From Candidatus Poribacteria bacterium (GTDB lineage: Bacteria > Poribacteria > WGA-4E > WGA-3G): a stretch of 51,942 nucleotides of DNA. This document shows, one piece after another, positions 1 through 51,942 of this stretch. Position numbers and translations under genes: made by a program. The stretch is from NCBI GenBank assembly GCA_009841255.1, contig VXMD01000005.1:1-51942 (forward strand). The letters run 5' to 3'. The notes beneath the pieces were generated by a model. That model was given only the letters and a program-made list of their open reading frames with translations. It was not told the DNA's origin and made no database searches. Numbering within the stretch: the first letter of the stretch is position 1; each line of letters begins with the position of its first letter.

Positions 1-1246
1 GTATTCTACCACAATCTTGGTTTAGGGAGTGGCCCGAATTTCCGGGGGCAGTACATATCATTCCACCACTTGGGTTATAGTCGGCGGCTATTGAATTACG
101 TTTTTCAACATACTCATCAAAAGGCAACTTGTTTGCGTCGGAAATTTTATAATCTTCACATTCGTAAATCTTCACTAAACCTACATTTTGTCGCTCTATT
201 TCTTTAACCAACCTTGGCTTTCCATATTCGACAATCAAATTTCTATAACCATTCGCTTTTTCGGTAAAGTGAGAAGTATCAATAAACTCTGGCAAGTTTT
301 CCTTAAACTGTTTAATATCTTTGGCATATACTAACAGATACTCACAAATATCAAAAATAGGTGCTTGTTGCCCAACACCTGCTGGATCTTTGACCTTTAC
401 CGTTACTGTGGAAATGTGGTTTTCACGCCCAAATATTTCATCACAGAGAACTTTCAAGTATGCAAATTCTCGTTCGTCAATGCTAATCCAAATACTACCG
501 CTATTTGAAAGAAAGTATTTAGCTGCTTCGAGTCGATTTTTTTCAAACGTCAGCCATGTCGAATGATTAAAACTATCGTTATAGCCAAATGAATCATTTC
601 CCGTGTTATACGGTGGATCAATGTAAATCAGTTTGACCTTTTCGCGAAACTGCTCTTTGAGGGTGTGGAGGGCGATGAGGTTATTACCTTTAATGATAAG
701 ATTCTCGCGAATGAGACCGTCCTGGTCACATTGGATGTTCGTTACCTCTTGTTCACCAGTAACAGTGTAGCGTTTCCAGTTGGTGAGGACTTTCGGATCG
801 AATATGCGGTTAATTTCGTCAGCTGCAAGGATTTCATTGAAGAAAATTTCTTTGCGGTTTTTCTCCTTTTCCTTCGTCTGTCCGCCCTCCAAGACGCAAT
901 CTTTGTAAGGCCAGACAAGTGCGACTTCGCCGCGTTCACGCAGATACTTCCCATCAATATTCAAACCAATCTTCTTACGAAACTTGGTGTAGGAGTCCGC
1001 AAAGAAGTTTTTATCGGTGATATAGTCAACGAAAGTGTTGCTATCGAATATCCAACGTCCCTCAATTTCCTTAAAGAATTTAGCTTCAACCTCTTTGTTG
1101 GTCAGCAGCAATTTGATAAGGTCTGGGTCCAGTTTCCCTGCGCGTTCTCTGACATTTGCTCGGTGAAGTGATCCGGCTTTGTCAACAAAGTCGGGATTAG
1201 ATTCGAGCAGTTTAATTAGTTTTTTGTCAAATTTCTCTTTTGACAT
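1..1246 (-). CDS. Type III restriction-modification system adenine methyltransferase (Mod), 3' end outside window
   Basis: The reading frame starts at an ATG at 1246 and stays open to base 1, so about 415 N-terminal residues are present. The catalytic motif DPPYNTG lies near residue 207. It follows the sequence LIYI and is preceded by a segment (NLIIKGNNLIALHTL) typical of beta-class N6-adenine methyltransferases of type III Mod subunits. The roughly 200-residue N-terminal region before the DPPY motif, with TVTGEQEV, is also typical of this family. Such enzymes methylate adenine in a short asymmetric site and partner with a Res helicase-nuclease, which would lie beyond the left edge. It sits 52 bp downstream of the FRG-domain gene on the same strand, so the two may be cotranscribed. 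The specificity domain and C-terminus cannot be seen. Confidence 0.9.
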   Translation of the reverse strand, partial: MSKEKFDKKLIKLLESNPDFVDKAGSLHRANVRERAGKLDPDLIKLLLTNKEVEAKFFKEIEGRWIFDSNTFVDYITDKNFFADSYTKFRKKIGLNIDGKYLRERGEVALVWPYKDCVLEGGQTKEKEKNRKEIFFNEILAADEINRIFDPKVLTNWKRYTVTGEQEVTNIQCDQDGLIRENLIIKGNNLIALHTLKEQFREKVKLIYIDPPYNTGNDSFGYNDSFNHSTWLTFEKNRLEAAKYFLSNSGSIWISIDEREFAYLKVLCDEIFGRENHISTVTVKVKDPAGVGQQAPIFDICEYLLVYAKDIKQFKENLPEFIDTSHFTEKANGYRNLIVEYGKPRLVKEIERQNVGLVKIYECEDYKISDANKLPFDEYVEKRNSIAADYNPSGGMICTAPGNSGHSLNQDCGRI

Positions 1247-1298
1247 AGGGACGTGTCCTTCCTGTGTTAATGTGGGTTGTTGAGATAGGATTTGTCCA

Positions 1299-2627
1299 TC
1301 AATTCTTTTCTACGATACGTTTTTCGATTCGTTGAATGTTCGACTTAATTTCACCTATGCTCCGTGCATTAGGAGACAAAAACCTTAATGCCTTTTGAAA
1401 ATCTCTTTTTGCCTCATCAAGATTCCCTAGATCTTCATTTACCTTTCCGCGCAAACGGTAAGCATAAAAATCATCGGGCTCTATCTGCAGATGTTGGTCG
1501 ATATCGTTTATAGTTTCTTGGTATTGCCTCAAATTCCATTTTGCTATGGCTCGTCGGATGTAGCAAGAGGGATTATCAGGATCCAGTTCAATAACCTTAT
1601 CAAAGGCGGCGATAGCCTTTCGGTCTTCCTTCATGTGAGATAGCACTTTCCCTTGCATTTCAAATGCATGCGGATTGCTGTTTATCTTAACCATCTTGTC
1701 AAGGTCATCAATAGTGTCCCTGTTTTGGCCCAGTGCCCGTTTCGCTAATGCTCGCCAGAGGTAGGTTTCTGAATCTTGGGGGTCCAATTCAATAGCTTTG
1801 TCATAATTTAGGATGGCTTCCTCATATTGAGTTTCGCTGTGTGCTCGCTCAGCACGTCTAAAATAGTCTGAGGCCCCAAGTTCCTCGTATAATGTATCTT
1901 CACGATGTAAACGCGAAAAACCATCAAAGTCAGGAAACAACATGGCTTCATTAATACCCGATACCTGTTCTAACTCAATTAAAATATCCTTCTTGCACTC
2001 TTCTTCAATGATACATGCCTCATTCTCATCAATTTCGGGAGCCCCAAACACAAAGACAGATTGCTGTGCGATAATACGGTTGTTTTGGTATCCTGGTTCC
2101 CAATGGTACAGTTGCCGATCGCGTCCATAAGGTTGAGAGCGTGGAAGGAAATAACTGATTTTTTCTTTCAGCAAGTCTGGTGTAACTTTCTTAAAATTAA
2201 GCGGATCATTAGGCACAGCATAGACTTTACCATCTGGAGGATTTTCCGAATCTCGCTGGTTCTTTTCCCACTTGGAATCTTTCTGACAAGCGAAATAGAG
2301 TGCAACTTGTGCATTGTGGGTAAAGTCAATTAGACATGTAGCTGCCCCAAAGTGTTGAAGTTGCGCAAGTATTTCCAAATCTCCGAGTTCTCGTCCGTCT
2401 CTCTCGCCATGCCCCCGAAGGCGTGCGTCTGCAATTAAATGTTTATTGATTTGAAGAAATTTTTCTAAATTCCTGTTTTCTTCTTTCGGGCGGCGGTAAG
2501 CAGACGCTTGTATCCTATATTCTGCATTTGGCACACCTCGAAACAGACACTTTTTGAAATCTAATTGTTTTACCCATCCAATAAACTCACCCAACGATGA
2601 GATTTGAATAGGTTCTTTTTTCTGCAT
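1299..2627 (-). CDS. FRG-domain protein with C-terminal TPR repeats
   Basis: 442 residues. The N-terminal half carries the FRG signature (LFRG near residues 28-31) followed by RIQASAYRR. The conserved HFGAATCLIDFTHNAQVALYF block, near residues 92-113, has the Gln-His-Phe-Gly and Leu-Ile-Asp-Phe-Thr features of FRG domains. From about residue 260 onward there are four to five TPR units, recognisable by repeats such as YDKAIELDP and FDKVIELDP. FRG domains are widespread in variable, phage-defence-like loci; their biochemical activity is not firmly established. The gene is directly upstream of a type III methyltransferase, which fits a defence role, but this is inference. No signal peptide or membrane segment is seen, so it should be cytoplasmic. 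Confidence 0.85.
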   Translation of the reverse strand: MQKKEPIQISSLGEFIGWVKQLDFKKCLFRGVPNAEYRIQASAYRRPKEENRNLEKFLQINKHLIADARLRGHGERDGRELGDLEILAQLQHFGAATCLIDFTHNAQVALYFACQKDSKWEKNQRDSENPPDGKVYAVPNDPLNFKKVTPDLLKEKISYFLPRSQPYGRDRQLYHWEPGYQNNRIIAQQSVFVFGAPEIDENEACIIEEECKKDILIELEQVSGINEAMLFPDFDGFSRLHREDTLYEELGASDYFRRAERAHSETQYEEAILNYDKAIELDPQDSETYLWRALAKRALGQNRDTIDDLDKMVKINSNPHAFEMQGKVLSHMKEDRKAIAAFDKVIELDPDNPSCYIRRAIAKWNLRQYQETINDIDQHLQIEPDDFYAYRLRGKVNEDLGNLDEAKRDFQKALRFLSPNARSIGEIKSNIQRIEKRIVEKN

Positions 2628-2689
2628 GTTGTTCTATATCTCTCGGTAGTTTGTATTTGTTACGGCACGACGGAGCGTGCCTACTACTT

Positions 2690-3448
2690 TTAAATCGGAA
2701 ATTGGTGATTGCCTGCGGTCAACCCACCATCAATGACGAAGACTGCTCCGGTTGCAAAACTGGCTTCATCGGATGCCAAGAAGAGTGCAGCGTTCGCAAT
2801 GTCAACCGGTTGTCCAATCCGTCCTAACGGATACCACGGCGTGATTTCGTCGAGGATCTGTGGGTTCCGTTCAATCATCGGCTCCCAGACTTCGGTTTGA
2901 ATCGTTCCGGGACAGATACAGTTGATACGGATATTGTCTTTACCGTGCGCAACCGCCATCGAGCGGGTCAAAGCGATAACGCCACCTTTCGCAGCAGAAT
3001 ACGCATGGATCGCCTGTAACCCGATGAGTCCATTGACGGAAGCGATATTGACGATGCTACCGCCGTCAGCCGCTTGCATCACAGGAACGACGGCAGTGGA
3101 ACAGTGGCTGGTGCCTTGGAGTGCAACCGCTAAGTTCGCTTCCCAGTTGTTGTTCAACACGTCGGCAGTGGAACAGATAGCGTTGTTCACCAAAATGTCA
3201 ACAGTGCCATAGGTGTCAACAGCGGTAGCGATAAGTTTTTCGGCATCGGTGGCATTAGAGACATCGGCGTTGATAAACAGGGCTTCGCCCCCCGCATCGG
3301 TGATAGCAGTGACCGTTGCTGTCCCGAGGGCATCGTTCACGTCGTCAACAACAACTTTCGCTCCCTCTTCGGCGAATCGAAGCGCAACCGCTCTGCCGAT
3401 ACCGCGCCCTGCTCCCGTAACAATGGCTATTTTGTTATCCAACCGCAT
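2690..3448 (-). CDS. SDR-family NAD(P)-dependent oxidoreductase
   Basis: 252 residues, the usual length of a classical short-chain dehydrogenase/reductase. The cofactor-binding motif TGAGRGIG is at residues 11-18. The NNA segment (VNNAICS), the catalytic Ser in IVNIASVNG, and the Tyr-x-x-x-Lys pair in HAYSAAKGG are all present. The C-terminal GAVFVIDGGLTAG is typical of the 3-oxoacyl-ACP reductase-like branch. An Asp-Asp pair after the second beta strand (VVVDD) suggests NAD rather than NADP. The substrate cannot be predicted. It lies downstream of the amino-acid ABC importer on the same strand, 82 bp after the ATPase gene, and could be transcribed with it. Confidence 0.92.
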   Translation of the reverse strand: MRLDNKIAIVTGAGRGIGRAVALRFAEEGAKVVVDDVNDALGTATVTAITDAGGEALFINADVSNATDAEKLIATAVDTYGTVDILVNNAICSTADVLNNNWEANLAVALQGTSHCSTAVVPVMQAADGGSIVNIASVNGLIGLQAIHAYSAAKGGVIALTRSMAVAHGKDNIRINCICPGTIQTEVWEPMIERNPQILDEITPWYPLGRIGQPVDIANAALFLASDEASFATGAVFVIDGGLTAGNHQFPI

Positions 3449-3530
3449 CTACTGCCGTCCTGTATCTTTCTCTTGAGGATTGAGAGTATTAAACGAATAT
3501 GCTGCGGATTATCCATTTTGCAATATATCT

Positions 3531-4259
3531 CTAATGTTGTAGTGTCTGTGAAATGAAAAGCTTCGTGCGCTCGTGCTGCGGGTTATCGAAGAAATCCGCG
3601 GGTGCGGCGTCCTCGACAATCGCTCCCTCATCAAAGAAGAGGATCCGATCGGCGACTTCACGTGCAAATCCCATTTCATGCGTCACGACAAGCATCGTCA
3701 TACCAGAGCGCGCAAGCTCACGCATCACATCCAACACTTCTGTAATCATCTCCGGGTCCAATGCACTTGTCGGTTCATCGAAGAGCATAATTTTCGGTTC
3801 CATCGCCAATGCCCTTGCGATTGCGACCCGCTGTTGTTGCCCACCCGAAATTTCTGAAGGATACTTGTACGCTTGATCTGCGATATCCACCCGTTCTAAA
3901 AGCGATAAAGCGATCTCTTCGGCTTCACTTGCTGTCATCTTTCTGACCCGGATGGGACCCAAGGTGATATTCTGCAGGTTCGTCAGATGCGGAAACAAGT
4001 TGAACTGTTGGAACACCATACCGACTTCCTGACGGATAAGATTGATATTGCGGAGGTCATCACTGAGCTCAACACCATCAACGATAATTGTGCCGCGCTG
4101 ATGCTCCTCCAAACGGTTTAACGTTCGGATAAATGTAGACTTCCCAGAGCCAGAGGGACCGCATATCACCGCCCTTTCGCCTTTTTCAAATGAGGTCGTA
4201 ATCCCTTTGAGGACGTGGAAATCGTCAAACCATTTGTGTACATCCTCGCAGATAATAAT
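3531..4259 (-). CDS. aapP: General L-amino-acid ABC transporter, ATP-binding subunit (AapP/GlnQ type)
   Basis: ATPase that powers uptake by the permeases encoded upstream. Walker [10 protein letters not shown], the Q-loop in [12 protein letters not shown], signature [14 protein letters not shown], Walker [15 protein letters not shown] and the switch His in VVTHEMGFA are all present. The only GTG/ATG near the 5' end (4169) lies right before Walker A and would delete the first two beta strands. The frame stays open upstream to a TAA near 4294 and encodes [19 protein letters not shown], which is family-like sequence. No ATG, GTG or TTG codon exists in that stretch. An ATT at 4257-4259 aligns with Met1 of GlnQ (242 residues); another ATT at 4269-4271 is also possible. 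The leader element described separately ends here. Confidence 0.9.
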
Positions 4260-4265
4260 AGGATT

Positions 4266-4352
4266 TTTAATTTTTCCTTGCGGTTCGGTCCGGTCGGTTT
4301 ATTAAATAAAGTGACTTTCCGTAGAACCGCCCTCCATTACATTACGGGCTAT
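4266..4352 (-). repeat. Leader element, long form, abutting aapP
   Basis: On the minus strand this copy begins with a small hairpin, GCCC/GGGC (4346-4349 with 4329-4332), whose loop reads GTAATGTAATGGA. It continues through a GCGG..TCTACGGAAAG segment and ends with CCGCAAGGAAAAATTAAAAA just before the aapP coding frame. The same 3' end (CCGCAAGG, a few bases, AATTAAAAA) occurs before the PLP enzyme at 11655, thiE, thiD and hisF. AAGGA in this end can serve as a Shine-Dalgarno sequence. Confidence 0.65.
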
Positions 4353-4373
4353 GTGCCCTTTAAAAAAAACCGG

Positions 4374-4510
4374 AGCCTGCAACATCGGCACAGGCGGATT
4401 TGAGCAACGCCCATCAAAGTCTAAACGCCCGTCGTTACTCCGCAAGGTATAATTAAAAAACTTGCGCGTAACGAAGTGGCGCGCAGTCCAAGAGACCCTC
4501 AATTAAAAAA
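4374..4510 (+). repeat. Two leader-element copies without a gene: one long form, one short form
   Basis: A plus-strand long copy at 4374-4460 starts with hairpin GCCTG/CAGGC (4375-4379 with 4391-4395). It contains TCAAAGTCTAAACGCCCG and ends CCGCAAGGTATAATTAAAAA. A short copy follows at 4461-4510 with hairpin TGCGCG/CGCGCA (4463-4468 with 4480-4485), conserved loop TAACGAAGTGG and end AATTAAAAAA. They point toward the 3' end of the permease gene at 4524, which is on the other strand, so no start codon follows. Together with the preceding minus-strand copy they fill the gap between aapM and aapP. Confidence 0.6.
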
Positions 4511-4523
4511 CTTGTGGTTATTT

Positions 4524-5705
4524 TCAAATTTCCCCAACACGGAGCGCGTCCTCAATTTCCTGGCTGCCGTAGGACATGGAATAACTGAAAACGAAATAGA
4601 TAATTGCCGCGAACAGATAGACCTCGGCTTGCAGTCCGAACCAGTCTGGATTGGCGATAACGCTTCTGGCGACCCCTAAAAGGTCGATAAGCCCAATGAT
4701 AGCAACTAAGGATGTGTCCTTAAACAACGCGATGAATTGTCCAACAATCGCTGGAATGACCGATCGGAGTGCTTGCGGTAAGACGATCAACAGCATTGTT
4801 TGCGCGTAGTTAAGTCCGATTGCTTGTGCAGCTTCGTGTTGTCCGCGAGGTATCCCTTGGAGTCCCCCACGAACGTTCTCCGCCATGTAGGCGGCAGAGA
4901 AGAAAGTGATTCCGATCATCATCCGTAAAACCTGGTTAATATCAAAACCCGGCATGAAGATCGGTATCAAGATACTCCCCATGAATAGGATTGTTATCAA
5001 CGGCACACCGCGAACCATCTCAATATAAGCCGTTGAAACCCATCGGATAACAGGAAGATTGCTCTGACGGCAGAGTGCTAAAAACACACCAAGCGGAAAA
5101 GAGACGACGATACCTACGACCGCTAAAATCAGGGTCAATAGAAGGCCACCCCAATTGCTTGTGAGAACACCATTCTCCCCGAACCCGCGTAACACTATCA
5201 TTATCAAGGGAAAGGAGAGCAACCAACCCCCCAAAATCCAAGGGCGTAACTCTGTTCTGCCACGTCCAAGGAAAAAAGAGGCTGCTGTTATGGCGACCGC
5301 GCCTAAAAACCACCCTCGCGTCGAGAGTTCAAAGGAGAGCAGCGCACCGATGAACCAAATACCCCCAAGCACAACGGCAAATCGGAGCGCCAAACCACCC
5401 CACACCCCGGCACTCAAACCCACAAACACACACAAAATATAAATCACACTCCATACGCGCCATATCTGTTCCCGTGGATAAGCCCCGATGCCAAAGAGCT
5501 GAAGGTTCGCCGGAATAACGCCCCACTTCGCTTCTGTGAGGGCCCACGTCAAAAGCCCCTTAAAAGCAAAGAAAAGGACCACAAGCGCCAAGCAACTCAA
5601 CAGCACGTTGTACCAAGAGTTAAATAAGTTGTCCTTCAGCCATCGTGCGGGACCTTTTGTGTGGGTTGGGGGCTTAATTTCCTGCGTAAGCTCTCGTTCT
5701 TCCAC
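4524..5705 (-). CDS. aapM: General L-amino-acid ABC transporter permease (AapM type)
   Basis: 393 residues, near the usual length of AapM and longer than simple GlnP-type permeases because of an N-terminal extension with several membrane segments (residues about 30-190). The C-terminal half is a standard HisMQ-type permease domain. It has YIEMVRGVPLITILFMGS, the EAA-loop sequence GQHEAAQAIGLNYAQTMLLIVLPQALR that contacts the ATPase, and GQFIALFKDTSLVAIIGLIDLL. It lies 45 bp downstream of the other permease gene. The gap to the ATPase gene (about 260 bp) is unusually long for such an operon because it is filled with leader-type repeats. Confidence 0.92.
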   Translation of the reverse strand: MEERELTQEIKPPTHTKGPARWLKDNLFNSWYNVLLSCLALVVLFFAFKGLLTWALTEAKWGVIPANLQLFGIGAYPREQIWRVWSVIYILCVFVGLSAGVWGGLALRFAVVLGGIWFIGALLSFELSTRGWFLGAVAITAASFFLGRGRTELRPWILGGWLLSFPLIMIVLRGFGENGVLTSNWGGLLLTLILAVVGIVVSFPLGVFLALCRQSNLPVIRWVSTAYIEMVRGVPLITILFMGSILIPIFMPGFDINQVLRMMIGITFFSAAYMAENVRGGLQGIPRGQHEAAQAIGLNYAQTMLLIVLPQALRSVIPAIVGQFIALFKDTSLVAIIGLIDLLGVARSVIANPDWFGLQAEVYLFAAIIYFVFSYSMSYGSQEIEDALRVGEI

Positions 5706-5750
5706 TGTGTGATGCGCCTCCCTTATCGGTTAGAACGATTGACAATTCAA

Positions 5751-6935
5751 TCACCGTCTCACTCGGTTAATCCAACGGTTGTACCAATTCATGGCTGCTG
5801 ATGTCGTCAAACTCATCACCAGATAGCTCACCATAATCATCGCAAAAACAGGGATTGATTGTCCCGTCTGCGTCATCATCGTATTTCCGACGCTCACCAG
5901 ATCCGGGAAACCGATTGCAACAGCCAAACTTGAATTTTTCGTGAGGTTCAGGTACTGGCTGGTCAGCGGTGGCACAATGATAGGGATAGACTGGGGGAGA
6001 ACGATTAACCGTAATGTCTGCGATTCACTCAAACCGACGGCTCTCGCGGCTTCCCGTTGGCCCTTAACGACCGATTGTATACCGCTTCTCACGATTTCGG
6101 CAATAAAAGCACCTGTATACACAGAAAGCGCAATTAAAAGGGCAGAAAACTCTGGTGAAAAGCGCATCCCGCCTTGGAAATTGAAACCTTGTAACACCGG
6201 TAAATCCAGCGTAAAGGGTCTGCCCGGGGTGAGAAACCATCCACCAAGTGCCACGATCAGGAAGGCAGGCAGCGCCCACTTGGCGCGAAAACCGGGACGA
6301 TCCAACTGTTGGAGCTTCCGCCACCGCACGACATAGAGAATCACCGCCAAGAGGAAACCCGCACCGAGAAAACCGAGCCAAATTTTCAGACTTGAGGTAG
6401 GTTCAGGCGACGGTAGGTATATCCCCCGGTTGTTAATGAACACGCTGCCGAACAGTGCGATACTCTCTCTAACTCTGGGGAGTTGACCGACGACGGCAGT
6501 GTACCAAAACAGAATCTGGAGCAGGAGCGGAATGTTTCGGAAACATTCAACATAAGCGGTCGCTATCGTTCGGATTAACCAGTTACTCGACAGTCGAGCG
6601 ATGCCAAAAAGAAGGCCCAGCAGCGTCGCACAGACGATCCCTATGATGCTGACTTTAAGGGTGTTCAGGATCCCAACCCAGAACGCTTTGAGATACACAT
6701 CCGAAGGCTCATAGGGAATACCCTCCGAAATGTCAAATCCAGCTTCGTCCTGAAGAAAATCGAGGTTCAGCGTTAACCCCAGCCCACGCAGCCCCTTTAG
6801 CATGTTCGTGTACAGAATGACTAACAATAGGATTACACCGAGCAAGAAAATAACCTGAAACAGGACCCGCAAAACTCGGATATCTCGCCAGAAGGGGATT
6901 TTTCCCGATACCACCTTAGGTGAATTATTTTCCAT
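5751..6935 (-). CDS. aapQ: General L-amino-acid ABC transporter permease (AapQ type)
   Basis: 394 residues counted from the ATG at 6935, which lies two bases after the TAA of the binding-protein gene. A frame-compatible start farther upstream (6980) would overlap that gene by 43 bp and adds nothing family-like. The N-terminal membrane segment (VLFQVIFLLGVILLLVILY), the segment TLKVSIIGIVCATLLGLLFG, then YVECFRNIPLLLQILFWY and the EAA-loop GQREAARAVGLSESQTLRLIVLPQ identify it as an inner-membrane amino-acid permease. The insertion between membrane segments (residues about 150-250) matches the AapQ subgroup. Together with AapM it forms the heterodimeric channel. Confidence 0.92.
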   Translation of the reverse strand: MENNSPKVVSGKIPFWRDIRVLRVLFQVIFLLGVILLLVILYTNMLKGLRGLGLTLNLDFLQDEAGFDISEGIPYEPSDVYLKAFWVGILNTLKVSIIGIVCATLLGLLFGIARLSSNWLIRTIATAYVECFRNIPLLLQILFWYTAVVGQLPRVRESIALFGSVFINNRGIYLPSPEPTSSLKIWLGFLGAGFLLAVILYVVRWRKLQQLDRPGFRAKWALPAFLIVALGGWFLTPGRPFTLDLPVLQGFNFQGGMRFSPEFSALLIALSVYTGAFIAEIVRSGIQSVVKGQREAARAVGLSESQTLRLIVLPQSIPIIVPPLTSQYLNLTKNSSLAVAIGFPDLVSVGNTMMTQTGQSIPVFAMIMVSYLVMSLTTSAAMNWYNRWINRVRR

Positions 6936-6937
6936 CT

Positions 6938-8011
6938 TTAACGGAACGGCATCGCATAAAGTAAACCGCCTTGCGTCCACGGTTTATTGACCCCACGCGG
7001 CAGACCCAACGGTGTCAGATTACGGTCAAAAATCTCGCCATAGTTGCCGACAGCAGCGATGACTTGGCGTGCCCAATCCTTCGACAGCCCGAGTTTTTCA
7101 CCCATACCCCCACTCTCATCTAAACCCAAGAACCGCTTGATTTCGGGATTCTCTGTATTCTCTGGTTTAAAGGTGCTGACGTTGGCTTGCGTAATGCCGT
7201 GCTCCTCGGCAGAGAACGTGGCATAAACGACCCAACTCACGACATCATTCCACTTGTTATCTCCGTGGACGGTGACAGGACCCAAAGGTTCTTTTGAAAT
7301 GGTTACGTCAAGAATAACATGGTCATCCGGGTTTTTTAGGGATTGACGCCGAGAGAGTAATTGGGACTTATCGCTTGTCACGACATCACAACGCTCTTGG
7401 TCGTAACTTTGATAAAGCGTCTCAGTCTCCTCAAAGACAACAGGTTCAACTTCGATGCCTAAGGCGCGTGTCGTATCAGCGAGGTTTAACTCGGTCGTAC
7501 TGCCAGCGGTGACCCCGACAGTCGCACCCGCCAACTCCGTGAGTGATGTTATCCCCAGCTCCTTGCGGAGCATGAACCCCTGCCCGTCGTAAAAGGTCGG
7601 TGGGCAGAAGTCAGCACCGAGATCGGTGTCGCGGGTCAATGTCCAAGTGGTGTTGCGGATAAGAACATCTATTTCGCCCGTCTGGAGAGCGGGAAAACGT
7701 TCAGCCGCCTTTAAGGGACGGAACTCCACCTTATTCGGATCCCCCAGAACGGCAGCGGCGATTGCCCGACCGTAATCTACGTCAAACCCCTTCCATTCAC
7801 CATCCTGGCCGAGGAAACCGAAGCCGGGCAATTCTTTGTTCACCCCACATATCAGTCGCCCTCTGTTCTTAACTTTGTCGAGAATACCTTCCTCACCTTC
7901 GGCGAGTAATGGAACTACTAACGCAATCGCTAAAAGGAATGCGGAAACGCGAAACAATAATTTACGCACAGAAATCCTCTCTTTTCGATGTGCCCCTATC
8001 GTAGAGGTCAT
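6938..8011 (-). CDS. aapJ: General L-amino-acid ABC transporter periplasmic binding protein (AapJ type)
   Basis: 357 residues with a signal peptide (basic start, hydrophobic run VSAFLLAIALVVPLLA, residues about 20-37). The mature part begins ILDKVKNRGRLICGVNKELPGFGFLG and continues WKGFDVDYGRAIAAAVLG. This is the family 3 solute-binding fold, in which such sequence precedes the ligand pocket. NTTWTLTRDTDLGADFCPPTFYDGQGFM is highly typical of AapJ/BztA-type general amino-acid binding proteins. It is the first gene of the four-gene importer cluster, so the promoter should lie in 8012-8370. An in-frame GTG at residue 15 would shorten the signal peptide n-region; the ATG is preferred. Confidence 0.93.
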   Translation of the reverse strand: MTSTIGAHRKERISVRKLLFRVSAFLLAIALVVPLLAEGEEGILDKVKNRGRLICGVNKELPGFGFLGQDGEWKGFDVDYGRAIAAAVLGDPNKVEFRPLKAAERFPALQTGEIDVLIRNTTWTLTRDTDLGADFCPPTFYDGQGFMLRKELGITSLTELAGATVGVTAGSTTELNLADTTRALGIEVEPVVFEETETLYQSYDQERCDVVTSDKSQLLSRRQSLKNPDDHVILDVTISKEPLGPVTVHGDNKWNDVVSWVVYATFSAEEHGITQANVSTFKPENTENPEIKRFLGLDESGGMGEKLGLSKDWARQVIAAVGNYGEIFDRNLTPLGLPRGVNKPWTQGGLLYAMPFR

Positions 8012-8126
8012 TTAATGTTCCTTTAGGTTAAGTCAGATCTGTTAGAATCGCCAACAATTTTACCAAAATCGCTTTTATGCCTTTCTGAGAAAAAGAAAGG
8101 CGATTACTATACTTTTATACATTTTA

Positions 8127-8303
8127 TCAAACCGCCCCTATGTTGTCAAGCAAATTAAAGGCTTTGTCAATTTGCCCCATTTCGTGCAACTGAACATAGC
8201 GTATGTCCTCTTTCGTGCAGTACATCCTCAATATTTGGCGAAGTGTCGCACCAGTTGATGCAATCAGATCGGCACGAAATTTGCTAAAGTCAAGGCGTAT
8301 ACT
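8127..8303 (-). pseudogene. Possible remnant of a coding region in the aapJ upstream gap
   Basis: In the 358 bp without an assigned gene (8012-8370) one minus-strand frame is open for 58 codons and reads protein-like sequence (FRADLIASTGATLRQILRMY, then YVQLHEMGQIDKAFNLLDN). It has no ATG near its 5' end and is closed upstream by a TGA. I do not recognise the family. It may be a decayed gene fragment or chance. The rest of the gap shows nothing beyond AT-rich sequence near 8100-8125 that could hold the importer promoter. Confidence 0.25.
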
Positions 8304-8370
8304 TCAGGCTTCTCCTCCTATAAACTACAGGCAATGAATAGTTTTAGACTTGAAAAAGGAGTTAATTGCT

Positions 8371-9146
8371 ATGTTCAGAATCCTCGTTACAATATGGCTG
8401 GTGAGTATGCTCGCTTTTTATACCTTTGACTATAATACGATTGAAGTCCGAACCGATGAACCTATTAAAGTAAATTTTGTACGCCCCCCGGTCTTTCGAT
8501 GGTTAGTGAATTATGACCAACGGATAATAAATCGCTGGATGCGATCGAAGTTGACGACGTTCAACCGCAACCCAATACGCCCGTAAATTTTCTGCGGTCA
8601 GACCCAGTAGATGGTTTCTCAATTATTGGTGTTGAGACCATCAGGCTTTATTTTGATAACAGACCGACAGATGTGAAAATAACAGAAGCTTCAGAAGATA
8701 TTCATCGGGCGATTGTCAAAGGCAACACCGTCGAGGTCTCTATCACTCAACCTGTCTCCGCGCGTTATATTCACTTTACTATTACATGGAGCGGTGGCAA
8801 GGTGAGACTGGTTTACCCGAACAATCCAGACGATTATATAGCGGATTTTCTGATGGCGTGGCCAGCAGAGGGTAGTTCAATTGTTGGCGTTAATGAGATC
8901 CAAGTTTGTGTGGGTGGCGTCCCCGAAAATGTCAAATGTTATAACCATACATCCGAAAGTTTCATTGATGTAGGTGTTTTCACAAACACGATCTATATTG
9001 ATGTGCCTCACCCGATCAGAGAATCTTCTATCAGCTTTACGGTCTCATGGACCTCAAGAGATGAGACGAAACAGAATTCAAAGAAGTTGACGTATACGAA
9101 CGAAGACGCCGCGCCCAAAGAAACCGAAAAATGGAAAATTCAATGA
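8371..9146 (+). pseudogene. Frameshifted gene for a membrane-anchored or secreted protein
   Basis: Translation should start at ATG 8371, preceded by AAGGAG at nine bases. The product begins with a hydrophobic segment (MFRILVTIWLVSMLAFYTF), then EPIKVNFVRPP, and the frame closes at 8586. A second frame, open from 8517 to the TGA at 9146, continues in the same style (TPVNFLRSDPVDGFSIIGVE, then beta-rich repeats such as FDNRPTDVKITEASEDIHRA). The two halves together would give one protein of roughly 255 residues with an N-terminal signal or anchor and a beta-sandwich-like body. The shift must occur within 8517-8584. It could be a true inactivating indel, programmed frameshifting or an assembly error. 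The family is not recognised. Confidence 0.55.
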
Positions 9147-9231
9147 TCCTAACCCATTACGAACTACACTTGACATATTTCGGCAACCTTGTTAGTATAG
9201 TTTGAACCCATACTTACCAAGGAGAAAAAAG

Positions 9232-10470
9232 ATGAAGAAATTCATAATCGCAGAAATTTGTGTTGTGCTCGCGCTCATTGTCGGGTTTTGGCTCGGACGC
9301 TTCACAAGCGGCGATACGAGTTACGAAAACTATTACGACAACGCCGACAAAGCATGGACAGCCGCACAATCAATCGACAACCCACCGATAACACTCGATG
9401 AACCAGACAAAAGCCGTTTACGCAAAGTCAGAGCCGCATATCGCGAAGTCTTTGACAAATATCCCGATAGCTTGTGGGCAGACGACGCCATCTATCAACT
9501 CGCTTCACGCATTCCACGCACCGATGAAGAGGCGTTCGCACTTTTCCGCCGGCTTATCAATAATTACCCAGATAGCGAGTGGGCAGACGATTCGATGTAC
9601 GCTATCGCTTTTGCCTCTTATCAGATCGCGGATCAGCTAAAAAAGACGGGTACGCTTGAATCTATAGATGCTTACTATGATCGTGCTCTCGCCCTTTATA
9701 ATCAATTAACTGTGGTATACCCGGGCAGCGAACTGTCAGATCAGGCGGAGTTTAACAAAGCGATGTGTTACTATGGCAAGGGTGAATTGAACCTCGCGCT
9801 TGCTCAGTTTGACGCGCTCAGAGAGCCGTTCAGTGACAGTCCACTGCTCTATCAGATCCTATATGTTACTGGCGAAATTTACCTTAAGAAGCAGGAATAT
9901 GAAGAGGCGCGCGTGGAATTTACAAACGTCGTCGATGCTGGAGACCCGGATCTCGCACCGCTTGCGAGTTTCGGTATCCCTCAAACTTACCTTGCGGAAG
10001 GGAAATATCAGGAGGCGATTGACGGTTACCAGACGGTCATAGATCTCTATCCAGACGCCAAGGTGGGTCAGGATGCGTACTTCTATATGGGATGGGCGTA
10101 TGAACGGCTCGGCAAATACGACGAAGCCATTGCCCGACTTGAGGAAGCCATTGACCTGTATCCGCGCAACGAAAACGCCGCCAACTCACAGATTTATATC
10201 GGGCAAATTGCCTACGCTAACAACGATATGGCGAGTGCTATTGACGCCTATCAGAAGGTCGCGGATAACAGCGGTTATGACTACGACACCCGACGGGCAG
10301 CACAATATTCGGTGGGCAAAATTCATGAAGACGGTGGCGACACGGATTTAGCGGCAGACGCGTACCAGAAGTTAATCACAGGGTTTCCTGAACCCCATAA
10401 AGAGGCGACCCATCCATCGAATAACATCAATGAGAATTACATCCAAAATTTAAGGAGTACAGGACTCTAA
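9232..10470 (+). CDS. Membrane-anchored TPR-repeat protein
   Basis: 412 residues from ATG 9232, which has a strong AAGGAG seven bases upstream. An upstream in-frame TTG at 9202 overlaps no RBS and is rejected. Residues 4-24 form one hydrophobic segment (IIAEICVVLALIVGFWLG), a signal anchor. The rest is periplasmic TPR repeats of the BamD/YbgF type: YREVFDKYPDSLWADDAIYQ, FRRLINNYPDSEWADDSMYA, then YQTVIDLYPDAKVGQDAYFY and so on, at least seven units. A scaffold role in the envelope is likely but the partner is unknown. Its last 21 bases overlap, tail to tail, the end of the PLP-enzyme gene on the other strand. Confidence 0.85.
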   Translation: MKKFIIAEICVVLALIVGFWLGRFTSGDTSYENYYDNADKAWTAAQSIDNPPITLDEPDKSRLRKVRAAYREVFDKYPDSLWADDAIYQLASRIPRTDEEAFALFRRLINNYPDSEWADDSMYAIAFASYQIADQLKKTGTLESIDAYYDRALALYNQLTVVYPGSELSDQAEFNKAMCYYGKGELNLALAQFDALREPFSDSPLLYQILYVTGEIYLKKQEYEEARVEFTNVVDAGDPDLAPLASFGIPQTYLAEGKYQEAIDGYQTVIDLYPDAKVGQDAYFYMGWAYERLGKYDEAIARLEEAIDLYPRNENAANSQIYIGQIAYANNDMASAIDAYQKVADNSGYDYDTRRAAQYSVGKIHEDGGDTDLAADAYQKLITGFPEPHKEATHPSNNINENYIQNLRSTGL

Positions 10471-11655
10471 CGCCCGTCCGAGGTCGGCGATAATATCTTC
10501 GGCATCTTCCAGCCCAACGGAAATCCTAACTAAGCCATCCTTAATTCCGGTCCGCCGACGGATCTCTGCGGGGACGTGTGAATGTGTCGTTGACGCAGGA
10601 TGGCAGATGAGGGTGCGCACGTCTCCCAAACTGACTGCCAGCGAACAGAGTTGGAGGTGATCGACGAGGTGTTCACCCGCGGGGCGTCCACCTTTCAAAT
10701 CCAACGTTATCATGCCACCAAACGCATCCATCTGGCGTTTTGCGAGTTCATGTTGCGGGTGACTCGGCAAACTGGGGTGACGGACCCATGCCACTGTCGG
10801 ATGCGTCTCAAGAAACGCTGCGACGCGTGCGGCATTTTCACTGTGCCGTGTAAACCGCAGGGGTAGCGTAGTGAGACCGTGAAGTGTTAACCATGCGTTG
10901 AACGGACTGATAACTGCCCCAAAGTTTCGGAGTGCCCCTTCCTTAGCGCGCACAATGAATTCTTTTTTTCCAATAATCGCACCCGCGATAACTGCGCCAG
11001 AACCACTCATGTACTTCGTCATGCTGTGAACAACGACATCAATGCCAAAAGTAATCGGTTGCTGACCGCATGGCGTGGCAAAGGTATTGTCAATAATTGA
11101 GGTTAAGCCGTGTGCTTTTGCGATCTCGGTAACTGTCTGTAAGTCCACCAACTTTAGGAGTGGATTTGTTGGACTTTCCAGATAAAGGACTTTGGTATCC
11201 GCTCGGATAGCGCGTTCAATTTGCGTAGGGTCTGTGGCATCAACAAACGTCGTCTCAATCCCGAATCGTGGGAACTCTTCATTGAGGATTTGGAACGTAG
11301 CAGAATAGAGGTTCTCCATGGCGACGACATGTCCACCCTCTGCTAAAGCAGTCAGTAGTGCTGTGCTGACTGCCCCCATCCCCGAGGCAGTCGCGAGTGC
11401 GGCTTCACCGGCTTCAAGGACAGCGAGTTTCTGCTCTAACACGTCTTGCGTCGGATTCCCCCAGCGTGTATAGACATAACCACTTTCCTCATCCCGGAAC
11501 GCTTCGGCGCATTCAGCGGCTGTTGCGAAACGGAACGTACTGTTCTGATAGATAGGTGGTAACAAAGGCATCCCTGTTTTTTCGGTAGCGGATGTCCGTG
11601 CTTCGCCTGCATGGATGGCTTGGGTGGCTTTCCCTAAACTTTTTTGAGATGTCAT
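10450..11655 (-). CDS. Trans-sulfuration family PLP-dependent enzyme (cystathionine/methionine gamma-lyase or gamma-synthase type)
   Basis: 401 residues, the normal length for the Cys/Met metabolism PLP family. Substrate/cofactor motif YTRWGNPT (Tyr62, Arg64), the cofactor Asp in DNTFATP (residue 189) and the Schiff-base lysine in HSMTKYMSG (Lys214) are all present, as is the C-terminal RISVGLED. The loop where methionine gamma-lyases carry a reactive Cys reads LYSATF here, so methionine gamma-lyase activity is less likely. Whether it makes or breaks cystathionine, or acts on O-acyl-homoserine, cannot be decided from sequence alone. The ATG directly follows a leader element whose CCGCAAGG end provides the RBS. 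The 3' end overlaps the TPR gene by 21 bp. Confidence 0.9.
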   Translation of the reverse strand: MTSQKSLGKATQAIHAGEARTSATEKTGMPLLPPIYQNSTFRFATAAECAEAFRDEESGYVYTRWGNPTQDVLEQKLAVLEAGEAALATASGMGAVSTALLTALAEGGHVVAMENLYSATFQILNEEFPRFGIETTFVDATDPTQIERAIRADTKVLYLESPTNPLLKLVDLQTVTEIAKAHGLTSIIDNTFATPCGQQPITFGIDVVVHSMTKYMSGSGAVIAGAIIGKKEFIVRAKEGALRNFGAVISPFNAWLTLHGLTTLPLRFTRHSENAARVAAFLETHPTVAWVRHPSLPSHPQHELAKRQMDAFGGMITLDLKGGRPAGEHLVDHLQLCSLAVSLGDVRTLICHPASTTHSHVPAEIRRRTGIKDGLVRISVGLEDAEDIIADLGRALESCTP

Positions 11656-11656
11656 A

Positions 11657-11782
11657 TTTTAATTGTACCTTGCGGAGGAATGACGTGAATTTGAACCTTT
11701 CACGCATCTTCCATAAATCCGCCCTCCAAATGTAAAGCAAAGACAAAGTATGCCATTTAGGCATAATTTCATTATGGGCTAC
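11657..11782 (-). repeat. Leader element, long form with an expanded loop, abutting the PLP-enzyme gene
   Basis: Reads on the minus strand from TAGCCCATAATGAAATT through a TTTGGAGGGCGGATTTATGG block to CCGCAAGGTACAATTAAAAT, directly followed by the ATG at 11655. GCCC (11776-11779) and GGGC pair as in other copies. About 40 extra bases, with their own ATGCC/GGCAT inverted repeat, sit between the loop core and the GGAGGGC arm. AAGG lies 12 bases from the ATG. Confidence 0.65.
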
Positions 11783-11822
11783 AAGTTGCGTATCATACTA
11801 AGAACCCGCGCGTTTTAATAAC

Positions 11823-12410
11823 TCACCCCAATTGCTCAATGGGATGACCTTCAAGTACCAGCAACTGACGTTTGCGTTCCAGACCGCCACCGTAACCGCC
11901 TAAAGCACCATTGCTTCTAACGACACGATGGCACGGGTTGAGAATAACCGCAGCGTTTGCCCCAACGGCACTGCCGACAGCCCGAACCGCCTTTGGTCTC
12001 CCTACCTGTTCTGCTACCCATTTGTAACTGCGTACCTCTCCATAAGGAATCTGACGAATAGTCTTCCACACTCCGTTCTGAAAGTCTGTTCCCCAGTCTA
12101 CTCGGATCGGAATTACGGAGGCATCAAACGGCTCACCAGCGAAATATCGGTCGAGCAGTCCCTGTGCATAAGTTAGCACAGGATATTGTCTTTGGATGGG
12201 AGATGGTTCACCGAAAGGAAAATTATCGGTAAAGAAAACATGCGAAACACTCTCCTGATCTGCTGCGACTATGCCGATACACCCCATTGGAGATGCGTAG
12301 GCGATCGTCCGAGAGGCAAAATAATTTCGCGCATTTTCGTAAGATTGCGCATCAAAAGGTATCTCCTTGGAAATTTCATCACGAAACACTTTGAATGGAT
12401 TGATTCTCAT
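11823..12410 (-). CDS. ogt: Methylated-DNA--protein-cysteine methyltransferase
   Basis: 195 residues from ATG 12410 (MRINPFKVF). This protein removes O6-alkyl groups from guanine by irreversible transfer to its own cysteine. The active-site NPCHRVVRSNGALGGYGGGLERKRQLL is present, with the acceptor Cys in PCHRV. The DNA-recognition helix region IPYGEVRSYKWVAEQVGRPKAVRAVGSAVGAN also matches. Length fits Ogt with its N-terminal domain. A longer frame to 12485 exists but would run into the divergent promoter region and is not family-like. The gene is divergent from the SCP2-like gene with only 48 bp between the start codons. Confidence 0.93.
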   Translation of the reverse strand: MRINPFKVFRDEISKEIPFDAQSYENARNYFASRTIAYASPMGCIGIVAADQESVSHVFFTDNFPFGEPSPIQRQYPVLTYAQGLLDRYFAGEPFDASVIPIRVDWGTDFQNGVWKTIRQIPYGEVRSYKWVAEQVGRPKAVRAVGSAVGANAAVILNPCHRVVRSNGALGGYGGGLERKRQLLVLEGHPIEQLG

Positions 12411-12417
12411 TTTTTGT

Positions 12418-12446
12418 TTGACTTCCAATCTATTATACAGTATGCT
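12418..12446 (+). promoter_or_regulatory. Predicted sigma-70-type promoter for the SCP2-like gene
   Basis: TTGACT at 12418-12423 and TATGCT at 12441-12446 are separated by exactly 17 bases. Transcription would start about 12453, only some six bases before the ATG at 12459. That ATG has no Shine-Dalgarno sequence, which is consistent with a leaderless or nearly leaderless mRNA. The assignment rests on motif match only. Confidence 0.4.
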
Positions 12447-12458
12447 ATACCGCAAACT

Positions 12459-12857
12459 ATGGCTATATTTGAAACACCCGATCAACTCTATAGTTACATC
12501 AGTGAACTGTTTGAAGAAATCGCCACGCTACCGGAAGCGAAAGAGGCACTGAAGTCGCTGACACTGAACGTTCAATTTAACTACAGCGCGCCCGATTGTA
12601 AGATGACCCTAACGGTGGCAAATGGCGAATACACTATTGCCCGTGGCACCCGTGACGGCATTCTCACAGACGTTGAACTCACTATGACAGGTGACGTCGC
12701 CTACAAATTTTGGACAGGCGAACTCAACGTTATGGGAGCGATAACGACACGCGAGATCGGTGTCATCGGTTCCCTCGGTAAGGTGATGCGGCTCGCACCG
12801 CTCATCAAGACAGCAGTCCGTTACAACCGCGAGCGAGAAACAGGCTTCGATTCCTAA
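12459..12857 (+). CDS. SCP2 sterol-binding-domain-like protein
   Basis: 132 residues starting MAIFETPDQLYSYISELFEEIA. The pattern of an N-terminal helix, then VQFNYSAPDCKMTLTVANGEYTI and VELTMTGDVAYKFWTGELNVMGAITTREIGVIGSL, followed by a C-terminal helix, resembles SCP2-like lipid-carrier domains. These bind hydrophobic ligands in the cytoplasm. A longer frame upstream (from 12186) is antisense to ogt and is rejected. It lies 17 bp upstream of the PhyH gene, so the two are probably one transcript. The ligand is unknown. Confidence 0.75.
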   Translation: MAIFETPDQLYSYISELFEEIATLPEAKEALKSLTLNVQFNYSAPDCKMTLTVANGEYTIARGTRDGILTDVELTMTGDVAYKFWTGELNVMGAITTREIGVIGSLGKVMRLAPLIKTAVRYNRERETGFDS

Positions 12858-12874
12858 GATCCAAGGAGGCATCA

Positions 12875-13663
12875 ATGTCAGACAATCTATTAGAAGTGGT
12901 CAAACCTCACGTTACCCAGCTACGGGAAGAGGGCTGGTGCGTCTTAGAGAATGCTATACCCGCCGACGTGGTCGATGAAGTTCGCGAAGAGGTCGAAACC
13001 TCTGAATCAGACTATAACGAATTCAGAAAAGAGCACGGGGTATGGGGACGCAACGTCATCAGTTTCATGCCAAAGTTCGCCGCGCACCTCGCGAACGAAC
13101 GAGTCCTTACGACGATCCAGCAACTCCTCGGACCACAAGTGCGTATTTCGCAGACGGAGTATAAGATTCGCCCGCCACATTACGAATTGGTGCGTGCATA
13201 CCACTCCGATTTTCCATACGATCTGAACCAGAAGTGGCACATTCCACAACCCTTTCCGACTGCTGTTATCGGTATCACCACTCTCTGGATGCTTTCCGAG
13301 TTTACAACCGAAAACGGAGGGACCTGGATCGTCCCGAAGACGCATGTGGACCTCCGGAACCCCAGAGGCAAAGAAGACAACATTGGTGACCGGAATCCGA
13401 TTGATGGGGAAATGCAAGCCGTTGGCAGTGCGGGCAGTGTCCTCATCATGGACAGCCGGATTTGGCACTCCAACGCGGAAAATCCGAGTGCCGGTAAACG
13501 GACTGCGGTCGTCGTCAGATACGCGCCGTGGTGGCTGAATTTAGAACTTTTTGGGGCGAATACCGCCACAATTCCGGGCGAAACTTTCGACAAGTTACCC
13601 GACGATGTTAAATTGCTCTATGAGCACCGTGCAGAAAACCGGGAACCGACTGTCTGGATCTAA
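12875..13663 (+). CDS. Phytanoyl-CoA dioxygenase (PhyH) family protein
   Basis: 262 residues, start supported by AAGGAGG six bases upstream. A non-haem Fe(II)/2-oxoglutarate oxygenase: the facial triad is visible as His-x-Asp in YHSDFPYDLN and the distal His in IWHSNAENPSAGKR. The 2-oxoglutarate-binding Arg follows in KRTAVVVRYAPWW. TENGGTWIVPKTHV is also typical of PhyH proteins. The substrate is unknown; bacterial PhyH paralogues act on diverse small molecules. It is followed after 40 bp by a VOC-family gene, so the SCP2-PhyH-VOC set may be one operon for a small-molecule modification. Confidence 0.9.
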   Translation: MSDNLLEVVKPHVTQLREEGWCVLENAIPADVVDEVREEVETSESDYNEFRKEHGVWGRNVISFMPKFAAHLANERVLTTIQQLLGPQVRISQTEYKIRPPHYELVRAYHSDFPYDLNQKWHIPQPFPTAVIGITTLWMLSEFTTENGGTWIVPKTHVDLRNPRGKEDNIGDRNPIDGEMQAVGSAGSVLIMDSRIWHSNAENPSAGKRTAVVVRYAPWWLNLELFGANTATIPGETFDKLPDDVKLLYEHRAENREPTVWI

Positions 13664-13703
13664 ATTTTTATTTACTAAGCTTAAAGAATTAAGGAGAGCT
13701 CCT

Positions 13704-14132
13704 ATGTCAACAACACTTGTACACATCGGTGTCCGTACGACCGATTTAGAAAAAAGCATTCGCTTCTGGCGCGATGCGCTCGGATTGCGGGTTTTCTCAA
13801 CGATGAATGGATGTTATGACCTTACGGACGGCTATCACAACTTCCGCGTGTTTCAGCACAGCGGTCCCGATCGCCCGAAACACGTCGGCGGGATGTTAGA
13901 CTACCTTCACATCGGCGTCCGTGTTCCCAACCTACGGGAAGCGGCACAGCGGTGTGAGGACCTCGGTTTCACAATCACCTGGGAAGGATTAGGTGGTGAC
14001 AAACCTTATGACCCGAATTCGGACGAATTGCCCTCAGAAGCCTTCAAGATAGAAGATCCGGACAGCATCGTCGTTGATATTACTGAACAAGACGACCAGT
14101 GGCCCGGTGTAGACATCGATAGCAAGTCTTAA
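13704..14132 (+). CDS. VOC-family (glyoxalase/dioxygenase fold) protein
   Basis: 142 residues from ATG 13704, preceded by AAGGAG at seven bases. Two beta-alpha-beta-beta-beta modules are visible: LVHIGVRTTDLEKSIRFWRDALGLRV, and LHIGVRVPNLREAAQRCEDLGF followed by FKIEDPDSIVVDITE. The His of each module start and the Glu/Asp near the end are the usual metal ligands of glyoxalase-type enzymes. The reaction is not predictable. An in-frame extension back into the PhyH gene is a shadow and is rejected. Confidence 0.88.
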   Translation: MSTTLVHIGVRTTDLEKSIRFWRDALGLRVFSTMNGCYDLTDGYHNFRVFQHSGPDRPKHVGGMLDYLHIGVRVPNLREAAQRCEDLGFTITWEGLGGDKPYDPNSDELPSEAFKIEDPDSIVVDITEQDDQWPGVDIDSKS

Positions 14133-14160
14133 AAAACGATAATTCACGGCAATATCGATA

Positions 14161-14181
14161 GGCGCGGTTTCACGCCGCGCC
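14161..14181. terminator. GC-rich hairpin between convergent genes, probable bidirectional terminator
   Basis: A perfect 7-bp stem GGCGCGG/CCGCGCC with loop TTTCACG lies between the ends of the VOC gene (plus) and the zinc peptidase gene (minus). There is no long U-tract on either side, so its termination strength is uncertain. Confidence 0.5.
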
Positions 14182-14191
14182 ATTCATATAA

Positions 14192-14887
14192 TTACTCGTC
14201 ACTGCCACCTAACAGTCCCAATCGGAACAGGTAATAAAGCAGTGTGAGAAGGCTCGTCACTGCCGCCGCGAGATATGTCAAAAATGCGGCGTTAAGCACC
14301 TTACTAGCGTGTCGATTCTCTTCGGGTGAGAGCATTCCGGCTTCATCCATTGCGACTTTGGCGCGTTTACTTGCGTCCCACTCAACCGGAAGCGTTATCA
14401 ACGAAAAGACGACACCGACTGCAAAAAGCCCGACACCGAGCAGCAGGAAGGGTTGAATAAAGAAACCCACCATTATCAGAATATAAGAGGCCATCGAACT
14501 AAAGTTCGTCGCCGGGACGAGGGCGGTTCGGAGATTTAGCATTGCATAGCCGTGTGCATCCTGCATCGCATGCCCGGCTTCATGGCAGGCGACCCCTATC
14601 GCAGAAAGCGATTGACTTGAATAGACATCATCAGATAACCTGAGTGCCTTCTGACCGGGATCATAATGGTCGCTTAACCATCCACCTGAGCGTTCGATCC
14701 GTACGCCGCTCACACCGTGCCTTTTGAGCATCAGATCGGCGGCTTGCGCGCCCGTCAGTCCACTCCGTGATCCGACTTGTGAGTATTTCGAGAATGTCGA
14801 TTTTGTGCGAAATGTCGCGTAGAGGGACAGTGCCAGTCCCGGTGCGAGGAACACAAAATAGAGTGGATCAAAGAAACCCAAAAACAT
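14192..14887 (-). CDS. YugP-type integral membrane zinc metallopeptidase
   Basis: 231 residues. Starts with a membrane segment (MFLGFFDPLYFVFLAPGLALSLYA). The HExxH zinc motif is in IGVACHEAGHAMQDAHGYAMLNLR. Two or three further membrane segments follow (YILIMVGFFIQPFLLLGVGLFAVG; FLTYLAAAVTSLLTLLYYLFRLGLLGG). The sequence LRLSDDVYSSQSLSAIGVACHEAGHA and LPVEWDASKRA are characteristic of the YugP/DUF-type neutral zinc membrane peptidases. GGAGG eight bases upstream supports the ATG. The substrate is unknown; a membrane-protein quality-control role is inference. The 268 bp between this gene and the divergent amidohydrolase contain a GGGTGGAAG/CCACCCT inverted repeat (about 14978-15043) and otherwise nothing I can name. 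Confidence 0.9.
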   Translation of the reverse strand: MFLGFFDPLYFVFLAPGLALSLYATFRTKSTFSKYSQVGSRSGLTGAQAADLMLKRHGVSGVRIERSGGWLSDHYDPGQKALRLSDDVYSSQSLSAIGVACHEAGHAMQDAHGYAMLNLRTALVPATNFSSMASYILIMVGFFIQPFLLLGVGLFAVGVVFSLITLPVEWDASKRAKVAMDEAGMLSPEENRHASKVLNAAFLTYLAAAVTSLLTLLYYLFRLGLLGGSDE

Positions 14888-15155
14888 GATAAATACCTCC
14901 GAGTTAATGTATTTTTGTTGCTATTCCCAAAATGTCTTGTAAGCAATATTAGGTTTTGAGGAGGAGTGGAAGCGCAGGAAGGGTGGAAGAAACGCCGTGT
15001 CCGCTATCTTCCAATCTTCTATATCTCCACCCTGCCACCCCATTTGCGGATTCAAAACGTGAAGGTTAATATTGAAACTTGCTTATCTGTTAGTTTAAGC
15101 AATTATACAGAATATCTTGACGAAATTCAAATCATTTTTAGGCGAGGAGCGATAG

Positions 15156-16004
15156 ATGCTTAAAATAATTGATACCCACCAACACCTCTGGGATACCGCT
15201 AATTTGGAATACCCTTGGTTAGAAGGGTTCGACCTATTGGGAAAACGATACACTGCAGAAGATTACCGAGAGGCGATTGGGCACCTTAACGTCGTCAGAT
15301 CGGTACACGTCGAAGGAGACCCCGCTGAGGTGGATGTTGTCAAGGAAGTCGAGTGGCTCACAGAAATATCCGAGACAGATGGAATGATAGGCGCGATAGC
15401 AGCGGCGGCACCGCTTGAAAAACCGAATGCCGAGGCTATCCTTGAGCAACTCACAGGATTCGGGCTTGTCGTGGGCGTGCGTCGGATGGCGTGGCATCAT
15501 CCCGATCCACAGTTTTACGCCACGCCTGAACTCATCAACGGCGTGAAATTGCTGACGAAGTTTGATCTCTCTTTTGAACTCTGTGCGAATCAGGCGCAAC
15601 TTCCGGCGGCAATCGAACTTGTCAAGGCGACACCGGACGTTCGGCATGCCCTTAACCACTGCGGGGGACCTGATATAAAAGGCGGGCAATTCGAACCGTG
15701 GGCAACGCACATAAACGCACTCGCCGCCTTTGAGAACGTTCACTGTAAGGTATCTGGAATTGTGACGACTGCAAGTGAGAACTGGACCCGTGAGGAACTG
15801 AAGCCGTATATCCAGCATCTGGTAGAGGCATTCGGCTATGAACGGCTGATGTTTGGGAGTGATTGGCCCGTGTGTACCTTGGCGGCGACCTATCAGGAAT
15901 GGGTAACGGCACTCTCATGGGCTATTGAGGATGCGTCGGATGCGGAGAAAAACAGACTTTTCTATGAGAACGCTGCGGAATTCTATTCCATTTCGTTTGA
16001 ATAA
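15156..16004 (+). CDS. COG3618-type amidohydrolase (lactonase-like TIM barrel)
   Basis: 282 residues. The N-terminal metal motif His-x-His is in IDTHQHLWD. A further His is in HALNHCGGPD, and the catalytic Asp in RLMFGSDWPVC. These features and the length match the family containing L-fuconolactonase and 2-pyrone-4,6-dicarboxylate lactonase. The family hydrolyses sugar lactones and similar cyclic esters in the cytoplasm. The specific substrate cannot be given. The ATG has GAGGAG a few bases upstream. The neighbours give no clear pathway. Confidence 0.9.
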   Translation: MLKIIDTHQHLWDTANLEYPWLEGFDLLGKRYTAEDYREAIGHLNVVRSVHVEGDPAEVDVVKEVEWLTEISETDGMIGAIAAAAPLEKPNAEAILEQLTGFGLVVGVRRMAWHHPDPQFYATPELINGVKLLTKFDLSFELCANQAQLPAAIELVKATPDVRHALNHCGGPDIKGGQFEPWATHINALAAFENVHCKVSGIVTTASENWTREELKPYIQHLVEAFGYERLMFGSDWPVCTLAATYQEWVTALSWAIEDASDAEKNRLFYENAAEFYSISFE

Positions 16005-16108
16005 CCGTTTTATCTGTGCTATAATTTTTTCGAATGTTCTACCTATTTTAACCCAAGTTGCTACTCACAAATTTTCGACATTTCAACAAGGTTTTCAGGT
16101 ACTTTCCC

Positions 16109-16195
16109 CACCCCGTAGGGGTGCTATGTCTATAGAAAACGGCATATTCCAGTGATTGCACCCTGTAGGGGTGCTATGTAAATGAAAAGCGGCAA
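16109..16195 (+). repeat. Two 50-bp-spaced hairpin repeats (GTAGGGGTGCTATGT type)
   Basis: CACCCCGTAGGGGTG at 16109-16123 and CACCCTGTAGGGGTG at 16159-16173 are small palindromes. Each is followed by CTATGT, a few variable bases and a GAAAA..CGGCA segment. They lie between the amidohydrolase and the defence-like island. The rest of the gap 16005-16242 is AT-rich without a recognisable gene. Confidence 0.7.
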
Positions 16196-16242
16196 CTTAG
16201 GTTATTTTATTTTAAATCTTTTTCCCGAAGAGGGGCTACCTC

Positions 16243-16482
16243 ATGAAAAAAACAGACTTGGCACCCGAGAAACTTTCTGTCGAAGTTCCAGAATCCAAAT
16301 TGCGTGGTAAAAAGACTGGGATAACACCTCGTAGCAAAGAAAGGCGTAGACCTATACCGCGTCCAAATTATACAATAGAAGAACTTTTAGCCAAGGTCCC
16401 AGAACCCAAAACTGAATCCCGAAAACCTGGCATTTCGGAAGAGACAGACACCGGACCACCAATGGGGCGGGAGGTTTGGTAA
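16243..16482 (+). CDS. Small protein with a MazE-like antitoxin C-terminus
   Basis: 79 residues. The last third (YTIEELLAKVPE, then ETDTGPPMGREVW) matches the toxin-binding tail of MazE-type antitoxins, which usually read Y-x-L-x-E-L-L and end in E-x-D-x-G-x-x-x-G-x-E-x-W. The N-terminal part lacks a recognisable AbrB DNA-binding fold; it is short, basic and contains two related segments (VPESKLRGKKTGIT and VPEPKTESRKPGIS). No MazF-like toxin gene follows. It ends 16 bp before the restriction-modification gene, so cotranscription is likely. It could be a decayed antitoxin, or a peptide controlling its neighbour. The homology call is from memory of the motif. Confidence 0.6.
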   Translation: MKKTDLAPEKLSVEVPESKLRGKKTGITPRSKERRRPIPRPNYTIEELLAKVPEPKTESRKPGISEETDTGPPMGREVW

Positions 16483-16498
16483 CACGATAGGGAACATT

Positions 16499-19459
16499 AT
16501 GCCGAATCAACACGAAACGACGATTACAAATCACTTGGTGAATATTCTACGAAACATGCGCCATGGATGGGAAGTCGAAACGGCTGTTCATGCTTTCATC
16601 AAAGGTAACAGCGAACTTGATGCCATTGTGATCGAACGGGGTAGAGAACCCATCGGTATAGAAGCCAAATTCGCTACTACCACTAATGCTAAAAACCTTA
16701 TCAAACAAGCCGAAATAAGACTCGTTTATGAACTTGAAGCAGAATACTATACCTCAGCGAAAACCCTCAACAATGTTATGGCAATTCTATATCCCGACCG
16801 TTTTAAGACGATGCCAGGACGGGACATCACTCCACAACTCCATGAGGCGGACGATCTGCAGTATAAACTCGTCAGTACTTTCGGGAATACTGTTGGACAC
16901 TTCCCAGAAAACGGGTGGGCAACCGGGACCGTGGGCGATATCGCCAACGCGCTTCACGTTGGTGCAATACCCAATTCTCAACTGGAACAAGCAGCGGAGG
17001 ACATGGAACTTAGTATCAACAGAGTAGCTTCTCTACTTGAAAACGCTATCACTGAACACCGTGCCATCGGGATGAAAATTGAGACGATTCTGCACCAAGA
17101 AGTTTTCTCTAAGGATGAAAATGACGAAGAAGAAGAACTCAATACACAAACCCTCCGCATGGCGGCACTAATTATTACCGATGCCTTCGTTTTCCAAAGC
17201 TCCCTTGCAGGTAAAGCAGAAATGACATCCGTCCGTTCACTCCGTCAACTCCTACCTACAATTGATTACGCCGATGTTATCGCGGACTGGAATATTATCC
17301 TCAAGGTCAACTACCGTCCCATCTTTGAAGATGCCCGCGAGCTCGTTAAGGCACTTGCAACGGACGACAGACTGGTTAAACATATTTTAAAATTCCTATG
17401 TGAGGCAGCCAAGGACCTCATTGACACGGGCATCGCGCAGATTCACGAACTCGCTGGCATAGTTTTCCAAAAATTAATCACTGATAGGAAATACGTCAAG
17501 GCGAACTACACGTTGCCAGAGAGCGCGATACTGTTATCAACCCTCGTGATGCCTGAACTGCCGAAAGGTAAACTTCCGAAAGTAGCGGATTTTGCTTGTG
17601 GAACTGGTGCACTTCTCAACGGTGTATACCAACGCATCTTGTCTCTATATGAACAGCAAGGTGGAAATGGCAGAGATATTCACCAGGAAATGTTGGAGAA
17701 TAACATCGGCGGTGCAGACATTATGCCGAATGCTACACATTTAACGGCAGCAGCCCTCGCAAGCACACATGCGGATATTAAACTTACTGATACGCGTATC
17801 CTCACCGCGCCTTACGGGCTTATGGATGGCGGTAGTTATGCAATCGGTTCATTGGAATTACTCGATGATGTGTCACTATTTGACACCGATGCAGAACAAA
17901 TCGGTGGTGAGGAAAACAGGATAGTTAAACTCCAACAAGCCTTCCAGCACGGAGCCTTTGACATTGTCATACAGAATCCACCTTTTACGCGGCCTGGGGC
18001 AGACAGCAACACTGGCACCCCGAAGTCTACATTTCAAGGAATTGAGCGTCCCGAAGAAGACCAAAAAATGATGCAGGCGACGCTGAAGTCTAAAGATAGG
18101 AGAGTAACCAAAGCAACTACTGACTTCGCGCCTAATTTCGTTGACGTAGCAGACAAGAAACTTAAGCACGGCGGCACTATGGGGTTCATCCTACTATTAA
18201 CGGTGCTGAGGTCCCCCATTACACAAGGAATTAGAGATATGTGGGCAACCAAATATCACAACGTCGTCGTGATAACTATGGCACAAACTGGTGCTACCGA
18301 TTGTGCGTTTTCCGCTGACACAGAAAAGGCGGAATGCATTGTTGTAGCGACGAAGGGAGTAGGAGATGATACAGGGCGAGGCCGATTCGTCTGTTTGAAA
18401 CAAAGACCTCAAAGCGCACTCGAAGCCATGGAAGTCGCAAATCAGATATCTCGAAACAGCAGCACGCGGAAACTCGAAGATGCTCCCAATGGTGGCGGTA
18501 TTATCCCCATAGGAGACACAAACAGTGGACAAATGTTAGACTGTCCTATCAAGGATGGTGTCGCATGGGTTGCAACACGGACGCGATCAATGGCATTGCT
18601 ACAGAGTGCACACAAACTTACTATCGGAAAGTTACATCTTCCTATGGAAAGAGAACCTATCCCTATTGACATTTGTCAAGTACAAGATATCGCAAAAGTT
18701 GGATCCGCTGATTCTTACAGAGAAAAGGACGGTCCATTTATCATGGTAGAAGGCTGTGAACCCAATAGCGATGGCTACGATGCATTATGGAAAGTTGACG
18801 CGCCGTTACAACGCTCCATGATTGCCACACCAGACTATAAAGCGATACCCCGTTCAAATGAGAATGCTATGGTTAAACGAGTCTTAGACTGTTTCAGCAA
18901 AACGCATTATCATATTAATCTGAGATTCACCGCAAACTCAATTATATCTTCCTTCACTGAGGATACTTCCATCGGTGTCCGTTCGATGATAAATGTTTTG
19001 CTCAACGATCCGCGGCACGAAATTGCGTGGACCCTGTGGTGTAACTCGACGTTAGGCTTTTTCTGTCACTGGTTACACAGCAGTAAGCAGGATATGGGAC
19101 GCGGGACGCTGCGCCAGCAGACATTAGAGACCCTCCCAACACTGGATGTGCACACCCTCTCTAATAAACAGTTAGCGAATGCTGATATTCTCTTTGAGCG
19201 GTTGAAGTATAAGCGGATGCTACCTGTCAACGAGTGTGACCATGACCCTGTCCGACACGAATTGGATACAGATTTGTTAACAGAGGTGCTTGGTATCAAG
19301 AGTCTCGGTATTCTCACAGCCATGCAGACCTTGCGTGAAATGCTCTGTGCTGAACCGAGTATCCACGGCGGAAAGAAGTCTAAGTGCGATCTTGACGCAG
19401 AACTGGCGAAGATGAAACTGAAGGACCTTCCATTTCCGAGTTGGTATCTTGATGAGTAG
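16499..19459 (+). CDS. Fused restriction endonuclease / N6-adenine DNA methyltransferase (type IIG-like)
   Basis: 986 residues. The N-terminal domain has a PD-(D/E)XK nuclease signature: NSELDAIVIERGREPIGIEAKF, with Asp41, Glu55 and Lys57. After a helical connector, the methyltransferase domain has a leading YTLPESAILLSTLVMP, motif I VADFACGTGAL (near residue 361) and motif IV IQNPPFTRPG (near residue 491). The C-terminal 350 residues should be the target-recognition region (WCNSTLGFFCHWLH, DMGRGTLRQQTLETLPTLD are typical). One polypeptide thus combines cutting, methylating and recognition. It may act alone or with the small upstream protein and the gene downstream. The type IIG label is inference from architecture. 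Confidence 0.85.
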   Translation: MPNQHETTITNHLVNILRNMRHGWEVETAVHAFIKGNSELDAIVIERGREPIGIEAKFATTTNAKNLIKQAEIRLVYELEAEYYTSAKTLNNVMAILYPDRFKTMPGRDITPQLHEADDLQYKLVSTFGNTVGHFPENGWATGTVGDIANALHVGAIPNSQLEQAAEDMELSINRVASLLENAITEHRAIGMKIETILHQEVFSKDENDEEEELNTQTLRMAALIITDAFVFQSSLAGKAEMTSVRSLRQLLPTIDYADVIADWNIILKVNYRPIFEDARELVKALATDDRLVKHILKFLCEAAKDLIDTGIAQIHELAGIVFQKLITDRKYVKANYTLPESAILLSTLVMPELPKGKLPKVADFACGTGALLNGVYQRILSLYEQQGGNGRDIHQEMLENNIGGADIMPNATHLTAAALASTHADIKLTDTRILTAPYGLMDGGSYAIGSLELLDDVSLFDTDAEQIGGEENRIVKLQQAFQHGAFDIVIQNPPFTRPGADSNTGTPKSTFQGIERPEEDQKMMQATLKSKDRRVTKATTDFAPNFVDVADKKLKHGGTMGFILLLTVLRSPITQGIRDMWATKYHNVVVITMAQTGATDCAFSADTEKAECIVVATKGVGDDTGRGRFVCLKQRPQSALEAMEVANQISRNSSTRKLEDAPNGGGIIPIGDTNSGQMLDCPIKDGVAWVATRTRSMALLQSAHKLTIGKLHLPMEREPIPIDICQVQDIAKVGSADSYREKDGPFIMVEGCEPNSDGYDALWKVDAPLQRSMIATPDYKAIPRSNENAMVKRVLDCFSKTHYHINLRFTANSIISSFTEDTSIGVRSMINVLLNDPRHEIAWTLWCNSTLGFFCHWLHSSKQDMGRGTLRQQTLETLPTLDVHTLSNKQLANADILFERLKYKRMLPVNECDHDPVRHELDTDLLTEVLGIKSLGILTAMQTLREMLCAEPSIHGGKKSKCDLDAELAKMKLKDLPFPSWYLDE

Positions 19460-19552
19460 GTCCGCGATGTTCGCAGAAACCCAAGTAGGAAATAGTAGAA
19501 ACCTGTTTAATTTTTTACTATCCACCACAAGTAAACTTGAGGCAAAATTTCC

Positions 19553-20350
19553 ATGAGCAAAGCGTCTGAAAGGTTACGCCGCCGCCGTGAGGCTAAAAAG
19601 CAATTAATCGAGATTAACAAGAATCGCAATAACGTTCTCGTCATTCACTATTCGTGTGAAAGTTTCTATAATCGGCTCGACGGAACGTCTCCACGGATCA
19701 CGTCAATTGCTGTCCGAAATTTAGCAACAGGTCAAACGAAGTCCTTTTCAATTCACCAAATTGCCGAGCGTGACAAAAAACTCTCAATTGAAAGCATTAA
19801 CGTACATTACGATGAACTGGAGAAGAAGATGCTTAAAGAGTTTTACGATTACGCGGAAAAACATAAAAACGATACTTGGCTGCACTGGAACATGCGAAAT
19901 ATTAACTACGGTTTTGCAGCATTGGAGCATCGCTACAAAGTGATCGGTGGTAAACCCTTTGAAATTCATGAATCATGCCGATGCGATTTGTCCTTATTGT
20001 TGGATCAATTGTATGGGGACGATTACATCGAACATCCACATCTTGAAAGTTTGGTCGAAAAAAATTCTCTCACTCACCCAAATTTCCTCAAAGGGCCAGA
20101 CGAAGCTAAAGCGTTTGAAAACAGTGAATACGTAAAACTACATCAATCAACTCTTCGAAAAGTTGACATTATCTCACATATTGCAGATCGGGCAGCTAGC
20201 AGCACACTAAAAACAGACGCAAAACTAACGGGAATCTATGGTAGTTATTTTGTGTTTGTTATAGAAAAGATAAAAGAAAATTGGTTTTTTGTCCTGCTCG
20301 GTATCATTGGATCAGTTTTAAGTATTACTTCGCGGTTTCGCGGCTGTTAG
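19553..20350 (+). CDS. Protein with a degenerate exonuclease-like domain and C-terminal membrane anchor
   Basis: 265 residues, family not firmly recognised. After a basic N-terminus (MSKASERLRRRREAKK) the region 25-175 reads like a DEDD/RNase H-type fold. It has a first strand LVIHYSCESF, a TSIAVRNLATGQTKSFSIH hairpin and an LHWNMRNINYGFAALEHRY block resembling the Exo II motif. The first acidic residue of the DxE motif is replaced (VIHYSCE), so catalysis is uncertain. The last 25 residues contain one membrane segment (WFFVLLGIIGSVLSI) ending SRFRGC. It follows the restriction-modification gene by 93 bp. A membrane-attached C-terminus is reminiscent of abortive-infection effectors, but function is unknown. 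Confidence 0.6.
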   Translation: MSKASERLRRRREAKKQLIEINKNRNNVLVIHYSCESFYNRLDGTSPRITSIAVRNLATGQTKSFSIHQIAERDKKLSIESINVHYDELEKKMLKEFYDYAEKHKNDTWLHWNMRNINYGFAALEHRYKVIGGKPFEIHESCRCDLSLLLDQLYGDDYIEHPHLESLVEKNSLTHPNFLKGPDEAKAFENSEYVKLHQSTLRKVDIISHIADRAASSTLKTDAKLTGIYGSYFVFVIEKIKENWFFVLLGIIGSVLSITSRFRGC

Positions 20351-20471
20351 CAGTTACTCACGGTAGCACGCTAATTCCCACACTTCGGTTGAACGAATGT
20401 TTATAGCACACATACCAAATTTCCGTGTCCCATCAGCAGGCACAAAGTCTATAGTAAAGGCAGACACCGAA

Positions 20472-21308
20472 ATGAATCTTGTTAAACAAGAAGAAGAGGC
20501 AAAAGAATTTCCCATAAGTCAGATTATTCACCAAATATCCGGTGCTCTCGTGGCAGCCTCTATTGGGGATCTTACTGGGATATCCGCAGCAGTTGCTCCG
20601 GTAATTACTCAGTGGGGTTTAGAAAGATTTATTACACCATTGATGAGTGAAAGGCAATCTGCAAGACTGTTTCAATGGGGAAAACAAGCGGCGGAAGGTA
20701 TTGCTCAAAGATTGGCAAATGGTGAAAAATACCGTGAGGATGGGTTCTTTGAGAAAACTCCTACGGATCGATCCAAGATAGATGAAGTCGTGGAATCCAC
20801 CTTGAAAAAAGTAATGGAAACAACAGAAGAACCCAAGATAAAATTTATGGCGAATTTAACTGAGAATGTCCATTTCGATTCAGATTTTGATATAGATACA
20901 TATCACCGTCTTTTAAATTATCTTGAGGAACTCACTTATCGCCAACTCTGCCTAGTAAAATTATTTATGAATTCAGATCAAATTGATTTAGATAATTTCG
21001 GTAACCCAAATATTACCCCAATCTTATCTTCAATTCTCACAGATTGCTTTGAAGTTTGTAACAAAGGCTTCGTAAATTCGAGACATCCCCTTATGGAAAA
21101 GATTAGTGAATTGTATTTAGGCTCCTCTGGGAACTATGTGACTGATAGTGGCAGATCTCCCGAATATTCTGGATTTGCCAACCCCGCAGGCTTTTCCAAT
21201 ATGCTTAGTGAAAACATGGGCAAATTTGCCAACTTGGATCAAATTCCCGATGAACACGTAGACGCGATCCTAAAAGCACTGAAATCAGAACCAAGAGATA
21301 TGCCATAA
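20472..21308 (+). CDS. Uncharacterised protein of the accessory island
   Basis: 278 residues from ATG 20472 (AAAGG about 11 bases upstream). An earlier in-frame ATG at 20397 adds 25 residues with no RBS. I do not recognise the family. Residues about 20-60 form a glycine/alanine-rich hydrophobic helix region (ALVAASIGDLTGISAAVAPVI). The rest is helical and charged (FQWGKQAAEGIAQRLANGEKYREDGFFE; FMANLTENVHFDSDFDIDTYHRLLNYLEELTYRQLCLVKLF). The DNA is more AT-rich than the metabolic genes of the window, consistent with recent acquisition. It lies 121 bp downstream of the anchored exonuclease-like gene. Confidence 0.7.
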   Translation: MNLVKQEEEAKEFPISQIIHQISGALVAASIGDLTGISAAVAPVITQWGLERFITPLMSERQSARLFQWGKQAAEGIAQRLANGEKYREDGFFEKTPTDRSKIDEVVESTLKKVMETTEEPKIKFMANLTENVHFDSDFDIDTYHRLLNYLEELTYRQLCLVKLFMNSDQIDLDNFGNPNITPILSSILTDCFEVCNKGFVNSRHPLMEKISELYLGSSGNYVTDSGRSPEYSGFANPAGFSNMLSENMGKFANLDQIPDEHVDAILKALKSEPRDMP

Positions 21309-21428
21309 TTAGTGGATTATCCAGTAGAAATGTTAAAATTGTCGAATTCAACGTTTCACAGTTCTGTAAAGTTCATATAATTTCGCTTTAGGAGGATGTC
21401 CGAGAAATTCTCTACGCCTATTATTATG

Positions 21429-21641
21429 ACGGCTTGTGCTAATTAACTTTCTGTAGATTTAGATTTCACAGTGTTAACTCTTTGCCATTTGTAATTTGAC
21501 AGTTTCGGTTCATATTCCCCTATTTTTAAACCAAGGTTTCTATATGAGAACAAAGAGGAAATGAAATCAAGGTCGAATTTACAACGAGACCCCAACGACT
21601 GTGAAATTTAACAAAACACATGGTCAATTAGCACAAGGCGT
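21429..21641. repeat. Imperfect inverted repeat flanking an AT-rich non-coding stretch
   Basis: ACGGCTTGTGCTAATT at 21429-21444 is matched by AATTAGCACAAGGCGT at 21626-21641 (15 of 16 in inverse complement), with a TTATTAT extension outside both arms. The 334-bp gap (21309-21643) between the unknown gene and the TIGR04255-like cassette holds no gene I can see. It also carries a shorter TTCACAGT/ACTGTGAA pair. It could be a degenerate miniature transposable element or a joint terminator. Confidence 0.4.
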
Positions 21642-21643
21642 TA

Positions 21644-22108
21644 TTATGGGCTCGGTTCTAAAGTCCATCCGTTTTTAGTAGCAAGTTCAGCAAGTGCGAT
21701 TTGTAGTAGTTTAAATGCATTTCTCTGCTTGCTCTTTGAATCAAAGAATTCGGGCTTTACAACAATTATAGCATGAGCGGGATTTTCGTCCGTCGGATCA
21801 GGGATAACATCTACAGCATGATCAGCTATCACTTCATTCTGATGTCTTGTTTTTACAGCCCCTATCGCGCGGACATCACTCGCTTTAACGCTAACAATCC
21901 CATTCGTCTTAGATAATAGAGCCGAAGTAGGATCGCAACCTTTTAACTTCGCTCTATCTACAGACGGTTTTTTAGAACTATCCCAAAAGGCGTGGTACTC
22001 AATCCTAAGTTTTCCGTCCTGAATAGAATATTCGTTATCTTCCAATTTGCCTCGCACGTTTCGATAGAGTTTTTCATCATCTTGCACGGGCTCTCTGCTA
22101 TTCATCAA
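21644..22108 (-). CDS. Third gene of the TIGR04255-like cassette, unknown function
   Basis: 154 residues, family not recognised. It is soluble with no signal peptide. It contains DGKLRIEYHAFWDSSKKPSVDRAKL and a C-terminal helix FKLLQIALAELATKNGWTLEPSP. Its start overlaps the end of the preceding gene by 11 bp, so translation is probably coupled. Its fixed position behind a TIGR04255-type gene and an NWDG-domain protein implies a joint function for the three. Confidence 0.7.
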   Translation of the reverse strand: MMNSREPVQDDEKLYRNVRGKLEDNEYSIQDGKLRIEYHAFWDSSKKPSVDRAKLKGCDPTSALLSKTNGIVSVKASDVRAIGAVKTRHQNEVIADHAVDVIPDPTDENPAHAIIVVKPEFFDSKSKQRNAFKLLQIALAELATKNGWTLEPSP

Positions 22109-23306
22109 TTAACCATTTCCAAAGCGGTAGATAATGTTCAGGTTTTAGAAAATCTACGTCCATTTCTGTATCAATGTTCGTGCCCCAAACTCTGAAGTAC
22201 TCCGCCTCATGTTCTCCGATTTGAAGGTGTAATTGCTGTTCGTTTTTGTACCATGCTGCGGTTACATTGCCATCTCCATCGCTGGAGATAGACGGAGTAT
22301 CCCAGTGATACCCAGCAGAAATGACAGAATCTAACAATGTTCCCATAACCTCGTTCGCGTGAGCTAGGGTTAAATCGGTTGGTTTTTGTGAGCCGCGTCC
22401 ATCCCAATTATCTTCCCGTTGTGATAGGATGTCAACTTGCTTTGATATTTCAAGTCTTTGCTTTTCGATTTGGGATTTTCGAAGTTGGGTGAAGTCTGTT
22501 ATTGCAGTTCCGGGATCCGCGTGAAGGAGAACTACATCGGCTTCTGATAAGGAAGTCCTTTGAGAAGAAAACGCACGCAGTGAACGGATATCTTCTCTAA
22601 TCCCCACCGGTCCGACAACAAGTTGAGATGACTTAGGTATCCAAATGCGGTCATTAACTCCCGCAGAACTTGGATTTTCTACTTGTCTTTGGAAGTCCGG
22701 CCAGTAGTAAGCTCCTATTTCTGAATGCGCGATAACTACATCGGCTTCTGATAAGAAAGTTCTTTGAGAAGAAAACGCACGCAGTGAACGGATATCTTCT
22801 CTAATCTCCGCCGGTCCGACAACAAGTTGAGATGATTTAGGTTCTGAAAATATAGTACTGGTTTCTGTCTGAACCGAATTTTCTATTTGTCTTTGGAGGT
22901 CTCGCCAGTAATAAGTTCCGATTTCTCGATATGAGAGGACTATGTCTACATCCGATAGTGGGTTCGTAGAAGTACAAAGCAAATATGAACCGCGAATGTA
23001 TCCCTTAATCTCTGATGTTCCGCCAATAAACTGAGGTAATTCAGGTTCTGGAAAGATAGCATCGGCTTCCGGATGACTTGGGTTCACTATATGAGATCGA
23101 AAACCATCCAAGTAGTGATTTTCGGCAAATTCTGCCCCTTGTGCCGTTGGATCAACGGAGTGACGCCATTTGGATATTCCAAAGGATGTATTGATCCGTT
23201 TATGACTCAGATTTTCCCATGGCTCCCCGTAGGGTATCAGTGATGCTCCACTCGAAGATATTCCGCTCAAGTTCTTTGAATAAGTCGCACTTTGTGAAAA
23301 CCTCAT
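22098..23306 (-). CDS. Repeat-containing protein with NWDG-type C-terminal domain, second gene of the cassette
   Basis: 402 residues. The ATG at 23306 has AGGAG six bases upstream, although this places the first 107 bp inside the preceding gene. Residues about 89-262 are three tandem copies of a 55-65-residue module. The core reads SSQLVVGPAEIREDIRSL, then FSSQRTFLSEADVV and EIGAYYWPDFQRQVEN; copy 1 is diverged and copy 3 is truncated. The C-terminal domain (about 272-402) begins DILSQREDNWDGRGSQKP and ends in a Trp-rich tail LPLWKWLIDE. The NWDG domain is seen in many uncharacterised proteins of variable loci. Function unknown. Confidence 0.75.
   Translation of the reverse strand: MRFSQSATYSKNLSGISSSGASLIPYGEPWENLSHKRINTSFGISKWRHSVDPTAQGAEFAENHYLDGFRSHIVNPSHPEADAIFPEPELPQFIGGTSEIKGYIRGSYLLCTSTNPLSDVDIVLSYREIGTYYWRDLQRQIENSVQTETSTIFSEPKSSQLVVGPAEIREDIRSLRAFSSQRTFLSEADVVIAHSEIGAYYWPDFQRQVENPSSAGVNDRIWIPKSSQLVVGPVGIREDIRSLRAFSSQRTSLSEADVVLLHADPGTAITDFTQLRKSQIEKQRLEISKQVDILSQREDNWDGRGSQKPTDLTLAHANEVMGTLLDSVISAGYHWDTPSISSDGDGNVTAAWYKNEQQLHLQIGEHEAEYFRVWGTNIDTEMDVDFLKPEHYLPLWKWLIDE
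22535..22842 (-). repeat. Recent in-gene tandem duplication of about 215 bp
   Basis: The stretch 22535-22632 (from GATAAGGAAGTCC to GATGACTTAGG on the plus strand) recurs at 22750-22842 with only a handful of differences, in the same reading frame. Much of the flanking unit is shared too. This makes modules 2 and 3 of the repeat-containing protein nearly identical at DNA level, while module 1 is clearly older. Confidence 0.8.
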
Positions 23307-23982
23307 CTATTACTCCTACATTACGTTCATAAAAACAATCTATGTCAATTATATACGATCTCTCATTAGTGACCTGCCTGTGTCCAAACCCTCCCGACAC
23401 CTGAGATAAGGTATGAGTCACAGTCGCTCTTATTTCATTGTCATCGAATTGAGACATCGTCTGCAGACTCAAAACATCGCCTGCCATAGGGGTCGCCAAT
23501 ACCGGAAAAATATGTTCAGGGATAAAAGACTCAATATCCACTTGTTGTAAATGGGAAAGAAAGGTTTTATTTGCCATATTTCGGTACATGAGACCAATAC
23601 GAGTAAAGTAGGAAGGTCTGTAGATTTTATGGAATATTCGCAAAACCTTTTCTAATTTTTCTTTAAATTCGCTATAACTGTTGTAATTTCGATGACAACC
23701 TAACGACATAAAATCCTGAGCTAAAGTAACTTCCCAGTCTCTTTGTTCAGTCAGGAAATGGAATAGCCTACCTACATCTAATGCTTGATTAGGTATTATA
23801 CCAGGCAGAATGGGTGGCACACTATGGTTAATTTCCGTGTATCCTTCTGTTCTCATCGCATCCTGAAAAGCAATAGGGGGCTCGTGCTGGATTCTCATGA
23901 TTTCGGGGAAGCGAGCCTGAAAAACGACGTGAAATAGGATATTATGTTTATATTGAACAGGTTCATAGTTCTGAAAGTGCAT
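23200..23982 (-). CDS. TIGR04255-family protein, first gene of the cassette
   Basis: 260 residues from ATG 23982 (MHFQNYEPVQYKHN). GGAGG about 11 bases upstream favours this start over an in-frame ATG at 24000 that overlaps the RBS itself. ILFHVVFQARFPEIMRIQHEPPIAFQDAMR is the typical N-terminal signature of TIGR04255 proteins. The C-terminus IFEWSITDTLRGAMG is also typical. The family is sporadic in bacteria, without a proven function. The 3' end overlaps the next gene by 107 bp in another frame, an extensive and apparently real overlap because that gene's RBS lies inside this one. Confidence 0.8.
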   Translation of the reverse strand: MHFQNYEPVQYKHNILFHVVFQARFPEIMRIQHEPPIAFQDAMRTEGYTEINHSVPPILPGIIPNQALDVGRLFHFLTEQRDWEVTLAQDFMSLGCHRNYNSYSEFKEKLEKVLRIFHKIYRPSYFTRIGLMYRNMANKTFLSHLQQVDIESFIPEHIFPVLATPMAGDVLSLQTMSQFDDNEIRATVTHTLSQVSGGFGHRQVTNERSYIIDIDCFYERNVGVIDEVFTKCDLFKELERNIFEWSITDTLRGAMGKSES

Positions 23983-24217
23983 ATTGCATACAACCTCCAT
24001 AGACTTAGGAAGTATTTTAATATATTATAGAAAAAAAATCAAGGAATTCCTATACGTGTTTTGCCTCCGGCGTGAAGATTTTGTTGAGATAGCCATCCGT
24101 TGGCATATTAGGATAGAGTCTATAACAAAGGCAGTTTCCAGAAGGCTATAGACAATGGCTTTAGGGAAGATGCAAGGTTAGAAACCTCGCTAACGGAAAG
24201 GGGATAATACGCAGAAG

Positions 24218-24250
24218 ACTGACCGCTGACAGCCGAGTGCTGATAGCCAT
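24218..24250. repeat. Heptad-repeat remnant
   Basis: GACTGACCGCTGACAGCCGA followed by GTGCTGATAGCC resembles the TAACTGA/TAACCGA heptad arms seen at 33.0, 35.7, 39.8, 42.9 and 45.9 kb. Here only one arm is present. The rest of the gap 24001-24285 shows no gene. Confidence 0.45.
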
Positions 24251-24285
24251 TAAGAAACCGCACCTACCGTTGTTGGGGAAAGGTG

Positions 24286-26226
24286 TCATTGGACCATAAT
24301 CAGTACCGGCTCGATGCCGAGGGTCTCTTGAATGCGTTGCTGCAACGCCATTGACTCAGCCCGCGTGCTGAATTCACCGATCATTACGCGGTGCACAGTT
24401 TTTCCATCAACAGTCGCGACACGGAGAGCGATTTCCTCATCTGGATTCTGCAATTGTAATTTTTCTCGTAGGGCTTCGGCATTGTAAAGTTCGACAAATG
24501 AACCCACCATGAGTGTCATCTTACTGGATACTGACGCGCTTTTTGGCTGACGACTCATCCCGAACTGTAACTGTGTCTGTTCCGTGCTTCGATTGCCGGC
24601 AATGTCTTGTACGTGTAACTTACACGTGTAAATAGCATTTGGATCCACCTGAATCTCACTTAAAATGACCTCGGAAGGTGGTGCCCCCTCTCCCTCCATG
24701 TGCTCGAGACGTGTGTTTCTTGCATCAAAAAGCTCAAGCTTCCAATGGTCAAGCGGATTGATGTCCCACGCCTTCACACCAATTATTGTGGGTGTTTTCG
24801 CGAAAAGTTCCAAGGTTGTTGGAATGAGGTCTACCGCCACTGTTTCAGTATCTACAAAGTGGCGCGCCCCTTGTGCGTCAAGAACATGGAGCCGAGCTTC
24901 GTAATTTCCGTCAGGCACCAAGTTCCCAGTATCCGTAGTGCCATCCCAAACGATCCCTCCTTCCAGTACACCTGTCCCAGATTTTTCCCAAATACTTTCG
25001 GTGTATTCATCAAGGATGTTCAACTGCCACTGGAGGGGTGCTGCGCCATTTTCTCCGAGGCGTAAGCGAAATGTGGTGCTATCCGAAACCCCATCGCCGT
25101 TCGGGGAAATCGCGGGTTCAGAGGGATTCAATTCTCCGTCAATGGTTTCCGGGTCTATCTCAAGCGTTGCTGGCATTAAGATCGTGGGGGCTTTGTGGGT
25201 ATCAGATACCTCAGTGCGGGTTGTTGCCACCGATACGGGTGTCATGTCGCCTTCACCCCAGCGTAAGGTCGCGGAGATCCAATGCACGCCCTGCTCCAAT
25301 TCACTACCACTCACATAGGCATAATCGAGTTGTCCGGAGGAATTTCGGAAACTCAGTCCGCGCGCCAACTCACCGCTCCAGAACCTTTCAGAAGCGGTTA
25401 AAGCGGTATAACCCAAGCGCAGCCCGATATGTCCATCAACAAACCAGTGCTCTGCACCGAAGTGCAATCGGAGGCGTTCCCCCCAGTCTACGTCGTTCTG
25501 ACCTCGGACGGCGAGGTCTGCGGAAAAGAGCGTGTTCCCGGCGACCTCATAAGTTGTCCCGAAGCGTGCGGCTAAGGGTGCGCCCTCAAGAAGTACGCCG
25601 TTTTCACGAATGCCTCTGCTTAATTCGGAGAAGTTCACGCCTAACTTTACCGAGTCCCCCCATTTTTGCAATGGATAGGCGAATTGCATCCCTAAGTCCA
25701 CACTCCATAGAAAATTGGTTCTGATGGGTGTGTTGTTCTGATAGTAGCGTAGATTCGCACCCGCCGAAGCGCGCTGTCCGAGCGCAAGCCCGTATCCTAA
25801 AAGGACAATTTGCGTAGATTCGATGGTGTCGTTTTTCCAGCCATCCAACCACGTTGCGAAAGAGACATTTCCTACATTTCTGTTTGTCATACCGAATGTC
25901 TGTGGATTCGCGGCGACTGAAAACGCCTGATCGCGGCTTGAGAAATTCCCCGGAAACGGCATCCCCCCCATATTGACTTCCACACCCTCCATAAATCCCA
26001 ATGAAGACGGGTTCCATAGAAAACCGTTGGTCGCGGAGGGACCGGCGGTGAACGCACTGCCCATACCAACGGCGCGGGCACTCGCACCCACAAAAATATC
26101 CCGTTGGCTTATGCTGGAAGTCCCCGCGGAAACGGATACGGCTGCTAACATCATGCCAACGATACCGATTTTTTGTACGACTCGTAGCAGGCGTCGGATA
26201 CTCCCTCGAAGAAAATTGAACTGCAT
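24286..26226 (-). CDS. Outer-membrane PorV/PorQ-like barrel fused to a FlgD-like domain and a SPOR domain
   Basis: 646 residues. A signal peptide lies at about 17-36 (IGIVGMMLAAVSVSAG). The barrel part (about 38-325) begins DIFVGASARAVGMGSAFTAGPSATNGFLWNPSSLGF, the hallmark of PorV/PorQ-type proteins, with alternating strands to residue 325. A FlgD-type Ig domain follows (about 370-465: SPNGDGVSDSTTFRLRLGENG, then WDGTTDTGNLVPDGNYEARL). The last 80 residues are a SPOR peptidoglycan-binding domain (LMVGSFVELYNAEALREKLQ to MIGEFSTRAESMALQQRIQ). It likely links the outer membrane to peptidoglycan. A short leader element provides AGGAGG 14 bases before the ATG. Confidence 0.82.
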   Translation of the reverse strand: MQFNFLRGSIRRLLRVVQKIGIVGMMLAAVSVSAGTSSISQRDIFVGASARAVGMGSAFTAGPSATNGFLWNPSSLGFMEGVEVNMGGMPFPGNFSSRDQAFSVAANPQTFGMTNRNVGNVSFATWLDGWKNDTIESTQIVLLGYGLALGQRASAGANLRYYQNNTPIRTNFLWSVDLGMQFAYPLQKWGDSVKLGVNFSELSRGIRENGVLLEGAPLAARFGTTYEVAGNTLFSADLAVRGQNDVDWGERLRLHFGAEHWFVDGHIGLRLGYTALTASERFWSGELARGLSFRNSSGQLDYAYVSGSELEQGVHWISATLRWGEGDMTPVSVATTRTEVSDTHKAPTILMPATLEIDPETIDGELNPSEPAISPNGDGVSDSTTFRLRLGENGAAPLQWQLNILDEYTESIWEKSGTGVLEGGIVWDGTTDTGNLVPDGNYEARLHVLDAQGARHFVDTETVAVDLIPTTLELFAKTPTIIGVKAWDINPLDHWKLELFDARNTRLEHMEGEGAPPSEVILSEIQVDPNAIYTCKLHVQDIAGNRSTEQTQLQFGMSRQPKSASVSSKMTLMVGSFVELYNAEALREKLQLQNPDEEIALRVATVDGKTVHRVMIGEFSTRAESMALQQRIQETLGIEPVLIMVQ

Positions 26227-26276
26227 TTTTTAATTTATTGCCTCCTGGACTGCTCTCCACTTCGTTACGAGCAGGT
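26227..26276 (-). repeat. Leader element, short form, abutting the PorV-like gene
   Basis: On the minus strand a hairpin CTGCTC/GAGCAG (26269-26274 with 26250-26255) carries the loop GTAACGAAGTGGA. It is followed by GTCCAGGAGGCAATAAATTA and then AAAA before the ATG at 26226. The same loop and ending, with a different stem, occur at 4461-4510. AGGAGG at 26241-26246 is the RBS. Confidence 0.6.
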
Positions 26277-26474
26277 TTTCGGTGAGTCTTGATGCTTCTT
26301 AGAACCTGGTCAGGCTCACATAACGCGCTGTAACTTCGTTAGTGATATACGCATCTACACCGTTTAACGTTGAATCTATGAAAATGGGTACAGGTGGAGT
26401 GGTTTGGCTTTCTGTAGGCAAAGGGATCCGACGCATCTAAAGAAAGAGTGAGACTTAAAAGTTCGAGAATAAAT

Positions 26475-26709
26475 GTAGGTTGGGTTGAGCGGTAAGAGGC
26501 AGCGATACATTTCGGTTATACGAAGATTTCTGCTTTCCAATGTCTCATTGATGTAGATGGACTATAGCGAAACCCAACAATCTAAACGCTGTCGGTGCGA
26601 GCAGATGTTGGGTTTCACTCATGTTTTGGTGCCTTTAGATTTCTTAATGGATCCTGAAAGCCATTCTCTGCATGTAATTTTTAGAAGCTTCCCATTCAAC
26701 CCAACCTAC
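26475..26709. repeat. Inverted-repeat element with GTAGGTTGGGTTGA ends
   Basis: GTAGGTTGGGTTGA at 26475-26488 is mirrored by TCAACCCAACCTAC at 26696-26709, a perfect 14-bp inverted repeat 207 bp apart. Two inner copies (CGAAACCCAACA near 26568 and GATGTTGGGTTTC near 26603) form a second inverted pair. No coding frame of note lies inside. The remainder of the 26277-26724 gap shows nothing I can name. Looks like a miniature inverted-repeat element. Confidence 0.65.
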
Positions 26710-26724
26710 GTGCTGGATTAGCGG

Positions 26725-28497
26725 TTAGTCCGTTGGTTGGGTAGCATATTTGAGAATCCCATCTGCGTCTGTGAACCGCAGATAGAGACCCCACGACCAG
26801 CCGAGATCGATCTTTTGGCACAGAACCGTGTTCCATCCCGTTTTTAGTTGACATGGCACCGCATCCGCATCCGCCGTCGCTCCAGCGTCGATACTTTTCC
26901 GGTGAATCTCAGTTCCGTTTAACCAAACGGCGACTTCGTCATCGCTGCCAATCAACATCACAGAATCGGTCACTTCCGGTGCGTGGACGTACACCAACAT
27001 GTATCCGACAGTCATTGGGGTAGGACTGAGGTTTGTGCGTAAATCGAGATACCCGTCCGCCCTTGCATTCACTTCCTGCCAGTGGACCGGCTTGCCCTCA
27101 ATGCCTGTGTAAGTTTTCTCCACGTCCAATCGACTGATAGACTGTAGCAGTTGGTCAATTGTACCAACATCCGTCTTGGGAAACGGTCCTAAAACCGCAT
27201 AGCGTTTCACATAAGGCGAGGCATGTAATACTTGATAGGAATCGACACCAATTTTATAGCCTGTAGCTTCGGATGCCTTTCCAACAATATTGAGTACAAT
27301 CCGATTTTCACCGGCATTCAAAGGGGCGGTTCCAAATGAAACCAACGTCCCAGCTATCGGTTCAGAAGAATAGCAATCGTAAGGAGCACCAACCCTTGCA
27401 TCATTTACAGCTAATTGGACGTGCGCATATCCTGGTCCACGCATCAAAATGGAACGAATTTCATAAACATCTCTATAAGGCACTTCAATTGGAAGGGTCA
27501 GGGACCCTGTTTTCTCTACAGTTTCCGATGTGAGGGTAACGTGGTTGCCACCAATATCAATGCTGTCCGCTCGGTAACTTTCTACCTGAACCGTTGCGTC
27601 ATGTGCTGTTGTCTTCGGTAATAGGTCGATTGCCGACTCGGTGCCCTTGGGTGGTAAGTTCCACTGCTTCTCATACCAAAATTGTGGGAGATAGAAGATG
27701 TCTCGCGCCTCGTTTGTCAAGACGAGATCGTAACCATCAAAACAGACGGCTTCCCCATAAAAATAGTGAGGTAAGGTCCACGATGTCCCCTGAATCATTT
27801 GTGCTAAATTACCCGCCGTGCCGTGATATACCCAAAGTGCGTCGTACGTACAGACAGCAAGACGGGTTCCGTCCTCGGACACTCCGGCACCCGTCACGAA
27901 CTTTGCTCCGATGAATTCGCCAACCTTTTCTAATACCTGCTTCTTATTCGGTTCCAGCGTCGGAAATCGGTAAAGCACGGCGCGTTCGCGTTCCTTAGAG
28001 ACAATATAGGGGATACCCTCCACAATAAAGAGCCCTTCTGCATCTACATTCTCATTGGGATACCGATACGGATAACTTGCGATGACCTCCGCTTCCGTCT
28101 CAACGAACGGATCCGGTTCTGCGACGACAACGACCTTTAGATCGAATCGCAACCTGCTGTTATTCCCGATCTCACCGATCCAGAGTTGATTTTTGTCGTC
28201 AATCCCGAGGGCTTCCCAATCGAAGTTCCTGGAACCGTTTATTGCGATCTTTTGGATTAATTCGCCATTGAGCTTTGTGGCGTAAAGTGCTGCGGGGTTG
28301 CCAGAGTCGTTAAGGGTCCAATAGACGCCTTCAAACTGTCGACTTGCGACGATACCGGAACTCTCTTGGATGTCGGGGTGTGTGTATTGTCCTGTAGGTT
28401 GCCACGGGGGTGTGTCAATGGTGTCTTGGGGTGCCGCTACAGCGGTGCAAAATCCGATGCCAATTGTGAAAATCAGTAGAAGGGATGGTAATTTCAT
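26725..28497 (-). CDS. Secreted beta-propeller-like protein with C-terminal carbohydrate-binding-like domain
   Basis: 590 residues from ATG 28497 with AAGGAG eight bases upstream. A farther in-frame start at 28575 is rejected because the signal peptide (MKLPSLLLIFTIGIGFCTAVA) begins here. Residues about 40-270 read like a propeller (ESSGIVASRQFEGVYWTLNDSGNP; FDWEALGIDDKNQLWIGEIGNNS; ENVDAEGLFIVEGIPYIVSK). A middle beta-sandwich follows (about 340-450). The end resembles a lectin-like domain for sugar or glycan binding (SVMLIGSDDEVAVWLNGTEIHRK; WNTVLCQKIDLGWSWGLYLRF). Function is unknown; a periplasmic or extracellular location is likely. Confidence 0.75.
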   Translation of the reverse strand: MKLPSLLLIFTIGIGFCTAVAAPQDTIDTPPWQPTGQYTHPDIQESSGIVASRQFEGVYWTLNDSGNPAALYATKLNGELIQKIAINGSRNFDWEALGIDDKNQLWIGEIGNNSRLRFDLKVVVVAEPDPFVETEAEVIASYPYRYPNENVDAEGLFIVEGIPYIVSKERERAVLYRFPTLEPNKKQVLEKVGEFIGAKFVTGAGVSEDGTRLAVCTYDALWVYHGTAGNLAQMIQGTSWTLPHYFYGEAVCFDGYDLVLTNEARDIFYLPQFWYEKQWNLPPKGTESAIDLLPKTTAHDATVQVESYRADSIDIGGNHVTLTSETVEKTGSLTLPIEVPYRDVYEIRSILMRGPGYAHVQLAVNDARVGAPYDCYSSEPIAGTLVSFGTAPLNAGENRIVLNIVGKASEATGYKIGVDSYQVLHASPYVKRYAVLGPFPKTDVGTIDQLLQSISRLDVEKTYTGIEGKPVHWQEVNARADGYLDLRTNLSPTPMTVGYMLVYVHAPEVTDSVMLIGSDDEVAVWLNGTEIHRKSIDAGATADADAVPCQLKTGWNTVLCQKIDLGWSWGLYLRFTDADGILKYATQPTD

Positions 28498-28607
28498 CGA
28501 GTTTTCTCCTTTGATATATATTTTACAGCCTCTGTGGTGAGAAATCAAGTGGGTTTTCACTGTATCTAAGACCATTTATGGTATGAGATACTTTGCTACT
28601 GAAACCA

Positions 28608-28712
28608 TAGGTTGGGTTGAACAAAACATGAAATATTAAATCCGCTTCATGCAGCAACCTTCAAATTTTTAACACGCTCAAACACGCCAAAATCTCAGCG
28701 AAATCCAACCTA
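28608..28712. repeat. Second inverted-repeat element of the TAGGTTGGGTTGA type
   Basis: TAGGTTGGGTTGA at 28608-28620 is answered by an inverse copy ending TCCAACCTA at 28704-28712. It sits in the 442-bp gap 28498-28939 upstream of rpsT. The rest of the gap has no gene that I can see and should contain the rpsT promoter. Confidence 0.55.
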
Positions 28713-28939
28713 TATAACGCCCAAACACCCTTAAAACAGGGAATTGCAAATTCTATAGCGATGTGTCGAGATTAGGAGATCTCTCCTACGGAAACACTAA
28801 ATGCCTTAGAATTTCAGAAAAAATATGGACAAACCCGATATTTTGTGGTATCATTAAGTATACATATTGCGAAAGATAGTTAATACTTCGGTTGTCTGCG
28901 AGACGACCGGAAGAAAAGTTTTCAAAAGGAGTATTTGTT

Positions 28940-29212
28940 TTGCATCGACAATCTGCGAAGAAACATGCACGTGCGGACAAAGCAAAGCGGAACCGCAATC
29001 GACACCGTAAAGCAACACTTCGGACAGTGATGAAACAGGCAGAAATCGCCCTTGCGGAAGGAAACGTCGAAACAGCACAGGAACTGTGCCGAACCACGAC
29101 AAGCCTTTTAGATAGAGCTGCGAGTAAAGGTGTTATCAAAAAAGGGACAGCGAACCGTCAGAAGTCCCGACTCATTAGCAAATTGCATGCCCTCACCGCC
29201 GAAGCCGCGTAA
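28940..29212 (+). CDS. rpsT: 30S ribosomal protein S20 (bS20)
   Basis: 90 residues if started at the TTG at 28940, which lies eight bases after AAGGAG. A longer frame to 28892 has no support and adds 16 unrelated residues. The sequence HRQSAKKHARADKAKRNRNRH, then LRTVMKQAEIALAEGN, and the C-terminal VIKKGTANRQKSRLISKLHAL is unmistakable for bS20, a primary binder of 16S rRNA. The normal length is 85-90. Use of TTG in an abundant ribosomal protein is unusual; rpsT is known to use a weak start (UUG) in E. coli, where it serves autoregulation. Confidence 0.93.
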   Translation: MHRQSAKKHARADKAKRNRNRHRKATLRTVMKQAEIALAEGNVETAQELCRTTTSLLDRAASKGVIKKGTANRQKSRLISKLHALTAEAA

Positions 29213-29257
29213 TTTTGGCTTTCTGTTAGACGAATTGCTGTCAAAGTAAAGGAGACT

Positions 29258-29293
29258 CGCGAGGCATCGGGACAGTGAACCCGAAACCTCGCG
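29258..29293 (+). promoter_or_regulatory. RNA hairpin between a Shine-Dalgarno sequence and the rsmB start
   Basis: Stem CGCGAGG (29258-29264) pairs with CCTCGCG (29287-29293). After an internal loop of two bases on each side, TCGGG (29267-29271) pairs with CCCGA (29280-29284) around an eight-base loop. AAAGGAG at 29248-29254 lies just before the hairpin. The rsmB ATG at 29306 lies 12 bases after it. There is no U-tract, so it is not an ordinary terminator. Confidence 0.55.
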
Positions 29294-29305
29294 TTATTGC
29301 GAGAT

Positions 29306-30688
29306 ATGAACGCGCGCACAGTCGCCTTAGAATGTCTATTGACCCTCTCACACAGCAGCGCGTCAATAGCATCCGTTGTTGACAGTGCATTCGGACGGAG
29401 ACCCGCAATTGACGGGCGTGAACGCCGATTGGCAAACGGGCTCGTCTATGGCGTTATTCGGTGGCAGAAGCAACTCGACTGGGTGCTCGATCAATTTATC
29501 AATCCCAGATTTCAGTTAGACGCGCGGCATCGTAATATCCTACGACTCGGCGCGTTCCAACTGTTACACCTCGATGGGATACCTGCACACGCAGCGATCT
29601 TTGAAACCGTCCAACTCGCTATTTCCCACCCACGCAAATCTTCAAGTGGAAGGAAGACTGCGGGGTTTATTAATGCGGTGCTTCGCTCTATTCAACGCGA
29701 AGGTGCCACCCTTGCCTATCCACCCCTCGACGCAAACCCGATTGAACACATTGCGTTCTCACTGTCCTATCCAACATGGTTAGTAAAGCAATGGCTTCAA
29801 ACACGCGGCGTTTCATGGACGTTGGCGTTCTGCCGTGCAAGCAATCAAACCGCACCCCTCGCGCTCCGTGTAAATACCCTCCTAACACAACGGGAAGAAG
29901 TTTGCCAATCTTTGAAAACGAAAGGCTTACCGGCGTCCCTTTCCAAAATCGCACGCGACGGGATAACACTTGAAAACCGTACAACCTCCATCTTCAACGC
30001 CGCTGGCGATCTGACATTGAAGGACCTCCTCAACCGAAATGACATCTATGTCCAAGATGAGAGTGCTATGTTAGTCGCGCATCTACTCTCACCGGAGGAC
30101 GCGGAACTCATTATAGACCTGTGTGCTGCACCGGGCGGCAAGACGACGCATTTGGCACATCTCATGCGGAACGCCGGAAAAATTATCGCCGTGGATGCCT
30201 CACCCGAAAAAATAGCGTTGTTGCAAAAGAACTGCCGACGCCTCGATGTACGCAACGTTGAGACCCGTGTAATGGATGGGACAAAAGCCGACTTGTCGTT
30301 TATCAACACGGCGGATGCCGTGCTTATCGATGCCCCGTGTTCCGGATTCGGAACGCTTCGGCGGCATCCTGATATCCGATGGAACAAAACAGCCAAACAG
30401 GTTCGCGCCCTCAGCGAGACACAATATAACCTACTGAAGAACGCAGCATCACATATCAAACCGGGGGGTATCCTCGTCTACAGTACGTGTAGCATAGAAC
30501 CGATGGAAAACGAGGAAGTCATCCAGCGATTTTTGGCAGATTTTCCGATGTATACCATAGAAAACGCACGACGTTTCCTGCCCGATGTTTCATCGAGTGT
30601 AATAACACCACAAGGTTTCGTCCAAACATTTCCACATGAACACGGAGTTGACGGAGCATTCGCGGCACGTCTCCGAAAAAAAGTTTAG
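29306..30688 (+). CDS. rsmB: 16S rRNA cytosine-C5 methyltransferase RsmB (Sun/Fmu)
   Basis: 460 residues. The N-terminal NusB-like RNA-binding domain (ALECLLTLSHSSASIASVVDSAF to AGFINAVLRSIQRE, about 5-145) is joined to a SAM-dependent methyltransferase. SAM motif IIDLCAAPGGKTTHLA lies near residue 268, the catalytic motif DAPCSGFGTLRRHPDIRW near 341, and the second conserved cysteine in YSTCSIEPMENE near 391. The enzyme methylates C967 of 16S rRNA. The start is either ATG 29306 or an in-frame TTG 29297. The nearest good Shine-Dalgarno is separated by a hairpin (see finding). It lies 93 bp behind rpsT on the same strand; both serve the small subunit. Confidence 0.93.
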   Translation: MNARTVALECLLTLSHSSASIASVVDSAFGRRPAIDGRERRLANGLVYGVIRWQKQLDWVLDQFINPRFQLDARHRNILRLGAFQLLHLDGIPAHAAIFETVQLAISHPRKSSSGRKTAGFINAVLRSIQREGATLAYPPLDANPIEHIAFSLSYPTWLVKQWLQTRGVSWTLAFCRASNQTAPLALRVNTLLTQREEVCQSLKTKGLPASLSKIARDGITLENRTTSIFNAAGDLTLKDLLNRNDIYVQDESAMLVAHLLSPEDAELIIDLCAAPGGKTTHLAHLMRNAGKIIAVDASPEKIALLQKNCRRLDVRNVETRVMDGTKADLSFINTADAVLIDAPCSGFGTLRRHPDIRWNKTAKQVRALSETQYNLLKNAASHIKPGGILVYSTCSIEPMENEEVIQRFLADFPMYTIENARRFLPDVSSSVITPQGFVQTFPHEHGVDGAFAARLRKKV

Positions 30689-30699
30689 AAGTGTGCGAA

Positions 30700-30741
30700 A
30701 GTTAGGAAGTAAGGATTTTTCAACTTCGCAACTTCCTAACT
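30700..30741 (+). terminator. Hairpin after rsmB, possible terminator
   Basis: AGTTAGGAAGT (30700-30710) and ACTTCCTAACT (30731-30741) form a perfect 11-bp stem with a 20-base loop that contains ATTTTT. It begins 11 bases after the rsmB stop. The loop is long and no U-tract follows, so it may instead be a repeat of another class. Confidence 0.4.
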
Positions 30742-30791
30742 GATACAGATAAATTAAAAAATGGGTTTTCTTTACAGCATCATTCACAACC

Positions 30792-30880
30792 GTAGCCCGT
30801 AATGAAATGGAGAGCGGATCTACGGAAAGGCACATCAATATCTAAAGCCGCCTTACCGAACCGCAAGGAAAATTAAAAAA
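30792..30880 (+). repeat. Leader element, long form, abutting thiE
   Basis: Begins GTAGCCCGTAATGAAATGG, continues AGAGCGGATCTACGG and ends CCGCAAGGAAAATTAAAAAA directly before the thiE frame. The hairpin arm is GCCC with GAGC, the loop GTAATGAAATGGA. AAGGA is 11 bases from the ATT at 30881. Confidence 0.65.
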
Positions 30881-31510
30881 ATTAATTTCAGGTTGTACGC
30901 CATTACGGATAGACACCAGTGTGCCCCGACCCCATTGGTCGATGTTGTCTCGGAACTACTGGACGTCGGCGTAAACGCCATCCAGTTGCGCGAAAAGGAT
31001 CTAAGCGATACTGCGTTAATTCAGTTAGCACAACCGATTGCGGCGTTGTGCCACGACTACGAGGCGAAACTTTTCATCAACACAAACACACGCGTTGCTC
31101 GCGACGTGGGTGCTGCAGGTGTTCATCTCCCAGCGAATGCAGAACCGGTAGGTTCGGTAAAGGAAACCGAGACAGACGATAATTTCTATATCGGATGTTC
31201 GGTGCACCATCTTGATGCCGCAAAAAAGAGGGAAGCAGAAGGTGCTGATTTTCTGACCTACAGTCCTATCTATCCGACAGCAAGCAAACCCGGATACGGT
31301 CCTGCTGTCGGCACGGCGAGCCTCGCTGCGGTGGTCGAAGGTGTTAAAGTGCCAGTCTTCGCGTTGGGAGGCATTACACCCGCACGAGTCCCTGAATGTT
31401 TAACCGCGGGAGCTTTCGGGGTCGCTGTGATGTCAGGTGTTATGGCACCTAAAGATGCTGGCATACAAGCAAAGCACTATCTTGACTTTTTAACGAGTGC
31501 TTCTGATTAG
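30881..31510 (+). CDS. thiE: Thiamine-phosphate synthase
   Basis: 209 residues as started here. ThiE joins the hydroxymethylpyrimidine and thiazole moieties to thiamine phosphate. Motifs: RLYAITDRHQ, VNAIQLREKD, LFINTNTRVARDVGAAGVHLP, GCSVHHLDAAKK, ADFLTYSPIYPTASKPGYGP and VFALGGITPARVPECLTAGAFGVAVMSG. No ATG or GTG precedes the first beta strand. The frame reads Ile-Asn-Phe-Arg-Leu-Tyr-Ala from an ATT at 30881. The first TTG (30893) would delete the start of strand one and is 24 bases from the AAGG. An ATT start, placed where the ATG sits in thiD and hisF, is therefore favoured. thiD follows after 190 bp with the same type of leader. Confidence 0.92.
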   Translation: MNFRLYAITDRHQCAPTPLVDVVSELLDVGVNAIQLREKDLSDTALIQLAQPIAALCHDYEAKLFINTNTRVARDVGAAGVHLPANAEPVGSVKETETDDNFYIGCSVHHLDAAKKREAEGADFLTYSPIYPTASKPGYGPAVGTASLAAVVEGVKVPVFALGGITPARVPECLTAGAFGVAVMSGVMAPKDAGIQAKHYLDFLTSASD

Positions 31511-31520
31511 ATTTCTGCGG

Positions 31521-31700
31521 ACCAAAGTTCAAACCGACACCATTTCACCGTAAGGTAAAATAGAAATTAGCAGTCGGTCGTCGGGTAAGAGGTCTTCGTT
31601 ATACCAAGCCCGTAGCCCGCAACATCGGCGCAGGCAGATATAAGGAATGCCCGTCAAAGTTCAAACGCACGCTGTTCTTCCGCAAGGTAAAATTAAAAAA
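31521..31700 (+). repeat. Two leader-element copies before thiD: one decayed half copy, one complete long form
   Basis: At 31521-31566 the right half (AAAGTTCAAACCGACACC, then CCGTAAGGTAAAATAGAAAT) is recognisable but degenerate. A complete copy at 31611-31700 starts GTAGCCCGCAACATCGGCGC, contains GTCAAAGTTCAAACGCACGC and ends CCGCAAGGTAAAATTAAAAA followed by ATG 31701. The loop ACATCGGCGCA is of the same subtype as the copy at 4374. Confidence 0.65.
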
Positions 31701-32483
31701 ATGAAACAGATTTTAACGATTGCAGGTTCAGATTCAGGCGGTGGGGCAGGCATACAGGCGGATATTAAAGCGATCTCAGCTAACGGTGGCTACGCTATGT
31801 CAGCGATTACTTCCGTTACAGCGCAGAACACGGTCGCTGTTACAGACGCCTTTGACCTACCTATTTCACTGATTGAAGCGCAGTTAGACGCGGTTTTCAC
31901 GGATTTTGCGGTCGCCAGCGTCAAAACGGGGATGCTCTCCGCGTCAGCGATCGTCGAGGCGGTTGCGGGAAAATTGCGGGAATACACGCCGCCAGCCATT
32001 GTTGTCGACCCTGTGATGATCTCCAAAAGCAAATTTCCACTGTTAAAAGAGGAGGCAATTGATAGCCTCAAAACAGCGTTAATCCCGCTTGCGACAATCA
32101 TCACGCCAAACATTTACGAGGCAGAACTTCTTGCACAACAGGACATCCGAAACACAGACGATGCAAAAAGTGCCGCGAAAACGATCGCGGGACTCGGGTG
32201 CCACGCCGTCCTCGTCAAAGGTGGACATCTTATCGGAAACAAGGCAATCGATGTGCTTTACTGTGAGGGTCAGTGGACATTTTTTGAAGCAGAACGGTTC
32301 AAAACAGAAAATACGCACGGGACCGGCTGCACCTACTCGGCGGCAATCGCGACACACCTCGCACACGGCAAAGATTTAAGGGATGCTATCAACACGGCAA
32401 AGGCGTATATCACGGGTGCTATCCAGCACGCTTTGGATATCGGACACGGACACGGTCCGACGAACCATTTTTTCAGATCGTAG
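31701..32483 (+). CDS. thiD: Hydroxymethylpyrimidine/phosphomethylpyrimidine kinase
   Basis: 260 residues from ATG 31701; a longer frame from 31647 runs through the repeat and is rejected. ThiD phosphorylates HMP twice to the ThiE substrate. The N-terminal ILTIAGSDSGGGAGIQADIK, the ITSVTAQNTVAV segment, VVDPVMISKSKFPLL, TPNIYEAELL and the anion-hole/catalytic TENTHGTGCTYSAAIA are all present. It ends nine bases before the convergent DUF2203 gene. thiE and thiD form a minimal thiamine salvage/biosynthesis pair, each with its own copy of the leader element. Confidence 0.94.
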   Translation: MKQILTIAGSDSGGGAGIQADIKAISANGGYAMSAITSVTAQNTVAVTDAFDLPISLIEAQLDAVFTDFAVASVKTGMLSASAIVEAVAGKLREYTPPAIVVDPVMISKSKFPLLKEEAIDSLKTALIPLATIITPNIYEAELLAQQDIRNTDDAKSAAKTIAGLGCHAVLVKGGHLIGNKAIDVLYCEGQWTFFEAERFKTENTHGTGCTYSAAIATHLAHGKDLRDAINTAKAYITGAIQHALDIGHGHGPTNHFFRS

Positions 32484-32492
32484 GTACCCTGA

Positions 32493-32873
32493 CTACAACA
32501 GCTGGCGTCCTTCGAACCCGGCTTCAATTTCATGCCAGTAGCGGATCCTCTTTTCACCCATCCGCCAACAGAGGTAGACCTCTTTGCCATTGCGGAGATG
32601 TGGAAAATCGACCAATCCTGGGTCGAGTCCTTTCAGATGACACCCGCGTGCCTCAATCCGTTCCAGAATTTCCTCAAAGTGTTCAGTTGCCTTGAGCAGT
32701 GCGGCTGTATGCTTACTGCCACCGTTGGACGACACTACCTCCAAGAGCGGGGTAATTTCTGCGTGGAGCGCTGCAAGTTGCGCTCTTATTGCTCTTAAGA
32801 GTGAAATTTCATCAGTTAATTCGGGGATACATTGATTTGCTTCTTCAAGCGTAAAATATCGCTTTTCCTTCAT
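32493..32873 (-). CDS. DUF2203-family protein
   Basis: 126 residues, the typical size of the family. The N-terminus KRYFTLEEANQCIPELTDEI is the DUF2203 signature, followed by a long helical hairpin. The C-terminus reads GCHLKGLDPGLVDFPHLRNGKEVYLCWRMGEKRIRYWHEIEAGF, with the conserved LVDFP and W-H-E motif. Function is unknown; it is soluble and cytoplasmic. It is convergent to thiD. Confidence 0.88.
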   Translation of the reverse strand: MKEKRYFTLEEANQCIPELTDEISLLRAIRAQLAALHAEITPLLEVVSSNGGSKHTAALLKATEHFEEILERIEARGCHLKGLDPGLVDFPHLRNGKEVYLCWRMGEKRIRYWHEIEAGFEGRQLL

Positions 32874-32972
32874 CTTTAAGTCTCCTCACGTTCGCAGTAA
32901 GAATATATATCAAATTTAAATTAGTACTTCTCCAAAATTTACACTAAATTACAAGCGATGTCAAGGAGAAGT

Positions 32973-33027
32973 GGTTGTCAGTTTTCGGTTAAAGACGTTT
33001 CCCTCCGAAAACTGATAACCGATAGCC
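32973..33027. repeat. Heptad-arm inverted repeat upstream of murJ
   Basis: GTTGTCAGTTTTCGGTTAAAG and, inverted, CTCCGAAAACTGATAACCGA (CAGTTTTCGG pairs with CCGAAAACTG) form a hairpin with heptad-like arms (TAACCGA, CAGTTTT). It ends about eight bases before the murJ ATG. Confidence 0.6.
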
Positions 33028-33035
33028 ACTATAAA

Positions 33036-34673
33036 ATGGAAAATGAAACGAAACCCGTAGACAAACAGAATCAAAACGTTACCCGCGCTGCTGGGATTGT
33101 CAGTATTGCTGTGATGATGTCTCGGGTATTGGGTCTCGCCCGCGAAACGGCGATCGGTTACTACTTCCCTTCAAAGACGATTGCGGATCCTTTTTATCTT
33201 GCGTTCCGCATACCGAACTTCCTACGCGATATGTTCGGCGAAGGCATCTTGAGCAAGGCGTTTATTACGACATTTCTCGCCACAGAGGCTGAAGATGGCG
33301 AAGAAGCGGCGTGGAATCTTGCGAATCGTATCTTTAATCTGACGTTCCTCGTCTTAATCGGTATTACAGTCCTCGGCATCATTTTCGCCCCCGTTATTGT
33401 GGATGTGCTGGCACGAGACAATTTTGACAAAAACTTAGACACTGTTGAACACTTTGGATTTGACAACAAGATTGAACTGGCAATTTATCTCACGCAATTG
33501 ATGTTTCCGTATCTACTTTTTGTGTCATTCGCGGCAATTGCGATGGGGTTATTGAACAGTAAAGGCACATTCGGTATCCCTGCGTGTGCATCCGCCTTCT
33601 TTAACGTGGGTTCTCTTGTTGTAGGGATAAGCGGTTACTATTTGTGTCCATTGGTAGAGATTCACCCAATAACGGGTATGGCTATGGGCGTAATCGTTGG
33701 GGGTATTGCGCAATTCTTAATTCAGGTACCGTCTATGCACCGAGTCGGGTTTCGGTACCGTCCATTGTTGAGTCTGCGAGATCCGAGAGTGCTCCAAGTC
33801 ATTCGTCTCATCGGACCCGCTGTATTGGGGGTCGCGGCGGTGCAGGTGAATCTACTGACGAACACGTTTTTTATTACCTCAGGTTCCGGATGGTTGACCT
33901 GGATTAGTAGAGCCTATCGCGTTATGCACCTTCCGATTGGGATATTTGGTGTTGCGATTTCAACAGTGGCACTGCCACAACTCGCGCGGTTCGTCGCAGC
34001 AGGGGAGACAGAGAATTTTCGCACCGCACTCTCTTATGCGCTTCGCTTAATGCTTGTCCTGACTATTCCGGCTGGAATCGGACTCATGGTCCTCTCAGCA
34101 CCGATCTGCCGTTTACTTTATGAATGGGGTGTAACCCTCGAAGAAGATACCATCGGAACGGCAGGGCTTCTGTTCGTCTATGCGTTCGGATTGTGCGGGT
34201 TCTCGACGTTGAAAATTGCCACAGATGGCTTCTACGCCTATAGAGATATTCGCGCGCCCGTTATCGTTAGTATTTGTGCCGTTGTGCTCAATATCTGTCT
34301 CAACTATCTGTTTATCTATCGTGGACTCTTCTTAGATCCGCGTGCCGTGGTGTTCTCAACGGTTTTGACAGTGACGTTGAACTGTGCCGTTTTACTGCTA
34401 CTGCTCCGCCGCAAAGTTGGACGGTTGGGGTTCCGATCACTTATCACATTGACATCCAAAATCCTGATCGCTTCAGCAGTCATGGGGCTTTTTTGCTGGG
34501 TAACAAACGGTGTCATTGAAAACGACTGGCTCGGAACGGTAGGTATCATCCCACGGACCACCGGCGTGTTTGCACCGATAGGCGTGAGTCTATTGATACT
34601 CGCGGCAATGTATAAACTTCTGAAAGTCTCGGAATTTGACGATATTTTGAATACATTCAAACAACGTCTCTGA
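33036..34673 (+). CDS. murJ: Lipid II flippase MurJ
   Basis: 545 residues from ATG 33036 (MENETKPVDKQ). An upstream in-frame ATG at 32958 has an internal AAGGAG overlap and would translate the repeat, so it is less likely. About 14 membrane segments are visible. Hallmarks: SIAVMMSRVLGLARETAIGYYF, DPFYLAFRIPNFLRDMFGEGILSKAFITTF (the conserved R-x-P-N-x-x-R-x-x-x-x-E-G motif), and RVMHLPIGIFGVAISTVALPQLAR. MurJ flips lipid II across the inner membrane for peptidoglycan synthesis, so a peptidoglycan wall is implied. Confidence 0.93.
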   Translation: MENETKPVDKQNQNVTRAAGIVSIAVMMSRVLGLARETAIGYYFPSKTIADPFYLAFRIPNFLRDMFGEGILSKAFITTFLATEAEDGEEAAWNLANRIFNLTFLVLIGITVLGIIFAPVIVDVLARDNFDKNLDTVEHFGFDNKIELAIYLTQLMFPYLLFVSFAAIAMGLLNSKGTFGIPACASAFFNVGSLVVGISGYYLCPLVEIHPITGMAMGVIVGGIAQFLIQVPSMHRVGFRYRPLLSLRDPRVLQVIRLIGPAVLGVAAVQVNLLTNTFFITSGSGWLTWISRAYRVMHLPIGIFGVAISTVALPQLARFVAAGETENFRTALSYALRLMLVLTIPAGIGLMVLSAPICRLLYEWGVTLEEDTIGTAGLLFVYAFGLCGFSTLKIATDGFYAYRDIRAPVIVSICAVVLNICLNYLFIYRGLFLDPRAVVFSTVLTVTLNCAVLLLLLRRKVGRLGFRSLITLTSKILIASAVMGLFCWVTNGVIENDWLGTVGIIPRTTGVFAPIGVSLLILAAMYKLLKVSEFDDILNTFKQRL

Positions 34674-34720
34674 GGATTTTAAGGAAAACTCGCAAATTTT
34701 ACAATCTTTGTAGCATCAAG

Positions 34721-34810
34721 TGCATAACCCGTAACGTAGTGGAGGGCGGATTTAAGAAAAGGACGCTAAAGTCCAAACCAACAATATTTAACCGCAAGGA
34801 ATAATTAAAA
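34721..34810 (+). repeat. Leader element, long form, abutting hisF
   Basis: Starts CCCGTAACGTAGTGGAGGGC (stem CCC/GGG), continues GGATTTAAGAAAAGGACGC and CTAAAGTCCAAACCAACA, and ends CCGCAAGGAATAATTAAAAA. The last A of the element is the first base of the hisF ATG, so AAGGA is 10 bases from the start. Confidence 0.7.
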
Positions 34811-35590
34811 ATGTTAACAAAACGGATAATTCCATGTTTAGACGTGCGTGCGGGGAAGGTCACCAAAGGCATTGCATTTCAAGGCAATGTCGATGTCGGT
34901 GATCCCGTTGATATGGCGCGGTTCTATTACGAAGGTGGTGCCGATGAACTCGTCTTCTACGACATCACAGCGAGCAATGAGCGACGCGATATCATGATTG
35001 ATGTTGTTTCTGCAGTCGCCGCCGAAATTTTTATCCCGTTTTCTGTCGGCGGCGGGTTACGCACACTTGAGGATATGCGCCGTGTGCTCCTCGCAGGTGC
35101 AGAGAAGGTGAGTATAGACTCGGGTGCCGTGCGGAACCCTGACATCATTGCGGAGGGTGCACGCGCGTTCGGGAGTCAATGCGTCGTGTTGAGCATGCAA
35201 GTGAAACGGGTTCCAAAAAGCGAACAGATTCCAAGCGGCTATGAAATCTTCATAGACGGCGGGAGAACACCGGTCGGTTGGGATGCGCTGGAATGGTCGG
35301 CGCGTGGGGTCGATCTGGGTGCTGGCGAAATCGTCGTCAATAGCATCGATGCAGACGGCACAAAAGCCGGGTATGAACTCGAATTGACGGGTGCCATTGC
35401 GGATCTGGTGCCGGTGCCTGTGATCGCCTCTGGTGGTGCGGGGAACCCACAGCACCTACGGGACGTTTTTGTCGAAAGCAACGCCGATGCCGCGATTGTC
35501 GCTTCTATCACACATTACGGCGAATTTACGATTGATAACATCAAAACCTATCTGGCGGATGAAGGTGTGAGCGTCCGGGATACATGGTAG
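34811..35590 (+). CDS. hisF: Imidazole glycerol phosphate synthase cyclase subunit HisF, catalytic Asp130 replaced
   Basis: 259 residues. The cyclase subunit makes imidazole glycerol phosphate and AICAR in histidine synthesis, with ammonia from His[17 protein letters not shown] holds the first catalytic Asp (residue 11) and the hinge Lys19. [31 protein letters not shown] and [14 protein letters not shown] are the phosphate-binding loops. At residue 130, where canonical HisF has the second catalytic Asp in VAIDAKR, this protein reads LSMQVKR, i.e. Gln. The rest is intact, so either a variant subfamily with altered mechanism or a different reaction is possible. No hisH is adjacent. Confidence 0.9.
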
Positions 35591-35621
35591 TAGTGGTTAT
35601 GGGTTCGGGTTGCTACGCAAC

Positions 35622-35756
35622 CCTTTCAGTTATCAGTTATCAGTTAAGAGGTGTTTCGTAAAAACTCACCCCTCCTGAAGCTCCCAAGTCAAGTGGCTTG
35701 TTATCAGAGTCTTTTGACTGACAACCGATAACCGACAACCGATAACTCTTAAAATG
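35622..35756. repeat. Heptad-arm inverted-repeat element between hisF and the aminotransferase
   Basis: The left arm has CAGTTATCAGTTATCAGTTA near 35625-35645, the right arm GACAACCGATAACCGACAACC near 35721-35745, then GATAACTCTTAAAATGG. Arms are tandem heptads in opposite orientation around a core of about 75 bp (GAGGTGTTTCG to GAGTCTTTTG). The GGAG RBS of the next gene is at its very edge. Confidence 0.7.
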
Positions 35757-35764
35757 GAGAAAAA

Positions 35765-36667
35765 ATGGAACCTAAATTACCTGATGCAAGAAATGAAAAC
35801 ATATTAATCCACGTCAATGGTGAATTGTTACCCCGTGAAGACGCGAAGATCTCTGTGTTCGACAGCCTCGTTCAAGGCGGAGATGGCGTATGGGAAGGTT
35901 TGCGTGTTTATAACGGAAAGATATTCGCACTGGACCCACACCTGGATCGACTCATAGACTCGGCGCACGCCATGGCGTTCGCGGGTATCCCGACGCGCGA
36001 TGAGATTAAACAAGCGATCTTTGAGACGCTTGAAGCCAACGGCATGCGGGACGGCGTTCATATCCGTCTAACGCTGAGTCGTGGGAAAAAAGTCACCTCC
36101 AGCATGGACGCACGCGTCAATCAGTACGGGACCACCTTAATCGTGCTTGCGGAGTGGAAGCCACCCATCTACGCCAAGAGCGGTATCCGCTTAATCACCT
36201 CAGCGATCCGACGGAACCCGCCGCAGTGTGTTGACTCCAAGATTCATCACAACAACCTAATTAACAATATCCTCGCCAAGATTGAGGCGAACGTCGCTGG
36301 CGTGGACGATGCGATTATGCTCGACATCTTCGGTTACGTTTCGGAGACGAACGCGACGAACATCTTTCTCATAAAACGTGGGGAAGTCCTGACACCGCAC
36401 GCCGATAGCTGCCTACCGGGGATCACGCGCGGCACGGTCATCGGTATCGCTCGCAAGGCCGGTATCCCGCTGACGGAGCGCAATGTTTCGTTGACGGAGG
36501 TCTACACCGCGGATGAAGTCTTCACCACCGGCACTGTGGGTGAATTGAGTCCGGTCTTAGAAGTTGACGGCAGGAAGATCGGAGATGAAGGTATCCGTCC
36601 TGTAACGACTCGGCTGCAGGAACTTTACGCGGAACTGACTGCTAACGAAGGTGAACCGTTGCCATAG
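35765..36667 (+). CDS. ilvE: Class IV PLP aminotransferase (branched-chain amino acid aminotransferase type)
   Basis: 300 residues. NILIHVNGELLPREDAKISVFDSLVQGGDGVWEGLRVYNGKIF is the class IV N-terminus, followed by LDPHLDRLIDSAHAM. The catalytic lysine is in DSKIHHNNLINNILAKIEA. DIFGYVSETNATNIFLIKRGEVLTPHADSCLPGITRGTVI and TGTVGELSPVLEVDGRKIGD contact the cofactor phosphate. It transfers amino groups to branched-chain 2-oxo acids, but the D-amino-acid transaminase or 4-amino-4-deoxychorismate lyase branches of the same fold cannot be fully excluded. GGAG five bases upstream of ATG supports the start. Confidence 0.85.
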   Translation: MEPKLPDARNENILIHVNGELLPREDAKISVFDSLVQGGDGVWEGLRVYNGKIFALDPHLDRLIDSAHAMAFAGIPTRDEIKQAIFETLEANGMRDGVHIRLTLSRGKKVTSSMDARVNQYGTTLIVLAEWKPPIYAKSGIRLITSAIRRNPPQCVDSKIHHNNLINNILAKIEANVAGVDDAIMLDIFGYVSETNATNIFLIKRGEVLTPHADSCLPGITRGTVIGIARKAGIPLTERNVSLTEVYTADEVFTTGTVGELSPVLEVDGRKIGDEGIRPVTTRLQELYAELTANEGEPLP

Positions 36668-36776
36668 ACGTAGTTTGACAATTTAAGACGGGGATATGGG
36701 CTGCCCTTTGCCTTAACAGCGGGAAAAAGTGCATCCAAGAATGTTTATAGGTGAGTTATACAACGGAGGAAGACCA

Positions 36777-38306
36777 GTGATAGATCTGAATAACGTCTTG
36801 AAGAATTCAGCACTCTTAGAGGTCCATGCACATTGGGACCCGATTGCCGATTCGACTTACAATTTACACAAAAAATCACCAGAAAGTGTTGAACTTTTTG
36901 ATCTGTCGCCGCACGAACCCATTAGAGAATATAAGGGAGAGGCTTTCAACGCCTTTCTTCCACCGTCAACTGTGACGGTCGGGGATGTTTGGGAACTGGA
37001 TCTGGACAAGGTGATTCCGTTCCTTTCCCAGTTTCATCTGGGTGCTACAGGGGAGTTGCGTCACGGTCAGAAGGGGGCTTTTGCCTGCTTACGCGCCCGC
37101 TCGACAGATTATGCAGATATCACGTTCCGAATTCATGCGGAGTTCACTTTGGCAACGCGTCCCAACCCGGACTGGAAACCGGGAAGTGATGAGAGGCAGG
37201 TCTATTTAGCCCGCTTTATTCCGTCACAATATACCGGACGATTACGCATCAACCTGCAGACAGGTTCTATTTGCGATTTTTCGCTAGCACTTCCGCCACG
37301 CAATAGCAATGTAGATATTAACGACTTCGGATATGCTGACATGGTCTTCGTGCCGCGCATGGAACTCCTCGCCACACCGACAAAAACATCGGACGACGTC
37401 GAGTGGGCAGAGGCTATCACACCCGAAGAAGCATGTAAAAGATTGGAATTGCAGTTCTACAAGTTCGCTGAAATCAACTGGCGACGCCTTGAAGAAGCCA
37501 TCGCGGAATCCGAGGCGACGCAGCGTCCGATTCATGCAGTCCTTGCTTGGGGTCCTTTAGACGATGAATCCTGCTGAGCGAACGGTAAAAACTTGAGAGC
37601 GGGTCCGCTCTCGAATCCAGAAGTGATAAAAACGCTCAACGAGCAGTTCATAAATACCTGGATAATGCCGCGCGATTTGCCGGAACTGATAGAGGGCGCA
37701 AAAAGTGAAAGCGTTCGCCGCTTCGCTACATCCCTCAAAGATTACTACACCTATCCAGTGGACATTCAGATCCTGAACTCCGAAGCCACGGTCATTATGC
37801 ACCAGCCGGAGAGCAAATTCCGTGTCAACAATCGGGCACAAGGATATTTAACGCTATTAACGTATGCGTTGGAAGAGAAGCCTTTATTGGAATCAGACGA
37901 TCCGAGTTTGCGTAAGCAGTTGATGGAGGTTTCAAACACCTTCCGCGCGCCCGGTGCGGGCTATCAGGATTACACACCCATTGAAATTGACACAACCGCG
38001 TTTGAACACGGCGGAACCCTCATCATTGATATAGAGGTAGGCGAAGGTGAGGCGACAGGTTCGTTCGATCTGTATGACGCTGACGTTGAACTGCCGACAG
38101 AGGGGTATCCGAACGACGCACTGACTTCCGTATGGGATATTCCGCCCGGGATCACTGGGCAAATTATTCACCGATTCATACGCGGTCAGCGGTTTAAGTT
38201 AGGGGCAACAGGTAATTGGTTCTGCGAACAGGGTAGCACCAACACTTTTCTTGCTAAAATCTCTGTCGTGCCAGCGAAAAATGAAGAAACGGAAGCGTCA
38301 TCGTAA
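36777..38306 (+). CDS. Putative selenoprotein: Cys-Sec thioredoxin-like protein with UGA read as selenocysteine
   Basis: Read as one gene of 509 residues. The GTG at 36777 has GGAGG seven bases upstream; an earlier in-frame GTG (36729) lacks an RBS. The frame runs to TGA at 37575-37577, immediately after a Cys codon (DDESC-U-ANGKNLRAGPLSNPE), and then remains open in the same frame to TAA at 38306. Cys266-Sec267 sits after a hydrophobic strand (IHAVLAWGPLDD), where a thioredoxin fold places its redox pair. What follows (EVIKTLNEQFINTWIMPRDLPEL, then YPVDIQILNSEATVIMHQPESKF) also matches the thioredoxin fold. A SECIS-like hairpin follows the TGA. The N-terminal 255 residues are of unknown family. 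The C-terminal 120 are beta-rich. No RBS or good start precedes the downstream half. Confidence 0.75.
37575..37614 (+). promoter_or_regulatory. Candidate bacterial SECIS element at the in-frame TGA
   Basis: GAGAGCG (37595-37601) pairs perfectly with CGCTCTC (37606-37612) around loop GGTC. U-A and U-G pairs extend the stem to nine. The loop begins 24 bases after the TGA (37575-37577). Bacterial SECIS elements sit directly after the UGA, with about 16-37 bases to a small apical loop having G among its first two positions; all these conditions are met. Confidence 0.7.
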
Positions 38307-38308
38307 AT

Positions 38309-39712
38309 TTAAATCTCAACGCGCACAAAGGCGAGATATGCACCCGACAAAAGAACAACGAAAAACAGGATCAACAAGAGTAAATCCGTCGCCGCGGTGT
38401 TGAAATCACGAGTGAGACTGAGTGTATCTTCAAAGATCGGAATTGATTCGGGACTGATCGGTTTTTTCGACATACCTTTACGAATCCCAATGATATGAAG
38501 ACTGTCAGGATCTGCTCTATCCATATCCGTGACAAATTCGCGGTATTCGCGGGCATAATGTTGAACATTCTCCACAAATTGTAGATGCCGTTCAAATCCT
38601 GTCCCAGCAAAAACCTCAAGAAGGTGCTGGACAATCGCGACGGGTGAGATACGCGTGGCGGAACGCGCCAGTTGAATTTGGGCGTGCTGCTGGTCTAAGT
38701 GTTTTTGGCTCAAACGTTCCCGCTGTGCGGCTTCATTGGTGACATACTCACCTCCTAACTGTATTTTTTTCACTGAAAGCTCATGTGTGTTTTGCAAGCG
38801 AGCCTCGTATTCACTCTTGAGTTCATTATGCAGTTGCTTTCGGCGTTCATAGAATTCGTCGTCAGTCATCGGGTTTGAAAATCCGCTTGCAATGGAGGCG
38901 AGTGTACTTGGCATAAAAACGACAAAAGTAACCCACATCAATAGGAGTACCACAAGACTCGCAGCGTTTTGCTGTACACGCGACGACACTAACAAACCCA
39001 ACGCAAGAAATAGACACAGGTACAGAAGCGCAATAAGAAAAATGATGCCTAAACGACTCCATGCCTCGGTACCGAGTTGAACATCGTCGGACGTGGAAAC
39101 CAACAACAGATTTATCAATACAGCAAGCGTAAACGGAACGCCAATACTTATCAATGCGCCTAAAAACTTGCCAATCAGCACGGTGTGGCGCGGAACTGGG
39201 TTCGCCAATGTTAAACGTAATGTTCCTTGCCCTCGCTCGCCGGAAATCGAATCGAAGGTGAACAGGATAGCGATGAGACTCAAGACGTATCCGATCACAA
39301 ATATCCAATCTACTTTGATAGTGTCTGGACGGATATTTCTTGAATTGAGCGTCGCGGGTCGATATAACAGCTGCCAGAAACCTCTTAAGTCATCGGTGAT
39401 CCAATAGACAAACCCACCATTGACCCTACCTGACAAAAAGACATCGCCGCCCTCTGCACAGAAATGGAGTGGAGCCGGCTTTTTGTAAAGATTTCCGGGA
39501 CCCCATTGCGCAATCTCATATAAATCCGTTCGAGATTTTAAGTGATTCAGCGATCTTGTGACGGCATCGTGGTATTTCTGCATCCGCACGGGGTGTTCCC
39601 GGAGATTTACAACCGCATTGGTTAGCATTAAACCCAAAAGCAACACTGTCGCAAGTGCAAACCTGAGGCTATTCAGATTGTCGTAAATTTCCCGTTTCGC
39701 AATATGCCACAT
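38309..39712 (-). CDS. ABC-2 type permease, A-type paralogue 1
   Basis: 467 residues. TM1 is at 15-35 after the cytoplasmic start MWHIAKREIYDNLNSLRF. An extracytoplasmic loop with HFCAEGGDVFLS follows. A cluster of membrane segments (about 135-270) surrounds GERGQGTLRLTLANPVPRH at 158-175, the cytoplasmic coupling segment of ABC-2 permeases. A soluble region at about 275-430 and a final TM ending FVRVEI complete it. It is the last gene of the array and ends two bases from the convergent selenoprotein gene. No ATPase is nearby. The substrate is unknown. Confidence 0.85.
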   Translation of the reverse strand: MWHIAKREIYDNLNSLRFALATVLLLGLMLTNAVVNLREHPVRMQKYHDAVTRSLNHLKSRTDLYEIAQWGPGNLYKKPAPLHFCAEGGDVFLSGRVNGGFVYWITDDLRGFWQLLYRPATLNSRNIRPDTIKVDWIFVIGYVLSLIAILFTFDSISGERGQGTLRLTLANPVPRHTVLIGKFLGALISIGVPFTLAVLINLLLVSTSDDVQLGTEAWSRLGIIFLIALLYLCLFLALGLLVSSRVQQNAASLVVLLLMWVTFVVFMPSTLASIASGFSNPMTDDEFYERRKQLHNELKSEYEARLQNTHELSVKKIQLGGEYVTNEAAQRERLSQKHLDQQHAQIQLARSATRISPVAIVQHLLEVFAGTGFERHLQFVENVQHYAREYREFVTDMDRADPDSLHIIGIRKGMSKKPISPESIPIFEDTLSLTRDFNTAATDLLLLILFFVVLLSGAYLAFVRVEI

Positions 39713-39849
39713 AAGTAACCAGTAACCAGTTAACAGTTTTCAGTTAAAGAGGTGTCTGGTAACAATCGACCCCAGTTTGCAATACTCCAAGCAACAAGTG
39801 AATTGTTACAGAATGCCTCTTAACTGACCACTGGTAACTGACAACTATT
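39713..39849. repeat. Heptad-arm inverted-repeat element, copy between permeases B1 and A1
   Basis: Arms CAGTAACCAGTTAACAGTTT (left) and ACTGGTAACTGACAACT (right) surround a core containing AGTTAAAGAGG and, inverted, CCTCTTAACTG. Nearly identical to the copy at 42787-42930, including GGTAACAATCGACCCCAG and GTGAATTGTTACAGAATGCC. Confidence 0.75.
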
Positions 39850-41382
39850 TTATACTTCACTCCTTTGGAAAACCAGATATATCCCTACGAACAGAACGAG
39901 GTTGATTATCACCAGTAGACAGATATCCGGCAGTGCTCGCGCTGCATTTACGCTGATATCGCTTCTCTGAAAAGAAAACTGAGGTAAATTCTTCCAGTCC
40001 ACCGCGCCCCTGTCTGCAGAAAACCATTGTCGAGACCCAAATACCTTTTCATCGTAGTAATAATCAATTAAGGTCCGTCGGTACCTTCGTGCTGCCTCGA
40101 AAAAATCTTTGAGTCCGAGTAGACCTGTTCCTGCCCAAGCTTGTGTTGCAGCATCGTACATCCCAACTGGCGAGAACCGCAAAAGGATTCGATCAACTTG
40201 TGCCGGCTGAAAGAAGACGGTTTCGAGTGTTGGTCTTCGGACAAGCGATGCCTGTTCAGCGGTATCAACGATCTGCGCTCCGAGGAAGCGGTAATAGTTT
40301 TGCGCGTGCGGCACCTGAGGTTCGGATTCCTCTCTAAGCTTCTCAATGTGTGAACCAGCCAAGTAGTGATACTCGAGTATTGATGAATTTTCATAAAAGT
40401 AGGCATAGTTGAAATCGGATCCCCCTTGCGTGCCGAAATTCGGGTCCTCGCCTCTCATACCGAAATGTGGATCTTCGCCGGGAACGGCATCATTCGCGAG
40501 GAAATGTTTTCGTTCTCTGTCGAATTCCTCCCATATCTGTTTAATTTGGTCAAAAGCGGATACCATACGTGCTTGTGAGGCGTGTGGGGGTGCAATCGCG
40601 GTAAGAATCACATTCGGATACACCAACACCCAAAACCCCCAAACAAACATAGCAAGCATCAATGCGGTGCCGGTTCTGCGGGTTGCTGCGGAGATTAGCA
40701 GGCCGATGCAGTAGAATACCGAGAGATACACAATTGAAGCAAAAACAATTCCACTGATACGGAGAAAATCACCGATGCTCAGAGAAATAACGGTAGAGGT
40801 TGTCAGCAAAATCACGGCAAGGATCAGACTCATCAGCAGCGGCACCAACAGACATAGCATGGCACTGATGTATTTCGCAAACAGGATTTGACCCCGACTC
40901 ACGGGATGCGTTAGGACCAAACGCAAGGTGCCACGCTCGCGTTCCCCTGCCAAAGCATCGTAAGCAAAGATTAGTGCCATTAGACTCAGAACCACTTCAA
41001 AGATAAACACAATATCAATAGAAGAAAAGAGGTTGAGAAGTGAACTCGTCCCGTACATTTTAGCATCCCAGAGCGTCGGCACAAAACCGTGAGTTACCCA
41101 AATTTCGTTCCCCAACCGTTTATCCAACCCGACATTGAAAATACTCAACGGATTCGGCGGACGGAAGAGGTCTAATGCTCCCGCCGAATAGGTTTTCCTT
41201 TCCTGCAGTTGCTGATCATGCGCTTTGAGAGCAGTGTTGTAACCCTCCAACCGTCTTTCATAATCTTTGATGAGTACAGCGGTATTCGCCACCACAAGCA
41301 GCAACATAATGAAAACCGCTGCAGCAAATCGAAATGTCATCAGGTTGTCGAGGAGTTCCCTGCCAATGAGTGTTTTAAGCAT
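39850..41382 (-). CDS. ABC-2 type permease, B-type paralogue 1
   Basis: 510 residues, the longest B copy. N-terminus MLKTLIGRELLDNLMTFRFA with TM1 at 19-37, then the B-specific loop motif RPPNPLSIFNVGLDKRLGN (about 74-92). GERERGTLRLVLTHPVSRG at 146-164 is the coupling segment. Five membrane segments follow, then a soluble domain (about 260-470) and a final TM (LLVIINLVLFVGIYLVF). A glycine-rich insertion (DPHFGMRGEDPNFGTQGGSD), with an internal duplication of EDP-FG, distinguishes it from other B copies. It starts six bases after the stop of A2. Confidence 0.85.
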   Translation of the reverse strand: MLKTLIGRELLDNLMTFRFAAAVFIMLLLVVANTAVLIKDYERRLEGYNTALKAHDQQLQERKTYSAGALDLFRPPNPLSIFNVGLDKRLGNEIWVTHGFVPTLWDAKMYGTSSLLNLFSSIDIVFIFEVVLSLMALIFAYDALAGERERGTLRLVLTHPVSRGQILFAKYISAMLCLLVPLLMSLILAVILLTTSTVISLSIGDFLRISGIVFASIVYLSVFYCIGLLISAATRRTGTALMLAMFVWGFWVLVYPNVILTAIAPPHASQARMVSAFDQIKQIWEEFDRERKHFLANDAVPGEDPHFGMRGEDPNFGTQGGSDFNYAYFYENSSILEYHYLAGSHIEKLREESEPQVPHAQNYYRFLGAQIVDTAEQASLVRRPTLETVFFQPAQVDRILLRFSPVGMYDAATQAWAGTGLLGLKDFFEAARRYRRTLIDYYYDEKVFGSRQWFSADRGAVDWKNLPQFSFQRSDISVNAARALPDICLLVIINLVLFVGIYLVFQRSEV

Positions 41383-41388
41383 TTTCTA

Positions 41389-42786
41389 TCACACCTCAAC
41401 GCGCACAAACGCCAGATATGCACCCGACAAAAGAACGATGAAAAACAGCATCAACAACAATAAATCCATCGCTGCCGTGTTGAAATCTCTACTAAGGCTG
41501 ATCGTATCCTCAAAAATCGGGATTGATTCTGGACGCACGGGTTTCTGAGACATGGCCTTCCGAATACCGATGAGATGGAGGCTTTCTGGATCCCCCCTAT
41601 CGGTATCAACAATAAATTTGCGGTATTCGCTGGCGTAACGCTGTGCGTTCTCTAAAAATTGCAGATGTCGCTCAAAACCGGTTCCAGCAAAGGATTCAAG
41701 GAGATGCTGAAGAATCGCAGTCGGTGAGACGCGGGTGATGGAACGTGCATGTTGAACCTGTGCGACCTGTTCGTTTAACCGTTTTTCAATCAAGCGTTCC
41801 TGTTCTGCTGCTTCATGTGTGACATACTTGCTCCCTGCATGTAACGCCTCTGATCTGGATCTGCCCAACACGCTTCGGTATTCCTCAAGGTGTTTGTCAT
41901 TAATCTGTTTTTGGAGTACCCGCAATTCATCGTTCGACATGGGCGCGGAGAAACCGCTGGCAATTAGCGCGAGAACGCTGGGCATAAAAACCACAAGTGT
42001 AACCCACGTCAGCAAAAGCATAACAAGGCTCACCGCACTCCGCTGCACACGCGCAGACACAAGCAAACCCAACGTCAGAAACAGACATGTATACAGGAGC
42101 GCAACAAAGCAGATGATACCCAAGCGCCCCCACGCATCGGCACTGAGATGGATAGCACTTGACATAGAAAACACCAGAAGATTTACCAAGACAGCAAGTG
42201 CGAAGGGGATACTAATACTCATCAACGCCCCTAAAAACTTGCCGATCAGGACGGTGTGGCGCGGCACTGAATTGGCTAACATCAATCGAAGTGTGCCGCT
42301 CTCGCGTTCACCCGCAACGGAATCGAACGTAAACAACAGTGCTATCAGACTCAACACATAACCGATCACAAACGCCCAATCTATTTTGGTAACGTCCGGG
42401 CGAATATTGGTCAGATTTGAGGTTGCAGTTGGGTACCGCATCTGCCAGAAACTTTTTAGATCTCCGTTTTCCCAAAAGTAGTGATGTGCCTCAACAGCAC
42501 TTGACAGAAAGGGATCGCCCCCTTCCGCACAGAAATGAAGAACCGACGTTTTTTTGTAAAGTTTCCCGGGCCCCTTTTGTGCGAGTTCATACAAACTGTC
42601 CGCCCGTGCCTCTAAAGCATTACGTGCATTCGTAACAGAGGCGAGATACTTCTGTCCCCGCGCTGGCTGCTCTCGGAGATGCACAACGGCGTTAGTGAGC
42701 ATTAAGCCCAATAGCAACACGGTTGTTAGTGCAAACCGGAGACTATTGAGATTATCGTAGAGTTCACGTTTCGCAATATGCCACAT
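41389..42786 (-). CDS. ABC-2 type permease, A-type paralogue 2
   Basis: 465 residues. Compared with A1: same MWHIAKRELYDNLNSLRFAL start, FCAEGGDPFLS loop, and coupling segment GERESGTLRLMLANSVPRH. The C-terminal half is strongly conserved (GTGFERHLQFLENAQRYASE; ESLHLIGIRKAMSQKP; SRDFNTAAMDLLLL; LSGAYLAFVRVEV). The A-type carboxy tail is cytosolic. The upstream gap to B2 holds a heptad-arm element, so this gene may need its own translation signal there. Confidence 0.85.
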   Translation of the reverse strand: MWHIAKRELYDNLNSLRFALTTVLLLGLMLTNAVVHLREQPARGQKYLASVTNARNALEARADSLYELAQKGPGKLYKKTSVLHFCAEGGDPFLSSAVEAHHYFWENGDLKSFWQMRYPTATSNLTNIRPDVTKIDWAFVIGYVLSLIALLFTFDSVAGERESGTLRLMLANSVPRHTVLIGKFLGALMSISIPFALAVLVNLLVFSMSSAIHLSADAWGRLGIICFVALLYTCLFLTLGLLVSARVQRSAVSLVMLLLTWVTLVVFMPSVLALIASGFSAPMSNDELRVLQKQINDKHLEEYRSVLGRSRSEALHAGSKYVTHEAAEQERLIEKRLNEQVAQVQHARSITRVSPTAILQHLLESFAGTGFERHLQFLENAQRYASEYRKFIVDTDRGDPESLHLIGIRKAMSQKPVRPESIPIFEDTISLSRDFNTAAMDLLLLMLFFIVLLSGAYLAFVRVEV

Positions 42787-42930
42787 AAGGAACCAGTTAA
42801 CAGTAACCAGTTAACAGTTTTCAGTTAAAGAGGGGTTTGGTAACAATCGACCCCAGTTCGCAATATTCCAAGCAACAAGTGAATTGTTACAGAATGCCTC
42901 TTAACTGGCCACTGGTAACTGACAACTATT
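42787..42930. repeat. Heptad-arm inverted-repeat element, copy between permeases B2 and A2
   Basis: Nearly identical in core and right arm to the element at 39713-39849, with one extra left-arm heptad pair (AACCAGTTAACAGTAACC). The close match indicates that the permease pair was duplicated, or gene-converted, with the element already in place. Confidence 0.75.
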
Positions 42931-44448
42931 TTATACCTCACTCTTGATGAAAATCAGAAATATCATTACGAACAGGACTATGTTGATCGTTAACAACAGG
43001 AACAGATCTGGAAATGCGCGCTTGGCATTTATGCCTATATCACTTCTTTGAAAGGAAAACTGGGGCAGTGTGTCCCAGTCCACTTTCCCCTTGTCCACAG
43101 CGAGCCACTGTCGAGAGCCGAACGCCTTCCTATCGTATAGATAGGCGACCACTGCTTGCCGGTATTCTCGAACTGCGTGGAAAAAATCTTGAATACCTCT
43201 CAAATCGGTGCCTGCCCATGCCTGTGTTGTGGCATCGTACATTCCGACTGGCGAGAGTTTCAACAATATTCTATCAACGAACGCTGGCGTTACGAAGATT
43301 TCCTGCAGCACCTGTTTCCGGATAAGCCATGCTCGATTTGCTGTATCAACCATGCGAGGTCCCAGGAAACCGTGGTAATTTTGGGCATATTGGACTTTAG
43401 GGAGGTATCTGTCATAGAAGTCGTTATAGGATATAACACTCCAATAGTAATACAACAGGGTTAATTGATTCTCCATAAATCCATCACCACCCGACCATCC
43501 ACTGGGACCGTCCATATCGAATATCGGGTCATCTCCTGGAACTGGGTCGTTAGCAAGGAAGTTTTTTCGCTCTCTGTCGAATTCTTCATATATCTGCTTT
43601 ATTTGATTGAAAGCGGATGCGGCGCGTGCCCCTGAAGTGTCTTGCGGAACATTCGTGGCAAGAATCATATTCGGATAGACCAATACCAAGAACCCCCAAA
43701 CAAACATTGACAGCATCAGCGCGGTACTGGTGCGGCGTGTTACTGATGAAATCAGGAGCCCTATGAGGTAAAACACTGAGAGATACATAAGCGATGAGAG
43801 AACGATCCCACCCATGCGGAGAAAATCCGCGGTGCTCAAGGAAATTGAGGTGGAGGTCGTTAGCAGAATCACGGCGAGGAGCAAACTCATCAGCAATGGC
43901 ACAAGCAAGCAGAGCATCGCACTGATGTACTTCGCAAGCAGGATATGTCCGCGTCGGATAGGATGTGTGAGAACGAGGCGTAAGGTGCTGCGCTCGCGTT
44001 CTCCTGCCAAGGCATCGTAGGCGAATATGAGTGCGAGTAGACTGAGAACCACCTCAAAGATAAAGACGATATCAATAGAAGAGAAGATGTTGAGAAACGA
44101 ATTGTCCGAACTGTCCATTTCGGCATCCCACAGTGCCGGAACAAACCAATGCGACACCTGAATTTTGTTCCCCAATCGCTTATCCAACCCAACATTGAAT
44201 AGGCTCAAGGGGTTGGGTGGACGATCGATGTACAATCTTCCCATCCCAGGCGAGTAGGTTTTCCACTTATGCAATCCCTGCCGATGTGTCTCAATGGAGG
44301 TGTTGTAACTCTCCAATCGACGCTCGTAATCTTGGATGAGTACAGCGGTGGCGGCAACCACAAGCAAGAGTGTAATGAAAACAGCTGCGGCAAATCGGAA
44401 GGTCATCAGGTTGTCGAGGAGTTCCCTGCCAATGAGTGTTTTAAGCAT
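42931..44448 (-). CDS. ABC-2 type permease, B-type paralogue 2
   Basis: 505 residues. B-type start MLKTLIGRELLDNLMTFRFA, loop RPPNPLSLFNVGLDKRLGN and coupling segment GERERSTLRLVLTHPIRRG (Gly to Ser within the usual RERGT). The soluble part carries NFLANDPVPGDDPIFDMDGPS and YAQNYHGFLGPRMVDTANRAW. The last TM ends IFLIFIKSEV. Six bases separate its start from the stop of A3. The region around this junction is almost identical in DNA to the B1/A2 junction. Confidence 0.85.
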   Translation of the reverse strand: MLKTLIGRELLDNLMTFRFAAAVFITLLLVVAATAVLIQDYERRLESYNTSIETHRQGLHKWKTYSPGMGRLYIDRPPNPLSLFNVGLDKRLGNKIQVSHWFVPALWDAEMDSSDNSFLNIFSSIDIVFIFEVVLSLLALIFAYDALAGERERSTLRLVLTHPIRRGHILLAKYISAMLCLLVPLLMSLLLAVILLTTSTSISLSTADFLRMGGIVLSSLMYLSVFYLIGLLISSVTRRTSTALMLSMFVWGFLVLVYPNMILATNVPQDTSGARAASAFNQIKQIYEEFDRERKNFLANDPVPGDDPIFDMDGPSGWSGGDGFMENQLTLLYYYWSVISYNDFYDRYLPKVQYAQNYHGFLGPRMVDTANRAWLIRKQVLQEIFVTPAFVDRILLKLSPVGMYDATTQAWAGTDLRGIQDFFHAVREYRQAVVAYLYDRKAFGSRQWLAVDKGKVDWDTLPQFSFQRSDIGINAKRAFPDLFLLLTINIVLFVMIFLIFIKSEV

Positions 44449-44454
44449 TTTCTA

Positions 44455-45864
44455 TCATACCTCAACGCGCACAAACGCAAGATATGCCCCGGATAATAGT
44501 ACTATGACAAACAGCGTCAACAACAGCAAATCAACCGCCGCTGCGTTGAAATCCTTGCTGAGGCTGAGCGTATCTTCAAATTTGGGAACTGCCTCTGGGC
44601 TGACAGGTTTCTGGGACATACCTTCACGAATACCAAAGATATGTAGGCTTTCCGGATCAGCGCTATCGGTATCATTGATGAACACCCGGAGTTGCTGCAC
44701 GTAAGATTTCACGTTCGCTAAGAATTGTAGGTGTCGTTCAAAGCCTGTTCCCGCGAAGGCTTCAAGGAGATGCTGGAAAATCGTGACAGGGGAAAGACGG
44801 GTGATGGCACGCGCTCGGTTCACCTGAGAAACTCGCTGGTTTAAACGTTCTTCGTGCAAGCGTTCCTGCTGTTCGGCGTCTTTGATAACGTATTCGCCTG
44901 ACAATTGTATGCTTTTCACCGAATCGTCAGGAGGTCTATACCGATATCTCCCGTATTCTTCTCCAAGTTCTTCGTGAAGTTGCCAAGAGCGTTCCGAAAA
45001 TCCGAAAGTGGGCCTGGGCGATGCAGAGCCACCTGCAATAGATGCAAGGGTGCTCGGCATAAAGACCACAAGGGTAACCCAAACCAATAGAAGGATCACA
45101 AGACTGACTGCACTTCGCTGCACACGCGTCGACACTAACAGCCCTAAAGCGAGAAACAGACATGTGTATAGAAACGCGATACCGAAGATGATACCTAAAC
45201 GTCCCCATGCGTCTGCCCCGAGATGAACCTCACTTGACGTGGAGATCACCAACAGATTCACCAACACGGCAAGTGTAAACGGGATGTTAACACTTATTAA
45301 TGCGCCCCAAAATTTGCCAATGAGTACTGTGTGCCGTGGAATTGAATTCGCCAAGGTCAGTCTTAAGGTGCCACGCTCGCGCTCACCGGAAATGGAATCG
45401 AAGGTAAATAGAAGCGCGACGAGACTTAAGACGTAGCCGATGATGAACCCCCAGTCTACTTTGGTGACATCTGGGTGGACATTGGCCAGATTGGAGGTGA
45501 CCGATGGATATACCAATATCCAGAAACTTTTTAATCTGTCGGTGCTCCAACGATGGCGTCCGCCTTCTGCGCGATTTGACAAAAACGCTTCACCGCCCTC
45601 TGCACAGAAGCGGAGCGGAGACGGTTTCTTGTGGAGGTCGCCAGGACCCTGTTGCGCGAGTTCATATAAACCGTTCTCGGCATGAGATGTTAAGCGAGCT
45701 TGATATTCAGCGACAGCATCCCGATATTTCTGAACCCGCTTCGGGTGTTCCCGGAGATGTATAATCGCGTTGGTTAACATCAGACCTAGCAATAACAAAG
45801 TTGCCAGCGCAAACCGGAGACTATTTAGGTTATCGTAGAGTTCGCGTTTCGCTATATGCCACAT
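44455..45864 (-). CDS. ABC-2 type permease, A-type paralogue 3
   Basis: 469 residues. A-type signatures FCAEGGEAFLS and GERERGTLRLTLANSIPRH. The soluble middle differs most from the other A copies (GGSASPRPTFGFSERSW; YGRYRYRPPDDSVKSIQL), while the C-terminal 120 residues remain conserved (GTGFERHLQFLANVKSY; ESLHIFGIREGMSQKP). This suggests that the extracytoplasmic or linker part evolves faster than the membrane core. Confidence 0.85.
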   Translation of the reverse strand: MWHIAKRELYDNLNSLRFALATLLLLGLMLTNAIIHLREHPKRVQKYRDAVAEYQARLTSHAENGLYELAQQGPGDLHKKPSPLRFCAEGGEAFLSNRAEGGRHRWSTDRLKSFWILVYPSVTSNLANVHPDVTKVDWGFIIGYVLSLVALLFTFDSISGERERGTLRLTLANSIPRHTVLIGKFWGALISVNIPFTLAVLVNLLVISTSSEVHLGADAWGRLGIIFGIAFLYTCLFLALGLLVSTRVQRSAVSLVILLLVWVTLVVFMPSTLASIAGGSASPRPTFGFSERSWQLHEELGEEYGRYRYRPPDDSVKSIQLSGEYVIKDAEQQERLHEERLNQRVSQVNRARAITRLSPVTIFQHLLEAFAGTGFERHLQFLANVKSYVQQLRVFINDTDSADPESLHIFGIREGMSQKPVSPEAVPKFEDTLSLSKDFNAAAVDLLLLTLFVIVLLSGAYLAFVRVEV

Positions 45865-45969
45865 TTTATTAGTTATCAGTTGTCAGTCGTCAGTTACCAG
45901 TTACCAGAGGCGTTGGTTAAGGGAAAGTCTCTTAACTGGACACTGGAAACTTCTTTACTGAAAACCATC
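45865..45969. repeat. Heptad-arm element, diverged copy between permeases B3 and A3
   Basis: Left arm AGTTATCAGTTGTCAGTCGTCAG and right arm GGACACTGGAAACTTC around CGTTGGTTAAGGGAAAGTC. Different core from the copies at 39.8 and 42.9 kb, so it represents an independent or older insertion. Confidence 0.65.
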
Positions 45970-47481
45970 CTACACTTCGGTTTTGATAAAAATCAGAAAT
46001 ATTACAATGAAAAGTGCGACATTCATCATGAGCAAAAGGCAGACCTCTGGTAGTGCCCGCTTTGCATTTGTGTCGATATCCACCCTTTGAAAAGAGAATT
46101 GAGGCAGACCGCTCCAATCCGCCGCCCCTTTGTCCGAAGAGAACCATTGTCGAGCCCCGAACGCCTCTTTATCGTAGAGATAGTCAATCACCTGTTGTCT
46201 ATAGTGTCTCGCGGTCTCGAAAAAATCTCTGACCCCGCGCAAATCCGTGCCTGCCCATGCTTGCGTTGTTGCATCATAAAGTCCGACTGGCGAAAGTTTC
46301 AACCAAAGTCTTTCCACATTTGCAGGGTGAATATAGATATCTTCGAGTGCAGGCTTGCGAATGAGCCATGTCCGGTCGGCTGTACTGATAATCTGGGATC
46401 CGAGGAAACGGAAATGCTTCTGGGCATGCGGCATCTTGCGTTCATCTTTCTCACCAAACCCATCAAACTCCATAACACTTTCATAGGTGTACAGGAGCGA
46501 ATGAGGGTTGTCCCAAAAGTAAGCGTGGCGGGATCCCCATCCCCTGAGTTCAAGCCCCCAATCTTCCCCTGGGAAATCGTCAGTGGCAAGGAAGTGTTTC
46601 CGCTCTCTGTCGAATTCCTCCCACATCTGTTCGATGCGATTGAAATTGGATGTCGTGCGCGCTTGTAGGTTATCGTGGCGCGGGATCACAGTTAGAATCA
46701 CATTCGGATACACCAGCACCAAAAATCCCCAGACGAACATAGAGAGCATCAATGCGGTGCCGGTTCTACGCGTTGCCACCGAAATCAACAGTCCGATGAG
46801 GTAGAATACGGAAAGATACGCGATAGATGCGAAAACAATCCCACTGATCCGTAGGAAATCATCGATATTCAGGGAAATAGTGGTAGACATCACCAGCAGA
46901 ATCACTGAGAGAAGTAAGCTTATCAGCAGTGGCACCAGCAGGCAGAGCATCGCACCGATGTATTTGGCAAACAGGATGTATCCACGTCCAATGGAATGTG
47001 TGAGGACTAAACGCAGTGTCCCGTGCTCGTATTCTCCCGCTAGTGCGTCGTAGGCGAAAATCAGCGCCATTAGACTCAGGATCACCTGAAGGATAAAGAC
47101 AATATCCATTGAGGCGAACATATCCATGAACGGATTGTCCGAGCCGTGCATGCCTGCATCCCAGAGGGTTGGAACAAATCCGTGTGTCACTAAAACCTCG
47201 TTTCCGAGCCGTTTATCGAACCCGGTACTGAGGATGCTCAATGGATTCGGGGGGCGATCGACGTGCAATTTCTCCATTCCTGCGGAATATGTCCCCTTCT
47301 CTTGGAGTTGCCGCTGATGCATTTTGACAGCGGCGGTGTGGCCCGCCAAGCGTCGCTCATAATCCTCTATAAGCACAACGGTATTGGCGACGACAAGCAG
47401 GAGGGTGATGAAAACGGCTGCGGCGAAGCGGAATGTCATCAGATTGTCGAGGAGTTCTCGACGGATGAGTGTTAGTAGCAT
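45970..47481 (-). CDS. ABC-2 type permease, B-type paralogue 3
   Basis: 503 residues. Start MLLTLIRRELLDNLMTFRFA and loop DRPPNPLSILSTGFDKRLGN. The coupling segment is altered to GEYEHGTLRLVLTHSIGRG (Arg-Glu-Arg replaced by Tyr-Glu-His), the only copy with this change. The remainder follows the B pattern with final TM LLLMMNVALFIVIFLIF ending KTEV. It starts three bases after the stop of A4. Confidence 0.85.
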   Translation of the reverse strand: MLLTLIRRELLDNLMTFRFAAAVFITLLLVVANTVVLIEDYERRLAGHTAAVKMHQRQLQEKGTYSAGMEKLHVDRPPNPLSILSTGFDKRLGNEVLVTHGFVPTLWDAGMHGSDNPFMDMFASMDIVFILQVILSLMALIFAYDALAGEYEHGTLRLVLTHSIGRGYILFAKYIGAMLCLLVPLLISLLLSVILLVMSTTISLNIDDFLRISGIVFASIAYLSVFYLIGLLISVATRRTGTALMLSMFVWGFLVLVYPNVILTVIPRHDNLQARTTSNFNRIEQMWEEFDRERKHFLATDDFPGEDWGLELRGWGSRHAYFWDNPHSLLYTYESVMEFDGFGEKDERKMPHAQKHFRFLGSQIISTADRTWLIRKPALEDIYIHPANVERLWLKLSPVGLYDATTQAWAGTDLRGVRDFFETARHYRQQVIDYLYDKEAFGARQWFSSDKGAADWSGLPQFSFQRVDIDTNAKRALPEVCLLLMMNVALFIVIFLIFIKTEV

Positions 47482-47484
47482 CTA

Positions 47485-48894
47485 TTACACCTCAACGCGC
47501 ACAAAGGCGAGATACGCTCCCGACAGAAGCACCATCACAAACAGCGTCAACAGCAACAATTCCGTTGCCCTCGTATTGAAGTCCTGGCTCAGACTCAGCG
47601 TGTCTTCAAATTTTGGAACTGACTCCGGCAGGATCCCTTTCTTCGTCATACCCTCACGAACACCAATGATATGGAGGCTCTCTGGGTCTGATCTGTCCGT
47701 GTCAGCGACGAATTCACGAAGTTGTCGGGCGTAACGTTGCGCGTTCTCGACGAATTGCAAGTGTCGCTCAAACCCGGTTCCAGCAAACGATTCGAGGAGG
47801 TGTTGGAGAAGTGTGGCGGGTGAGATACGCGTGATGGAACGAGCGTGTTGAACCTGCGCAACTTTCTCTATTAAGTGTTCCCGGTTTAAGCGTTCTTCGG
47901 CGTCTGCGTCTTGGGTAAAGAACTCACTCTTTCCTGTCAACGTTTCCTTATCTACGACATCTGACCAGAGCCATTTGCCGTATTTCTGCCAGAGCTCATC
48001 TTGAATTTGGTTACGACGCTTCCATACGGGCTCGGAAGACATCGCTGGTGAGAATTCACTCGCAATTGCGGCGAGGGTACTCGGCATAAAAACAACAACG
48101 GTGATCCATATTAACAGGAGTATCACCAGGCTCACCGCACTCCGTTGCGCACGCGCAGATACTAACAGACCTAATGCCAGAAACAGGCACGTGTACAGGA
48201 GTGCAACAAGGAAGATGATACCCAAGCGTTCCCATGCTTCGGTATTGAGGTGAACAGCGTTTGATGTCGAAATTAGCAAGAGATTTATTAACACCGCAAG
48301 CGTAAAAGGGATACTTACACTTATCAGTGCCCCCAAAAACTTACCGATCAGGACGGTATGTCGTGGCACTGAATTTGCAAACATCAATCGGAGCGTGCCG
48401 CGCTCGCGTTCACCGGAGAAGGCATCAAAAGTGAACAAAAGTGCAATCAGACTCAAGACGTAACCGATGACAAATGCCCAGTCCAGTTGGGTAACGTCCG
48501 GTCCAACGCGCTTCATACTTATATTAGCATCCGGATATTTCAGTTTCCAGACCCCTCTTAGATGTTCGGAATACCCAAAAGGACTCCCCCCCTCAATAGT
48601 GTCTGGCAAAACAGGGTCTCCCCCCTCCGCACAAAAATAGAGGGATGACGGCTTTTTATACAGCTTTCCGGGTCCCTCTTGTGCGAGTTTATACAAACTG
48701 TCCTCGGTGTGAGAAGCCATGCGCGCCATAGATCCGCTGACAGCGTCATGATACTTCTGCATCCGCTTTGGATGTTCGCGGAGATGTCCGATAGCGTTGG
48801 TGAGCATCAATGCTAACAGCAACACGGTTGTCAGTGCGAATCGGAGACTATTGAGGTTATCGTAGAGCTCGCGTTTCGTGATATGCCAAACCAT
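47485..48894 (-). CDS. ABC-2 type permease, A-type paralogue 4
   Basis: 469 residues from ATG 48894, one base after the stop codon of B4 (TAA-A-ATG). An in-frame start seven codons upstream would lie inside B4 and is rejected. Start MVWHITKRELYDNLNSLRFA, loop FCAEGGDPVLP, coupling segment GERERGTLRLMFANSVPRH, end LSGAYLAFVRVEV. This is the only B-A junction without a repeat element and shows the tightest coupling; it probably reflects the ancestral two-gene unit. Confidence 0.85.
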   Translation of the reverse strand: MVWHITKRELYDNLNSLRFALTTVLLLALMLTNAIGHLREHPKRMQKYHDAVSGSMARMASHTEDSLYKLAQEGPGKLYKKPSSLYFCAEGGDPVLPDTIEGGSPFGYSEHLRGVWKLKYPDANISMKRVGPDVTQLDWAFVIGYVLSLIALLFTFDAFSGERERGTLRLMFANSVPRHTVLIGKFLGALISVSIPFTLAVLINLLLISTSNAVHLNTEAWERLGIIFLVALLYTCLFLALGLLVSARAQRSAVSLVILLLIWITVVVFMPSTLAAIASEFSPAMSSEPVWKRRNQIQDELWQKYGKWLWSDVVDKETLTGKSEFFTQDADAEERLNREHLIEKVAQVQHARSITRISPATLLQHLLESFAGTGFERHLQFVENAQRYARQLREFVADTDRSDPESLHIIGVREGMTKKGILPESVPKFEDTLSLSQDFNTRATELLLLTLFVMVLLSGAYLAFVRVEV

Positions 48895-48895
48895 T

Positions 48896-50398
48896 TTACA
48901 CTTCACTTTTGACAAAGATCAGAAATATTATCATGAAAAGAATGACGTTGATGAGCAGTAATAGGCAGACATCGGGTAACGCTCGTTTCGCATTTGTTCC
49001 GATATCGCTTCTCTGAAAGGAAAACTGAGGCAGCGCGTTCCAGTCAACCTCCCCTTTGGCGGCAACAAACCACTGTCGAGACTCGAATATCTTATTGTCG
49101 AGAAAATAGTCAACCACTGCCTGTTGGTAGCGTTGACCTGCTGTGAAAAAATCTTGGAGACCGTTTAAGTCGGTCCCTACCCACGCTTCAGTCGCCGCAT
49201 CATACAGACCTACGGGTGAGAATTTTAACAACATCCGTTCCATTTTTGCGGGTTGGACATAGATCATCTCCAGTGCAGGCTTTCGGACAATCCACGTTCG
49301 GTCTGCTGTGTTGGTAACCTGTAGACCGAAAAAGCGGTGATAATTCTGAGCGTGCGGCACCTGTGGCTCAGATTCCTCTTTGAGTGTTTCAAAGTGGAAC
49401 CCAGTGATCTCGTAATATAGTAATTTCGATGCGTCGTCATCGCCACCCCAAAAAGAGTAGCCATCCCCCCATAAACCGAAATCCCAATCTTCCCCGGGTA
49501 CAGGGTCATTGGCGAGAAACTGCTTGCGTTCTCTGTCAAATTCTTCCCATATCTGTTTGATTTGATTGTAAGCGGAGGTTTCTGTACCCGTGTGCGGATC
49601 GGTTTCAATCGCGGTAAGAATCATATTCGGATACACCAAGACCAAGAACCCCCAGACGAACATGGCAATCATGAGAGCAGTCCCGGTTCGGCGCGTCGCT
49701 GCTGAAATCAGTAGACCGATGAGATAGAACAACGATAGATAGACAAACGACGTAAAGATGACCCCACCGATACGGAGAAAATCATCTGTGCTGAGAAAAA
49801 CAGAAGTGGAAGTCGTTAGCATCATCAGCACGAGGAGGAAACACATCACTACTGGCATCAGTAGACAGAGCATCGCACTGATGTATTTGGCAAATAGGAG
49901 ATGACCGCGCCGGACAGCGTGCGTCAGAACGAGTCGTAACGTACCACGCTCGCGTTCCCCCGCAAGCGCATCGTAGGCAAAGACGAGTGCCAATAGACTG
50001 AGAATCCCCTGAAAAATAAAAACAATATCAATGGAAGCAAAGATATTGAGGAACGCGTTATTCGACCCGTATTTCCCAGCATCCCACAGGGTCGGCACGT
50101 AAAGATAATTGACCCCGAGTGTGTTCCCTAACCGTTTGTCCAAACCGACATTGAAGATACTCAACGGGTTCGGCGGACGATAAGCGACTAAGCGCACCGC
50201 TGAGTAGGTCTTTGTTTCCAGCACTTCCTGCCGACGCTTTTGAGCAGCAGCGTCGTAACTCGCCAAACGTCGCTCATAATCTCTGAGGAGTACCGCAGTG
50301 TTCGCTACAACAAGCAACAACATAATCAAGACCGCTGCAGCGAATCGGAACGTCATCAGATTGTCGAGGAGTTCTCGACGAATGAGTGTTATCAACAT
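48896..50398 (-). CDS. ABC-2 type permease, B-type paralogue 4, first gene of the array
   Basis: 500 residues. Start MLITLIRRELLDNLMTFRFA, loop RPPNPLSIFNVGLDKRLGN, coupling segment GERERGTLRLVLTHAVRRG and end IFLIFVKSEV. It is the promoter-proximal gene of the eight-gene array. The 290 bp upstream (50399-50689), before tRNA-Ile, should hold its promoter and contain no ATPase gene. In related systems a GldA/NosF-like ATPase pairs with such permeases, so the ATPase must be encoded elsewhere. Confidence 0.85.
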   Translation of the reverse strand: MLITLIRRELLDNLMTFRFAAAVLIMLLLVVANTAVLLRDYERRLASYDAAAQKRRQEVLETKTYSAVRLVAYRPPNPLSIFNVGLDKRLGNTLGVNYLYVPTLWDAGKYGSNNAFLNIFASIDIVFIFQGILSLLALVFAYDALAGERERGTLRLVLTHAVRRGHLLFAKYISAMLCLLMPVVMCFLLVLMMLTTSTSVFLSTDDFLRIGGVIFTSFVYLSLFYLIGLLISAATRRTGTALMIAMFVWGFLVLVYPNMILTAIETDPHTGTETSAYNQIKQIWEEFDRERKQFLANDPVPGEDWDFGLWGDGYSFWGGDDDASKLLYYEITGFHFETLKEESEPQVPHAQNYHRFFGLQVTNTADRTWIVRKPALEMIYVQPAKMERMLLKFSPVGLYDAATEAWVGTDLNGLQDFFTAGQRYQQAVVDYFLDNKIFESRQWFVAAKGEVDWNALPQFSFQRSDIGTNAKRALPDVCLLLLINVILFMIIFLIFVKSEV

Positions 50399-50689
50399 CT
50401 GGGTTTCCTCTGCACAAATCTACTACTGACAAAGTTTCAAACCTTGTTAAGGAGTCATACAATGCCAACATGAAGGTATTGGTATATTATAACCGAATTT
50501 ACCCATTTATGTTCACTGAAATTTCTCTTTACGCTTCGTCACAACAGTTAGGAAAGGGTTTTAGAAGCAAGGGACAATCTGTGGATTGCCAAAAGGCAGA
50601 GGTAGTCAGCGAATCCACGAGAGGATACGCGAAGGAGTTATAAGTCGTGAGTCGCCAGTTAGGGATGTTAGAAAAGGAGATAGGAAAAG
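50399..50689. other. Intergenic region between the permease array and tRNA-Ile
   Basis: No convincing gene. A weak plus-strand frame near 50470-50643 reads MKVLVYYNRIYPFMFTEISL but lacks an RBS and resembles nothing. A short GTGAGTCGCCAGTTAGG segment near 50647 recalls a heptad arm. The promoter of the permease array should lie here. Confidence 0.4.
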
Positions 50690-50763
50690 TGGGCTTACCT
50701 GGAATCGAACCAGGGACCTCGCGCTTATCAGGCGCGCGCTCTAACCGTCTGAGCTATAAGCCC
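50690..50763 (-). tRNA. tRNA-Ile (anticodon GAU)
   Basis: On the minus strand the gene starts GGGCTTATAGCTCAGACGG, has the anticodon stem-loop CGCGCCTGATAAGCGCG with GAT as anticodon, and the T-arm GGTTCGATTCC. It ends AAGCCCA. The acceptor stem pairs fully, total 74 nt, and CCA is not encoded. tRNA-Ile(GAU) is the classical spacer tRNA of rRNA operons; here it is about 1.1 kb downstream of the 16S end on the same strand, with a protein gene in between and no 23S after it. Confidence 0.97.
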
Positions 50764-50863
50764 ACAAAAAGGAGAGATGCTCGCGAAAAAACAGTTTTGC
50801 TTTCGTTTCTCAACAAACACTATTAAGTATACACGGTAATAAAAGATTTGTCAAATTAATTTG

Positions 50864-51616
50864 TCAGAATCTGGTTTTGATTACTCCCCATGCCGTTGCT
50901 AACTTAAAACGGGGTGAAACAGGACGCACCTTATCAATATCGGCGATACTTTCGACAACGACCATATTATCGAAATAACTGACACCGCTGGTAATTCCCA
51001 TCATACCAACGGGACCCGTTTTGAAAGTGTCGTTATCAACCTCCACAACAGGTTTTTCATTGAGATGCCAATCCGCGGGCGGCAATTCTTTCTCCCGTTT
51101 CTTCAGATACATCTGGTGTTGCCCGCCTTTCATCACCAGTCGATGGGTATACCACACATTATTCTCATTGGGAAACTGTCCAGTTCCAAGTAAAGCCCAA
51201 GCACCCGCCTTGCGTGTATAAATCTGAATATTGGATCCACCGACGCGGCGCGTACCGTGAAAATGCGCCTCAGCCCCTTTAAGCCCACCTTCCGTCCTGT
51301 AAATTGTGCCTACAAAACTGTCATTTTCCCACAACCAGTCGAAATCCCAAATGTAATCCCGCCATTCTTCTCTTCCATCCGCGATCGGGATGTAAAGCCC
51401 GATACCTGTGGTTTTCGCTGTTTTGTTATTCGGATCGGCAGGATCTTTTTCAATAAGGATTTTTGCGTTGCCTGAGTTAAAGTTGAGGTGTTCCCATCTC
51501 GAGGGTTCCTCGCCAATTGTATCCTGTTCAAAGTCATCAACAAAAAGAATTTTCGCGTTTGCAATACCAAGTCCCATTAGAAAGAGGAGCGTTACAACAC
51601 ATACCACAGTTCTCAT
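50864..51616 (-). CDS. Secreted LamG/DUF1080-like beta-sandwich protein
   Basis: 250 residues. Signal peptide MRTVVCVVTLLFLMGLGIANA. The body reads ILFVDDFEQDTIGEEPSRWE, LENDSFVGTIYRTEGGL-like strands and YTHRLVMKGGQHQMYLKK, ending VSYFDNMVVVESIADIDKVRPVSP. This resembles concanavalin-type sandwich domains that start with a DDFE motif and bind sugars or act as 3-keto-glycoside hydrolase-like domains. No catalytic residues can be named. GGGAGAG upstream of ATG supports the start. It lies between 16S rRNA and tRNA-Ile on the same strand. The 278 bp from its start to the 16S end hold no gene I can see. Confidence 0.75.
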   Translation of the reverse strand: MRTVVCVVTLLFLMGLGIANAKILFVDDFEQDTIGEEPSRWEHLNFNSGNAKILIEKDPADPNNKTAKTTGIGLYIPIADGREEWRDYIWDFDWLWENDSFVGTIYRTEGGLKGAEAHFHGTRRVGGSNIQIYTRKAGAWALLGTGQFPNENNVWYTHRLVMKGGQHQMYLKKREKELPPADWHLNEKPVVEVDNDTFKTGPVGMMGITSGVSYFDNMVVVESIADIDKVRPVSPRFKLATAWGVIKTRF

Positions 51617-51886
51617 TTCATCTCTCCCTTGGTTGTGTCAGGAGTTCAGACCCTGACAAGGAAAATTGGGGAACGGAGAAATTAAACTTAAAATTCTTTT
51701 ATCGTGAGTAGGGCAGTAAGGGAATTCAGATTGGACAGAAAAGAGGAATCGGATCGATGAATGTAGCAAAAGGCTTGCTGTATCCTGTAAGAAGATGTTC
51801 TTGAAAGTTAAACAGTTTCGGTGCGTGTCTTATAAGGTAAAGAGCGTAATGAACAGGTAGACTGTGTTAGAATCCATCTGTTAATG

Positions 51887-51942
<56 letters not shown>

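Follow-up and report, generated by a model that had tools for sequence, protein, structure and literature searches.

The gene at 36777..38306 (+) of the window, that is, the whole analysed stretch of 51,942 nucleotides from a Candidatus Poribacteria bacterium, is best explained as a bacterial gene of the selenoprotein N (SELENON/SEPN1) family with a selenocysteine (Sec)-containing product, in which the UGA at position 267 is read as Sec and whose product is likely a thiol-disulfide reductase (probability about 0.9). Judged from the sequence, the product is a predicted selenoprotein, and this call is based on the Sec machinery of the genome, the retention of the UGA in relatives, the selection acting on the hairpin and the coding constraint on both halves of the gene. 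The find extends the selenoprotein N family by a bacterial branch. Nothing on bacterial SELENON or on Poribacteria selenoproteins was found in the open-access literature, and a 2026 review covering 119 families of prokaryotic selenoproteins, which names those shared with eukaryotes, lists none with the present architecture and none named SELENON (PMC13188914). The family may have been recognized earlier in other literature or in database annotation.

A single reading frame interrupted by TGA

Frame analysis of 36777-38306 confirmed the proposal of the preliminary description that two adjacent open frames are one frame split by a single TGA after a TGC codon. The coding sequence runs from GTG at 36777 to TAA at 38306 and encodes 509 amino acids including Sec267, its sole interruption being the TGA at 37575-37577. 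Together with the preceding codon, this TGA would encode a Cys266-Sec267 redox pair (TGC-TGA, 37572..37577, +), giving SCUA here and SCUG in many paralogues. A Shine–Dalgarno sequence, GGAGG (36765..36769, +), lies 7 bases 5' of the GTG start. Among the six frames of the window, this is the only TGA flanked on each side by over 150 open codons, and the probability of 242 open codons by chance at the composition of the window is about 3e-6. The first in-frame starts 3' of the TGA are TTG 37593 (within the hairpin described below), GTG 37623 and ATG 37665; none of the three is preceded by a Shine–Dalgarno sequence, in agreement with the earlier claim that the downstream half has no ribosome-binding site.

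The conservation of the site was analyzed with a codon-free pattern, which returned 170 distinct motif contexts, comprising 167 with TGA, 2 with GGC and 1 with GGA, and none with a Cys codon, TAA or TAG. The frame continued across the UGA in 167/170 contexts. Substitution analysis of the orthologues L004-L014 showed dN/dS values of 0.10-0.17 before the UGA and 0.18-0.29 after it, indicating that both halves are protein under purifying selection. These results bear on the alternative of two adjacent genes, in which the TGA terminates translation and the downstream half either has a start of its own or is degenerate. UGA still serves as an ordinary stop codon in this genome, where it terminates 9 of the 33 other long ORFs in the window as well as some members of the selenoprotein N-like family itself, and TTG 37593 could act as a weak start. 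A second TGA seen in some paralogues proved to be the regular terminator ahead of the following gene. Set against this are the lack of a downstream Shine–Dalgarno sequence, the uninterrupted frame in relatives without TAA or TAG, the selection on the hairpin beyond the protein, the predicted thioredoxin fold spanning the TGA and the purifying selection 3' of it, and we consider two genes hardly credible.

In one relative (L026/L108/L171, G019:C167), the frame is broken precisely where the TGA would stand (DESCCGYRRVG...), which may reflect an indel, a pseudogene or an assembly fault.

Selenocysteine machinery and the SECIS hairpin

The search for Sec genes that had been suggested as a check found the complete set looked for. 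The genome encodes selA, a selB whose frame is open for 660 codons and which has tRNA-Sec directly downstream (78 bits, anticodon TCA, read as UCA), and a Sec-type selD whose own active site reads KCAGU. This selD (G000:C31:125360-126283) is itself a Sec form (KCAGUASK). Co-occurrence with selA was considered as further support and discarded as uninformative, 80 of the 83 genomes of the class matching selA. Genome G030, with a weak SelA match, was likewise rejected as a case of SelA loss, for it still has TGA copies and an assembly gap is likelier.

With this machinery, SelB and tRNA-Sec would decode UGA 267 as Sec at the hairpin that directly follows it, and we infer Sec insertion on these grounds. 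Decoding as Trp, Cys or Gly, through suppression or a changed code, was also weighed. Two further Gly forms were found after the pattern search, and Gly occupies the Sec site in five loci, which would suit such decoding. The dedicated Sec machinery with tRNA-Sec(UCA) and a Sec-type selD, the conserved SECIS and the use of TGA to terminate other genes, family members included, all argue against it, and we give insertion of another amino acid next to no credence. The Cys that the preliminary description proposed to look for at the UGA position of homologues, a usual but not strictly defining support for Sec, was seen in 0/170 contexts; where Sec was lost, it was replaced by Gly in the few such forms. 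In this Gly group (L055, L056:370-2121, L057, L164 and L165), GGA or GGC replaces TGA, and the N-termini resemble signal peptides. As these variants show, one paralogue group can do without Sec. Cys266 is retained in the Gly forms, so proteins of this group, if they function, have to do so in the absence of Sec.

The hairpin claimed in the preliminary description, GAGAGCG-GGTC-CGCTCTC starting 17 bases after the TGA with the loop after 24, was borne out, and its stem was even longer than described, with 9 base pairs below a GGUC loop (37593..37614, +). Folding of 37570-37620, as had been proposed, gave a stable hairpin of -17.1 kcal/mol (z -2.2). Synonymous recoding of the same peptide weakened the hairpin, with an observed mean of -9.5 vs a recoded mean of -4.7 kcal/mol. 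The synonymous-shuffle z averaged -2.16 over 150 unique sequences, 96% of them below -1, and was -0.01 in an upstream control region. In the TGA-anchored sequences, G was found at loop position 27 in 148/150 and position 28 was G or U, so that the hairpin directly 3' of the UGA carries a G in its apical loop, as is conserved in bacterial SECIS elements (PMC1794560). In two registers, 95-100% of the sequences retained six to seven core stem pairs, and some of the changes were compensatory exchanges among G-C, A-U and C-G. The hairpin is selected beyond the need to encode protein.

Kinship with selenoprotein N and predicted structure

The preliminary description knew of no family with this layout. 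This did not hold, since profile and BLASTP comparisons showed that the N-terminal and thioredoxin-like domains are those of selenoprotein N. The human SELENON luminal sequence used here was a provisional text rather than a database record; it was numbered from Sec462, and its register was tested against published residues, namely Arg291, His389, Sec462 and Arg466 (PMC8967691), Ser460 (PMC6332642) and codon 315, the first base of which is changed by c.943G>A (PMC12839072). The provisional sequence agreed with Arg291, His389, Ser460, Sec462 and Arg466, and its codon 315 was glycine.

A profile of 15 bacterial members matched the provisional human sequence with 181 bits and an E value of 2.8e-53 (assumed Z=20000). 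The part before the SCUG motif alone gave 2.7e-27 against the provisional sequence, the best of 200 shuffles reaching 0.11, and BLASTP of the window protein against it gave 2.8e-35, with about 33% identity over 245 aligned residues. Homology thus covers the luminal N-part and the thioredoxin part of SELENON, as compared with the provisional, register-checked human fragment. Human R291, H293, G315, N340, C461 and N483 aligned with the conserved R118, H120, G154, N178, C266 and N288 of the window protein, and R118, G154 and N178 were invariant or nearly so in the family. We take human H293 and N340 to be disease sites. The family motif is W-G-x-L-D-D-E-S-C-U-[GA]-x-G-K-x-L-R, with [SA]CU[GA] across the family at the Sec site in the thioredoxin-like domain; the Sec of SELENON lies in SCUG within its thioredoxin domain (PMC12839072, PMC8584023). 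Motifs of the N-part (FRxHAEF, QFxG, N-x-D and M-E-L) and S-C-U-x-x-G-[KR] of the thioredoxin-like part are shared with animal SELENON, and in both an RNA hairpin lies directly 3' of the UGA, which in SELENON mRNA is the SRE (PMC12936836).

A thioredoxin-like selenoprotein could have converged on the SCUG motif of SELENON without being a family member. The human sequence was provisional, and bacterial thioredoxin-like selenoproteins with the same fold, an active-site Sec and a SECIS just downstream are known, CU motifs occurring in other selenoproteins too (PMC13188914). The N-domain is similar as well, with the above E value obtained without the motif, and published disease positions match, which makes convergence very improbable.

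The bacterial family differs from SELENON in its bacterial SECIS and SelB decoding, in its extra C-terminal beta-sandwich, in its copy number (up to 18 matches per genome) and in its UGA-to-Gly variants. Neither an EF-hand nor a transmembrane segment or ER membrane anchor was found; the window protein starts close to the barrel-like domain and has no Pfam match. We regard the EF-hand and anchor as features added in the animal protein (PMC7474598); our claim is that the bacterial protein belongs to the wider family, and it does not extend to orthology or to shared regulation.

Searches with the window protein found no family in Pfam or NCBIfam and nothing by sequence in the PDB; the Pfam/NCBIfam matches of one member belong to the C-terminal TlpA-like fusion of L067 and were set aside. 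The structure was predicted by AlphaFold2 with 37 family sequences as input (mean pLDDT 86.5). Together with the Sec machinery and PDB comparison, the model supports the earlier proposal of a Cys-Sec protein that combines a thioredoxin-like part with a beta-rich tail; an N-terminal barrel-like domain precedes both. The N-terminal domain (aa 1-205, 36777..37391, +) is modeled as an antiparallel beta barrel-like structure (pLDDT 87) and is the part common to the luminal N-part of SELENON. Alone, it had no clear match in the PDB (Foldseek best E 0.07, VIA best Z 4.9), which is no evidence of a new fold.

The predicted thioredoxin-like domain carrying Cys-Sec (aa 216-371, 37422..37889, +), compared as residues 226-371, was closest to 3f9u (Z 13.2), DsbH 2ju5 (Z 12.9) and the ER protein Rp19, 1sen (Z 12.8, rmsd 2.4 A, 118 residues aligned). 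DsbH (Thioredox_DsbH, DUF255) and ERp18/Rp19 are thus the nearest solved thioredoxin folds (Z 12-13); they have a CxxC active site rather than a vicinal Cys-Sec pair and are not known to have a comparable N-domain. In the model, strand 252-257 precedes Cys266-Sec267 and helix 271-275 follows it, so from secondary structure the pair would take the place of the CxxC of thioredoxins. The C-terminal beta-sandwich (aa 376-503, 37902..38285, +; residues 373-503 in the structure comparison), absent from the human sequence compared, is predicted to resemble PPC/collagen-binding and GOLD domains (Z about 8-11).

The product is likely a putative thiol-disulfide (seleno)reductase that cycles via a Cys-Sec selenenylsulfide, with Sec attacking a disulfide or sulfenic acid and Cys resolving. 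We infer this redox activity, with its substrate and electron donor. Thiol-disulfide exchange is supported by the fusion of one paralogue to a TlpA/ResA/AhpC-like domain, which also hints at a redox partner; in that gene (L067:886-2592, -), the redoxin domain follows a SELENON-like selenoprotein at its C-terminus.

Family spread, significance and genome context

Ten matches were found in the genome of the window, and relatives were present in 42/60 near genomes and 65/85 genomes of the phylum, with up to 18 matches per genome. A 90%-identical relative (L004/L075) came from a Candidatus Poribacteria MAG. The contig scan, which used two patterns, one of them demanding a Cys codon where Sec stands, yielded 79 named loci from the best 80 of 148 matches, all from Poribacteria; given that pattern and selection, members may exist in other phyla. 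The prokaryotic selenoproteome would gain a large family, many individual genomes carrying more than 10 genes for this one kind of selenoprotein.

Loss of SELENON causes human muscle disease. The molecular role of SELENON has been called enigmatic (PMC12936836), and no solved SELENON structure was found in the PDB version searched. The N-domain model covers the part common to SELENON and is therefore a guide to SELENON too. The natural variants (Gly for Sec, the TlpA-like fusion) offer proteins for structural and chemical work in a family now open to bacterial study, and the bacterial branch provides a deep alignment against which disease variants can be judged, as well as a way to test the source of the SRE. 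A doubtful proposal, put forward tentatively, is that SELENON arose in bacteria or was exchanged with them, that the common ancestor of the animal gene and the Poribacteria family was already a selenoprotein with a hairpin after the UGA, and that the SRE is what remains of a bacterial SECIS.

The ilvE-selN order is conserved among orthologues, preceded by hisF in most. The window copy has neither a signal peptide nor a hydrophobic N-terminus and would act in the cytoplasm; several paralogues, among them L025, L056 and L070, are hydrophobic at the N-terminus and are possibly exported. Downstream, at 38309-50398 (-), eight ABC-2 permease genes stand in tandem, two types alternating (PF12679 plus DUF3526; four of the genes tested), and no ATPase gene was seen among them. 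The array hints weakly at a membrane target. As an addition to the selenoprotein reading, the bacterial SELENON might modulate these permeases as SELENON does SERCA, the arrays adjoining the gene and permease homologues lying within 4 kb of 14/79 family loci among the best 80 of 148 matches. The other 65/79 loci of that selection lack a permease, as do most of the closest orthologues (L005-L014), and the window copy looks cytosolic, so permease modulation is judged unlikely.

In L056:2169-3518 (-) and L059, an ECF sigma factor is fused to a copy of the C-terminal beta-sandwich and encoded beside SELENON-like genes.
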